A DNA stretch of 64,000 nt from Prosopocoilus inquinatus (taxonomy: Eukaryota; Arthropoda; Insecta; Coleoptera; Lucanidae). Below the pieces are notes generated by a model, which saw only the letters and a program-made list of their open reading frames with translations, did no database searches and was not told where the DNA came from. The stretch spans positions 2,666,001 to 2,730,000 of the forward strand of contig CM069869.1 of the NCBI GenBank assembly GCA_036172665.1, given 5' to 3'. Positions 1-64,000 of this stretch are shown piece after piece (the stretch's first letter is position 1; every line of letters starts with the position of its first letter). The position numbers were made by a program, and so were the translations under genes.

Positions 1-992
1 ACTTAAAGGGGAAAGATCGTAGGGTGATATTAACCGGCGTTCCCCATCCCTACGGATTGGTGGTCGTTGGAAATCACGTTTACTGGACTGACTGGCAGAC
101 TGAAGGTTTGCACAGGGCGGAGAAACTGAAAGGGCTCGATAGGACCGTCCTGAGGAAAGATTTGGAGGGCCTAATGGATATCCGTGCGGTGCAATCCGAT
201 CACATACCAGAGAACGTCTGCGGACAGAACAACGGCGGCTGCAGCCACCTGTGCTTGAGGAATCCGAAGTCTTATACATGTGCTTGTCCGACCGGCGTAA
301 ATATATCCAAGGATAACAAAACGTGCGATTATCAACCGCAAAACTATCTCTTGTTTGCCACGCGTTCCGCCTTGGCGAGGATTAGCTTCGAAACGCCGGA
401 ACTATGGGACGTGACGTTACCGGTGAACGGGATCAACCATGCCATCGACGTTGATTTCCACTGGAAAAGCCAGCTGTTGATTTTCACCGACGTCAAGAAA
501 CATAAAATCCAAAGCGTCAACATGAAGAACCTGTCGGACGTGAGGGATATCATTTCCACTAATTTAACGGCGCCGAACGGGGTTGCTGTGGATTGGATAG
601 CGCACAACATCTATTGGACCAACACCGACGCTTCTCTGGTGGAGGTCGCAAAATTGGACGGAACTTGTCGCAAAGCGGTAATCAAAGAGAACCTAACGGA
701 ACCGAGGTCCATCGCGGTTTTCCCGAGGAAAGGCTACCTGTACTGGACTGTTTGGGGCACGGAGCCGAAAATCGAACGCTCTTTCATGGACGGGTCTTCA
801 AGGATAAGCCTCGTCACAACCGATCTTGGTTTTCCCAACGGCTTGATGATTGACTACCGGGAAAAACGATTGTATTGGACCGACGCGCATTTGGACCGCA
901 TCGAAAACTCAGACCTGCACGGCAAAAATCGCATACAATTAATACATTCCACGCCGGATATTTTAAACACCCATCCGTTTAGCTTAGCCTTG
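1..992 (+). CDS. Lrp4: LRP4-like receptor, exon A (5' end outside window)
   Basis: Internal exon of a type I membrane receptor of the LDL-receptor-related family, read in frame from base 3 to the donor GTAAGT at 993. It encodes the end of one six-bladed beta-propeller (YWTDWQ near base 80), an EGF-like module (CGQNNGGCSHLC, bases 220-300, six cysteines), then most of a second propeller with repeated YWT/YWTD blades near 610, 740 and 870. With the following exons the order is propeller, EGF, propeller, EGF, transmembrane, tail, with no LDL-receptor class A repeats before the membrane. That fits LRP4 and argues against arrow/LRP5/6, which carries such repeats there. In animals LRP4 acts at synapses and in Wnt/agrin signalling. 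Family assignment is good; orthology to LRP4 rather than another LRP is an inference because the N-terminal half is missing. Confidence 0.8.
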
Positions 993-1040
993 GTAAGTAC
1001 CGGCCTACTTTTTTCCAAACAGTAGATTATTTCGTGTCAG

Positions 1041-1296
1041 TTTGAGGATCACATCTATTGGACCGATTGGTATTTGAAATCCATCGTGAGGGCCGACAAA
1101 TCAACCGGGAAAAACACGGCGGTGGTGAAGAGCAATTTGGATGGAGCCATGGGGCTGGTGGCCGTGTCGGAAAAGCGTCAGCTAGGATGGAACCCTTGCG
1201 CTGTTGAGAACGGGGGTTGCTCGCATTTATGCTTCCATAAGTTGACGAATTATACGTGTGGATGTCCCGAAATTTCCGACGGCTCATGCAGCACAG
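1041..1296 (+). CDS. Lrp4: LRP4-like receptor, exon B
   Basis: Second exon in the window. It follows a 48-nt intron (donor at 993, acceptor TGTCAG ending at 1040) and joins in phase 0. It completes the last beta-propeller (IYWTDW directly after the splice) and encodes the last extracellular EGF-like domain (CAVENGGCSHLC and six cysteines, about 1195-1290). It ends at a GTGA donor at 1297 in phase 1. The very short intron is typical of compact insect genes. Confidence 0.8.
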
Positions 1297-1441
1297 GTGA
1301 TTCATTGCATTAATACAGGGACCCACTAAAGCCTGGCTAAGTTTGGACACCCCAGTCCAAATCTGGCCTTCTTAATAAGCATAGCTTCCGATACCCATTT
1401 AACATCTCTAAATTCGTAGAATAACAACATAAAATTTTCAG

Positions 1442-1833
1442 AACCCAAACAATGGGTCTCCATCAACAACCCCCATCTAGACTACGAGGACCACAACGAA
1501 CTGGAAGAGGAAAAATCCTATTACGATCCAAACATAGGGGGCTACGACGATACTCTGCTCACGGAACCCCCTCACACGGGGTTGTCTCAGAAATTCTACA
1601 TTATGACGCTCGTACCGATGCTCTGCATAACATTGCTCAGTATAGTCTTGCTGGTTGTCGCTATTCTTTATAGGAAAAGCAGGAAGAAGTATCACTACGC
1701 GACGGCGAGGAGCATGCGCACCTTCACCAACCCTAATTATTTCACGCCCGGAAACGAGCCCGCCAATCCCGGAAGCAACAACATCGATAAGCGCCATCTG
1801 ATTTGGAAACGTTTGAAATACGATAAGTCGCAG
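1442..1833 (+). CDS. Lrp4: LRP4-like receptor, exon C: juxtamembrane, transmembrane, NPxY
   Basis: Exon between the acceptor TTTTCAG ending at 1441 and the donor GTAAAT at 1834; it completes a phase-1 codon. It encodes an acidic juxtamembrane stretch rich in D, E and Y, a single hydrophobic segment (about 1600-1665, MLCITLLSIVLLVVAIL core), a basic stop-transfer stretch YRKSRKK, and the tail motif FTNPNYF (near 1725). NPxY is the classic LDL-receptor-family signal bound by PTB adaptors for endocytosis. No class A repeat lies between the EGF in exon B and this membrane segment. Confidence 0.8.
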
Positions 1834-2614
1834 GTAAATCTTTTCATTGCAGATTAAGCCTTAATTAAAAAAAAAAAACGACTGTTTTAGTAAAAATTTG
1901 CTTAGTACTCGGACCGAGATCCAAAGGAAATAGATTCAAAATTGAAAATCAGTAATAATCTGAACGATTGTCTAAACGAGCTACTTTAAACTAAAATTAA
2001 TGTACTAACTAGATTCTAGCTTCAGTTTCAGCTTTGATAACAGAATCCTTTCATCTCGAACTTTCGAGATTGGCGACGAATCAACGAGAACGCACAAAGT
2101 TAAAATTATGACACAAAAGTCGGTAATTCACAAACCAAAACACAAATAAACTCAATAGATTACTTTACAGTAAAATACGCGAGATCAGCACTGATCAAAC
2201 ATCTGGACCTGTGTCCCGAAACGATAAACACTGCTATCGACTTAAACTAAACTAAACTAAACAAAATGATTGACGTTTGTAATTTTTGAATGCACTGCTG
2301 CGATGTGCTGAAATTATTTGCGCTTAAAATGGCGGGCAAAATAAAAATAAAAGTGAAGATGAAGGGGTCCGTTACGGTGAACAATCAGCTGTTAACGTTG
2401 TCGACTTCAAAAATCCGTAAATAGGTGGCGCGTGCAGTCCGTCGCGTCGCTTCTAACGTCGCTTTCGTTCGTTTCGTCGAACTGTTTGATACACGTCGAG
2501 CATTGGAATAAAACGGTAATTCAGGAACCGATTCCAACGGGAACCTCGAAGAAGTGGTTCGTGTCCGTTGAGTCTTCAGGAATCACAGCTTTAAGTAAAG
2601 TGTACCTCCAAAAG

Positions 2615-2684
2615 AAACGAATCTGTCGCCAAAAGAAAAAAAAAAACATTTATTTCCTTATTTCTTTCGACGACAGATTCGTTT
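2615..2684. repeat. Small inverted repeat
   Basis: AAACGAATCTGTCG (2615-2628) and CGACAGATTCGTTT (2671-2684) are a perfect 14-bp inverted pair around a T/A-rich loop in the LRP4 intron. The function is unknown. Confidence 0.6.
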
Positions 2685-3499
2685 TGTAAAACGTGGTTGA
2701 TGGCCGACTACCTGCCACTTCCTTGAACTTAGCAGTTCGTTTGTTAAATTGAATTCCAGTTAATCTGCTTAAATGAATCTGGCGATCGTAATGTACATAG
2801 ATTCCTAAAATAGCGAAAGCACAAATGAACTCGATCATATTACACGGAGGAGTGAATACTGAGACAACGCGTAAAAAGGGCCAGCCAATCGGGAAGAGAT
2901 GGCGTTACAATTTTTGAAACGATAGAGCCAGTATTTCAAACGGTATGTAAGCGTCGCGTCATTTTCGGGAGAAGTTGCCAGGCCCACGAGCGAACCAAGG
3001 CGTAAGCGCAGTTGCCAAAAATTCGGGCAAATCGAACTGTAACACAAATCAAAAATTTATTTAGACATATTGTGTATTGTCACAACATTCTTCATTCATT
3101 CATCCATGAAAATTAAGAATTATTATTGTGAGGCAGTCAGATTCATTGTTTTATTACGGCCAGTCTCGACGTTTAGAATAAACATTCGTCTAATTCCCTC
3201 GAAAAGCTCGGAAAAGCAGACGCTTGCGAAAGATTGTGCAATCAATGCTAAAAATAGACACTCCAGGCCGATAAACGTTTAACTTACGGCAATTAAAAAT
3301 GGCGCCACAGCGAAAATCGCACGATGATCTATTGCCTGAATCTTGAATCTGGAATGTACTGTCGCGAGCAATACATTTTGGTAGTCGTTGATTGTCAACT
3401 TATATTTTATTAAAAATAAAGAGGAACAGCCTCTTAAATATTTAATTTACACTTTCTTGGTAAAACACACAACGGCACATTTATATGAAAATTAATTAC

Positions 3500-4045
3500 A
3501 AATGTCGTTTTGTGTGACAGTGACGACAAAAATTCAATGCTAGCAACTGTATAAAACAACATTCTGCGAATTACACCTCAAAATTAGATCGAACCGTGGG
3601 ACGCAATTTGTAGGAATTATAAAAATCCGATTATACTGCGACGAAGATGTTAATAAAAACTTATTTTCAACATAATAAAAGCAAGCGAGAAACTTCGTCG
3701 CTGGAAGTTCACACGATATTTGAACGTTGCGCCATCGAAAATAAATGCGATTTAAAACTTGGCATGTACAGGAATTTCTGGAATTAAATATGACGTTTTG
3801 TTTGAGAGTGACGACCAACTAGCAACTGTACAGAAAATATTCTGCGAATTGCACCACAAAATTAACTCGAACCCTGGGACGCAATTTATAGGTATTATAA
3901 AAATCCGATTATACTGCGATAAAGATGTTAATAAAAACTTATTTTCAATGTAATAAAAGAAAGCTAGAAACTCAGTCTCTAGACGGTCAGACGATGCCTG
4001 AACATTGCGCCATTCAAAATAAATGCGATTTAAAACTATGGGCAT
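3500..4045. repeat. Imperfect tandem duplication of about 250 bp in the LRP4 intron
   Basis: Bases about 3500-3757 and 3787-4040 are two diverged copies of one sequence. Both contain a GTGACGAC block, CTAGCAACTGTA, GGGACGCAATTT, a long shared stretch around ATAAAAATCCGATTATACTG, and TAAATGCGATTTAAAACT. Antisense open frames here are by-products of the duplication. A short related piece recurs at about 60710-60770, so the parent is a dispersed repeat. Confidence 0.7.
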
Positions 4046-4179
4046 ATACAGAGTGAATTTTGAAAAGAGGTTTTTCAAACCGTAACAACCGTAGTCAAAA
4101 CGAGCTACTTTGCTGAAAAACTAATATTCAAACTGGATACCTCGCGAGGCCAAAAACCGCCGGCGTGCCGCTCCATATT

Positions 4180-5080
4180 TTGGCGCTCTTCATTGCATTT
4201 CAAAAATGGTCTGTTATCAAATTTAACAACAAAATTAAAAGAAATAAAAAAAATGAAATAAAGTTTCAAACGGAATTTTTTTTAGATTTTTTTTCACTTT
4301 TACAAAACATTTTTCTTCACTTTTTTCAAATTCATAGCTGCCGCGAGCCCTCAAATGGCTTTGAGCATGCAAAAACGGTCAATTGTCAAAATTATCAACA
4401 AAATTAATAGAAATTTTAAAAAAATGCAAAAAAACTTAAACGGAAAATTAAAAAAAATAAACATTTTCCTTCACTTTCCTAGAGCATTTTCCTTCAACTT
4501 TTTAAAACATTTTCCTTCACTTTTTTTCAAGTTTCTAGCCGCCGCGAGCCCCCAAATGAGTTGGGGTGTGTAAAAACGGTCAATTATTAAAATGATCAAC
4601 AAAATTAAAAGAAATTTAAAAAATTAAAAAGAATTTAAACGGATTTTTTTTTTTGAAGAAAATATGAAACAAAAATACTTTTAAAAACGAGCTAAAAATG
4701 TTTCGCAAATATAATTATTTGCATTTCGCAAATATAATTATTTGCTTTATATTTGCGAAACGTCAAGTAAGTTAATAAATTACATTTTCAGCTTGTTTTT
4801 AAAAAGCTTTTTTATTTGTTTCATATCTTCTACAATTTTCACTATCAACAACTACACGAAAATTAACTACGGAATTTTTTTTAAAATTTTATACATTTTT
4901 TTTCACTTTTTAAAAACGTTTTCCTTCAATTTTTTATAACATTTTCCTTCACCTTTTTAAGACATTTTCCTTCACTTTTTCAAAACATTTTCCTTCACTT
5001 TTCCCCCAAATGAGTTGGGGCATGTAAAAACGGTCGATTACGAAAATTATCAAGAAAATTAAAAAAAAAAAAACAAAAAA
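4180..5080. repeat. Higher-order minisatellite in the LRP4 intron
   Basis: At least three, probably four, diverged copies (about 4186, 4356, 4553 and 5007) of a unit of up to about 200 bp carrying an AAATGAGTTGGGG-type block, then AAAAACGGTC and ATCAACAAAATTAA. They are separated by T-rich runs of a roughly 21-bp repeat (core ACATTTTCCTTCACTTTT) best seen at 4465-4525 and 4915-5000. A foldback sequence interrupts the array at 4655-4832. Confidence 0.7.
4655..4832. repeat. Foldback element inside the minisatellite
   Basis: The left part (from GAAAATATGAAACAAA) and the right part (ending TTTGTTTCATATCTTC) are inverted copies. At the centre, TTTCGCAAATATAATTATTTG is duplicated and then inverted. 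The right arm carries about 25 extra bases. Confidence 0.6.
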
Positions 5081-5585
5081 ATGGAAAATTTAACTGAGAC
5101 GATGGCCACCGAGTGCAAAGAGAACGGAGACAAGTTCGGACCCTACGGGCCGGAGTGACCGCTGTTCAGAAAAAAAGGAAACAAAATCACAAAAGCAAAA
5201 TTTTAAATTTCCAAAAATGTAAAAAGTAAAATGTAATTTGTTTTTTTTTTTTAACCAAACTTTTCTACTTTTAATTCCCGCAATTGCCATTATTTTAGTC
5301 AATCTTTTGCCGTGAGGTTGACGGCTTTATTAAACTAGTTCAGTCTTCTGGATAGTTTTTTCCAATTAGACAAGAAACTGTTTCCGATTATTTTTTTGTT
5401 GAAAAAAATGACAAAACCAGCCAAGACGCTAATTGCCGCTCCTTGAACATAGCGCCCTGCCTGCATGCTTTGCGCACATGGTCACGGGGGCCCTGATTCA
5501 AACCAGATTGTAATATTTATTTAATACAAATGATTTATTTTGGATGATCGGAAAAATTATTTTTTTCGCCTTCGTGTTTTTACAG

Positions 5586-5756
5586 GATCGTGTGTACGAA
5601 GTGAAAACCGGAAGCAGTAGTCCGGAAGTGGTGAGCCTAATTCCGAACGTTCTAACTCCGAGTAGCTCAAACTGCGAAGCCGTAACGCCGGAATTGGAGC
5701 GTTCCCCGTCGGTAACCCCCCTGCACCGCACAGATCTTATCCAACCGGCCGTGTAA
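5586..5756 (+). CDS. Lrp4: LRP4-like receptor, last coding exon
   Basis: Terminal exon after a 3.75-kb intron. The acceptor is TTTTTACAG ending at 5585, phase 0, and the frame runs to a TAA stop at 5754-5756. It encodes the distal cytoplasmic tail, rich in Ser, Thr and Pro, ending in QPAV. A hydrophobic C-terminal residue could be a weak PDZ ligand, but this is inference. The same frame is open upstream into the intron, so the start is set by the splice site and not by a methionine. Confidence 0.75.
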   Translation, partial: DRVYEVKTGSSSPEVVSLIPNVLTPSSSNCEAVTPELERSPSVTPLHRTDLIQPAV

Positions 5757-8700
5757 CCGTCTCGACCAAGAAAAAAAAAGAAGGTCCACACCAAAAAAAA
5801 AAAAGTATAAACAAAGTCAAAACCAAAAGTTCTAACTAGTCACCTGCATATAGCGTACGCTTAAAAAAAAAAGAAGACGAAGGATGAATAAGTACCACTA
5901 ACTGTAAATAGGTTTGATTGTCAAATTAAGGTGACTGACAATAAAAATCGTGTTTTTAAAGGAAAAATCCGAGGAACCTATATATAAATATATATCAAAA
6001 AGTAATCAGTATCACCCGCGTTTGAGTTTCAATGTGCCAAAAACAATTTGTTGATGATACCTACCTTACTAAATGTACCTACTGTTGAAGTGACAGTTGA
6101 AAATGACACATTAGGTTTTCAATGGAAGCTATAAAAAAAAATATATAAATTTACTTCGGGTGGATAGGATCTATAGTTATATATTGAATGCGGCGTAAAT
6201 AATTTTAGTTTATTTTTGTATAGTGTTCGATCCAATAGATGTTACATATCTTGTAAAGAATTGTTTCTGAGATGACCGTTTGAGTTCCTTTACGACTTAC
6301 TTCGTTATGTGTGTCCATATTTTTCATATCAGAAAAATAATAAATTATATTATTGATTGAAATAAAGAGAAGAAAAGCGAGTATGATTTCTATAATATAT
6401 AATATATATATACAAGAAGAGTATATACATTTTTCATGTATATAATCTATTTATATATAATTTTAATAAAACATGTGAACGTGTGAAAGGGCATTTGCAG
6501 AGAGAAACAGAGAGAGAGAGAGAGAAAGCGCAAATAGAAAATTAATAAATGTGCATGCATGTGGTGTATGTTGTGGGCGTGTGAAAGATATTTAGAGTAA
6601 TATTTTTTTATAATATAAAAAATGAATGGCAGAGTATAACAAAGACTGATCGTTTAGGTTTGTTAATGCGTATCGGCGGAGCTGGTTCCCATGTAACTAA
6701 ATATTTTGCTCGGATTCGGCGCAAGCAAATTATTTACTTACGCTTTCGTTGTTGAAGAGGAATGAATGGATTTCTTTTTTTTTTTGTTTTTCGTTTTTTA
6801 GGAAGACTAGTTCATCAAGTTATATCATATGGGCTCATATGATCTAACGAGCATGAATTGTGATCAAACATAAAATAAAAAAAAAATAAAACTTCCCAAT
6901 ACTATGGTTAGGAAGTAGTCAGAATAAAATTTTGTAAATGTATTGTTAGTCGTAATAAAAAAATACATTCACCATTGCAATCGCAAAATTAATTATAAAC
7001 TGTTTCTTGAATTCAAAAAACAAACATACAAACAAAAGAATCAGATGCTCTATTAGCTTTAAGTCAGATCTTAAATTTAATAATTGTTGGATTATTGGTA
7101 CCTACCGACGATAAAAGTGAATTGACACATTTTGACTAACTGATATTTAAGATTAAATAACTACATAATATATAAAGACTGAATGACGTAAAGAAACCTT
7201 TTCAGACTACAAATTTGTTGTATGCGGTCCTCATCTTTCAATGTAGATGTTAAGAGTTATTATTAATTTTTTTTTGTTTTTACGAAAAATTGCACGCACA
7301 TTTCTGCACCACCGAAATATTGTTACGCACTTCTATGTTGTGTAATTTTATCATTAGTTCTTATTCATCATTGTTACATAGCTCAATGTATGTATGTACG
7401 CATTAAATACATCCTTCATTATACTATATATCATTGTTAAACAAACGCAAGGCCAAATAATTCAAGTTTTTAATCTCGTGAAATGTCTTCCTTTTCGGAT
7501 CAAGTTACGGTGTTCATTATACATGATGTCTTGCTTACATAAACGGTTTGGCCAATAAATTTAACATCCGAAATATTGACACTTAGTTTTCGCAACCGCC
7601 GTGTATTTGCCTCACTTATAATATGTATAACATTACAAAAAAAAGAGCAAGTCGAGTGATTATCTTCCCTAGAATTGTAATATTTGAATGTATCATTTTT
7701 TATATGAAACAAAATTCCATCGAGTGCTCAAAAAATATTCACAATTTAAAATCAAAATAGTTACGTATTTACACCCCAAATCCGAAGACCTAAGTATAAA
7801 ATATTTACGACGGCCTATAAGTGTAAGGTGTATTTTAATTTTTTTCGTTTCAAATAAAATTCGCAATTATTTATTTATTTTTTTCAAACTAATAATTATA
7901 TATTATATGCTATCAAAACGAGAGGTTTAACGAACAGTTTATCTTTAATTTTGTAGGAAACATCCATCAGTATTATTAAAATTTAGCTCAACAATTAAAC
8001 ACAGGCTCAACAAGTTTAATAACATTAAAAAAATATATGTATAAATAAAAATAAAAACAAAGAGTTCACTACTATTTACTTACCGATTGATTTTTACGTG
8101 AGCGAATATTCGAGGCAAAAAAAAACCAAACAAAAACAAAAACAAATATCACGTTTTAGATGATAACACGTTGAAAAATAAATAAATAAATAAATAATAA
8201 TGTTACAATACTGATTTTTACATAACGCATCACATACGATAAAACAATAAATAAATCACATAGACATGTTCTAAATAAATGTTTACTATGTAATACTAAT
8301 AGAACTTTATGTTTGTAAGTCATATGTAATTTATATATTTCATGTATCTTGTTGCCTCCAGCAGGATTCATGATAATAATAAACAATGTATTTTAAATGT
8401 TTATTGTTCAGTTTTATTTCCGCCTTGTAAACTATTTCCGGATGTCCATACAGAACCCAGAACCACCCTGTATACTTTGACAAGTGAATGGGTTTTCTTC
8501 TATCAGTGACGTTTCGCCACTTCATTATACTTAAGTAGGTAAGTAGAAGGATTACATTTTGCTATTATTATTATTATTTGGTTTTTGGTTTCTTTGGCAA
8601 AAAATAGAACAAATAAGAAAAATCCTGGAATTTTCTGATCAAGCACTTACTATTTCAAACTCTTTCGAACGCGGTTCTTGAGCTCCGAACTGTACAAATA

Positions 8701-9590
8701 AATAACATCTCTCATGTGCTACGCATTGAGCACTAATTTAAATTGATACAAAAAAAAATACTAAAGAAGTACAAAAAGTATTTAAAAGTAATTTTAGTTT
8801 AAAGAAATTTTGAAAAAAAAAAATGTTTAGGTGACATGTAAGATAACAGTTGCAATACCTTATCAGAGGCGGAATGTAGTAATGGAGACTCTGGGATGCC
8901 CTGGGTGGTTTATGATTGGCTTGCTTAATTTTGCATTTGTTCAAGCCGCGATGCCCGAATGTTTACATTAAAAAAAAAGCCACCTCTCTTGCTTGACCTG
9001 CTGGGGTTACAAAGGTTGCCTAAATCAGAGGGCAACTGTAACAAGCTTCTAAATTAATTTAGCACGGCTGAAAACAGGACCTATTCCCACGGTTCTGCGG
9101 GTAATGCGATCTTAATTACTATTCTTGTAACTGCATTATTTCCTGTTAAGTTCTCAACGATTGGAAAACTTTATAGAAGTATTAAAACAAAACAGATTAA
9201 ATTCCATCCGCAGTAATTAAACTAAATTAAAATTTCAATTAAAATAAAAGACCGACTCTCCGGGAGCGTTTACGATTTTTTGTAGTTCTTGTAGAATACC
9301 AAATCCCATGTTTCGCTTCGTTGTGTTTCATGTGATGCTTTTTTTGTATCAGTTTCAACCATTTCGATGTTTATCGTTATTTCCCGCTGTAAAATAGTTA
9401 CCGACGCCACTGGAAAACGCAACCATACTGAAACACTTTCTAGTTTCGGTTCTTTGGTGAAGCTTTCACGTTTTTCATAATTAATAAGTGCCAACAAATT
9501 CGTGAATCAATCAATTCACATCGCATGAAAACATGATTGCCAGATTTCTTGAAGGCAACGTCGCTAATTCGTTGACAAAATGTAGCTAAG
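5757..9590 (+). other. LRP4 3' UTR followed by intergenic low-complexity DNA
   Basis: No gene is recognised. Candidate polyadenylation signals for LRP4 are AATAAA at 5940 and further copies near 6361; I cannot say which is used. The stretch has AT microsatellites (6390-6460), a GA run (about 6500-6528), an AAAT run (about 8177-8200) and a transposon-like end (ACCACCCTGTATA near 8462). Open frames here are short and show no protein-like pattern. Confidence 0.5.
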
Positions 9591-9795
9591 AGGCGCCAGT
9601 TTTTTTTTTTCTAAAGTCGAAGGCAAGAAATCAAAAAAAAAATGTGATATTAAAAATCAGAACAAATAAAATCTGTAAAAAGTCGAAAACAAAAGAGAGA
9701 AATCAAAATACGGGGCGTGAAGTGAACAAAAAAAAATTACAAGGGAAGGTCGATAAAAAAAAACGATGAACTACGAACAAGCGTCGATAAAATAC

Positions 9796-10176
9796 TGTCA
9801 CGAAGGGTGCTTTTGTTAATTTAAACACTCTGTACATACATGTTAAATATTGCGGTACGGTGGGGCACACTTTGCTGAGTCGCCAATATCGGAATGAGCG
9901 CTCGATCGTGTCTTCGATCGGAGCGGGGGACTATTCGCTGGGCAAGGGCGACTCAGGAACGTGGGTCTTCCGGAGATTGGGTTGGTTGTGCCAAATAAAC
10001 GTGATACTCAGTGAGTGGGCTTTTCCTGGACCCCTTTACCCTCATACCAGCTTCAGGCGACCCCAAGAAGGCCGGTAAGTCGATCCAATTTTTAAACGGC
10101 AAAACGGTTCCTTTACCACTGAGCTACCCCCTCATTTTTATGATAGCATCGCCGCTACCCCGGAGCGAGCGTGACA
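9796..10176 (+). repeat. 5' LTR
   Basis: 381 bp, identical by eye to the copy at 16899-17279. A run of antisense sequence near the 3' end (about 10105-10137) matches the 5' half of a tRNA. No clear tRNA primer-binding site follows the LTR, which fits loss of the leader. Confidence 0.95.
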
Positions 10177-10273
10177 GCCTACGCTCCCAAAGGGAATCTG
10201 ATTTCCAATCAGAAACTGTGACCGCTTTTGCTTAAAACACACGAGGTATTTCAAGTGACCGCACCCTAACGAG

Positions 10274-13200
10274 TTGACTACGTGTCCCGACCCAATTAAT
10301 GTTAAACGTTACTTCTACTCAAATTATCGCGCAAAGAGGCGCCTCCACCACTGTCACGCTCGCTCCGGGGTCATACGTCCTTCAGACAGCGAATTCGCTT
10401 CGCCCGTCGTGTTAGTAAAAAAACCGGATGGTACATTTAGATTCTGTGTTGATTACCGGAAACTGAATGCCATCACCACGAAGTCATCGTACCCCCTACC
10501 GCTGATAGATGATATACTAAATTTTTTAGGAGGAAATAAATATTTTTCGACACTAGACTTAAACAGCGGTTATTGGCAATGTCCAGTTAAAGAAGAAGAT
10601 CGGCATAAAACGGCATTTACAACAAACGATGGGCTGTATGAGTTTAACCGCTTGAGCTTCGGACTGTGTAATGCACCAAGTACCTTCCAAAGGCTGACTG
10701 ACTCAATATTTAAGGACTTAAAATGGAAGGAAGTGGCAATCTATTTAGACGATATCATCGTGGTAAGCAATACCATGGAGGAACACTTAGAACGTTTACA
10801 AAGAGTCTTCAATTGCATAAAAGGAGCAGGTCTTACTTTAAAACCTTCAAAGTGCTATTTTGGAATGCAGGAACTTAGAGTGTTAGGATTCAAGATTTCA
10901 ACTAAAGGTATATTACCAGACGAGACAAAGATCCAAGCAGTAAGAAATTTCCCTACACCAAGAAAAATAAAAGAAGTTCAAAGTTTCTTAGGATTATGTA
11001 ATTTTTTCAGACGGTTTATTAAAAATTTTTCAATTATCGCCGGCCCGTTGTATAACATTATTGGGGCAAATTCAAAATTTGAATGGGGTCAAAACCAGAA
11101 AAAAGCTTTCGAAGCTCTAAAAGAAAAACTAACCAGTGCTCCCATCTTAGGACATTACAATCCTACGGCAGAAACCGAGCTACGAGTAGATGCGAGTGGA
11201 AACGGAATCGGAGCAGTTTTATTGCAAAAAGACGTGGTGTCACAAAAACTTCACCCTATTTCGTATATCTCAAGAACTCTTACCAAATACGAAAAAAGCT
11301 ACCCCATAACAGAATTAGAATGCCTAGCGGCAGTATGGTCGGTGGAATACTTTAGATCTTACTTGTGGGGATTGGACAGCTTTAACATAATTACAGATCA
11401 CCACGCGTTGTGTTGGCTACAGACGTTAAAAACTCCCGGAGGTCGTCTACTGCGCTGGTCGTTGAAACTGATGGAATATTCATACAAAGTTTTCCATAAA
11501 AAAGGAACATCAAACAAGGATGCGGATGCACTCTCGAGGTACCCTTGTACTCTAGGAACCACAGAAGATGAGAAGGAAGCACAAAATGTTCCAACATTCA
11601 TTGCAAGTGCAACAGATTTGGAAAAGTGGCAAAGGAAAGATTCACGTTTACAAGAAATAAAAAAGGCAGTAGAAAATCCTGAATATGGAGGACCAGCAAT
11701 CCAAAGAGCAGCAAAAAATTATGAACTGGTTAATGAGGTTTTGTATAAGAAGGACCCGTCATCCATAACTGACGCAAAACTATTAGTTATCCCGCAAAAT
11801 TTAAAAGAAGAGATTATGACAAATTTCCATCGGGATCCCATAAGCGGCCACTTAGGATTGACTAAAACTCTAGATAAGATCAGAAAAAGATATTTCTGGG
11901 AAGGAATGAAACAAGATATCACAAAATTTATTAGGGGTTGCCCAGAATGCCAAATTCGGAAGGGACCAATAAATCGGAAACCTGCAGGATTACTGAAACC
12001 CATTACAACGGAAACGCCTTTCGCCATGGTAGGAATTGATCTTTTAGGCCCATTTCCACGAAGTTCAGCTGGAGCAAAATTCATAGTTGTAGCAACGGAT
12101 TATGCTACACGTTGGGCTGAAGCTAAGGCCCTGCCAAGTGGAAAAGCTGAACCCGTAGCAAAATTTATAGTAGAGCAGCTCATTTGCAGACACGGATCAC
12201 CAAAAAGAATTTTAAGTGATCGCGGAGCAGTGTTTCTATCCAATTTAGTTACAGAAATTTTAAAATTATTAGGAAGTGATAGTTTATTTACAACTGCGTA
12301 CAAACCCTCAACGAATGGACTAACGGAGCGATTAAATAAAACAATAGCCGACATGATTAGTAAATATACGACTAATTCCCAAAAGGATTGGGATGTTTTC
12401 CTGCCACATTGCATATTTGCTTACAATACATCACGGCAAGAGGCCACTAAGCATAGTCCATTTTCGTTGGTATATGGTCGCGAACCAGTTCTTCCAACCG
12501 ATGCGGAACTTAGCCAACCAATGTCTACAGAATTTACACTCAGAAGTCAACAAGTGATACGTGAGACACGGGAAATCGCCAAAAGAAACATCGAAAGGAA
12601 ACAGGAAAACGACAAAGAAATCTATAATAAAAAGCACAGGTATGTCAACTTTAATGTGGGCGACAAAGTGAAATTAAGAAATTTTGTCAGAAAAGTAGGA
12701 AAATGTGAAAAGTTGTTACCAAAATACTTCGGCCCGTTCGTCATAATTGAAAAAAGGAATGATTTGAACTATGTAATTTCAACAGATTCCGGAAAAAATA
12801 GCAAACAGGATGTGGTACATGTTTCAAGATTAGCACCTTTTTATGAACAATGGAAAGAAGATGGTTCCCAAGATACTTTTAAGAGAGCCAAGTGTTTCTA
12901 CAAGAGCCGAAAACATGACAACTCAAAAGAAAATATGGAGAACATGGGCTTTAAACCAATTCAAGTAAATGAAATAAAAGGTTTAAAAAACACGGGAAAT
13001 ACGTGTTACCTAAATTCGGTTATAAGCTGTCTCGCGCATATAGAAGAAGTAACACACTTTTGTAGGCAATATTCACCGAGAAATAATAAAGAAAACGTAA
13101 ATTTTTTAGAAAATTTTGTACAAACAATTAATGATTTAACCAATAATTCCAAGAAGAAAGTAATATCAATATCAAGATTAAAAAATAAACTAGAAGCGGT

Positions 13201-13900
13201 AAATCCCTTATTTAAAGGGAAAGGGCAACAGGACGCCCACGAGTGTCTGTTTTATATTCTACAGATCCTCCACGAAGAAGCAAAACAAGTTGAAAATCGA
13301 AACAGTGAAAAATCATTTATATCAGACATTTTTGCGGGCGCATACGATTTAATGGCGGAATGTCTAGAATGTGGAAATCAGTCCATCACCAAAAGTCCAG
13401 GATGGGGCATTTCACTTTCCATAGATAAACATAGAGACACCCGCTTGGAGACTTGTTTGGATAATTACTTCGGAGAAGAGATTCTTTCGGAAGATAATCG
13501 GCCTATTTGTTGGTCTTGCCGTAAAAGAACCAACACTAGAAAATATACAAAAATTGTGAAATTGCCGGAGTACCTGGTGCTACATTTCAACAGTTACTAT
13601 TGGTCGGGTCAAGAGACTGAGAAATTACATAAAAGTGTAAAATTTCCATTAACTGATTTAAATGTAGGAACATTCTATAAAAATGTTGAAAGTAAAAATA
13701 CAAGGTATAATTTACAGGGGGCAATTGAACACGTAGGAAGTGCGAATGAAGGACATTACATAAGTTACATTACAGGCAAGAATTCACAAGGAATTGACAC
13801 CTGGGTGAAATGTAACGATGATGTAGTAACTAAAATAGACTCAAAAGAACTTTTAGAAAAAAATATGTACATACTTTTTTATAAGCGAGAAAACCATTAG
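10274..13900 (+). CDS. pol: Gypsy Pol (partial RT, RNase H, integrase) fused to a ubiquitin-specific protease
   Basis: One open frame of 1208 codons without an ATG start; the 5' part is deleted. RT begins at about residue 33 (GVIRPSDS); motif A Asp95 in LDLNSGYWQ; YLDD at 157-160. RNase H has Asp306 and a DADALSR end. Integrase has the HHCC finger (His519, His526, Cys556, Cys559) and the triad Asp589, Asp649, Glu685 with the usual 35-residue spacing. From 903 a USP (peptidase C19) domain follows: Cys box GLKNTGNTCYLNS with Asn906 and Cys911, QQDAHE at 985-990, CxxC zinc pairs at 1030/1033 and 1079/1082, His box GHYISYI with His1161, and CNDD at 1180-1183. All expected catalytic residues are present and there is no stop between integrase and USP. 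USPs cleave ubiquitin from proteins; the role in this element is unknown. Confidence 0.93.
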   Translation: MTTCPDPINVKRYFYSNYRAKRRLHHCHARSGVIRPSDSEFASPVVLVKKPDGTFRFCVDYRKLNAITTKSSYPLPLIDDILNFLGGNKYFSTLDLNSGYWQCPVKEEDRHKTAFTTNDGLYEFNRLSFGLCNAPSTFQRLTDSIFKDLKWKEVAIYLDDIIVVSNTMEEHLERLQRVFNCIKGAGLTLKPSKCYFGMQELRVLGFKISTKGILPDETKIQAVRNFPTPRKIKEVQSFLGLCNFFRRFIKNFSIIAGPLYNIIGANSKFEWGQNQKKAFEALKEKLTSAPILGHYNPTAETELRVDASGNGIGAVLLQKDVVSQKLHPISYISRTLTKYEKSYPITELECLAAVWSVEYFRSYLWGLDSFNIITDHHALCWLQTLKTPGGRLLRWSLKLMEYSYKVFHKKGTSNKDADALSRYPCTLGTTEDEKEAQNVPTFIASATDLEKWQRKDSRLQEIKKAVENPEYGGPAIQRAAKNYELVNEVLYKKDPSSITDAKLLVIPQNLKEEIMTNFHRDPISGHLGLTKTLDKIRKRYFWEGMKQDITKFIRGCPECQIRKGPINRKPAGLLKPITTETPFAMVGIDLLGPFPRSSAGAKFIVVATDYATRWAEAKALPSGKAEPVAKFIVEQLICRHGSPKRILSDRGAVFLSNLVTEILKLLGSDSLFTTAYKPSTNGLTERLNKTIADMISKYTTNSQKDWDVFLPHCIFAYNTSRQEATKHSPFSLVYGREPVLPTDAELSQPMSTEFTLRSQQVIRETREIAKRNIERKQENDKEIYNKKHRYVNFNVGDKVKLRNFVRKVGKCEKLLPKYFGPFVIIEKRNDLNYVISTDSGKNSKQDVVHVSRLAPFYEQWKEDGSQDTFKRAKCFYKSRKHDNSKENMENMGFKPIQVNEIKGLKNTGNTCYLNSVISCLAHIEEVTHFCRQYSPRNNKENVNFLENFVQTINDLTNNSKKKVISISRLKNKLEAVNPLFKGKGQQDAHECLFYILQILHEEAKQVENRNSEKSFISDIFAGAYDLMAECLECGNQSITKSPGWGISLSIDKHRDTRLETCLDNYFGEEILSEDNRPICWSCRKRTNTRKYTKIVKLPEYLVLHFNSYYWSGQETEKLHKSVKFPLTDLNVGTFYKNVESKNTRYNLQGAIEHVGSANEGHYISYITGKNSQGIDTWVKCNDDVVTKIDSKELLEKNMYILFYKRENH

Positions 13901-14108
13901 TCAACACGTGTTGGTCAAATTTACATAGATATACAATACGTTAAAGTAGACATTAAATATATTATTATTTTACTTATATTTCTTTATGTTTTAGGTGTAA
14001 TTTAGAAGACATCAATTGGGGCCCCAAACACGAAACAATCTATTATTGTTCTAATATTAAAAATATAGCTTATTTTTATTTTTAGTCATAAAGGTAAACA
14101 AACAAAAC

Positions 14109-16031
14109 ATGTGGCCACAAAATTTAGCAGCATGTATTTTATATCTGCTAATAACGGAAAATGCGAGAGGCGAATTGGATCAAAAATACGAGATAAAATC
14201 CATGGATGGGACGTCAGGAATGGTATACGAGGATCTAGGTAAATTCTATATAACGGATTCCTTCTGGAATTTGTTAACTTTCATAGACTTAGATAAATTT
14301 GAAGAAAAATTTGTGCAGATCATTAATCTTTTTAAAGATACTGAAAAAATATGTAATGATAAAACATTAAAAGCGTCTGATTTATGCGGAAATTACTTAA
14401 ATATAATAAATGCAACAATTAATCGCGTAAAATGGGAAAAAGATATGATTCCAAATTTATTAGGGCATAATTTGGTAAAACGAGGATATTTTGACGCAAT
14501 TGGAAAAATTTCTAAGACTTTATTCGGTACTCTAACGACTGATGATGCAGAAAGATTTGAAAAGATGATAAATGAAGTTGAAGCTGACCAGGACACTTTG
14601 TCTAAAGTTATGAAAAATCAAACAATAATAGTAATGTCAACATTAGATTCACTAAATAATACATTAGGCCATATTGAGCATAATGAAAAACTGATTTCCC
14701 AGAGTTACAATTCGATAAAAAATATTTTAGGTAAAACTGCAACGGAAGTGGATTTCTTGTATAGAATAGACAGGCATTTGAAAGATCATATATCGATACT
14801 AACGACAATTATTGAGCAGTATAAATTAGAGGTAATAAATTTAATAAATATTATTGTTTCGGCAAAGCAGGGAATATTTCATCCATTATTTATCTCTCCA
14901 ACAACCCTATTAGAAAATTTGAAGTCCATAATCACATTTATACCGGCAGGGGTTAAATTCCCTACAAATATTGATAACCCAAATGCAATAGAAGCCTTAT
15001 TTAAAATTAGTAAATTAAGTATATTTTTCAAAAATTCAAAGTTATATGGAGTAGTCAGAATACCGTTAGTCCAAATTAAGCCGTTTACATTCTACAAATT
15101 AATTTCTATCCCTGTGAGATGGCATAAGAATATATTTGTAGTAATTAATCTTTCATACGCATACCTTGCAATAAATGAAATAAGATCAGAATTCGTCCTG
15201 TTGGACAAAGATGAAATGTTAACAATTATTTCTCTACAAGATCAGGTGTATATTTCACTTAAAGAAAAAACTTTAATTACTACAAACAAAAATATTTGTG
15301 AGATACAATTATTGTCATATAAAAAATCAATTCCAGATATTTGCGAGCGGCACGTGTTAACTATTAATCACATTTATTTTATGGAGTCTGTATTAGCAAA
15401 TTCGTGGATATTTGTAACCCCAAATGCAGAATCGTTAACATTAACTTGCACCGGTCAAGATGGCAACAACACAATTAAATATATAAATTTAAACGGCACC
15501 GGTAAACTTTATTTGGCAACAGGATGTAAAGCATTCTCTGAAAATGTAATACTGAAGGCAATACAAACGGAAGAATTCGAATTATTTCAACATATACCTT
15601 CTTTAAACATGAAAGATTTTAATGAGAAAGGGGATAATTTGACGTCACCATTAATCGAAGATCTAAAAATATTAGATTTAGAAAAATTAGAAAAAGTAAT
15701 GAACATTAATGAATCTCTGATAAATAAACGCCAAAAGCTAGAATCAGTTCTAAACGATATTAATAATATCCAAATAAAACATAAACACAAACTAAAAGAA
15801 AATTATGAATCGATTATATTATACTGTGTAACAATAACTATTATTATAAGTATAGGCACATATTGTTTTAAAAAAAGATTAGGAACGTGTAATCGAAAAA
15901 ACCAGAAAAGGAGAGAAAATATCCTTATGAAGGAGTATGAGGAAGGAACCTTCGTATTACCTGACGGAAGGAAGTGTACGGTAAACCTACGGGAGGCGAC
16001 TTCACGTGAGGAATTGGATCGTCTGAACTGA
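14109..16031 (+). CDS. env: Envelope protein, F-like fusion type
   Basis: 640-residue ORF starting at the first ATG, 208 bp after pol. It shows a signal peptide (about 1-21), several N-glycosylation sequons and a dibasic site ending at Arg125. A fusion-peptide-like segment follows (GYFDAIGKISKTLFG), the arrangement seen in baculovirus F proteins and errantivirus Env. A predicted heptad-rich region comes next, then a C-terminal membrane anchor (about 569-590) and a basic, then acidic, cytoplasmic tail. The cleavage site lacks an Arg at P4, so it is weaker than a full furin site. Expression would need a spliced RNA; an acceptor-like TTTTTATTTTTAG lies just upstream at about 14073-14085. The frame is undamaged. 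Assignment rests on layout and the cleavage/fusion segment and is fairly sure. Confidence 0.85.
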   Translation: MWPQNLAACILYLLITENARGELDQKYEIKSMDGTSGMVYEDLGKFYITDSFWNLLTFIDLDKFEEKFVQIINLFKDTEKICNDKTLKASDLCGNYLNIINATINRVKWEKDMIPNLLGHNLVKRGYFDAIGKISKTLFGTLTTDDAERFEKMINEVEADQDTLSKVMKNQTIIVMSTLDSLNNTLGHIEHNEKLISQSYNSIKNILGKTATEVDFLYRIDRHLKDHISILTTIIEQYKLEVINLINIIVSAKQGIFHPLFISPTTLLENLKSIITFIPAGVKFPTNIDNPNAIEALFKISKLSIFFKNSKLYGVVRIPLVQIKPFTFYKLISIPVRWHKNIFVVINLSYAYLAINEIRSEFVLLDKDEMLTIISLQDQVYISLKEKTLITTNKNICEIQLLSYKKSIPDICERHVLTINHIYFMESVLANSWIFVTPNAESLTLTCTGQDGNNTIKYINLNGTGKLYLATGCKAFSENVILKAIQTEEFELFQHIPSLNMKDFNEKGDNLTSPLIEDLKILDLEKLEKVMNINESLINKRQKLESVLNDINNIQIKHKHKLKENYESIILYCVTITIIISIGTYCFKKRLGTCNRKNQKRRENILMKEYEEGTFVLPDGRKCTVNLREATSREELDRLN

Positions 16032-16898
16032 TCAGCAGACATCCAACCCTCGACGGAAGTAGTGTCCCGAGGTTAACTACTAATAAGAAAATTACAATTT
16101 CTAATTACATTTTCCGTTAGCTTAAGAAAATTTTAGCACTTAGTAGTAAACATGTACTATATAAGTATTACTCATTTTTTTTCCTTGACCTACGCAAGGA
16201 AATGGCCAATCGTTGCGTCGGTACTAGATATTTTTGTTATTACCATTATAATTATTATATTAAAGTTCTTGTTAATTCTACGATTGTAATACATGTATGT
16301 CATTCAAGCATAATACCAAATTTAACAGAAAATATTTTTATAACTTTATATTGAATCAGAGATTAGTCAAATATTGTAATTCATTGGGCACAACCTACAA
16401 ACCTAACGTATATTGTAAATGTAAAATTCTGATGCTGCCTTTTCTTTTATGGACGCTGCCGAAGAACCAAGGATATTATCGAGTTAATCAACGGACAAAG
16501 GAAAGAAAATATGGAACCAAAAAATCCTAGTGGAGGGAAAAGTAGTTGAGGCTCCTAAACGATAAACCGAAGGTCAACACCAGAGCAAAATGAAGATGAT
16601 GCCTGAATTAAGTAGGGCATCACACAAGTACATGTACTACGAATTCAAGACCGAGTTTACCACCTTAAATCACTTCGACCTATAAGCAAACGAGGAGTCC
16701 CTCCAACATCTTGAATTTGAACATCATTCGGACCATGGAATAAATAGAAAATCAGCAGTTGATCCATTAAGAATAATGTGTAGCTTTGTTAACATATTTA
16801 AATTATAATTCAATTAGCTATTAGGAAAAGTAATATCTTCGTGACGGCTATTGGTAATGTAAATATGCATGGAAGCATATTCTCCGGCGGGGGGGAAA
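16032..16898 (+). other. Proviral 3' untranslated region with polypurine tract
   Basis: 867 bp between the env stop and the 3' LTR. The G-rich tract GGCGGGGGGGAAA (16886-16898) directly precedes the LTR and is the expected plus-strand primer. A 77-codon frame at 16297-16530 has no recognisable features. Confidence 0.75.
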
Positions 16899-17279
16899 TG
16901 TCACGAAGGGTGCTTTTGTTAATTTAAACACTCTGTACATACATGTTAAATATTGCGGTACGGTGGGGCACACTTTGCTGAGTCGCCAATATCGGAATGA
17001 GCGCTCGATCGTGTCTTCGATCGGAGCGGGGGACTATTCGCTGGGCAAGGGCGACTCAGGAACGTGGGTCTTCCGGAGATTGGGTTGGTTGTGCCAAATA
17101 AACGTGATACTCAGTGAGTGGGCTTTTCCTGGACCCCTTTACCCTCATACCAGCTTCAGGCGACCCCAAGAAGGCCGGTAAGTCGATCCAATTTTTAAAC
17201 GGCAAAACGGTTCCTTTACCACTGAGCTACCCCCTCATTTTTATGATAGCATCGCCGCTACCCCGGAGCGAGCGTGACA
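16899..17279 (+). repeat. 3' LTR
   Basis: 381 bp, no difference seen from the 5' LTR. It is followed by the target duplication ATAC at 17280-17283. Confidence 0.95.
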
Positions 17280-17283
17280 ATAC

Positions 17284-18720
17284 AAACAAGCATTTCTATA
17301 AGAAGGGCAAAAGAAAAATACAAAATAGTACGAAAGCAATATAAAAAAAAGAAGAAAGAAAAACTAAAAGATTGACGCCTAAAACGAACAATCTCCAAAA
17401 GAAAAATTCGAAAAAAAAACTAGTAGAAAACAAAAGATAACTGTAAATAATCACTAGTTAGTGCGAAAAATCAATTTGATTTGAAAAATAAACAAAAGCA
17501 TAAAATGAATTAAAAGAAGAAACAACAGAAGCAGTAGGATACTAGGATGAACAAAGAAAAATTAAAATCGACGAAAACAAACTCGTAGGAAATAAAAGAG
17601 AATTGTAAAATGGAGTCAATCAAATGTGAAAACCAATTCGATTTAAAAAAATAAAAATGCGAACAACGTGGAGAAAAGTAAAAGAATGGGCAAAAAAATA
17701 ATTAAATGAAAAAACAGCGATTCTCCGACCACAAATTTTTGCAAGTCAATAAACAAGAAGGAAACAAAAAGACAAAATAAAACAAACGAACCGTGAATAA
17801 CGAGTTTGTTTTTATTTGCAAACACTTTCATGGATTTTCTTTTTTTGTCCGTCCATCTTGGTGTCACATTACTTCTGTTTTTTTTTCAAATTCATTTTGT
17901 GCTTTCGTAATTCTCTTTTGTTTATTTTTATCAAAATGGTTTTTCACATTTTTTTATCGACGCTCTTTTACAATCGTCTCTTGTTTTCTACTAATTTCCT
18001 TTTTATTTTTCGACTGGATATTGTCTTTTCTTCATTTCAGTCGTTCTTCTTATGTTCCTTTTTCTCTGTTCTTTATTGACGGTCATTTGTTGTTTATAAT
18101 TTCTCATTTATGTTGTGATTTTCTTTTGTTTTACCACTGTGTATTTCATCGTTCATTTCGTTCTTATTTTTTTATCATACATATTATTGACTTTTTACAA
18201 AATATTTAAGTATCGACATCCTGCGATCGCTTTTTGACCTGATGACTTGCAACTAAATATTTTATGACTTACTATTTAAAAAATGAAAAATTTCTATGAA
18301 TGTTTTGATTCGTTCGAAAACCTTGTTTTTCGTTCAGCTTGATGTCAATCTTCTTTTGTTTTTTCTTGGTTGTTCTATGCCTTGTATGTATTTTATTTCT
18401 GTTCCTTTTGTTTCCAATTTTTGTGCAGGTTTCGTTTGTGTTTCCTTTTATTATTGCTCTGATTCTTGAATACCGATCAATTGATTGTATCAAAAAGTGA
18501 TGAAAATAAGACTAAAATAAAAATTCTATGAAACTAAATGAATCGAATCGAGAACACTGACAAAAGTTTGCACAAAAAGAAAAACAGAAGGGAATAAAAG
18601 TGATAATTCAAATATAAAAATAAGAGAATCGGCGGGCGATCGGTTTATAATAAAAAAATCAAATCAAAATAAATAAATAACAAATTGTCAAAATTTAACA
18701 AAATCTAAATTTAACATTAT
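17284..18720. other. Low-complexity DNA with a strand-composition flip
   Basis: From 17284 to about 17800 the + strand is strongly A/purine rich. From about 17810 to 18480 it is T/pyrimidine rich, then A-rich again. Open frames in it encode only homopolymeric, Phe/Lys-rich peptides and are not genes. The flank upstream of the provirus (9600-9790) is of the same A-rich kind. Confidence 0.6.
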
Positions 18721-18726
18721 TAGTGT

Positions 18727-19378
18727 ACAGGGTTACTACTAATTAAAGGGCCACTATGGGGATCTCATAAACTTTAAGATGGTTAAATTACAGAAAAGTT
18801 GTGCTATCTTGTGGTCTAAAAAAATATGCAAAATAATCTTTTATATTTTCATTCGTTTTTGAAATATCTTCAAAAAACTGAAAATTCTCATTTTCGAAAA
18901 TCTCGAATATCTTCTTTATTTCTTAAGATAAAATAATAAAATTCGTTGTTTTTACATTAAATTCGATCGACAACCTAATGCAGTTCGAAGAAATAAGTTA
19001 GGTTTGACAGTTTCGTAGATACGACTGTCAACTGCTTCTTTTCTTATGGACGCTACCTTAAATATTCATAGCACGTGATGCAGAAATAATTTTGAATACG
19101 ACCATGTGAACATTTATGCTTTTGTCTTGAAACAAAATGTTAGGTTACTAAGAATTATTGTTAAAGTGCAATTTTTTTATGTAAAAATGTAAATAAGTAC
19201 CATAAATGAGTAAGATTTATTCTTTTAATAATAATTTTAGTTCTGAATGTTTACATGCATCCTATTAGATATTTTTTTCAAAATCTTTTGTAGAATATTG
19301 ATATTTTGTTTTAAAACCATGTTCCATTTAAAATAACGAAGTGAACTAACGCCCAGGCTAAATGGAACACTCTGTATA
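18727..19378. repeat. Possible unclassified DNA transposon fragment
   Basis: It begins TACAGGGTTACTACT and ends GGAACACTCTGTATAC, the short CAGGGT/ACTCTG ends common to insect DNA transposons. A block TGTTCCATTTAAAATAAC at about 19320 recurs near 51903, showing it is repetitive. I saw no target duplication. Confidence 0.3.
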
Positions 19379-19471
19379 CGTCAAACTAATTTTGAAATAT
19401 GCTCCACATGATTCTTTGAAACTTTAATTTAAAACATTTTTGCGTAAAATTAATAACTAGAGAGGTATGAG

Positions 19472-20352
19472 CGAGCATAGGCGCCGGATTTTGCAAATAT
19501 TGTCGGGTGCAATTTTTGTCGTTGCCTAGTTCAGTTTATAATGTTTATAATATAACTTATTCATAAATTAAAAGACCACTGCCTTATGAAAAATACAACT
19601 ATAACAATAGTTAAGAACTCGATAACAAAGTGACAAGTATATGGAATAAATGACAAGGTCATGAGTTCTGAATTTTTAATAATTACGATAATTTAATTAA
19701 GGGCATCTTTCATCTTAACAGTGAAAAAATTTTTTCCATTTGCGTGGAATTGAAAAGGATTCTTAAGACGAATATAAATGTGAATAAGATAATAAGATAA
19801 GTATTAAAATTGTCTTACCAACTTAGTAACAGGAAGGAGGAAAGAAAAGTTTTTCCTCATTCCTGCTTAGTATTTTGACAATATTTTACAGGGGACTGTG
19901 TTTTACACCAACATAATGCAACAGGTGGTGGTTTTTTGATTTTTGAACAAGTAATACACTAATAGCGTTTTCTACCGACGTACACTATACCCACTGAGTG
20001 TACACTAAGAGTATCTCCAACTCATTTTATTACATGAAGTTAGAAGAAGATGGAGATACAGTGAGTACGCACGCACGCAGTGCACGTCAGTAGAAAACGC
20101 TATAAGTATGCTGTATTTCTGCTTTGGAAGATGAACCAGGAAGAGCTAACAATTGTTTAAACAATTTGTAAATTTCTGGTAATCCTGTTAATTATGGATT
20201 TTCTTTAAAAAAACTGTGTGTTCTTTGAATTCATTAAATAAAAAGACACTACCATGATACTACCTTGTCGGGTGCTCTCTAATACTTTTGCACCCAACAA
20301 AATCATTTGTCGGATGCATGAGGCCCCTGCAACCGACGAAGCGGCGCCTATG
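19472..20352. mobile_element. Non-autonomous hAT-type transposon
   Basis: It is flanked by a perfect 8-bp direct repeat GGTATGAG (19464-19471 and 20353-20360). Both ends carry CATAGGCGCCG in inverted orientation, the left one four bases in. The second subterminal match is GTCGGGTGCAA. 8-bp target duplications are the hAT hallmark. There is no transposase frame. A smaller element is nested inside at 19963-20102. Confidence 0.75.
19963..20102. mobile_element. MITE with TAA target duplication, nested in the hAT element
   Basis: About 140 bp with inverted ends TAGCGTTTTCTAC, extending imperfectly to about 25 bp. TAA flanks both sides (19960-19962 and 20103-20105). A 3-bp TWA duplication suggests the PIF/Harbinger group. 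Confidence 0.65.
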
Positions 20353-20549
20353 GGTATGAGAGAATCCGCCTTAAGTGGGACACCTATATATCTGCACCTA
20401 CTGTTTCAGAAATATTAATTAAATTCGAAAGGGCGTGGATGAAAATTTTTATTTCCTTATAAGGGGTCAATGTTTAAAAAAAGACTGGGAACCCCTGTCC
20501 AACAATTGCTGGACACCCGATATTTAATTATTTTTTAATGTGCGGAAAG

Positions 20550-20807
20550 ACAATTGGCAGCACTGGCACTTTATCAAGAGGTTGCCGACAGTGCCTGCCA
20601 AAAATCTAACCCTCGTTTTGCTAACCTGCAATTTTTGAAAGGACTGAAGAAGTTAAAAAGGAAAATAAAATCTAAGGTACAGAATACAAACAATAATCTA
20701 TTGATTTCCATTAATTACGTTTACTTATTTATTTATTACAGTATTCACAACTTCGACGTGACACAGACTTAACCTGCAGCCCAGTAAATACTGATATTTT
20801 TCTTTAA
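20550..20807 (+). CDS. Candidate two-exon 3' end of an unrecognised gene
   Basis: A protein-like frame (QLAALALYQEVADS onward, then a lysine-rich stretch) runs from about 20550 to 20676 and meets a GTACAG donor. After a 65-nt intron with acceptor TTTATTACAG (ending 20741) the same phase continues for 21 codons to TAA at 20805-20807. Joining at two consensus sites without losing the frame is the only evidence. I do not recognise the protein, the upstream exon is not found, and the acceptor before 20550 is weak. It lies just upstream of the PolG transcription start region and could instead be a relic. Confidence 0.3.
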
Positions 20808-21007
20808 GCACAGATTTACGGGGACTACTTCATCAAATTTACTATCGGTAAGTCGCCAACAATACAATCAAAACATTAAAATGGATAAAACTCACGGAAA
20901 TGCATTAAAAATATCACATTTTATTTTATTCCCTACATGTGCATAACCTTAAATTCTAGTTTATGCATTTTATAAATCAGGTAAACAAGGCACACACTTC
21001 TTATATC

Positions 21008-24000
21008 ATGCTGAGATTGAGATTGAAGAAGAGCGTGATATTTAGGGGCAATGTCGGAATAAAATCAGCGCAGATGAAGTCACAGTACAGTACTGAAAAA
21101 AGCCTGCGCGAAAAACCACACAGAAATTATACCAAACGAATATTTTATCCGAATCCTTCAATGAAGGAGACTGTTGCAGAGAAAGTGCCCGTAGCCCCCT
21201 CGGTTGAGACGAAAATCGGCCCTAGGGTAAACAAGATGAACATTCAGATGCTATCGAAAGCGATTTACGATCAGGTATTCAAAGATGTTGCTGCCACCTC
21301 GATACCCAGCAGTTTCTTAGTGGATCAATGTCGAAAAACTTTAGAAAGCCATGGAATGATGGATGAGCCAAGCCTGACGGACGATGTAGATTTCGTCATA
21401 CCACCTCTGGAAGGTAAAAACCTGGAGGAGCATTTTTGGAACATAGCCGAGCAGCAAGCTAAACCCTACAGGATTATAATAGAGAAGTTGCTGGGGGGTA
21501 TTCCGGCGATGCCCGAGTACTGGGCGATGAGAGAAGGCTGGACGATGTATCTACCGAACTGCGAGCCTCAAGCGGTGGATTTTCCGCAGGAAGAAGGGCT
21601 AGTGTTCGATGTAGAAGTCTGCATGCAAGCGGGGAAAGCGCCTACGTTAGCAACCGCCGTAAGCAATAAAGCATGGTACGCCTGGGTCAGCCCCTCTTTA
21701 ATAAACGGAACTTCGAAGCCGGTAACGCATCAGCATTATACGCAGGATGTTTTAATTCCGCTGGAGAGTAATAAGGACGTCGCTGGATACAAACTGGATA
21801 AATATTTGAGCAAGCCGAAAGTTATTGTCGGTCATAATGTGTCTTACGATCGTGCCAGAATTAAAGAGCAGTACTGGCTTAAAAGGACGGGTTTGAGATT
21901 CGTGGATACGATGTCGCTGCATACGTGTGTTAGCGGGTTAACGAGTTATCAGCGTGCCGTGCTGAAATCTTCGAAGGAAAATCATGAAGACGACGAGTGG
22001 AAGGCCTGTACCTCGCTGAATTCGTTGGCCGAGGTGCACAAGTTGTACTGCGGTTCTACCATCGACAAGGAGACGAGGAATTTATTTGTCGAAGGGAGTT
22101 TATCCGAAATCAAAATCGAGTTTCATAATGTGATGACATACTGTGCGAGAGACGTCGTTGCAACGTACGATGTTTTAAAAGAGTTATTCCCCATGTTCTT
22201 GGAGAGATTCCCGCATCCAGTTACCTTCGCAGGGATGCTAGAGCTGAGCACGGCTTATCTTCCAGTGAATTCCAACTGGGTGCGATACATAGACAATTCC
22301 GAGCAGACCTACAACGACCTCGACATAGAGGGGCGTTTGCTGTTGGCGAGAAGAGCTGACCAGGCGTGTCAGCTGTTGCACGAAGAGAAATACAAAGAAG
22401 ATTTATGGATGTGGGATCAGGACTGGGAGGTTAAAAATTTGAAACTTAAAAGCAGCAAACCCAAGAAAAAAGCCACCACAGAAGAAGAAACTAGCGCAAC
22501 TCAAAAAGAAGAAGATAATGAAGAAACTCCGGCAGTTGCAGAAGATAAGAACGATTTTATTTATAATAGCTTGCTGAATAAAAAATTGGAAATCAAACGT
22601 TTGGAGCGTAAGTTCGATTATTTGGTTCGAACGAAAGAGCTGCTCCCCAAATTGAAACCCCTGCTCTCGGGTTATCCAAATTGGTACCGTAAGCTATGCA
22701 CTAAGCCGAGCTCGAGCCCCGACTGGATCCCGGGACCCCACTCGATAAGCACTGGGATGCAAGTGACCCCCAAATTACTAAATCTAACTTGGGAAGGTTA
22801 CCCCCTGCACTTCATACGTGGTTTAGGCTGGGGCTTGTTGGTACCGTTCTCCACCGACACAGACATCGAGAGACAACTACCGTTGCAACAGCTCTTGCAA
22901 AAGTGCCCGGTTTTAACGGATAAACCCCAGGAAGGCACAGAAGACTTATCAACCGTTGCCCGCAACGTTCAAGACCATCTGGCGCGAAAAGATTACTACA
23001 GGCGCTTGAAGAAAGACAAAACGGAAGGCTTGTATAAAGGCACCGGACTTTGGTGTGACACCATCATCGAGGACTGTTGTTACTTTCTGAAGTTACCGCA
23101 CAAAGACGGGGCTGGTCATCGTGTGGGTAATCCTCTAGCCAAGGATTTCTTAAACAAGTTTTCTGAGAATGTGTTAGCCGGTGATACTGAGAGTGCCGAG
23201 AAGGTGTTGGCTATCGCGCGGAAACTGTCGTATTGGCGGAACAATCGCGATCGAATCATGGAGCAGATGGTTGTTTGGCTGGAGCAGAGTGATTTACCAC
23301 CACGTCTTCGGCATGATGGGAACACGTACGGTGCTATTATACCCCAAGTTGTGGTCAGTGGAACGCTGACGCGACGTGCAGTCGAACCCACCTGGATGAC
23401 TGCCTCAAACGCACACCCAGAGAGGATCGGTTCGGAACTGCGAGCCATGGTGCAAGCACCCCCCGGTTATAGCATTGTTGGAGCCGATGTAGACTCGCAG
23501 GAACTCTGGATTGCTTCGGTTATAGGCGATGCACACTTCGCTAAAACCCACGGAGCTACACCCTTCGGATGGATGACTTTAAGTGGTAATAAAGTGAATG
23601 CCACTGACATGCACAGCGTGACAGCGAAGGCGGTTGGTATTTCCAGAGACCATGCGAAAGTCATTAACTACGCTAGGATTTATGGGGCAGGACAAAACTT
23701 CGCCGAGCAGTTACTAAAGCAATTTAATCCGTCCATGAGTGAATCTGAGGCACGCAAAAAAGCCACGAGGATGTTCACCTTAACCAAGGGCAAGCTAATT
23801 TATCACATCAAGCCTGAATATTTAACTGACTTTGCTGACCAGCCGTACACGAAATGGGAGGCGTTTGAGATCGCCAAGACTCACGGAAAGCAAGTACACG
23901 AGGTGTTTTTGAAGCCGAAATGGGTGGGTGGCACCGAGTCTGCCATGTTCAACCGATTAGAAGACATAGCCGGTAACAAACATCCCATCACGCCTTTCCT

Positions 24001-24493
24001 CAACGGACGTTTAAGTCGAGCTCTTGAGCCCACGAATTTCTCCAACGACAAATTCCTACCGACGAAAGTCAATTGGGTCGTGCAAAGTGGTGCCGTGGAT
24101 TTCCTGCATTTGATGCTTGTGTGCATGCAGTGGATCCTCGGTGACCGTGCCAGGTTCTGCTTAAGTTTCCACGATGAAGTGCGCTATTTGGTACCGGAAC
24201 GTTACAGGTACCAAGCCGCTTTGGCAATGCACACGACAAATTTGCTAACGAGGGCCTTCTGCTCGATCCGGCTGGGGCTAGACGATTTGCCACAGAGCGT
24301 TGCCTTCTTCTCGGCTGTAGAAGTCGACACTGTTTTGAGGAAGGAGGCTACGCAAGACTGCAAGACACCTTCTAATCCGCACGGATTGGAAAAAGGCTAT
24401 AGCATACCGAGCGGTGAAAATTTAGATATTTATAAGGCAATCGAAAAAGCAAAAGGCAGATATAAATATTGGTATAAAGAAAGGTGTGTTTAG
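21008..24493 (+). CDS. PolG1: Mitochondrial DNA polymerase gamma, catalytic subunit
   Basis: Intronless ORF of 1161 residues. The first ATG with a basic, hydroxylated N terminus (MLRLRLKKS) gives a credible mitochondrial import signal; an upstream open stretch to 20963 is probably 5' UTR, with a likely UTR intron at 20848-20980. Family A polymerase with 3'-5' exonuclease: Exo I VFDVE (Asp201, Glu203), Exo II HNVSYD (Asp281), Exo III YCARD (Asp382). Polymerase motif A DVDSQE (Asp827), motif B RDHAKVINYARIYG (880 on), motif C HDE (1055-1057). It replicates and repairs mitochondrial DNA together with the accessory subunit and Twinkle. All catalytic residues are present and the length is normal for insect homologues (tamas in Drosophila). 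The charged insert at about 490-520 is a variable spacer region. Confidence 0.97.
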   Translation: MLRLRLKKSVIFRGNVGIKSAQMKSQYSTEKSLREKPHRNYTKRIFYPNPSMKETVAEKVPVAPSVETKIGPRVNKMNIQMLSKAIYDQVFKDVAATSIPSSFLVDQCRKTLESHGMMDEPSLTDDVDFVIPPLEGKNLEEHFWNIAEQQAKPYRIIIEKLLGGIPAMPEYWAMREGWTMYLPNCEPQAVDFPQEEGLVFDVEVCMQAGKAPTLATAVSNKAWYAWVSPSLINGTSKPVTHQHYTQDVLIPLESNKDVAGYKLDKYLSKPKVIVGHNVSYDRARIKEQYWLKRTGLRFVDTMSLHTCVSGLTSYQRAVLKSSKENHEDDEWKACTSLNSLAEVHKLYCGSTIDKETRNLFVEGSLSEIKIEFHNVMTYCARDVVATYDVLKELFPMFLERFPHPVTFAGMLELSTAYLPVNSNWVRYIDNSEQTYNDLDIEGRLLLARRADQACQLLHEEKYKEDLWMWDQDWEVKNLKLKSSKPKKKATTEEETSATQKEEDNEETPAVAEDKNDFIYNSLLNKKLEIKRLERKFDYLVRTKELLPKLKPLLSGYPNWYRKLCTKPSSSPDWIPGPHSISTGMQVTPKLLNLTWEGYPLHFIRGLGWGLLVPFSTDTDIERQLPLQQLLQKCPVLTDKPQEGTEDLSTVARNVQDHLARKDYYRRLKKDKTEGLYKGTGLWCDTIIEDCCYFLKLPHKDGAGHRVGNPLAKDFLNKFSENVLAGDTESAEKVLAIARKLSYWRNNRDRIMEQMVVWLEQSDLPPRLRHDGNTYGAIIPQVVVSGTLTRRAVEPTWMTASNAHPERIGSELRAMVQAPPGYSIVGADVDSQELWIASVIGDAHFAKTHGATPFGWMTLSGNKVNATDMHSVTAKAVGISRDHAKVINYARIYGAGQNFAEQLLKQFNPSMSESEARKKATRMFTLTKGKLIYHIKPEYLTDFADQPYTKWEAFEIAKTHGKQVHEVFLKPKWVGGTESAMFNRLEDIAGNKHPITPFLNGRLSRALEPTNFSNDKFLPTKVNWVVQSGAVDFLHLMLVCMQWILGDRARFCLSFHDEVRYLVPERYRYQAALAMHTTNLLTRAFCSIRLGLDDLPQSVAFFSAVEVDTVLRKEATQDCKTPSNPHGLEKGYSIPSGENLDIYKAIEKAKGRYKYWYKERCV

Positions 24494-24516
24494 GTCTAAA
24501 AAAGAAAAAAAAAAGG

Positions 24517-24573
24517 AAGAAGCACAGAAATGTTAGAATACAATCTTTTAATAATGGACTTTCTGTGCTTCTT
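24517..24573. repeat. 14-bp perfect inverted repeat after PolG1
   Basis: AAGAAGCACAGAAA (24517-24530) pairs with TTTCTGTGCTTCTT (24560-24573), loop 29 nt, starting 23 bp after the PolG1 stop codon. It would fold in the 3' UTR of the transcript. The role is unknown. Confidence 0.7.
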
Positions 24574-24885
24574 TCTTTCACTAATTAAATCCAAGTATTA
24601 AATGAATGAATAAACTTTGTTTTGCAATAATTTAAAGTATCAAACAAGTTTTTGATGCAATTGTCGTAAAGAAATTAAGTTCACAATGTTTCCAGAAAGT
24701 TGAAACTTCTTGCATTCTTAATAAATAAGAGCAAGGGAAACAATAAACTCAAAAACTCAGGTTCTTTGTCAATAATTCAAACCATCTTTGTGTCCTATTT
24801 AGTTGTAAAATTAATTAATTAATTTGATTCACTCATTCTTCTCACAGTGCAATATGAAACGATACAACTTTTGATTATTTCAGAA

Positions 24886-25332
24886 ATGTCTAGAGCTACG
24901 AAACGCAAGCACGTCCTCATGGAGGTCCTCCAAGATGATTACTCGCCACCGACTGAGCACCAGCAGGTCGTCAAAATTCTGAGCAGCCGAGGTAACAACC
25001 TGCACGAAGTCGAAACCCCCGAAGGTTCCACATTCTTAATATCCATGCCGACGAAATTCAGAAAAAATGTGTGGGTCAAACGCGGTGACTTTGTGCTGGT
25101 CGAACCCATCAAAGAAGGCGACAAAGTCAAGGCCGAAATGGTCCGGGTGTTGACCAGCGAACACATCAAGTATTTTAAACAGGACGGCGTGTGGCCCGGT
25201 GCTTTCGACGAAAGTGACGGCAAAAATAAAAGTGAGGATGACTTGTTTGTAAATACGAATCGCCCGAAGCAAAGTCAAGACTATAGTAGCACTGACGAGA
25301 GTGATAGTGACAGTGAGAACGATAAGTCGTGA
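24886..25332 (+). CDS. eIF1AD: eIF1A-domain-containing protein (eIF1AD)
   Basis: 148-residue protein beginning MSRATKRKH. The ATG lies directly after a splice-acceptor-like TTATTTCAG (24875-24883), so a 5' UTR exon upstream is likely. Residues about 17-95 form the S1-like OB fold of the eIF1A family (GNNLHEVETPEGSTFLISMP, then VWVKRGDFVLVEP). The tail is acidic and Ser/Asp-rich. In other animals eIF1AD is a mainly nuclear RNA-binding protein linked to small-subunit maturation, not a canonical initiation factor. It lies 392 bp after PolG1 on the same strand, and its stop is 87 bp from the convergent DDX28 stop. Confidence 0.93.
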   Translation: MSRATKRKHVLMEVLQDDYSPPTEHQQVVKILSSRGNNLHEVETPEGSTFLISMPTKFRKNVWVKRGDFVLVEPIKEGDKVKAEMVRVLTSEHIKYFKQDGVWPGAFDESDGKNKSEDDLFVNTNRPKQSQDYSSTDESDSDSENDKS

Positions 25333-25419
25333 AATTTTTCGGTTAAGAAAGTTTATTTCCATGTTGTTTTTATTTTAAAAATAAGAGCCAATTTTATTTT
25401 ATTAAAAACAGTATTTACG

Positions 25420-25518
25420 TTAACCGGCCTCTCTTATTCTTTTCAAAATCTTATGCTGAACCAGTTTTGTAATGTTGCCGTCTACGTTTTGTATTTCGGT
25501 GTTTTTTCTTATTGCAAG
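25420..25518 (-). CDS. DDX28: DDX28-type helicase, last exon
   Basis: 33 codons including the stop (TAA at 25420-25422). On the minus strand the exon follows the acceptor TTTATTTCAG and opens with LAIRKNT, which continues the QIE at the end of exon 1 exactly as the IELA... tail does in DDX28 relatives. Phase 0 matches the donor of exon 1. The exon is short and separated by 3.4 kb of transposons, so gene finders may miss it. Confidence 0.82.
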   Translation of the reverse strand, partial: LAIRKNTEIQNVDGNITKLVQHKILKRIREAG

Positions 25519-25619
25519 CTGAAATAAAAGAAAAACTAATTAATTATTACACACTCACTTATTTTGAAATATCAGTGAAAGGTAAAATTTATAAAACATT
25601 CGTAAAAATTTTAATTCCA

Positions 25620-26656
25620 CAGGGTGTCCCAGATTGAGTAGGCTAGCATGGGTATTTTTATTATTCGAGAAAATCACAGAGTGACTGACATCTAGCGAAA
25701 GTTTTGTGAAGGTCCTTATAGCAAGGAAAACATTAGAATGACATTTGGTTAACCTATAAAACACATTAAATTGAAATGTTTGTGAGTTTTAGGAGCTTCT
25801 GTTTTTTAGTATAACGTACTCACAATAATAAAACTATCAAAAAACATTGATGAATCGAATATAATAAGTTATACTGAACAACAGCTGTTAGTTCTAATTA
25901 TTGCAAGCGCCATCTGTTGGTTGCCGATTTTCGCAAATTAATGAAGACGGAGATTTGGTTAAACTGGTAATGTCTTGCAGTTTTACGTGCTGTATCAAAT
26001 TCCGCAGATAAAATCTGAAAATTCTGTAAGTTTTGTAAGCAAAGGCAACTTGTATTATTCTTCGCTTGTTTGATTTAAAATAAAAATATGAATTTTTTTT
26101 AATATTTTTTATTTAAGTGTGGATTGTGCTGCACGGTTGAAACGAGAAAAGAAAATGCTATTTAATCGTATAAAAGTCGACCAATATGGCGTCCGTTTGA
26201 AATGAGAAAGTTGCTATCAATATCTAGAAAGCCGCCATCTTGAATTTTATTTTGACTTGATACTCAACTGTATTTTATGAAACCCTAGTAACTTTTATAT
26301 CAAACTTTTTTTCATATTTCTTACAATTACGAAGTTATTAGACCTAAAAGAACTCCTTTCTTTTATGTCTAATGTTCAGTTTTTCTGTGTTACGGCAATT
26401 TTCATAATATGATTTTAAATTTAAAGTTACTTTAACCTAAAAAAATGCATTTGTTTCCCTATTCTTAATGTGACTTTAAATTAAAGCTTCCTTAAAGTCT
26501 GATTATGAAAACGGCCACTAGTTTCCAAAGTTTCAAATTTTCTCCACGGAATCTGAATTAATAAATAAAACTACAAAACATTGCCCATTTAACCAAATAT
26601 CCATCTACTAATAAAAAAAGGTGCCCATGATAGCCAACTCGATCTGGGACACCCCG
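25620..26656. mobile_element. Non-autonomous DNA transposon in the DDX28 intron
   Basis: Inverted ends of about 45 bp: CAGGGTGTCCCAGATTGAGT at the left and its near-complement ending GGGACACCCCG at the right, followed inward on both sides by a CATGGG and A/T-rich block. About 1.04 kb, no coding frame. No clear target duplication was seen. A smaller MITE sits inside at 26390-26521. Confidence 0.75.
26390..26521. mobile_element. MITE, family A copy 1
   Basis: About 132 bp with inverted ends (AATTTTCATAAT and ATTATGAAAACGGCC) and an inner TTTAAATTTAAAGTTACTTTAA. It is the same family as 49803-49939, in opposite orientation, with the shared centre GAATAGGGAAACAAA. Confidence 0.8.
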
Positions 26657-28890
26657 TATACAGGGTTTCCACTCGTGGAAAAACTGGGAGAAACCAGGGA
26701 AATAAGGGAAAAAGTTCATAACGTCAGAGAGTTTGTTTGTTTTAAAGCAAGACAGTGAAATTACTTGAATTTGAATTGAAAACTGAATGAAAATTTGTTT
26801 TCTAAAATTAGAAAAAAAAAATGGAAAATCATTTTAAATATTAAAAAGAATCGCTTAATCTAAATCGAATTGTGAAAAAGTTTGTCATGTTTTAACAAAA
26901 AAAAAATGATTCTTAAGGTCTTCAATATAGGCAACCATACAAACACGACTGTATTCATTGGGTAGCCTATATTAAGACTTGTTATTTGAAGATCAAATTT
27001 ATAAAATATTTTAAATACGAGTATTAAAAAGATTAGGGAGAGCTGTTTAATCTAAAAAAGTTTGTCATGTGTTAACAAAACAAAAAAAAATCTTTTCAGG
27101 GCCGGACGAAGGGCAGTCGGCATCTCTACGCAAAACAATAATTGGCGTCCCTCTTCAAAAATAAAAAAAAAGAAACAAGTTCACGTGAATTTAATTTAAA
27201 CAGTTGTCCAAAAAGAAAATTGTATTTCCATAGTTGCCAGAGAAATTCATTATTTTTCCAAAAAAGTTATTGTTGACAAATTTTTGCTTAATTTTCAACC
27301 AGTTTAAATGATTGCTGCCGGAATTAACTCGTAACTTAAAGAAATAACCAACATAGAAAAATTCCGTAGGTATGTGATTTTAGAGTCAGTGTTGCCAAGC
27401 GCTGCGATTTTTATTGCAAAATGGGCTGCTTTTGGTCAATTGCTTGACTTACTTTTTTCTACAATGGCAGGTAACTGGTAGCCAAATTGGCGAATTAATT
27501 TTCAATTGTCTATGACTGATAATTCTAAAGAATACAAACAGCTGTACAGAGGCTGTTCGAGGGATTTACTGCAATCAAAAACGATTTGCAACAATTTTTT
27601 TTTAATACTAAAGTAAGGAAAAAATAAGTTTGGCATTTAACAGATTTTTTTAGTTTCTTATTTTATTTTTATTTAATTTTTGCTTGGGTTGAATAGAACC
27701 GGGTTGAGTTATGTTGACATTGAGATTAGTTGAGTTTTTATTTTAATTTTTCTTGCAATTTTTGAATTTTATTTGTGATAAATGTGATTAGGTTGATATT
27801 AGTTGAATTGGATTAACTTTGATTTCATTTTAATTGATTTTTATTTTTTTAATCTATTCTTTTAATTTTTCTGGTAATTATTAATCTAATGCTGGATGAT
27901 GTTAGGTTGATGTCAGTTGGGTTGGATTGACCTTGAGATTTGTTGAGCTTGATTTTAATCTACGTATAAATTTTACACATGTATATGTTATGGAGTGTAA
28001 TATGATAGAAGTAGGGTGGATTAAGTTGACCTTGAGATTTGTTGAAGTTTATTTTAATTTGTTTTAAATTTCTGAGGTTGAATGGAATTAAGTTGTTGAG
28101 TGCAATTACTTTTTTTATATTGTTTTTTGATTTTTAATATTTTTGTTTGGGTTGTCAAATGTTTTGATTCAATTGAATACAGTTAGGCTGAGCTCAGTTA
28201 AGTCGAGTTTCTTGTTTTATTTTTTAATTTGGGTTGAATGGAGTTGGGTTGAGTTGGATTGGGTGAACATTATTTTATTTTGTTTTTTGTCTACTTTATT
28301 TTACTTTTTATTTTAATTCCTTTTTGTTTTGTATTTTTTTTTATTTTTTGCTTAAGAGAAATAAAATTGACTTCGCTTGTTAGATCAAGTGTGGTTGACC
28401 TTGAGATTGTTTGAGCTGTAATTTAATCCTTTTTTAGTTAACATATTTTGGCGTCCTTCTTGCATCGGCACCCTCATGCCTTGCTTACCGCCTTCCGCCG
28501 GCCCTGATTCTTTGATACCAACACGATTGTATTCATTGGATTGCCTATATTAAGACTTGATATTTGAAAAAAATCTAATTTATAATTTTTTAATTGCACT
28601 GGTATGTTATGTTTTAATTTTAAAAGGTAATTCAAAAAATCTCAGCGTAGTACGCGCGACAATAAAAAAACTAACAAATTACCAATTTTTATACATCTAT
28701 TATTTCTGTCTTCAAATCTGGAGAAAAATGTAAACATGTACCTAAACAAAAATGCAAAAAAAAGAAAAACAGAAAAGTTGCATAATCGCAGTCAATAATG
28801 AAATTTTTTTTTTTGAAGAAAAGTCAAGGAAAACCCGGAAAAGTTGGGGAATATTTCTGTGAAACCCAGTGAAAGTTGAACAGCCTTAAT
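26657..28890. repeat. Unclassified repeat with internal direct duplication, interrupted by a hAT element
   Basis: It starts TATACAGGGTTTCCACTCG. About 150-180 bp is duplicated in direct orientation: TTTGTCATG...GTATTCATTGG...CCTATATTAAGACTTG at 26881-26990 and again at 27061-27090 plus 28507-28570. The second copy is split by the hAT-like element. The right part contains G-rich AAAACCCGG/GTGAAACCC blocks similar in style to the left end. Confidence 0.5.
27097..28506. mobile_element. hAT-like non-autonomous transposon nested in the repeat
   Basis: Inverted ends CAGGGCCGG followed by a GAAGG block, 1410 bp. The flanks AATCTTTT and ATTCTTTG match at 6 of 8 positions, as expected of an aged 8-bp hAT duplication. 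The inside holds degenerate tandem units (TTGACCTTGAGATTTGTTGA and relatives, about 27710-28420) and no transposase. Confidence 0.75.
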
Positions 28891-28928
28891 TTTTTTTAAC
28901 AAATTCAAATCGAGTTATTTCAACATAC

Positions 28929-30308
28929 CTCTATTTGTTGCACCAATTTAATTTCTTGTCCCCCGGTAACTAAATTAGTAACTTTACAATCCATCGAACT
29001 TCCCAGCCTTCCAATTCTGCCAATGCGATGAATATAATCGGCAGCATAGAGCGGAAAATCGTAATTTAAAACCTGCTTCACTTGGGTCGTATCCAAACCT
29101 CTGGAACCGACATCGGTGGCGGATAAAATGTTTGTAAAACCCTTAGTAAAATCATTCCACTGCCTTATCCTGATTTCATAGTTCATGTCGCCGTTAATAT
29201 TTGCGCACTTTAAGCCGTTTTCTCGGAGGAACATTGCCAACCAATTGCAGGTTTCGTTGCGGTTAGTGAAGATGAGCAGCGGATCTTTCGTTTGCTTCGC
29301 GATCTGCAACAAGTGTGCAGGCCTTGCCGATATGGCCAGCCTCAAAAATTTCTGCGTGACATTCAGTAATGGTTTATGTAAGCGCGGCGATTTAATGCTA
29401 ACCAGGTTTTGCTCGATGTATTCCAGATGGGGGGGAATCTTCTTTGGCAAAGTCGCCGATACCAAAACGATCTGGGACTGCGAGACTCTTCTCATTAGAG
29501 AACTCAAGCGATCTGCGAAACTATCATCTAGGAGAGAATCGGCCTCATCTAGGACGGTATACGCAACTTTATCCAACTTATAAATTCCTACAGTGCTGAG
29601 TTTCCCGATAGCCCCAGGCGTTGCAATCAGAATATCAATATTTGCAAAGCTGGGGTTCAACATGAGCTTTTTCGTGTGTCCCCCCACTATAATCTTCACT
29701 TTTAAACCGACGGATGCAGCTAGAGCTTGGGCTACTGCCCCAATTTGCAAGGCCAGTTCACGATTCGGAGTTAAAATTAAACCGGTTGGGGTGTTCATCT
29801 CCGAATTTGAAGTGCGCGTGGCTATTATGTTTTCTATTACGGGAAGTAAGTACGCCAGCGTTTTCCCGCAACCTGTTTCCGCCGCGAGCAGCACATGCTT
29901 TGATGATTTAATGGCTGGTACGGCTTCGCTTTGAAACGACGTCGCCTTCGTAATGCTCCGATCGCTTAAAACTTGAAGCAAGTTTTGGTGCAAGTTCAGT
30001 TCTTGAAAGGGAACTGAGGGATGGTCGAAGTCTGAACGGTCGGCGTGAATTACGATATAATCCCCTCTTGATTTATTGTGTACCCAGCCTTTCGTTGCCA
30101 GAGGAATTTCCTCCAATTTACTGTAGGTTTGGCCCTTGTAGTAATTTAGCTTCTTTCTTTTGCATGCTATAATTAATTGTTCATTTTCTTGTTGGTGCTG
30201 ATGTAGGGGGCTCAATTTCGTTGTGAAAGTCCTGTTTTCTGCACATCTTAAGTATTTAATGCTTCTGCTGATACCCCCGTTTAGTAAACTCGTGATTCGC
30301 ACGGTCAT
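28929..30308 (-). CDS. DDX28: DDX28-type mitochondrial DEAD-box RNA helicase, exon 1
   Basis: 460 codons from ATG (30306-30308), ending at GAG before a GTATGT donor at 28928; reading through would give a spurious stop two codons later. The N terminus is basic and Ser/Thr-rich (MTVRITSLL), fitting mitochondrial import. DEAD-box motifs in order: Q-motif region before TSFQSEAVP, Walker A AAETGCGKT (about 142-150), TPNREL, DEAD (254-257), SAT (about 281), TDVGSRGLD, HRIGRIGR (about 426). DDX28 is an RNA helicase of mitochondrial RNA granules needed for large mitoribosome assembly. The full protein with the second exon is 492 residues. It is divergently arranged with CLPTM1. DDX28 is preferred over other DEAD-box proteins because of the short linkers and C-terminal match. 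Confidence 0.9.
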
Positions 30309-30838
30309 TTTAGGTTAAGTCGAAAAGATCTCACACGTCCGGTCACAAGGGAATTAATGGGTTAATTTTTTCGCATTTTTATATCAACATTTCGTTTTAA
30401 ATTATTTATAATCATACGATTTTACCACCTACAGTTTTACATAACCTCAACATAACCTAAGCATTTTCAGCATCAGTGTTACCAACAGGATTGTCAAGCG
30501 ACTAAATAAAACTCGCAAACTCAAACATGACAAAAACTTCAAAGAATCTTGCTTTTTAGGGCATCTTTAAATGCACAAGTGTTAAATATGTGCGTATTGA
30601 AAGAGTTCCTCCTGAATATGCTTCGTTTACATTAGTAACGAATGATTTTTGAATAAGCTAAACCTTCAGGAATTATCTGCGTGCGTTGTTGGCAATAAAA
30701 GTAACTAAGTAGGTTGTGGCAATGCGTCGAAAACCAGAAATTCCCTAAGGTGGCTAGGGAAAAGTGGGGAAAAGTACCAAGTCGTTCATGTGACAAGATT
30801 AATTTTGTAAAGCCACGATTAGATTGCATTAAACTGTG
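30309..30838. promoter_or_regulatory. Divergent promoter region of DDX28 and CLPTM1
   Basis: 530 bp separate the two start codons, which face away from each other, so both promoters must lie here or in unseen 5' UTR exons. No TATA box is placed convincingly. This is inference from layout. Confidence 0.55.
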
Positions 30839-30937
30839 ATGAGTGAATCAGTGAATGAAAATGGTGTTCAAGCAAACCGAGGAACTGCAAACGCAGACAG
30901 TCAAGCCGTATCGACCTCGGACGCGGCCCCTCAGAGC
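30839..30937 (+). CDS. CLPTM1: CLPTM1, exon 1
   Basis: 33 codons from ATG at 30839 (MSESVNENG), ending at AGC before donor GTACGC. It encodes the polar, low-complexity N-terminal tail of the protein. The start is chosen because it is the first ATG and joins exon 2 in phase 0 without a stop; reading through the donor ends within a few codons. Confidence 0.75.
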
Positions 30938-30991
30938 GTACGCAACAATCAATAAAACTGTCTCCTTGCTGATTTTGATTTTTTTTTCCAG

Positions 30992-31467
30992 GCCACGTCG
31001 CAGGCCGAGGCGCGACAACCGACGCGGATGGAGTCAGTAGTGTCCGTGGTCAAATCACTGATCTTCAGAGCCATGATCATATACCTCATCACATCTTTTT
31101 TCCGAAGGCCTGCCCCGGCCACGAATAGCACCACCCCAGTCCCAAAGGCCGCGGCCAGAAATATATTCCCCAATGGATCTGATATCTCCTTGTTCATATA
31201 TTTGTCCGAAAGTGAGAAACACGCGGACTTTACTGACGACCAGGTGTTTTGGATGAAGGAGGATCTCATCTATGGCGACTGGTACTCGGGTTTGAATGGC
31301 GACGGAAGTTATGTGTTTGAGAGTGACATTCCCGTCACAGAGCACCTTCTTAAAAATGGGTCTCTGTACATACACGCTTATGTTACTAAGCTCGGGGACA
31401 GTCCTAATCCGAAAGATAGGAATTACGCTCGTAATGAAGTCACGTACGTGAAGAAAGCAATTAATAA
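30992..31467 (+). CDS. CLPTM1: CLPTM1, exon 2
   Basis: Begins after the strong acceptor TTTTTTTCCAG (ending 30991) and ends at donor GTAAGT (31468) in phase 2. After a short polar stretch it encodes an N-terminal hydrophobic segment (MIIYLITSFF) and the start of the conserved lumenal/extracellular CLPTM1 domain (DISLFIYLSES, LIYGDWY, YIHAYV). CLPTM1 is a multi-pass ER membrane protein; the human homologue is tied to cleft lip and palate and to GABA-A receptor retention. Confidence 0.88.
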
Positions 31468-31542
31468 GTAAGTGTTTTCTTTTTGACTATTCCTATCAGG
31501 ATTACAAAATTAAGAATTTATTATTTGATTGATTGAAGAAAA

Positions 31543-31692
31543 ATGAAGCTGCAATTAAATTTGATTGGTGATAAATGTTTAAAAGGAACGTCATTTTACA
31601 AAGACGGAAAAATGCACTGGCATGTGCGATTCGAGGGAGAACAATGGAATGTAGGCAGCACTGAAAATTGTCAATGTGACCATTGTATGTGA
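31543..31692 (+). CDS. Small Cys-rich ORF in the CLPTM1 intron
   Basis: 49 codons, ATG to TGA, with GDKCLKGTSFYKDG, then GEQWNVG and C-x-C-x2-C near the end. The spacing C, FYKDG, GxxW, CxC, C is reminiscent of a short von Willebrand type C-like (single-VWC) module, but only four cysteines are present and there is no signal peptide. AATAAA follows about 20 bp later. It may be a relic exon of a secreted peptide gene or chance. Confidence 0.25.
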   Translation: MKLQLNLIGDKCLKGTSFYKDGKMHWHVRFEGEQWNVGSTENCQCDHCM

Positions 31693-32595
31693 GATAAAAA
31701 TAGTATAATAAATCATTTGATAAACATAAAAAAGTGAAATTAACAACTATATTACCTACTTGTGTAGGACTAAAGAATATAAACATGCTGATTACTAAAT
31801 ATTGCACTGGTTTATTTATCTCACATACAAAAGTTCACAAATTGCCCAGCAGGGCGGCGACTCTTTCTCCTATGCTTAACTACAGTTACTATACTTTACA
31901 GTGCACTATACTACACTTCCCAATAATAAAATTCCTCTTTGTAGTTTTGAAAGAAAAAATGAGAGACAGTAAACGCTATTAGAACAAATTCTTTTTGATT
32001 AGACTACTGAAAATAATTTCGTTTTTATTTTAAAATTGTGTAACTGGATAAAATTTAAACCAAAGTGTTAAATCATAGAACAACTTTTAATTTTCGTGTT
32101 GCTTAATTTTAACTTCTAGTGTAATTAAGATATATTTTTTTAAGAACAATCGTTCTTGTACCTTTTGTGTTAAATTTTGAGAAGAAATGGGATGCCAAAA
32201 GTCTCTTCAAGAGGTAAAAAATAAAATAAAATTAGTGAAAGCATTTTCCAGAAGCGGTATAGTGAAATAAATTTGAACTAATGTATTGAAAAAGAAAGGG
32301 AATTTGTTTTATCTGCCACATTTATTATAGTTTCGGATTCCTGTTTTATTTATAAGATTGACATTGACTTTTGAGATACTAATTGAAAGAGCTGTCTGAA
32401 ATTAAAAAAAAGTTATACAGTATGTCCCCGGATTGAGTTTACAAGAGAGAAAAAAAATTTAATTTTAATTTTACAATATTTTTTGCCTGATTTATAGCAA
32501 ACATATCTGTAATTAAAATGTCAACCTTAATGCGGGGATGTTCTTAAGATCGAAAAAAACAAATCAACATTTTAATTTTTCGATTGACCCACTAC

Positions 32596-33237
32596 GGCCC
32601 GGTTTCTGGAAGCAATTATAATCGTCCCGTTAAACTAAGGAGTCCGTTAAACCGAATCGGGTTTCTGGAAGAATCGTGTTAGCAGGACCTGGTTTGTTCC
32701 TGAACTGTGTTGAGACTAACAGTTATTCTAGTGCTGAGCTTAATTTGCTTTTCACAAATAACAGTTGGAATGCGGAAAATGGAAGGAACACTCGGAAAGG
32801 GCGAACATTTCATGGAAAGTGAAAAAAAGTACAGTTCAGTTCTGGAAAGTACACATGCACGTCATATACGGACCTCGTTTATTTCAGGTGGATGCACTAA
32901 GTTAATCAACACTATTATTAATTTCGTATTTGAACTTGATTTAATGATGCATTTCCGATACATAAAAATTCGCATAGTTGATTAATGTAGTGCAACCACC
33001 TGAAATAGACGAGGTCCGTGTATGACGTGCATGTATTCTTTCCTGAATTGGATGTTATCATTTGAATCGATTATGGAAAAATGTAGGGTGTATAAATTGC
33101 GCTTGCGCCAATTAAGTTAATGGCTCTGTTTGCCGCGTTAAATTAACCAAAAGATTGAAATGTTTCCAGAAATTCATTTCCTACTTTAACGAGTAGTTAA
33201 CCTAATCGGCCCGTTAATTCGTTTCAGAAACCGGGCC
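32596..33237. mobile_element. TIR element enclosing a signal-peptide-like frame
   Basis: Ends GGCCCGGTTTCTG are inverted at 32596 and 33237, with looser inverted similarity (CCGTTAAA/TTTAACG blocks) inward, about 642 bp. A frame starting with GTG at 32707 reads LRLTVILVLSLICFSQITVG, a convincing secretory signal sequence, then enters a nested foldback. No target duplication was identified. Confidence 0.55.
32835..33052. mobile_element. Foldback MITE nested in the TIR element
   Basis: About 75-bp imperfect inverted arms (CACGTCATATACGGACCTCG left; CGAGGTCCGTGTATGACGTG right) around a short A/T centre with TTAATCAAC/GTTGATTAA. Confidence 0.8.
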
Positions 33238-33942
33238 TGCATAATTTACGTCAGCTTGAATCCTCCCTGTAATTTACGGATTTGTTGAATTGATTTTTTA
33301 ATATTTCCACTTTATTAGGTAATTGAATAATTCCTTGAAAACAATTTGTTTTAAGCGTCCCCACAAACAAAAATCTGAAAAATTTGTTAAGTAAGGGTCA
33401 TAAAACTGAACCAGTTTTGTCAATATGGGAAGATAGAATGAGTTTACAAGATTATAAACAAAATATTTTGAATTTTGCAAAAAAAAGTTAAAGGAAAAAA
33501 ATAATTTTACGACTCTGATACTGTTGTGATTAAATTTCAAATTTGAAAATAATTGGATTTATAAAAATCGTCCAGTTTTATGACGATTATGACACATTTT
33601 TGATTTTTATTTGTGGGGACGTTTACAATAAAATGTTTACAAAAAACATTTACCTAATAATGTGGAAATGTTAAGTTAAAAATTCGGATAAGAGATGCTA
33701 TAGCAACTTTAACAATTACAGAAATCGATAGCAATTACAAGGACCTGTAAACGTAAACTTGAATTACGTTAGTTGATTAATCGAATAGTTAAAAATATTG
33801 TTGATTTTGTTATTATCTACTGCAAAACTGAAGAGACATCTATTTTTAAACTATGTACTACGTACTAACCAAAACTTTCCCTTTTTTTTACTTCAGGGAC
33901 ACGTTCAGAAATGAAAACATGTGACTACTGTTTGAGTTTATT

Positions 33943-34985
33943 GAACGCAATGACGTCGTTAGGTGCAGAATTGTCAGCCTACTTTTTTTTTAATCGAAAA
34001 TGATCGGAAACAATAAGAAGACATAAAAGGATTGAAATTAAAAACTAATCAAAAAGTGAAAAAATCGCAAGCGTGAACAATTATAAAAAAAAAACAGAAA
34101 TAATCAGGAAACAAGACAAAAGACTGGCTACACGCTTGAAATCATTAATTGAACGCAATGACGTCGTTAGGTGCAGAACTGCCAACTCAATGTTTTTTTT
34201 TTTTTTTTAATTGGAAACAGAACAAAAAACGATTAACATTAAAAACTGAAAAACAAAAAGCGAAAATAAAAATGAATTGAAAGCATAATTGAAAAAACCG
34301 AAGTCAATTTCTAAACGAAACAAAAAATAACCAAAAATCAAGGGCAATAGAAAAAAATAGAAAAATAATTTTGAATCGTGAACAATCATAAAATTCCTAA
34401 AATAATTAAGAAACCAAATACAATTAAAACAAAAGACCAGCAACACAGTTGAAGTCATTAATTCAACACAATAACGTCATTAGGTGCAGAGCTGCCAACC
34501 CAATGGTGTTTTTTTATTTTTTTAATTTTAATTAGAAACAGAAAACGATTACAATAATCCACACGCGGAAGAATTGGAAAAAATAGAATAAAAACTCGAA
34601 TATAATAAAAAAAAAACTAAACAAATGACAGTCGTCAAATTAAAACAAAAGTCTGAGTTAAAGAAGTTATTAATTGGACGCAATGACGTCGTTAGATGCA
34701 GAACTGCCAACCCGATTTCTTTTAAATCGGAAACGGTCAAACAATAAACGATTAAAAATTAAAAACCATTCAAAAAGCGAAGGCGAAGAATTCAAAATAT
34801 AAAAGAAATCGCAGTGAATTGTTAAAAATAAAAAAATTGAGGGCAATAAAAAAATGAAAAATAATTATGAAGCATGGACAATCATAAAAATACGAAAATA
34901 ATCAAAAAAAGCAGAACACTTGATAAGAAAAAAATAGTCGAACACAATTAAATAAACAAATGACAATGGAAAAGCAAATGCCGTT
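33943..34985. repeat. Tandem satellite-like array in the CLPTM1 intron
   Basis: Four copies at 33943, 34151, 34464 and about 34676 of a unit opening CGCAATGACGTCGTTAGGTG, then CAGAACTGCCAACCC, a T run and about 150 bp of A-rich DNA. Spacing is about 208, 313 and 212 bp. Three copies keep a perfect TGACGTCG core. Confidence 0.8.
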
Positions 34986-35253
34986 TAAAAAGCAGGACAA
35001 TAATCAAATTTTGAAAAATTAACTGCAAATTGGTATCTAATTACCGTAACTGATTCGTCATTATTTACTTTCATGATATCATATTTTCTATCTTATCAGC
35101 AGAGATCGGACTTTAGGATTCTTCACGAAGGAAGGCGCTTGTCTATTGTTTATATAAAACAAAATGAGTTTCATACAGGTTGGAATTATTTGACACCTTT
35201 TGTTTTTGCCTAAAATGCTTATTTTAACTTTTCTTTTTTAACCGAAGTCGACT

Positions 35254-35430
35254 CTTGTCCGATGAAAACTGTAAGCAAATGGTTTTTAAACTCTAGCTCT
35301 AATTTTTCTACATAATTGGAAAAGAGCACTCAACTCACTTACTTGTCCTGACGAAGCTGTCAATCGATAGTGAAACGTTGAGTGCTCTTTTCTAATTATA
35401 ATTCTCTCCGGTTAGAGTTTAAAAACAATT
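35254..35430. repeat. Degenerate palindrome with hammerhead-like core, copy 1
   Basis: Arms GTTTTTAAACTCTAG (from 35282) and CTCTAG-like/AGAGTTTAAAAAC (to 35427) with GAGCACTCAAC/GTTGAGTGCTC inside. At 35348 CTGACGA is followed by CTGTC-AATC-GATAG and GAAAC (35372). It is the same family as 50221-50415; both are preceded by TCTTGTCCGATGAAAA. Confidence 0.65.
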
Positions 35431-35874
35431 TTCTTCTCTTTTTTTACATCATTTTTTTTTATTAGAAAAGAAACCTATAGCTGCTTTCGCCCGGCTTTTT
35501 TATTTTCATCCTGAATTCCATTCATAAGTTAATCCATTCATTAATGAATAAATTTAAAATATAAATATTTCGAAAACTTCACGAAGAACGAGTTCCTAAA
35601 GCCTGATCCTTACTTATCAGATATTATTGAATCAATCAGTAAATTAGTAACAGAAATTTATATAGGGTGTTACCGAGCTTGAACCATTTAATAAAAGAAT
35701 AACTGCAAATAGCTATATCAGAGGCTTTTGAACTTATTAATTAATTTTTTCTTAGAGCTACATTACAACAAATTATTTTTGTGATAATTACACTAAATTA
35801 AATAGTAAAGGATATAAATAGGACTTGTTATTTTTTCCTGTGTAACACTTAGAAATAATTTTGTGTTATTATAG

Positions 35875-37144
35875 ATTTAAGAAACTGAAATCAAGCGGTA
35901 CGAAGAATTTGTTAACGGGAGAGACGGAAAACTTCGAAGCGGAGGAAGGCAAAATCGTCTCACACTGGCATCCAAATCTAACTCTAAACCTTGTGACAGA
36001 CCAAACTCTGTGGAGTTGGGGCTCGATTCCGCAACCGCTCGACGAGTACATACATTTCACAGAAGACGGCCGCTATTACAAACCGGCTTTCTTCGCGAAC
36101 GACTTCTGGAATATGGCGAAAGATTATAAGCCGCTAAATAACGACTCGCTCACACTTCAGATAACCTTCCAGCCGTTAAGTCTCTTTAAATTCCAACTTT
36201 ACGCGTCGCAGAACCTGCGCCAGAAATGGAACATCTGGGGAGACGCCGATGTGGAGAACGACGAAGATCAGGACACTTTAAAAGAGACCCTGCTAGAGAC
36301 CAACCCCTACTTATTAGCCGTTACCATTGCAGTATCGATACTACATTCCGTTTTTGAACTGCTCGCATTTAAGAATGACATTCAGTTTTGGAATAACCGC
36401 AATTCTCTGAAGGGGCTTTCGGTGCGTTCGGTGTTTTTCGGCGTGTTTCAGTCTCTTATTGTTTTGCTGTACGTGCTCGATAACGAAACGAATAATTTGA
36501 TACGCATCAGCTGCTTCATCGGCTTGGGGATCGAGTTGTGGAAGATACAGAAGGTCGTCGATATTAAATTCGAAAACGGTCGCTTACATTTCAAAGATAA
36601 GGGTTCCTACATTGAAAGTAGTACGAGGCAGTATGATGAGTTGGCGTTTAAATATCTTTCCTGGGTTTGTTTCCCGCTGCTGGCGGGATATAGTATTTAC
36701 GCCCTCTTGTACTTGGAGCATAAGGGATGGTACTCGTTCGTCTTGGGGATATTCTACGGGTTTTTGTTAACTTTCGGTTTTATAATGATGACGCCGCAAT
36801 TATTTATTAATTACAAGCTGAAATCCATCGCACATTTACCCTGGAGGATGTTGACCTATAAATTCCTGAACACGTTCATCGATGATATGTTCGCGTTTGT
36901 CATCAAGATGCCTACCATGTACCGGATCGGGTGTTTCAGGGATGACATAGTCTTCCTGATATTTTTATATCAACGCTGGATTTATCCGGTTGATAAGAAG
37001 AGAAAGAACGAGTTCGGATACTCGGCCGAACCGGATCCGGACGACCTCAGCAATGCAATCGAAGATAAAAGTGATGGTAACAAAGAAGCAATCGAAAATA
37101 ATAAAAAAGAAGCCGCCGCCGTTGAGGACAAGAAAACTCAATAG
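35875..37144 (+). CDS. CLPTM1: CLPTM1, exon 3
   Basis: After a 4.4-kb intron the acceptor TGTTATTATAG (ending 35874) restores the frame: one base completes a Lys codon and TKNLLTGE follows. It encodes the rest of the CLPTM1 family domain: WHPNLTLNLV, the conserved FxNDIxFW segment (KNDIQFWNNR) and five to six membrane segments between about 36300 and 36980. The stretch includes FGFIMMTPQLFINYKLKS and the C-terminal signature TFIDDMFAFVIKMPTMYRIGCFRDD. The tail is charged (EDK, KKEAAA) and ends at TAG 37142-37144. Total protein is 614 residues, close to the family's usual length. It shows no damage. Confidence 0.93.
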
Positions 37145-37913
37145 GCGGAAAACTTAGGTGATTTTTAGTGTTGTATTATAACATGCCAAATCATGTATTT
37201 ATTGTAGTTGATATTCGAGGGTATTTTTGTCTGTAATATAATTTTTTTTTACTACGCATAATACCTTTTTAGTCCTACGTCTTGTTGATGATTTGATTTA
37301 GAAACTATACTATGTATGTAATGTATTGTTGCTACTGATAATTAAAAAGCTCAGAAACCTGTTCGAGTCTTTTTATTGTTAATCTTCACCATGTTTTTTG
37401 TATTGTTTTTTGTTTGTTGTCAAACGTTAGTTCTCAACACGGCAAAGAAAAATGGGTATCAATCGGCGACTACCAAACGTGAGTTGCTCATTTATTTAAA
37501 AAATTAAATTCGTAGAGCAAAATCCGTTTAAGGAAAGTGGGTTTTGAATAAAGTTTACGTTAAATAAACTCGGATTTTCTAAATTAATTAAGCTTGTTAT
37601 TTCAATTCATTAAAAACTTTGGGCACAGATTTTAATTAGCTGCAAGCTAAACAAATAGAATTTCATTAATTAATAAGTTCAAACTTTCAAAATATGCTGT
37701 TGGGGAAATTAGGTTTCATTAATTATTAAGTTTGGAGCCGCCTTCGTTATTTTGTTGTGTTTTGTAAATAAGAATTTACCTTTAATCGTTTATTATTATT
37801 TTTTTTTTGATAACGGATAACATATGATATTTTTATATTGGTAGGAAACATCAATGTCTTAATCGTTTATTGAAGAAAGGGAGAGAGAGAGCGAAAAAAG
37901 TGAGAGTCTAAAG
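37145..37913 (+). other. CLPTM1 3' UTR and adjacent AT-rich DNA
   Basis: ATTAAA near 37341 is a possible polyadenylation signal. A GA microsatellite lies at about 37880-37890. No other feature was seen. Confidence 0.45.
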
Positions 37914-37935
37914 CAGGAGTTCCCAACTTTTTTAA
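37914..37935. repeat. hAT-like transposon end
   Basis: CAGGAGTTCCCAACTTTTTT resembles the CAGGGGTTCCCAAAC terminal repeats of hAT elements. The partner end was not found. Confidence 0.3.
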
Positions 37936-38825
37936 ATACCGGAAATGCTAAACATTATAAAAGAAAACAACACGGCGACGATTGATGTCTCGTCTAAAAG
38001 GTGGATGTAGGGCCAACCTCGGATCCAACGAGTGTAGAATGAGCCCTACACGGCTCTGCCTAAGACAGGAACGAAGAGTGGCTTCAAAAGGTGGTACAAA
38101 AATGGCCCAAAGGACAAAACCTGTAAAGAGAGGACGGAACAATCAAACCGCGGCCAAATTTCTTACCAGGATTCAATGTCACCCAGGCTGAGAAAAGTCG
38201 CTTGGACGGACGACTTAGCAATGCAGTGAAATGTCAAAATATTCAGAAAACCCCCGGATGAAAAGAAATTTCAAACACTAAAGACAATAAACGTGACACG
38301 TCAACTTCAATCGAGAAAAGCTAGCAAAATAATCGTCGTTTGGCGGAAAGCAGAAGAAAGAAACCCCCGCTATACCAGACAGTCACAAATACAAATTGCT
38401 CCCGATGACCAGGTACGTGACATAAAGAAAACCCAATCAGATTAGAGGGCATAGTTCTTGAAAATTCTTCGGGGCCGCGTTCGACCATACGACAAAAAAA
38501 CTAATTAAAGTGTAAAAATAGCTTCAGAAGGCCTGCGGCATTTAAGTTCTGAACATGTCCACATTTGTTTTACAATCTGCGAATTCTATAAATCAGTATT
38601 TTCCCACGGAATAAGAGCGAGCGCTTTCCAGAGCGGAAATGCGCGCGGTGGCGGATTTGTATGTGATCCTTATGGCCGTATCGCCACCGCGTCGTTTCCG
38701 CTGTGGTTTACACATCGCTTAAATTTGTAAAGTATAACGACGAAAGGCGATTTAATTTGCGAGACGCACAAATATAACGTGATAAGCTCAAAGGTATACT
38801 TTAATCTCCAGGAGATTTTTGCCCA

Positions 38826-38915
38826 CTCGCGCGTTCAGCGTAGGGGTCAGACAACAATACAACACAGTTTTTAGTAATGCCCTAGTTGAATGAACACTAA
38901 GACTTCAGCAAAGTC
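38826..38915. repeat. Dispersed repeat, copy 1
   Basis: CGTTCAGCGTAGGGGTCAGA, ACAACACAGTTTT and AATGCC...TTCAGCAAA recur in the same order and orientation at 42712-42810, 3.9 kb away. The parent element is not identified. Confidence 0.7.
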
Positions 38916-41900
38916 TTAACGTGTGCAACGACAAATCGGCTAAAAATTATTTTATATTCATCCGCAAAAACAGTTCTAGTCGGCGGTGAGAGAAAATGCT
39001 GGCCAATCAATACGATATGGAATTTCGCACGATATAGCGTACTTTGAAATAGACAGGAGAACAAGCTGCGCTTAACAGAGTGTGGCCATACAGATGTCAC
39101 GTTTGTGCTAACTTGGAGAGACACGTTCAAAATTAGGTGGCCCTCGGTCGGTTTATGCTTGTTACGTTGATCACGTTTGATTGCATTTGAATAAAGAAAA
39201 ATTATCGGCTTTATTTTAAGCGTACTTATAGTACGTATTGCCACGATGGGAGTTCTTCGTAAAAAAATAATAAAGTCGAGGAGTCAAGCCAGGAGCGACT
39301 CCGTTGGACATTACTGCCAACTGTAAGCACGGGAGCCACTCGGAACCATCCCAGCCACCAAGGACACTATTCCCGAGATCACCATTATCCTGAGGCTGAT
39401 TGTAGGACGCCTCCCTGACATACCACGTCAACTCCAGCCAGAAGTTGCCAACTTCACAACCGGTTAACTACAGTTCCGGTGAGCCGAACCAGCCCGATCA
39501 ACTGAACCCACTATCGCACCCTTGCTTGCTGCATCAATGACACGCCACTTCGTCCAGGATCAAAATATCGAATGTAGTCATGCGCCACAGATCGCCGATA
39601 GTGCTGCAGACGTCGTATAGAGGCCGACCTTGACATGCAAAGTACGTCGCTACCCGGGCCACACCAACGCTACCCGCAGCCGTCGCATGGATGACCAGGA
39701 CCGCAACCACCCTTTTTGGACCACGAAAAACCCTCAACAATTTAAACTTAATATTAATAAAAGGTATCAACTTGTAAAACATTTGTGTTTAAAGCTCTAC
39801 CGTCTGCAAACACTACGCCACCCCTCCACTCACGTGACCTGGTGGATTGAATAACCTATCGGAGGAACACGTTTAGCACAAACATGGCAGCCGATCTTGG
39901 TTTACATGTAAAATCGAAAATCGTTCGTGACCAATAGAAAATTGACTTAACGTGAGCCCTCACTCTTTATGCGAGGCCGTCGAGTTATACCCCTGGATTA
40001 CGCCATGCCGTTTAACGTGTATTATTGAGAATCGGTCCGGCTGCGGGCCTTTAATATGGCAAAACAAACGGAATTGGAGTATCGCGCACTTTGCCCCACA
40101 CGTGTTATATTCTCTGGCGCTCTTTATTTTAGCCGTACGAGAGAGGGGAACGCGCGTCCTAAAATCGGCTCGATTTCTGCCTTGAACATAGAGATTAAGT
40201 ATCTGGATGAGTAACATGAGTGCAGGGAACATTCGCAAAACTTACATCCAAATCGAACTTAATTAATAAAAACATCCGGTATACGTAAATATTGATACGA
40301 AGCTCTCGGAAAGTAGTATAGGATCAGGACAATCAATTTCGATCGCCCTATACTTTATTGTTGACGTGCTCTTTTAAAGCTTTATCTTAAAAAAACGTTT
40401 TGTGTGTTTCTTAATAACTAAGTTTTAACGGAAACAAAAAGGTTGTTAAAGAGGAACCGCGCCCTTTATAACGGTTATAAATAAAAATTAAATCGAAATA
40501 TAGAAAATAGATTTTATTTAACAGACTTATAGCCGACGACCTCCAAACGACCTCTAGAGATTCCTTGACCACTCATCGACCCCTACAAATTCATCGACTC
40601 GTTTAAAATAGTCATCGGTCATTTGGGTGTCAATGTTTTCTCCTTTGTAATTAAAGTATTTACTTCTGTAAAAAAGTAACCCGGTAACCCGAAATAACGT
40701 TTTAAATATTTCAGTAATCTGCACTAAATATTAAAATCTGAAATTTATTTCATTTACTGATTAGTTTTTTTTTTTTACTTTAAAGGGACTCGTTTTGCCT
40801 ACTTGTTACCAGACTGACTCCTACCTATAAGTTTAATTATGTCTTGACGTTTTTTAAATTATAATAAATATTATAATAAATACATACATTTAGGCACACA
40901 GTTAATTTAAACACAACTAACATTAGCCCTTTAGGGTTTGAAAGTAACTTAAATAAATTACAACCGAAAGAAGCTATTCAGCTTACGATACGGAATTTAG
41001 CTTAAACAAAGAACGAAATTCAAAATAGGTGCAGTACTGACCTTCACAGGATCGTGAAACGGTAACTTATGGCTGGTTACACCAAACACTTAAGCAGAGC
41101 TTAAATTTAAATTGTCTATAATGTGATATTTGGAGGTTACATAACATTATATACACCCGATATGTTACTCGGAATGTGTATACACGATATGTTACTCGTA
41201 CGATGTCTAAAGTAACTCACACTTAAACTTAAGCTCGGGTTAAGTGATTAAATTAAATTTCAGAATACTTTAAATATTACACAAACAAACATGTGCCAAA
41301 AAGATTTACGTAACCAATTAAATTACGTCAGTTATAAAGCCGATTTGTACTTTACTTTGCTTCCAGTTAATCGATGTGTCGGTGTGACGGTCGCATGCAG
41401 CTGTCAGCAGTACAACGTCCTCTCCCGGAAATGCGTTGAACTTCGGTCAAAGCTATTGTGTCGAAGCGTCGTAATGGCGACCTCGAAGAAAGTGAAACTT
41501 TCTCAGTCGCAACGGACGTACACCTCCCGATAGGAAAGATAATAGTCGGAAGCGAAAATAGAATCGGAATTAGAAGTAGAGTCTTCTGTGAAAACAAAGA
41601 AATCAATAATTACAAACGTGACCCACGCTACATCGCAACCTAATTACCTCAGATTTTTTTTGCAGATCCATGACTACCCTTGATCAAAATAGTTTTTGAT
41701 GTCAAAGTACACTTCGCATCGAATTCTGCCCTATTTTGTTTTTAACTATGAGATAAATTTCGTTATATTAACTGAACTAAATCTTCTGGTTGCAAGAATG
41801 CAGAGTTTATCCGGAAAGTTGAGGTGGCGATTACGCTGTTGCAATAAAACTAAATTACCTGGCGCCGACTTATTGAGCACGAAATACACCAGTGCAAGGC

Positions 41901-42138
41901 AACGGTAATTAAAGCGGGCATTAGCGATAACAAGTTAATTTGCTCAGAAACGTAAAAGGAAGCCGGGCGAGCAGAAATATTAATTGAAACTGATACTTAC
42001 TAGCCGGAACTGCTAAAAAACAAAGTGCCCGGAGTAACGGAGTAAGATGCAGTAAAGTGCTTCTTAATGCGATTAAAACTTATAGAACTTCTTCAATATC
42101 GAAGCGCCCCGGAACGCTATTGAAATATAAAACTTAAC

Positions 42139-42158
42139 GGGGGGGCGGGGGCGGGGGG
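42139..42158 (+). other. G-quadruplex-prone tract
   Basis: Runs of 7, 5 and 6 guanines separated by single cytosines, in otherwise AT-rich DNA; enough for a four-run quadruplex. Confidence 0.6.
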
Positions 42159-42711
42159 CATTTATCGATTTGTTGTTTCAAGTGAACTTACACCCGCGCT
42201 GTACAAGAGTTTTAAGGCGGAAGCAATTAGAAACTGCTTTCCATTTAAATTGTTCAAGTCTAATTTCAAAACTTCTGCGTCACATTTAAACATCGACATG
42301 TTGGACTGTGCAAATGGAATAAAAAAGGTTTCCTTTCGAATGTAATCAGAAACACACTCGTCATCTTATCTTTTGGTGTACTGAATGTTTAGAACAGGCC
42401 TGGGTACAAAAGTTGTTGCAGCACTATTTGAAAGGCATCAGTAGAAAACAATGAACCGATTAAGAAACTCCTCACAGAAGTTTTAAAAAAAGTTTCACGT
42501 GTCGTTGGTTGTTGAGATTAAGTGGCAGCTTAAATCGTTTAACTTTATTAATCCTGGTTTCAAAGTTTACCTGGTGGAAAACTCGTGTTGTTCAGCTCTA
42601 GTGAAGGTAAGAGCCCGGTTCCAATAAGATGTTAGCCAAGGACGCCAGGGAATAACCCAGCTGAAAGATTCGCTGCGGGACTGTTCCCAAGGTATCAACA
42701 GCGCGCGAAGG

Positions 42712-42810
42712 TGCGTGCGTTCAGTGTAGGGGTCAGACAATAACACAACACAGTTTTCGCTAATGCCTCTATTTAATGAATTCTCATAAGCACTGAACGC
42801 CTCAGCAAAC
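42712..42810. repeat. Dispersed repeat, copy 2
   Basis: Diverged direct copy of 38826-38915. Confidence 0.7.
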
Positions 42811-43506
42811 TCCAAACAGCATGTAACACAAATATCAAATTATGTTAAATATTTTTTTAATTTGGTCACTAATACGTTAACGCAATAAATGAGATACGAA
42901 CTTTTGTCTTAAACAGCGAATCGGAACTTGTAAACTAAACATCGAAATTAACTACTAAAAATTATGCACCGTAACGTGCCGAAATTGTTCACAAGTAAAT
43001 AAATAAGGAAGCAAATCAAAAGTATACTTCACGAGTTAGGTTAGCTTGTGCCGTGTCGTCTGGAGTCAAGTCTTGGCAAACAGAAATCACATTACGTCAG
43101 TGGAAAATCTTCATGGGATCGGTCAGTGTGAAGATGGCAATAAGTCCACTTCATGTTAAGGACTCCGCTAATAAATCCACATGAACGCGCCTTGTGATGA
43201 TTTACTGCGGGTAGGCAACAACTGCAAAATTGGGAGATATATCCCGACTTGGAACTGGAACGTTAATATTTAAATATCGGGACAGCTCCATTACAGAATT
43301 CAATAGCAATTTCAGTTGCCCATCCCGACGAGTCACCACTGCATGAATGACCATTCAGATCAACAAAGACGGTCAGCTCAATATTAAAAAAGGTTCGGCC
43401 TAAAATCAAACGACTCTGAATGACAGGGAGAGAAATAACATCAAACAGCGCCATAAATAAATAAAACATACTTGCATGGTTTGATGAAAATGCTAGTTGC
43501 ATATTT

Positions 43507-43692
43507 CAGGACACGACGGGTTGACCAGATTTCAGTCAAACCGTATAAATTGAACCTTGTTCTTAAGAATTTATCACGAATTCAACGGATGTATACGCAC
43601 GATATGTTACTCATACGATGTCTAAAGTGATAGTAAACAGCATTTCCTAAATCTAGCTTTAGCGAAGGGGGAAGCACGATACACGATTCTAT
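43507..43692. repeat. Direct duplication, copy 1
   Basis: Shares with 44018-44203 the ordered blocks AACCGTATAAATTGAACC, CTTAAGAATTTA, AATTCAACGG, ATGTTACTC-TACGATG-CTAAAG and AGCACGATACAC. Confidence 0.8.
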
Positions 43693-43695
43693 CAC

Positions 43696-43909
43696 CTGCA
43701 TTCATAAACCAAACTTACGCTATGCGTTCGTTTACAATTCGCTATATTTCATAAATGGTACACATTTCCCATATCGTGGGAAAATAATTCACAAAATGTT
43801 CATAAACTCTCAATGATTATGCGCCAAAAATGCAGGAAATATGCTCAGTTTATGAAATATAGTGAATTTTAAGTGTACGCATAGCATAAGTTTTGTTTAT
43901 GAATGCGGG
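43696..43909. mobile_element. MITE inserted beside duplication copy 1
   Basis: About 57-bp inverted arms: GCATTCATAAACCAAACTTA with CTATATTTCATAAA at the left and complements at the right (TTTATGAATGC). Total 214 bp. Confidence 0.8.
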
Positions 43910-44017
43910 CCTAAATCAGAAAGAGAGAGTCAGAACCGTAAAAAAAAAAATAAGTTAAAAAATACCTGCTTGATTAATTAAGCAGAATCGTTCGATTAAA
44001 ATACTAGTGGCCATTTT

Positions 44018-44203
44018 CAGAACGAGACGTTGATCAAATTCCAATCAAACCGTATAAATTGAACCTCACTCTTAAGAATTTAGCACAAATTCAACGGTAT
44101 GTATATACGCGACATGTTACTCGTACGATGGCTAAAGCGGTAATAAACAGCATATCCCAAAACTAGCTCTAGTGAAGGTAGGAGCACGATACACACGATT
44201 TTG
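44018..44203. repeat. Direct duplication, copy 2
   Basis: Partner of 43507-43692. It lacks the MITE found after copy 1, so the MITE probably arrived after the duplication. The inner ATGTTACTCGTACGATGTCT block also occurs alone at about 41188 and 44560. Confidence 0.8.
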
Positions 44204-44919
44204 CTACAGCCCGACGCTAATAAATGTTATAATTAAACGAGTCGCACCATCGATTGGTCGGGTTGATGGAAACGCGTTCTGAAGAAGGCATGTTACTTCC
44301 ATGGCGTTCCAGGCGTTTCTTATAACGGCTCTATTGGACACTTAAAGGAGGACGGCGCGCAATTTGAACAGTTTACATTTAGCTAACGAAGTGCGAGCAA
44401 CTTGGGCGAAATAAACGGTGAAATATTTAAGTGTTACTTATCAAAATAAGTATTGTAAGCTATTGTTCGAGTTATTTATACTGTCCTAAGCGAGTGTTTA
44501 ATTAAAGTTTTTGAAATAAAGTGACGATTATTATTTGCGAACCCCCGAAGTCGTAACAATATGTTACTCGTACGATGTCTAAAACCGTAGTAAAGAAGAA
44601 CATGACTTCGTATGTGAGAGCTTCCGGCAGCATCTCTTTTGTTACACGGATTAAAATGGCGTAGACAATCGGAAAGGGTGTTGTTTTATATAAATTCAAA
44701 ATAAATGAAGGGCGGATAAGAAGTCAAAACGGTTTTACATCAAGTGATCTGAAACCATTTTCGGCAAGATGTGTGGTGTTGCCACGTCTGCATATTAACT
44801 TCCGGCAGCATCAGCGAAGGCGCTGTTGCCAAAGCCGCTTCGATAAATTTAAACTGTAACAAAATAATGCGTTATGTTTCCCCGGACATGTCTAGACTTG
44901 CTTTGGTAATAGCGACAGG

Positions 44920-45050
44920 ACGGAATTATGTATTTTGTTCGATTTATTTCGAACGACGCGGCAACGAGTGTCTGTGCATTGACGCGTCGCTGCAGCCGTG
45001 TACGTTTGCCGCTTCGTTAGTATTTAATCGAACAAAATATATAATTCCGT
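44920..45050. mobile_element. MITE-like inverted-repeat element
   Basis: About 131 bp; ACGGAATTATGTATTTTGTT at the left is matched by its complement at the right with few changes over about 46 bp, including a CGGCAA(A)CG block. Confidence 0.7.
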
Positions 45051-46339
45051 TCACTGGTAGTAGCATTGAATTAAATAATCATCGAGTTATAAATAATTAT
45101 CTAACTAGTTTATAATCTTATGTACAGTCATCACCAACTAAAACGTAGCTCTTAAGACCTTGTGCTAGCTGTGAGGCTTACAGAAACGACTTGTCGCACT
45201 TAAGGTGCGCACGAGTGTACTTTTTGAGGAGATAAAAATGGTATTTGAAGGATTCTGAAAAAGAAAATTGGCATTTGTAGATTTCCGGAAAAGATGGCAT
45301 TGAAGACTTCTGGATTAAAGCGAGAAGAAAAGAAGTTAAATACAAAGTCAACTGAAACTCCAAGACAAAGATAGGTATAGCAATCCTAAATTGTAAAATA
45401 TTGTTACTGTTATCGTCTGGGAGCGGCCGTAAATAAGGGACGTAGTCGGAATAGCCAATACATTTATTATGTTAATAAAATAATTGGTGTTGTAGAGACG
45501 GTTACATAGAGAACTACTGCCTTGTTGACGATTGATAGATACATAGATACAGTGTAACGACTTCAACTCCGATATCGACTAAACTGCTCTTAGCGAAGTG
45601 ATGTAAGGATTTGATATTTCAGTACTCAAATAAAATAAATTAGAAATTAAACTTGCAGTGTAATGCGAAAACAGAACACGTGCAAGGTCAGCCTTGAAGA
45701 ATAGCATCTTGCTTTCGGAACTGGATTACAGTCGGCGCCATGTAAAACAAAGCAAGTATTGTCTGCGAGTATATTTGCAAGCCTACGTTTACAACATAAC
45801 ATTGTGTAATCGGTGGAAGTTTCTATGTATTTGTGTTGCGCTAATTGTAAAACGTGTTTCACTATTTGACATGGGAGGGGATAGCGAGCTGATAAAAGGC
45901 TACGACGCAGGAGAAAATAATAATAATAATAACAATATTAATCGCCCAACAAGAAATTTCAAAAAGCAGAGAAGTTCGAGAGTTCCTGATTTTTTCTTAT
46001 TTCTCAATTATTTTCGCGAATGAAGAAACAACTCTTCACGGTATTACTTTTAATTTATGGCAAACAATTTAATGGTTACCGAATTTTAGTTAATTCAATT
46101 TACGTGTTCGAAGAAAGATTCCAGTCCGGCGTTGGTGAGTTGAGAACAACAATCATTATCGCGCGCAAAACAAAGGCTCATTTGAGTACTGATTTATTCG
46201 CCCGCTCTCCTCAAACCGAGTCTAAAACCAAAGATAGAAAAAGCCAACGAATCTCGACAATTCTGAAAATATAAATAGATGCCACTGGAGCAAACCGTGG
46301 CAAACGACGTAGAAATCGAATGTTGGCTTCTTTCCGTAA

Positions 46340-46392
46340 ACGCTACTAACAAAGAAAATCTAGGTTCAACTTTGTATGGATTGCTTGATTGA
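46340..46392. repeat. Dispersed repeat shared with 58545-58592
   Basis: ACTAACAAAGAAAATC then CAACTTTGTA-GATTG recur at about 58549 with few changes. It may be a SINE body. Confidence 0.5.
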
Positions 46393-48849
46393 AGTGGACT
46401 CGTCCACTTTATTCTATCACCGTTATAACCCCTGCCCACACGTTTTACATTGTGTTTGGTTATAATAAATGATTCCCGGGGGCGAGGTAGCCTCATGTGC
46501 ATAAGCGTATTTTTGGAATACAGAGTACCGGAATAAGTTGTGTAAGATTTCAGGGATCCGAGTAATATTTCAGCCAATGTTCATACCTGCACTCGGTTAT
46601 GAAACATCATCTAAAGTTAGCAAAGAATCATACACGTGAATTTTCATATATCACGGATGTTTGTTACAATATTTCTTGACAGTTATAGCTTACTTTGATG
46701 TTATTACGAATTAAATGGTTCCTTAAATTTTATTTTAAAACAAAACGGGATATACTTTTTTACGGTGTGAGAAACCGTTTTTCATGAAGCAACCTGTATA
46801 TTAAGTTTGACTTGCATTTATTCTCGATTGCGCAACTTTAGGAAACCGCGTTCGTGAATAAGCGCTTCATACTGCACCTATCTCGCCGGCTTTATAACAG
46901 TAAAAAAAACAGTTTTTTTTATTATTATCATCTTTGTTGCTGGAATAATTCAATTCGTAAACCATCTAATAATCTCACGCTTTCTGTTTTAACTCAGATG
47001 TTTTCTTTCGCATCGTTTTAAAATACTCCGGCCATAAAGTAGTGTAAAATCCTCGATGCATTGACACTCTTGTAGTTTTAAATAAATAATATCATTTGGT
47101 GACTCTATTTTTAGATAGGATTGTCTCTTTTTTAACGTTTGCAAGCGCATTTCTTCCTCTTTGTCAGAATCGATCGATATTATTATTCCGCACGGCGAGA
47201 CAGTTATAAAATTTGCGCCGCCACCTCATTTTTCCTGTATAATCCGAGCATCAGAAACACAGTTCTTGCGAGTTAGCATTTCGACGAACAGTTTCACCCT
47301 CGCCCTTCAACGCCATTGGGATTTTGTTACGTCAGGTTGATACTCGATGGTTCTTGCTGATGTCACGATGGTTTCGATTCGTGCAGACCCTCCTTTTCGA
47401 ACATTTGGAGGGTACGACTGGCTTTGCTTTATTAATTTGTTACGAGCTTCGGAGCAGTCGGTCGTTTGATGATTGGTTTGCTGTTAAGAGCCTTCGAGGG
47501 GGGGTTCCTCGTCGTACGAAATTTCGTGGGTTATGATTAAACGCTTGTAGGAATAAATCTCTTTGCAGTTGTGTCAGCCTTGTCCGTGAAGTTCCGGACA
47601 GTTTTTTTTTTTTTTTGGATACAAGTTTTTGTATTGCGTTGTCACGTGCCTAACCACTTCTTCGGTTTGCTTTGCTATTTATTCCCCTTTTTGTGGTGTT
47701 GCGTGCTGCCCCAATTTTGGTTTTATCAAGTCAAGAATCAGTGGATGGCACGTGCAAAGTACTGCGGGGGCTAAGCTCTGCGTTTTAGGCCAGTCGGTAA
47801 GCTAGGCCAAGGTTTGGGCAGCAATGAATAAGGTAAGTAGCACTCATTAAATTTAATAAACAAAAAAACTTGTGGCACTAAAATTAACAAAATTTTACGT
47901 AAAATGCTTCTTTGTCTTTTTTTTTTTAGATGGATGAGATGATGGTTACGTAGGTAAGACTAAATCTACTACTAATTAACAAATCTACACTTTCTCTTTT
48001 TAGTTCCAGATGAGGACAGTTTTTTTTTAGGGCTGACGAGAAAGAAAGAGTAGGATAAAAAAGGCTCACGGCAGTAATCGCTCTTGGCTACTGGACGGTG
48101 ACGTGGGTCTTCGCTTGTGACAAAACGGTCTTGAAGAGATTGGAAGACCATCAACTGCTGCTTGTCATTCCTGGTCAAGAATCCAAGAAAAACAGGGAAT
48201 TTTCTGGACGAAGCACGTGGTGGCTTCCGGATTGTAGCGGTGGTTCAAGAACTTTAAAGGGTTTTGGGCCTATTTAAAGTCTTGGGCCTTTGAAATATAT
48301 TGGTTCTGTAGAAAATTAATGAAATGCAAAGGATATGGAATAAGATTGAAAAGAAAATTACTTACATTTTTGTATATGTTAACCACGAGAAAGAATTCGC
48401 TTGACGAGGCGATTGGTGCATCAGCAACGAAAAAGCCGCAAGAGCTCGGGCTCGTAAGAACTGATAAGGACCGGTTTTCGGCGGTTTTTTTCGGTTTTAA
48501 CATATTCATTATTGAAATTAGGGTATTGTAAGATAAACTATTAGGTGCTTAGAAAGTGGCCTAATACGAAAGGGGTAGAAAATTCACAAAAGTATTGGAA
48601 AGTGGCCTCGGTAAAAGAACACCAATAGAGAATATGTGTGAGTCGAATTAGAGGAGGGAAGAAAGGAAATCTCAACTGGAACCTTGTTACTTAAAATTAA
48701 CTTAAATACAAAGGTTAATACTAAAATTATTTTAACAGGTGACGAAATCGTCTTCAAATTTCTTCTTTTGATCCAAAGTTAATATATGAGAAGTTATCTC
48801 ATACGCTTGGATTTACATGCATAAAGCCGAATGCCTGGTCGCGCTGGAG

Positions 48850-48960
48850 AGGGTATCCGTGCGGTCTCTCGTGACGTCAGACTAGACTTTGGCGATTTTG
48901 ATTGGTCGCGATCCACGGCACATGCACAGTCGGCCCCGTTACCATAACAACGCAACTATT
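48850..48960. promoter_or_regulatory. Promoter-like cluster of CRE, CCAAT and X-box motifs
   Basis: CpG-rich DNA with a palindromic TGACGTCA (about 48871), an inverted CCAAT (GATTGGTC, about 48899) and an RFX X-box-like GTTACCATAACAAC (48938-48951). No gene starts immediately downstream on either strand that I can support, so function is inference. Confidence 0.3.
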
Positions 48961-49802
48961 ATGATGATTTTAAATGGAGCTTCAGCTTGGACGAGTAACG
49001 TAGACCTTAGATCCATACGAAAAATGTCGAATCCGTCCAATATTGCATAAGGCAGCTTCCCATATACTAACTTTGGTTTTGGTCTAGGTTCGAGCTTTTT
49101 ATTTCGGTGATGAGTTACCTTTAGCTACACATACGATTTGCCTTAGAAGAACGACGCTTTCTCCACGTTCTACGATTCCGGTTTACGATAAGACTGCTGT
49201 AGCTGTGGTGTCGACGTCTTCACACGCCGACGTGGGAGACTCTAGAACAATCTTCGAGAAAGATGTTCTAGAATCGCAATCGCAAGTGGAATATTCCGGT
49301 TGGTTGCGCTATATCCTTATGCCGAGTTTTACTGTATGCGCATTTAATGTTGCCTTCGGCGCTTCACGCCAAATATTTGATATGATATTTAACGTTCCTT
49401 TGTGCACTTCACGCCAACGATATTGAGGAACATGTTTTGATTATATGTGAAACTGATGACGGATCCGCCAATGGTTAAATTTGGATTTATTTCAATGCTG
49501 GCTTGTTGTTGATTCCACTTGCAATTAATATTTGTGCATTATTTGAATTTCTTTTAATGTTGGTTGGCTGTAAATTTTCGTAAAATTGTTGAGTCATTTG
49601 CTTGTCCTTAATCCTCTCCTCGTTTCGTGTTAAGATTATTAAATAGCGCTCAATTATTTCTCGCGTATAATTAACACCAACACACGTCACGACTGAAGCT
49701 GCTGGCTGCGCTGCACGTTAATTTTCTCAGCACAAATCTTGCTTCTGCTCAGTTAGGTATGAACTTAATAAACAAAATTTACTTAAAGTGGAAAATAAAA
49801 CA

Positions 49803-49939
49803 CTAATGGCCGTTTTCATAATCATAAGACTTTAAGGAAGCTTTAATTTAAAGTCACTTCAAGAATAGGGAAACAAAAGTATTTTTTTTAGGTTAAAGTA
49901 ACTTTATATTTAAAGTCTTATTATGAAAACGGCCGTTAG
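49803..49939. mobile_element. MITE, family A copy 2
   Basis: 137 bp; ends CTAATGGCCGTTTTCATAAT and ATTATGAAAACGGCCGTTAG; the same centre as copy 1 at 26390-26521. Confidence 0.85.
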
Positions 49940-50054
49940 GGCCGGTATTTTTATTTCTCAGTAACTTTAATCGTCGATTTATTCCCATAGTTACAATTGC
50001 TTCTATAGGAATTATTCAACGATTAAAGTTAATTAGACATGAAAAGATCGGGCC
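49939..50054. mobile_element. MITE, family B, with TTA target duplication
   Basis: Abuts family A copy 2. Inverted ends GGGCCGG/CGGGCC and an inner AACTTTAATCGTCGA/ CAACGATTAAAGTT pair. TTA at 49936-49938 and 50055-50057 suggests a PIF/Harbinger-type insertion. Confidence 0.7.
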
Positions 50055-50241
50055 TTAGACAAATTTATTTCAACATAAGCCGTTTATAATCTATCGCGTT
50101 CTGTATTTTCAAGCACCGGCCGGATGAGTATCCCTTGAACTTTCCAGATTTGCGCGCCAGGCTCTGACGCATGTCGCTCTCGTCAGGCGTTGTTAAATGA
50201 TAACAATAAGTGAAGTTTGTTCTTGTCCGATGAAAATTGTA

Positions 50242-50415
50242 AGTACAAAGTTTTTTTTAATCTCAAACCGGACAGAAAAATGAAGAGAACACACTCAACG
50301 TTTCGCTATAGATTTATAGCTTCGTCACTCCTGACGAAGCTATAAATCTATAGCGAAACGTTGAGTGTGTTCTCTTCATTTTTCTGTCCGGTTTGAGATT
50401 AAAAAAACTTTGTAC
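50242..50415. repeat. Nearly perfect palindrome with hammerhead-like core, copy 2
   Basis: Arms 50242-50327 and 50332-50415 match over about 85 bp with one length difference in the T/A run; spacer CTCC. On the + strand, CTGACGA (50331-50337), a GCTATA-AATC-TATAGC stem and GAAAC (50355-50359) follow one another as in a hammerhead ribozyme core. Confidence 0.9.
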
Positions 50416-51381
50416 TGATAACAATAAGATTTATAATTAATATCTTGTTTTAAGAGAAGAATCTTTCTGTAGGTAACTTGTTTGGTGTTACGAATCAAAT
50501 TTTTTTATTTAAATTTCAATCATGCTTTGAAATTGCATATGAAAGAGAGGCGTCGTGTTATTAAACATTCGTTTCTTTTTCCTTCTGGTAAATTGATGCG
50601 GCATTGTATTCAAGAATTCTGCAGAAAATGTAACAGGAATGACAAAGAGAATCCCACACTGGCACAGAAGTTCCTTTATGAAACTTTTGATATCAATAAA
50701 TCGATGTTCATATTCGGCACACATTAAGCATTCTGCAGAATCGCTCCCGGAAGTAAGATTTCCGCAGACTGTTCTTTGAATTACAACGTTTCCATCTCAT
50801 TTGATGTTACGTGTCCTTTTATTTCAGAGCGCCGCGCCCGCCCGCTCCTTCCAGAGCAAAGAGATAAACGGAGGACGCCGCTGTATTTTATAAGTTAACG
50901 GTCCAAGTTTCGTCTTTTTGAACATTTCTGCTTAACATTCGCGCCAATAAAGTTCTGTATCGGAACGGTCTTCCAGTTTAATCCCGTGTTTGAGGGAATT
51001 ATTGCACCGAGCTGTTTTAATGCTGATTAAAAGAACGGACAAATTAAGTCGGAATTCTTCGAGGGATCGTAAATTTTATACGTACAGTACTTCTATGCAA
51101 TCGTTGGTTGGTTTTCTTCTTTTACAAGAAACTTTAAATATAATTGTATTCAATGTCTCAAATTTGAGAGGGATGTAAACCAAAAATGCTTTACTAAATT
51201 TTTATAAATGTTCATACAAAACTTAAAGCTTTATTATTTGGTCTTCTAAACACTTTCTCGATGTTAATAAAGCACTTCAATGTCCAAAATGGGTAATAAG
51301 AAGTAATAGAAGTGTCTAATAAAAAGCCGCATCTAAAACAGGGTTTTTTTTTAAAAAAGTGCAAAACTTCTGTTTTTTTGC

Positions 51382-51467
51382 TTTAAACAGTTTTTTTTTG
51401 TTTAAAACATGTTTAAAATTGACCTTAAATTAAACATGTTTTAAACAAAAAAAAACAGCTGTTTAAA
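51382..51467. repeat. Inverted repeat of TTTAAAACATG units
   Basis: Left arm 51385-51416 and right arm 51425-51465; 26 bp perfect (TTTAAAACATGTTTAA core), then a 2-base offset and more pairing. The same unit occurs near 55800-56010. Confidence 0.75.
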
Positions 51468-52533
51468 ACAACATTTAAATGTTTAAATTGCCCTTACAGC
51501 TTACATAAAAAGATATATATTATTATTATTTGATATTTGTGTAAAAAGAAGAATTTTTTAAAATTCGATCTCTAATTAAAAGAAAGATGAAAAGTTTGTA
51601 ATGTTAGATTATGTACCCTTTTGAAAATAATGTATATACTTTGATAATAATTTAAATCATTTAAAGCAGAACTTGATTTCCTTAGGATCTACGGTCGCGG
51701 TGTTTTAAATGATTTTCAAAGAAAGTATGATGTATTTGGTATCAACATACTGAGAAAAACATTCCCAATGAAAACTAAAATCAAATACAATCCAAAGAAG
51801 TATTTTTTTCAAATTACTTGATCGCATTAGAACTAAAATACATGACTGGTGGCTTTCAATACTGGAAAACATAAATTTCAAATATGTAAAAACATGTAGG
51901 ATGTTCCATTTAAAATAACAAAGTTGATATTACTTCCGGCTAAACCAAAAGTCCAGTAGGTATATGTCTGAAATTTCAAATTAAATTTTTGTTTAATTCA
52001 TCGTTTTCAAATTTTAAACAAACCTTACAATTCTAGAAGGGCGAATATACGGCCTTGGGACACACGGTAGAAATTCAATGAAGACAAATGAAACGATAAC
52101 GTTATAAGTAGTTTAAACAGCGACATCCTACGATCACTTTTTGACCTAACATTGCAATATCATTGACAAATTCAAGCCAGTTTTCTACATAATAACTCAT
52201 CCCGTAGCCCATAGCATGAACAGGGAAGCGGAGGACCCAGTATGTTTCAAAACTTAATGTAATAATGAAAGGTTAAATATTGAAAAGGTATTTTGAAATT
52301 TTACAATATAAGTATTATTCTAGTGATCAGTAATAATTAATGAATTGATTATAATCAGTTTAATGCAATTTAAATTTAGTTCAAATCAGAGCTACAGTGT
52401 AGTCATCACGTCATCAGCTCAGCCACGCATTGTCTACAATTATTAAAACAATTGATATGAGAACAAAGTAAAGTTTAAAGTTAATCTGTCAGTGAAATAC
52501 AGACCCTAAACAATTAACTTCTGGTTACACAGT

Positions 52534-52801
52534 TGTAATAAATAATAATAAACTTTTTCGGATTTCACTTCTTTACTGCAAAGTTTTTGTTTTTCAGTGA
52601 AACCACTTTATGTCTTAACTTATGCATCTTTATTTAGTGAAGACTCGATACATACTGTACATGTTTCTTTTTTATTGCTTTCAGCAATTTTTCCCTGGCT
52701 TCGCGGCGCATCCGTTGCGCTTGTCTTTAGACGCTAAATCAGCACCGGATGCACCGCGGGAACTTTCCATAAAATGTAATGAACTATAATATTCCATTAC
52801 A
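52534..52801 (-). repeat. 3' LTR of the broken gypsy element
   Basis: 268 bp with inverted ends TGTAAT/ATTACA. On the minus strand the purine tract GAGGGAGG directly precedes it. No second LTR was found in the window. Confidence 0.7.
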
Positions 52802-53153
52802 CCTCCCTCGCAGCAAAGGAAAAATTTAGATTAGATTAGAATTTAAATTTTTCTAAAATATTAGTACTTATAGTAAAAGTTTCAAAAATATTAGTACTTA
52901 TAAGTAAGCAAAACTTCTTAACCCAAGCTTATACTAATAAATTGATAATGAAGCGAAATTCTTAGCCTATCCCACATTTCTAGATAACCTTATGCGTAAT
53001 AAAATATCGAAATAAAATTCTTAAACTACACACTTTCAAAATAAAACTGCAAAATAAAATTCTTAAACTTAAACATACCCTCTGAACTAACTCTTTTGCG
53101 CGCGCAAAATGTTAACTTTTCTTTCCTGACACCTTTTCATTTTTCTTTTTTTT

Positions 53154-53381
53154 TTAATTAGTCTGTCCGTGGTATTTTTTCACTCTATTTTTATGCACTT
53201 TCACCATTTTATTTTTTATTTTCAGAGTTATATTTGGTGACTCCACACTTATAACTTTAAACGGTCCTTGATACAAGGGTTCGAGTTTATTATTTGTTTC
53301 ACTCCTTAACAAAACCTTATCGTTAAACTTATAGCTAACATTATTGTTACATTTTTTATCTAACATACATTTTCTGTTCAT
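53154..53381 (-). pseudogene. Gypsy integrase C-terminal fragment
   Basis: 75 codons in the same frame as, but after, the stop that ends the main fragment. It carries the integrase C-terminal GPFKV-type fold (LEPLYQGPFKVISVE) and ends near the element's 3' untranslated part. Confidence 0.75.
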
Positions 53382-53387
53382 TTTAGA

Positions 53388-54914
53388 TTAAATCAGATTA
53401 TTTTTCGCGTCTTGCCAGGCAGACTGCAATCGAAATTTTAATTCAAGAGGATAACTCTCAAAATTATATATTGGATCTATATTACTCATTATATTACTCG
53501 GCAAATTACATTTTTTCCCAAAAACTAACTCATACGGTGTGTATTTTGTTTCTGTGTGTACACTGTTATTAAAAGAAAAACACCAAAACGGTACCCAAGA
53601 ACTCCAAGTATATGGGAACTTAGCTATTTGAATACGCAAATAAGCGCCAAGGTGTTTATGTGTATTTTCTAATGACCCTAGAGTTTGATGATGATAAGCA
53701 GTGCTATTCATTTGTTTAATGCCTAAAATTTTTGCTGTCTCTTTAAATATTTGTGCCAAAAATTCTGTCCCTTGGTCAGAAACAATTTCATTTGGTATCC
53801 CAAATTTTAAAATAAAATTATTAACAAATGCTTTAGCTACTGTTTCTGCTTCTTTGTCTTTAATAGGATATCCTTCTACAAATTTGGTAAGCTCACATTG
53901 AACTGTTAAAATGTATCTGTTATCATCATTATCTTGGTTTAACGGTCCTACAAGATCTAAGTAAATTTTTTGGAATGCCGAAGATGCTGTGGTGGTGATT
54001 GCTAACGGTTCTATATGAGGCCTCAAATATTTATATCGTTGGCAATCATCACATTTGGCTACAAACTTATTAACATCCTCCTTTAAATTTTCCCAAAAAT
54101 AGTGTTTTTTAATATTAGCGTACATACGGTTCATACCTGCATGTCCTCCCGTATGGAGAAGATGAAAATCGTTCAAAATTAATTGACGTGTTTGTTTACA
54201 GTCGATTTTTTTCGCATTGCTAATAACGCAGATTTTAATATTATAATCTTGGAGTAAACGAAGCTCCTTCGATAAACGGGCAATCAAGTTTTTATTTTCT
54301 TTACTTTTAAAAATACACAATTGCGGAATTCCATATTTCCTGCATATATTCTGCAAACATCTCAACTCTGCGTCTAGGGCAAGTGTTGATCGATAATGTT
54401 GCTTAATAAAAATTATTTGTTTCTTTGTATCGTATAAAATATTACGCGATTTTATCAAATCCTTACTGTAAACACCTTTTGTGTCAGTAAACTGTAACTG
54501 CCTGAGTTCTACAGAGTTCATTGGTTTTTTCAATAATTCAACTATTCCTGGATGGTCATTAGTATCCCTCTCTTTATTGTGGGGTTTAGTCTGTAATGCT
54601 GAATTTTGTTTTGTATGAGATCTAGTAACTACAAAAATATTAGTAGACATCTCTCTAAGATCTTTTAATTCTATTTGAATTCTTGATAACGCATCGGCTG
54701 CCGCGTTTTCTTTATCTTTTATATAAGTTACTGTAAAATCAAATTCTTCAAGTAAAAGCCTAAATTTAGTTAATCTAGATGATGGATTGTTCATGCCTAA
54801 TAAATATACTAAAGGTCTGTGATCAGTAAAAATTTTAAACTTCCGCCCATATAGACAAGGCCGAAAATGTTTTATTGCCCAAACAATGGCTAGGAGTTCC
54901 TTTTCAGGTAGCAT
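53388..54914 (-). pseudogene. Gypsy RNase H and integrase fragment
   Basis: 508 codons: RNase H from EKELLAIVWAI through FTDHRPLVYL and AADALSR; integrase with the HHCC finger (HTGGHAGMNRMY, then CDDCQRY) and catalytic core DLVGPL, VSDQGTEF and LENTHK. It ends at an in-frame stop; upstream continuity is lost by a small deletion. Nonfunctional. Confidence 0.88.
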
Positions 54915-55069
54915 AATTTATCTCAGCCTTATTCAATGCTCTACTGGCATAGGCAATTGGCTTTTCGTCTGAATTTGAAAGAACTGCGCCTATCGCGTAA
55001 CCTGAGGCGTCCGTTTGTAAAATAAATTCATTTTCCGCTGAAAAATTTGGATACTGCAGAATGGGTGGG

Positions 55070-55777
55070 CTAATTAAGGAATTTTTTTAGAGATTCAAAA
55101 GAATTCTGGCATTCTGTATCCCAATGAAATTGTACAGACTTGCGACTTAATTTATTTAAAGGATTTGCGATCTGCGCAAAATTCGGTATAAATTTACGAT
55201 AATAATTCGCAAAAGCTACAAATCGTTTAGTTTCATCTGCATTAGTGGGAACTGGATAATTTTGAACTACAAAAATTTTATCTGGATCGGGGGAAATGCC
55301 TTCCGACGAAATAACATGCCCTAAATATAAAATCTCCTTTTTCAGAAATTGACATTTTGTAGGATTTAATTTCAAGTTGACGTCTCGTAATCTGTTAAGA
55401 ACTTTTATTAAATTTTGATTATGGTTTTGTAAACTGTTTCCAAATACAATAAGATCGTCAAGATATACGAAGCATGATTCAAAATTTAATCCGGACATCG
55501 CGATAGTCATAACTCTTGAAAAAGAACTAGGACTAGTTTTTAGCCCCATTGGTAAACGAGTCATTTGAAATTGACCTTCATTAGTAGTAAAAGCCGTATA
55601 TTTCCTACTTGATGGTTTTAGCTCAACCTGATAATAACCCTGAGAAAGGTCTAGATGAGAAAAATAAAAAGCTCCCGACAATGAATCCAAAATTTCTGTA
55701 ATATTAGGCAAAGGGAACCGATCATCTTCGATATTTTTAATAAATATTAATAATAATGTTGCAAAAATAAAACACAT
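55070..55777 (-). pseudogene. Gypsy reverse transcriptase fragment
   Basis: RT from EDDRFPLPNI through LDLSQGYYQ, LPMGLKTSPSSF, YLDDLIVF and GHVISSEG. The first 17 codons are non-element A/T-rich DNA, marking the truncation point. A frameshift near 55075 separates it from RNase H. Confidence 0.88.
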
Positions 55778-56015
55778 ACATATATCAAAAGTCGTCCTTT
55801 TTAGCTTAAAACTAAAAAAATGAATTTAAAACATTAACAAAAAAACATGTTTAAAACTCAAAAATAAAGCACTTATATCAAAAGAGTTCTTTTTTAGCTT
55901 AAAATTACAAAAACTGAATTTAAAACATCAAAAAAACATGTTTAAAACATTTTGTTTAAAACAGATGGTATGTTTTTAATTCGGTGTTTTAAACAGTTTG
56001 TTTTAAACTTTCCAA
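55778..56015. repeat. Two-copy tandem repeat beside the truncation point
   Basis: A unit of about 92 bp with ATCAAAAG, CTTTTTTAGCTTAAAA, GAATTTAAAACAT and AAAAACATGTTTAAAAC occurs at about 55785 and 55877. It is related to the inverted repeat at 51382. Confidence 0.65.
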
Positions 56016-58515
56016 CCCTGATATAAAATAATGTCAACACTGCTTTTTATGCTGTATAAACGTTTCCAGAAGTATTACAAAACCTATTTAATAAATACGT
56101 TATAAAGCGATGGACAGTCATGTCTTATGCAACTCTTATAAATTAGGTTAATAGTAACTATTTTGTTGTCTAAGTACTGTGGAGTTCTTTTATACGTATT
56201 CTAAAAAAAAACTATCTCGCTGAATAACAGTTGCCAATAATGGAGTTTCTTTTTGTTAAGGTCACAAAATATCTTCTTCAGAATATAACCTAATTTAGTC
56301 TTCAGTACAACATGAAATTAATCAAAATGAATCGTCCAAGTTGTTTCGATATTCAATTTATAAATAATACGCAGCTCTATTCTGTGATGTTCCTATTATA
56401 ATACTGTACCAATATCTATTAACAATATAGTAATTCGCTTGATTAAGAAATTCCTGTTTATGGGGGATTCCCCGTTACGGAGGTGTAAAGTTGAGACAGG
56501 CCAATAAAACATCGGAGATTAGTTGAGTTGGCCATATCCGGGATTTCGGAGCTTATTGCCCCTCCGAGATTTACCTGGTCCGTCGCTTGCTTTGCAATTA
56601 AGATCGCCGTCTCTTTCCCGCTCTGCATAAATCTTATCGGGGACCGCCCCCGCGCTCAGGTGCGCTACAATTATCGATATCCTCCGACAACCGATTAATT
56701 CGACTTAAACAACGGGCAGATTCAATTGCCCCCGTTCCAGATTGTTTGATTAATGCAACGCTTGATTACAATCGCTCCGGTGCGTTATTGCTCGACAGGT
56801 AATTATTAATTCCGGGCAGCTCGGCGGGACGGGGGGGAGGAGGGTTAGTTAAACCGAACGCTGAAACTCCGGATTTTTTTTTTTTGATGCGGCGGGGACG
56901 TTAATTTGGAGGGACCTCGATAATAAATAATTCGAGCGTGCACGTACTTACATACAACAATGAGCGATAGGGAATGACGGAATATAATGCAATTAGTGCG
57001 GCGGTGGCCGAGTAGAGCAAGGAAATTAAAGTCCGAGATAAGGAGGGAAAATAGAGGCGAGCACAGGGAAAGAAGGTAATTAAGTGAATTACTGTGGAAA
57101 AGAGGGGACATGCTCGGGGAATAATACGAATTACAAAGCTGGCAAAGTAATTATTCTCACTTGTCGTTCGTAAACTAAAGAATTCACTTCAAACTCGCTG
57201 CTTTGTTAAAACGATTTGAATTCCTTCTTCACTCCCGCCGTCTACGGGCTGTAATTATTTTACCGCTTTTTAATTGGTTTTTTTATTCCGGCGCAAGAAA
57301 CATTACACAAAATTGGAGAACCTTCAACTCAATTTACATTACGCTTATTTAGGCACATTTTTGATGATCATCATTCTTATTAAGTCAGTAGGTATTAAAT
57401 CAGAACGAATCTGATGCCAAAAAGGTTGTAATTGTAAAAATTCCGTTAGACGTCACTCCAATCTAGGCTGCGTTGACGCTAGTGTGGGGCGTACACCGTC
57501 ACTTGCCGTTGTTTCGATCTCAATTGCATGTACGTTTATCGGACTTTTACTACCCTATTGGCATTGCTGAATCTGACTGCGAAACAAAGCCGAACTCACT
57601 AGATATGTCTAATAGTTTCTTTCTTTTTGGAACTACCGGATTGTATGCGTGGCTCGTGTTTCGAATTAGGCGTAGTTGCCTTAGCGCTAGTTCTGTCTAA
57701 CACTCACAAAGAAACGAAACGAAACTGCGATATTACGCCCAATTTAAGCACTCAATTAAGGATGTTTTTTGCATGGCAAATGCGACATTCAATATTCCCC
57801 ATTTGCGTAGTAATCGGGAAGGGAATATTGTTTAAGTAGAGCGGGCCCATACAGGAAATGATATCAATTTTCCGGGTCCCTCGAGTGATGCCTCTAGACC
57901 TGATACGCCCTCGTTGAAGTTTATTTATTACATTTAGATATCAACGTTTCATGATGTGTTTGTTTCAGTAATCAATTTAATTAATATTGATCGTTTTCCT
58001 GCTGTTAGTGTTTCTTTCCTTAATTAATTTATTAATTACACTAACAATATCCTTCCCTTTCATTTGTTAATCAGTTTAATCGTAAACTGTTTTTTTTTTC
58101 TTATTAATTTAATTTAAATTTGGTGTTTCAGGAAAGATACCAATCAGCGCATAGAGAAAAGCTATTTTCTAAGACAGTTTTTTTTTCTTATTTTGTACTG
58201 AACATTCGCCTTTCTCTTGAAACCATTTTTAAAAAAATTTTATTTAATGCTATAATTTCATTGAGTATTTATTTATTTTTTTAATCTTGAATTTTTGATG
58301 CTTTGTAAAATTTTTAGTTATTTCAAAATTTCACTCGATCTTAAAGAAAAAAATTGTTCATATTAAAATTATTTATTTTTTATGTAATTGTAACTGTGAG
58401 CCAAATTTCAAGATTTTGTTCAATATTTTTTTGTTTTTAATGTTTTTTTTTTTAATTGGAAAGTAAAACCAGAAAGGAAAAAAGGGCGAAGCATTTTCAA
58501 CAACGATTTTTGGCA
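56016..58515. other. Intergenic; GC-richer block at about 56440-57840
   Basis: No gene is supported. The 56440-57110 part is less AT-rich than its surroundings, contains many TAAT/ATTA homeodomain-type cores and a CAGGTG E-box, and has no repeat signs, so it could be regulatory; this is inference. 57841-58515 is plain AT-rich DNA. Confidence 0.35.
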
Positions 58516-58544
58516 TTTTATCAAAAAAATAGGAACGGCACTAA

Positions 58545-58640
58545 CAAAGAAAATCGAGATCCAACTTTGTACGAATTGTTTAAAAGACTTGGTGACAAAA
58601 GGGGATGAAAAGCGGGTTTCGAACCCACGTCCGTACGGTT
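58545..58640 (-). repeat. Possible tRNA-derived SINE fragment
   Basis: The minus strand has GGGTTCGAAACCC, a good polymerase III B box (58609-58622), next to the body shared with 46340-46392. No matching A box was found, so only a fragment is supported. Confidence 0.35.
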
Positions 58641-58700
58641 TTACATAATAAAAAAATCTGGTTTGTTTTGATTAAAAAGAGTTCGTTATTTTGTAAACCC

Positions 58701-58772
58701 CCCGCCCCCCATTACTCGCGTCGTCTGCTAGACGGTAGGCAAAGGTACATTTTACAGATTTCTGTAATATGT
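58701..58772. repeat. Dispersed repeat shared with 59224-59290
   Basis: ATTACTCGCG, AGACGGTAG and ATTTTACAGATTTCT occur in the same order in both copies about 520 bp apart. Confidence 0.65.
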
Positions 58773-59223
58773 ATTGTTAATGCATGCCTGTTTTAAATTT
58801 TTGGAAAATTAAAAACAGAAACGATTTTCTAAAAATTAAGACTTAATTAAAAATAAATAAAACCTGGTGCCAATTTACCAGCGTTGCCAACTTCCAATTT
58901 TACAATTTCCCTAGCGAATGAAATAAATTCCATAGATTAGTGGATATTTGCGTGTGTAAACTTTCATTTTCTTACAAAACTAATTAACCAAAGTAAAAGT
59001 CTCACTTTTATTTTACTAAACACGACAACACGACTCACAATACATTACTGCACTCAATCAACGACAGAAAGTGAACGAAATCGAAAGAATTTTTAATTTT
59101 GATATGAGTTTCGAAAAACTGCAAAAACTGAGATTCAATTCCTAAGATACTTAAAAATTCCCTATAATATGGAAATTTCCTTAAAGATTGGCATGACTGC
59201 AATCGCGTTATATTTTGAAATAC

Positions 59224-59290
59224 CCGCCATTACTCGCGCCATCTAGTAGACGGTAGCTGAAGGTTCATTTTACAGATTTCTCTGACGTTG
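59224..59290. repeat. Dispersed repeat shared with 58701-58772
   Basis: Second copy; an element boundary was not determined. Confidence 0.65.
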
Positions 59291-59838
59291 AAATGTTCGT
59301 GTTTTAAAAATTAAAAATCAGATTGCCTTGTTATTTTTCTGACGGGGGAACGTCCCTCCTCACAACACAACTGATTTTTTCCTGTGGTATTTTGCGGTAT
59401 AAATACAACGTAGTTTGTTCGACAGTTGATTGTGTTTTGTTTTTTATGGGCAAAAAAATCTAAATTCGATTAGTCTCTTGTTTTTGCCTTGAATTTATTT
59501 TTAACGCAAAAACTAATTATTTTTTGTTAAACAATTGATCCAATCGTTTTTTTTTAAATGTTTTTGAGACAATAACGATTTCTAATTCTTACGCAATGTT
59601 GCCAATCCTAATACTTTTCAGCAGAACATGGAAATGTTTAAAATATTCGGCAAAGTACTTACAAATAATACAGCTTAATTTTTCAACATTTGTTTCTAGT
59701 TGAATTATTTTTTGCTCTTGGTGACTTTTTAGTGACTATTTAAGCTGATAATTCAGACCTTTTGTAAAAACGTATTGGCAACTTTGGCTATCAAAAATGG
59801 AGTTTCAATTAAGATGTTCAATTTTTTTAAAGACAATA

Positions 59839-59996
59839 GGGCCTATTCTGTATCGACTACGTTAAATTTAACGGACTGTTGCTATGGTAACAACCAATCA
59901 TAAAGCTTTATGTTACTGCAATGTTAGGTCAAAAAGCGATCGTAAGATGTCACTATTTTATCTGTTAAATTTAACGTACTTCATACAGAATAGCCC
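59839..59996. mobile_element. MITE carrying an X-box
   Basis: 158 bp with about 33-bp inverted ends (GGGCCTATTCTGTAT; TACGTTAAATTTAACG). Inside are GTTGCTATGGTAAC (59878-59891), a palindromic RFX X-box, and a CCAATCA box. Its GGTCAAAAAGCGATCGTAAG core recurs at 18213 and 52121. Confidence 0.8.
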
Positions 59997-60888
59997 TCGA
60001 TAGCCTATAAATGTTGACAAATGATGGTCATAAAAATAGCAAAAAAAAATATTAAAAAACAACAAAAATTTATTCAAAATAAATATATGTATTTCAATAA
60101 GAAGTAAACAATTAACAAATAATACTCCACTTGAGTGAAAATGAAATCTTGAATACATTTCCTTAATCCATCACTTCCAAAGCCAGATTAGACTCTGTTA
60201 TAAAGATTTATATTCCACTTTTTTAAAAAATATTCCTAACCTAATAAAAAAAAAGTTTAATAATTTTAATCTCCAATTATTACCTCAGATTCTTTTTTCG
60301 GTTTTTCGTTGTTAGTTACATTTTATTTCATTTCTTAATTAGCAGGCGTACAAAGCAAACAAATTAATGAGAACCAACAAATTAAAAAACAAAATAAAAT
60401 TCAAACGTTAGTAAGTTTTTTAGATGTTTTTAAAAATTGTAAACCATGAAAAAAATTTATTTCAAAAAACATTAATTCAGTGACAAATTAAATATTTCTG
60501 GAGGCAGATTCAAAATGAGTAATTTGCAATCGCGAGCAATAAATTTTGGTCTTCATTATTAATTGTACTAATTGACTTGTATATTATTAAAAAATAAGAA
60601 GGAGAATCATGTATTAATCTTGAGTACTGGGGCGTCTCTTAAAAATGTAATTTATTTACGACCCTTCATCGGTAAAAGACAGGACATATAATGAAAATTT
60701 TAATTTCCAGAATGAAATTTCTCGTTTTGATTGACAGTGACGACCAAAATTTATCGCTTGCGACTGTACATTTAAATTTTATGCTTACTGGTTGATTTAC
60801 ATTAAAATTGTTAAAATCTTTATGGAATGAGAGCTAAAACAAACACGATGCGATCAGTAACGACTGTCCGTGCCGCTACTTTAACTTA

Positions 60889-61011
60889 TAGGTACAACGA
60901 TGCTCACCATAAATGATACCATTTGACAGTTTCGTAGCCCTTACGCTAAATGCACTTAAGAGTGTTGTTCGCATGTAGGAGTATCATTTATGGTGAGCGT
61001 CGTAGTACCTA
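60889..61011. mobile_element. MITE with TTA target duplication
   Basis: Inverted ends TAGGTAC and about 34-bp arms with GCTCACCATAAATGATAC; TTA at 60886-60888 and 61012-61014. Confidence 0.8.
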
Positions 61012-61586
61012 TTACAATATGCCGCCGTCTAGTAATGGAGGATCAGATTTATTATCTTTCTTACTTCTTATTTTGTATCTCGCTCAACTGTATCAAGAAC
61101 TCTTGCGTTTATGATCGGTGTTGCCAACAGTCGAAAAAGGTTTCCACCAAAACGGATGCGGAAATTACCAAAAAAATTACTAAATTCAAAATAAATACGG
61201 CGCCACAAGTCTGTCAAATAAATTTTATAAAAACTTGTACTTAAAATGAGACTTATTCAAAAAATTAACGTAAAAATAGTATCCCGATTCCTGGAGAAAC
61301 ATAAAAATATGAGTCCTGGAAAAACAGGAAGTAAAAATTCCTTGGAAAATTGACAAACTACAATTGAAACTACAGAAATGTGTAATACCAACACAAATAA
61401 GAAAAAAATCAGAACTTAAGCTGCTTGGCTTCGTTTGAAATCTGTAATTAGTATTCAGCCACACGTAAAGTTTTATTTTCAAATAAAACAGACATCACCG
61501 CCGTTTCAACCAATCAGATCATTTTCAAGTGTACAATTACAAACCTTCAAGAAAATTTATAAATTTGTAACAAAACGAACGAATAA

Positions 61587-61612
61587 ATAATAATAATAAT
61601 AATAATAAATAA
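61587..61612. repeat. AAT microsatellite
   Basis: Consecutive AAT units. A similar run of AAT units lies at about 45918. Confidence 0.9.
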
Positions 61613-61748
61613 AGTAAAACAGAAAGCGTGCGCGAAAAAAGAACACTAAGTACTACTAAATTTTAAAAACAGTTGCAAACTTAAACTGAAAACCGCTAAA
61701 TTTAGTGTAAAAATCACTAAGTTGGCAACATTGTTTACGACAACGCGC

Positions 61749-61982
61749 GTCTTGCGTTTACGTTATTTCCATGGCAACGGGACGCTTTTTTAACGTCTCA
61801 CTTTTAAGTCGAATGGAAAAGATTGAAACTTGCTTCAATTGAACAGACGAAAGCCAATGAGAGCAATCCCAAAATAAACCAATTTTCCAAAGCAGGGAAA
61901 ACAGCTTAATCTTTTCCAGCCGATTTAAAAGTAAATTGTTAAAAGAACATCCGTTGCCATGGAAATAACGTAAACGCAAGAC
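61749..61982. mobile_element. MITE with long inverted arms
   Basis: 234 bp; about 80-bp arms opening GTCTTGCGTTTACGTTATTT at the left and its complement at the right, both including CCATGG(C/A)AA and GAAAAGATT blocks. Confidence 0.85.
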
Positions 61983-62489
61983 TTCTGAAAACAAACGAGC
62001 GAGATGCAAAATAAGTTAAAAACCACGAACGAGAGAGATGCGATTATTACACGTCCCAGGTGCGTCCAACGTAAAATTTTCGAACGCACCTACAAACCGT
62101 AATCAGTTTTTAAAACAGCTGAAAAATAAAATAACTTTGTATACATGCTGTTAAATAAATGTCAAAAATATGAAAGCTAATGAACAGAAAGTAAATTGAG
62201 GCAAACAAAATTCATTAAATTTCTCCTGAACTCCCCAAGTTCTAACTTCAGGTTGTACAGTTGACATAACTTGGAGGACTCAAGTATTTCTCAGTCTTTC
62301 TTGATCGCATTGTACATTTTACTATTAAAATTAAAATATTTACAGCCACATAACAAACCAACAATTACTTGACGTTTTGGATTTTAAAAAGTGCAACATT
62401 AATTATCAAACAAATAAATATTAAACGACGCAATCTTTTTTTATGAACACGAAAACAGAGAGTATTTACATATCACATTTTTAATTTCT

Positions 62490-63962
62490 TTACCATTCGT
62501 CTGCGTCGGCGAACAGATGATTGAAATCGATTTTGAATTTCGGCTGGGCGATCGCCTTCTTCTTTGGCTTAACTTCGATGTAACCCTGCCATTCCTCATC
62601 GGACGTGGTTATATCCGGATGCGACTTGTAAGTCCACGTGTCCCAATTTTCTTCTTCACAGGAACTAACAACCTGGGGAACGACTTCCCGGTCTGAACTA
62701 CAAAGAGAACTCACCGAAGTGCTATCGGATGAGAAACTACTCCAGTCTTCGTTGATGTCGTTTCTGCAACCATCCAGTCTATTTTCTGACTGGTTGTTAG
62801 CACGATACAAACTCTTTTTGTCGGCGTATTCACCACCTAGTACACTCGTTTCAATTAAATTCTGCTCTAGGTCAATCCACTTGAGATGGTCGATGTCATA
62901 AACGAAACTTTCCAGTTCGTTTCTGTACAAATCGAGGACTTTCAAGTTCGTCAATCCAGAAATATCAGGTACTGAAGATATCGCATTGTATTGCACTTTG
63001 AGCACGCGAAGGCTCCTCATTTTATCCATGTCAACCGGCAGATGAGTGATCGAGTTCTTCGAGAGATCCAACACTTCTAATTTCTCGAAACCGGTGAAGC
63101 ACCTCGGCAACCAAAATATATCAGTCTCAGATAAATACAGTTCTTTTAAATTAGCGAAAGCGCAAATGTTTTCCGGCAGGAAAGAGATGACTGACTGACT
63201 TAGATTTAAAACTTCGATGCAGTCTCGCCATGCCGGCTCATTGAATAGGCCTTCGTAATCGACGATGCTGTTTCTGTGAAGGCTCAGATTGTTCGACAGG
63301 TTTAAACTGGTCAAATTCGGCTTTAACTTGATAAACTGTATGTTATCGGAAAGCACCGCGCAATTTTTTAATTCTAAAGTCTTCAACTTGCAGGTTATTC
63401 CTTGTACGTGCCCCAATTCCTGCGTGGATCCGATTTGATTGTAGCTGTAATAAAGCTCGGTTAGATTGATGCTTCGCATCGTGACGATCCAGATTGGTAG
63501 GAAGAGCATTTTGTTGTTGGCTAAATTCAAAACTCGCAGGTTCTCAACACATTGTGGTTCAGTCTCGAATTCCTTGATGCAATTGCTCGATAAATCCAAC
63601 GCTTCTAGCTGTTTCAGCCCTTTTAGTACACAGGACGGCACGCATTTTAATAAATTATGCGAGAAATCTAAGTTCTTCAATAGAAGGCCACTTATATAGA
63701 AAGGAACGTCCGTTAAATCACAGTGCGACAGCGTCAAGCAGGTTATCTTGCTTATATCCGCGGTGATATTCTTTAAGTGGATCTTGCAGTCTTCTTCTCC
63801 TTCTTCTTCATCGGTTGAATCGCGTAGGTCTAAATTAATTATTTTATATCCGTTGAGGCAGTTCTTGTTGTAGGTGTTTGTTGATTCCAGAGAGATTTGA
63901 TTGCTCGCCTCTTTTACGACCAGAGTTATTGATTTGGTGTTCTGATTCTGAACCGTTGCCAT
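62490..63962 (-). CDS. Leucine-rich-repeat protein
   Basis: 490 residues from ATG (63960-63962, MATVQNQN) to TAA at 62490-62492. The start is chosen because the frame above it runs into an acceptor-like TTATTGCAG ending at 63972; a 5' UTR exon lies beyond the window. About ten LRRs span residues 70-390, with LxxLxLxxNxLxxLP-type units such as LKNLDFSHNLLKCVP, LEALDLSSNCIKEF and LEVLDLSKNSITHLP. A Ser/Asp/Glu-rich region follows, then a C-terminal motif WQGYIEVKPKKK and the end DADEW. No signal peptide, membrane segment or kinase/WD domain is seen, so it is probably a cytoplasmic or nuclear scaffold. I do not recognise the orthologue. Confidence 0.85.
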   Translation of the reverse strand: MATVQNQNTKSITLVVKEASNQISLESTNTYNKNCLNGYKIINLDLRDSTDEEEGEEDCKIHLKNITADISKITCLTLSHCDLTDVPFYISGLLLKNLDFSHNLLKCVPSCVLKGLKQLEALDLSSNCIKEFETEPQCVENLRVLNLANNKMLFLPIWIVTMRSINLTELYYSYNQIGSTQELGHVQGITCKLKTLELKNCAVLSDNIQFIKLKPNLTSLNLSNNLSLHRNSIVDYEGLFNEPAWRDCIEVLNLSQSVISFLPENICAFANLKELYLSETDIFWLPRCFTGFEKLEVLDLSKNSITHLPVDMDKMRSLRVLKVQYNAISSVPDISGLTNLKVLDLYRNELESFVYDIDHLKWIDLEQNLIETSVLGGEYADKKSLYRANNQSENRLDGCRNDINEDWSSFSSDSTSVSSLCSSDREVVPQVVSSCEEENWDTWTYKSHPDITTSDEEWQGYIEVKPKKKAIAQPKFKIDFNHLFADADEW

Positions 63963-64000
63963 TTCAAACACTGCAATAAAATTCTTTATTTAAATTTACT

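What the first reader, a model, noticed from the sequence alone, without database searches (positions are those of the whole stretch)
12980..13897. Complete deubiquitinase (USP) fused to the C terminus of a gypsy integrase
Directly visible: in one frame, after the integrase C terminus, come the USP Cys box (Cys911, Asn906), QQDAHE, two zinc CxxC pairs, His1161 and the CNDD box. Established: these are the diagnostic features of peptidase C19. Inference: the domain was captured from a host or viral USP and is kept intact in a recent copy, so it probably serves the element, for example by stabilising its proteins or countering host defence. Ty3/gypsy Pol normally stops after integrase; OTU and Ulp1 proteases are known from some transposons, but I know of no standard gypsy family with a USP.
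Basis: partly seen in the sequence, partly recalled or inferred. Interest (0 to 1): 0.88.

Follow-up and report, generated by a model that had tools for sequence, protein, structure and literature searches.

The report
Deubiquitinase fused to retroelement integrase
A young but broken virus-like retroelement in an animal, probably insect, genome carries a complete-looking ubiquitin-removing enzyme joined to the end of the enzyme that inserts its DNA into the chromosome, a combination not found in its sampled relatives, which may protect the element's proteins from the host's disposal system.

The parts
9796..10176 (+). 5' LTR, 381 bp, TGTCACG...CGTGACA
   Evidence: 100% identical to 16899-17279; flanked on the left by ATAC at 9792-9795
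10177..10371 (.). rearranged 5' internal segment; no gag or protease ORF, no primer site recognised by eye
   Evidence: 10351-10371 is the exact reverse complement of 10157-10177 (21 bp), a foldback; ORF lists
10370..11479 (+). reverse transcriptase core and RNase H; the Pol stretch upstream of the RT core is missing; end coordinate approximate
   Evidence: PF00078 1.4e-35 (profile 1-205 of 205), PF17917 3.1e-29; YLDD motif by reading
11786..12850 (+). integrase: H2C2 zinc finger, DD35E, GPY/F
   Evidence: PF17921 7.5e-22, PF24626 5.4e-8, PF22938 6.3e-8; PF00665 1.6e-6, below its gathering score. H15/H22/C52/C55, D85/D145/E181 and G316/P317 invariant in 15 aligned sequences
12851..12979 (+). 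43-residue linker with a basic stretch, between the integrase end and the USP
   Evidence: 106 of 120 listed relatives have 40 aa or less beyond the matched integrase end, median 3 aa (a few of these are truncated inside integrase); sequence read
12980..13897 (+). USP (peptidase C19) domain, 306 aa; stop codon 13898-13900
14109..16031 (+). env, 640 aa, Baculovirus-F type
   Evidence: PF12259 1.1e-31
16889..16898 (+). polypurine tract abutting the 3' LTR
   Evidence: sequence read
16899..17279 (+). 3' LTR, 381 bp, followed by ATAC (17280-17283), the target-site duplication

Best explanation
This is a young, now defective copy of an env-bearing Ty3/gypsy element whose Pol polyprotein ends in a captured, structurally complete ubiquitin-specific protease instead of ending at integrase. 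Shown: the in-frame fusion, the complete catalytic and zinc residue set, a confident USP fold, the LTR boundaries, and absence of a UCH domain in the 120 listed integrase relatives. Inferred: in complete members of the family the USP stays on, or travels with, integrase in the particle and pre-integration complex, and removes ubiquitin from integrase and its partners in cis, so that the complex escapes proteasomal destruction before integration. I hold the anatomy at about 0.95; the figure below is for anatomy and mechanism together.
For: Fusion and domain. Fold. Element boundaries and youth. Absence in relatives. Residence: the USP is only about 26-32% identical to the 16 database USPs aligned with it although every key residue is kept, and its synonymous codon choice fits the element's other genes (mean log-likelihood -0.99) better than four host genes (-1.12). 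That suggests long residence under constraint rather than a fresh capture. Mechanism: HIV-1 integrase is polyubiquitinated through TRIM33 and destroyed by the proteasome (PMC6389893, abstract and passages), so a cis deubiquitinase on integrase has an obvious target. Ginger1 carries other deconjugase domains C-terminal to a gypsy-like integrase (PMC2836005, passages).
Against: One copy only; no second fusion found in any collection searched. This copy cannot replicate alone. No activity data. MLV integrase is long-lived and barely proteasome-sensitive, so integrase instability is not general. The box that reads LKRF in USP2 reads FNSY here (alignment), effect unknown. The poor match to known USPs may partly reflect a word-based search limited by protein length, and an unsampled donor with A-rich codons is not excluded; only four host genes were used in the codon comparison.
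Confidence: 0.45

Rival explanations
1. The USP acts in trans on host ubiquitin signalling, for example on immune or small-RNA silencing factors, after delivery with the particle or expression from the provirus.
For: Viral deconjugases act on host signalling proteins (review PMC7464072, start of abstract, passages), and USPs generally cleave all linkage types (same passages). Structural matches include many giant-virus USPs.
Against: A Pol-level fusion should give small amounts and places the enzyme at integrase, not free in the cytosol, unless processed; the protease that would free it is absent from this copy. (Inference.)
Confidence: 0.22
2. The USP acts on chromatin or repair proteins at the integration site (histone H2A/H2B, PCNA or FANCD2-type substrates), helping strand transfer or gap repair.
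Confidence: 0.15
3. The USP is a hitch-hiker: a transduced host or viral coding sequence without function, carried in a small number of young copies.
For: Only one copy is known; LTR identity means that an open frame in this copy needs no selection after insertion.
Against: About 70% divergence from the USPs aligned with it, with the catalytic and zinc residues kept, and element-like codon use, argue against a fresh passive capture.
Confidence: 0.13
4. Assembly or cloning chimera between a retroelement and an unrelated USP sequence.
For: No reads were available; the 5' part of the same element is rearranged.
Against: The join is in frame, shortly after the point where relatives end; env and LTR follow in order; codon use matches the element.
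Confidence: 0.03

Closest known systems
Ginger1 DNA transposons (PMC2836005, passages read)
   Same: Gypsy-like integrase with H2C2, DDE and GPY/F followed by a C-terminal deconjugating protease domain
   Different: Cut-and-paste element with terminal inverted repeats, coding for a transposase; the C-terminal domain is OTU or Ulp1, not C19/USP
Trichomonas vaginalis transposase_11 + Peptidase C19 protein XP_001314237.1 (mentioned in PMC2836005; the protein itself not looked at)
   Same: C19-class deubiquitinase on a transposition enzyme
   Different: Transposase_11 (pfam01609), not a retroelement integrase
Ty3/gypsy proteins of Popillia japonica (P0023, P0024)
   Same: Sister in the integrase tree (SH-aLRT 99); 57% and 58% identical by BLASTP over the integrase, 64% and 62% in the alignment
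   Different: The gene models end 0 and 4 residues after the matched integrase end; no USP
Human USP2 / USP21 / USP8 catalytic domains
   Different: Cellular proteins, no integrase; only about 30% identical
Giant-virus USPs (e.g. Hyperionvirus A0A3G5A996)
   Same: USP fold of similar size (284 aa), Foldseek TM 0.79, 28% identity
   Different: Proteins of large DNA viruses, without integrase as far as the listing shows
Bdelloid LTR retrotransposons with captured extra ORFs (PMC5408684, passages read)
   Same: LTR elements that captured enzymes beyond pol
   Different: GDSL esterase/lipase and DEDDy-like genes as ORF3; 'ubiquitin' and 'OTU' occur 0 times in the main text

Membership tests
Peptidase C19 (USP) | UCH profile over the full domain | tested here: met
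   PF00443 1.1e-57, profile 2-254 of 254
Peptidase C19 (USP) | Catalytic Cys, His, Asn/Asp with QQD box and two CxxC zinc pairs | tested here: met
   N4, C9, Q83, D85, C128, C131, C177, C180, H259, N279, D280; which residue does what is recalled
Peptidase C19 (USP) | USP fold | tested here: met
Peptidase C19 (USP) | Ubiquitin cleavage activity | not testable with these tools
   needs protein
Ty3/gypsy (Metaviridae) | Pol order RT-RNase H-integrase with gypsy-type H2C2, DD35E, GPY/F integrase | tested here: met
Ty3/gypsy (Metaviridae) | Two LTRs, target-site duplication, polypurine tract | tested here: met
Ty3/gypsy (Metaviridae) | gag and protease | tested here: not met
   no such ORF in this copy; filed as a defective copy on its pol order, integrase and LTRs, as deleted copies usually are
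Errantivirus-type insect endogenous retrovirus | env gene downstream of pol | tested here: met
   PF12259 1.1e-31
Errantivirus-type insect endogenous retrovirus | RT groups with errantiviruses | not tested
   no named errantivirus RT reference was in hand
Ginger1 | Terminal inverted repeats and no reverse transcriptase | tested here: not met
   LTRs and RT present
Ginger1 | C-terminal OTU or Ulp1 domain | tested here: not met
   only UCH and UCH_1 match the tail at E 0.01 or better

The most novel reading that the evidence does not exclude
A lineage of env-bearing retroelements carries its own deubiquitinase covalently on integrase into the pre-integration complex, a tethered defence against ubiquitin-dependent restriction of integration, reached independently of the OTU and Ulp1 fusions of Ginger1.
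Probability: 0.35. Interest if true: 0.78.

Novelty: new variant of a known kind. Interest (0 to 1): 0.6.

Why it matters
If the fusion is functional, a retroelement has answered integrase turnover by attaching a deubiquitinase to integrase. That makes testable an idea raised for Ginger1, that ubiquitin removal is part of transposition, and it gives a natural, separable deubiquitinase with which to ask what ubiquitin does to integrase complexes in animals.

Tried and rejected
Chance ORF: rejected (UCH E 1.1e-57; about 7e-12 for an open 306-codon run). Separate host gene beside an element: rejected, the domain lies between identical LTRs, in frame with integrase and ahead of env. Domesticated host gene: unlikely given identical LTRs.

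Other copies: the genome search on the window's own assembly did not complete; viral contigs with the USP alone gave nothing; an integrase alignment gave no confirmed relative from 34 pattern matches in viral contigs or 37 in genome contigs, a prokaryote collection; the USP alignment in viral contigs gave 3 USP loci of 17 pattern matches, none with integrase, RT or env similarity at E 0.01 in the stretch held. dN/dS could not be computed for lack of copies. The window itself holds no second USP match (tblastn E 1e-3).

Rows dropped: one search found 288 integrase relatives and listed 120; only those 120 were examined. The tree used 112 of the 120 plus the window; 8 with incomplete integrase coverage were dropped. 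BLASTP of the USP against the 120 gave three weak rows (E 0.13, 0.15, 0.25), none in a C-terminal tail. 14 of the 120 have tails over 40 aa; none of these tails gave a USP match. The window env gave no BLASTP match at 1e-3 to any of the 120, including P0053, which has a precomputed PF12259. The NCBIfam scan gave nothing for the USP and one sub-threshold, meaningless row for env. The bacterial promoter scan of 13850-14150 was uninformative. ARAGORN found no tRNA gene.

Papers: ten searches were run; nine looked for retroelement or transposon fusions or extra genes, one (54) for integrase degradation. No title or abstract start that was listed names an integrase-USP fusion; two searches returned no paper. 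Several searches listed only part of the papers matched. Four papers were opened, for passages only. The library holds only open-licence PMC papers, so this is not proof of absence in print.

Full report
OBSERVATION. The frame 10274-13900 (+) is open for 1208 codons. Pfam scans of its pieces give RVT_1 (1.4e-35), RT_RNaseH (3.1e-29), Integrase_H2C2 (7.5e-22), SH3_Tf2-1 (5.4e-8), Integrase_p58_C (6.3e-8), rve (1.6e-6, below its gathering score) and, for 12980-13897, UCH at 1.1e-57 over profile positions 2-254 of 254. Against PDB sequences the tail matches USP2 best (6.3e-43, 150 bits), then USP8 (123 bits), USP15 (118) and USP21 (110-111). In an alignment with 16 database USPs the window keeps Asn4, Cys9, Gln83, Asp85, Glu88, four zinc cysteines (kept in 15 of the 17 rows), His259, Trp275, Asn279 and Asp280.

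THE ELEMENT. The LTRs 9796-10176 and 16899-17279 are identical over 381 bp, begin TGTCACG and end CGTGACA, and are flanked by ATAC on both outer sides. A purine run abuts the 3' LTR. Env (14109-16031) is open and matches Baculo_F (1.1e-31). The integrase keeps H2C2, DD35E and GPF. The 5' internal part is damaged: no gag or protease ORF, no primer site that I could recognise directly after the LTR, and 10351-10371 is an exact reverse complement of 10157-10177, so the segment between lies in a foldback rearrangement. The Pol stretch upstream of the RT core is missing (reading against P0024 and others), though the RVT_1 profile is covered from end to end. Identical LTRs mean a recent insertion. 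The damage may have happened at or after insertion, or may be an assembly fault; I cannot tell which.

RELATIVES. Searching the integrase part gave 288 proteins, 120 listed; none of the 120 carries a UCH Pfam, and BLASTP of the USP against them finds nothing below E 0.1. 106 of 120 end within 40 residues of the matched integrase end, median 3; a few of these are truncated inside integrase. In a tree of 113 integrases the window pairs with two Popillia japonica proteins (SH-aLRT 99), which lack the tail. These two are database gene models with internal irregularities, so their ends are not beyond doubt. A gain of the USP on the window's own branch is therefore the simplest reading, on limited sampling.

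THE USP'S SOURCE. Two USP searches with length limits of about 494-1573 and 311-990 aa gave 22 and 6 proteins (two shared), all with USP Pfams and none with RT or integrase Pfams. The best identity is 29-32% over the whole domain; up to 35% over part of it. The search needs shared exact 5-residue words; by my estimate relatives above roughly 50-55% identity would have been caught, more distant ones may be missed: human USP2 itself, the best PDB match, was not among these hits. Synonymous codon choice of the USP fits the element's other genes better than four host genes in the window (-0.99 versus -1.12 per codon; RT, integrase and env behave alike, host genes the other way). High divergence with a complete active site and element-like codons suggest that the domain has lived in the element lineage under constraint for some time, though an unsampled donor with similar codons is not excluded.

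HOW IT MAY WORK. Shown: the domain is complete, in frame, and on the C-terminus of an integrase with its catalytic residues. Inferred: it is active; it stays with integrase; it removes ubiquitin from integrase or neighbours. The inference leans on HIV-1 integrase, which the host ubiquitin system destroys through TRIM33, while noting that MLV integrase is stable (same paper). It also leans on Ginger1, where OTU or Ulp1 lies C-terminal to a related integrase. Trans action on immunity, action on chromatin or repair, and no function remain open.

KNOWN AND NEW. USP domains, gypsy elements with env, and integrase-deconjugase fusions are each known. I found no integrase-USP fusion in a retroelement in the titles and abstract starts listed by ten paper searches or in the listed database relatives. 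I call it a new variant of a known kind.

HOST. Pfam shows an animal-like gene neighbourhood: mitochondrial DNA polymerase exonuclease/pol A, DEAD helicase, CLPTM1, eIF-1A, LDL-receptor repeats. The species is not known to me; the nearest integrases are from a beetle, which is only a hint.

Noticed in passing
window 10157-10177 and 10351-10371: Exact 21-bp foldback joining the LTR end to an inverted copy of itself, with an unplaced 173-bp segment between; may reflect template switching, self-integration or an assembly fault.
   Followed up: partly
window 53250-55777 (-): A second, diverged gypsy-type pol (RT 40% and integrase 29% identical to the first; H2C2, RNase H, rve, RVT_1), split in two ORFs, no USP match.
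   Followed up: partly
window 50242-50416: A 175-bp near-perfect palindrome (about 97% to its own reverse complement), possibly a hairpin-type mobile element.
   Followed up: no
window 20963-24493 (+): A mitochondrial-type DNA polymerase (1176 aa; DNApol_Exo 1.5e-97, DNA_pol_A) encoded in one uninterrupted ORF, so apparently intronless.
   Followed up: partly
protein P0053 (946 aa, unnamed source): A related integrase (44%) with a precomputed Baculo_F env domain in the same predicted protein and no UCH domain.
   Followed up: no
window USP residues 203-206 (13586-13597): The box that reads LKRF in USP2 reads FNSY here (alignment); effect unknown.
   Followed up: no
BFVD A0A7G9IR81 (rank 24): A fragment from a thrips-associated virga-like RNA virus matches the USP model (Foldseek E 7.8e-12, TM 0.65, 12% identity): an insect-associated RNA virus may also carry a USP-like domain.
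   Followed up: no
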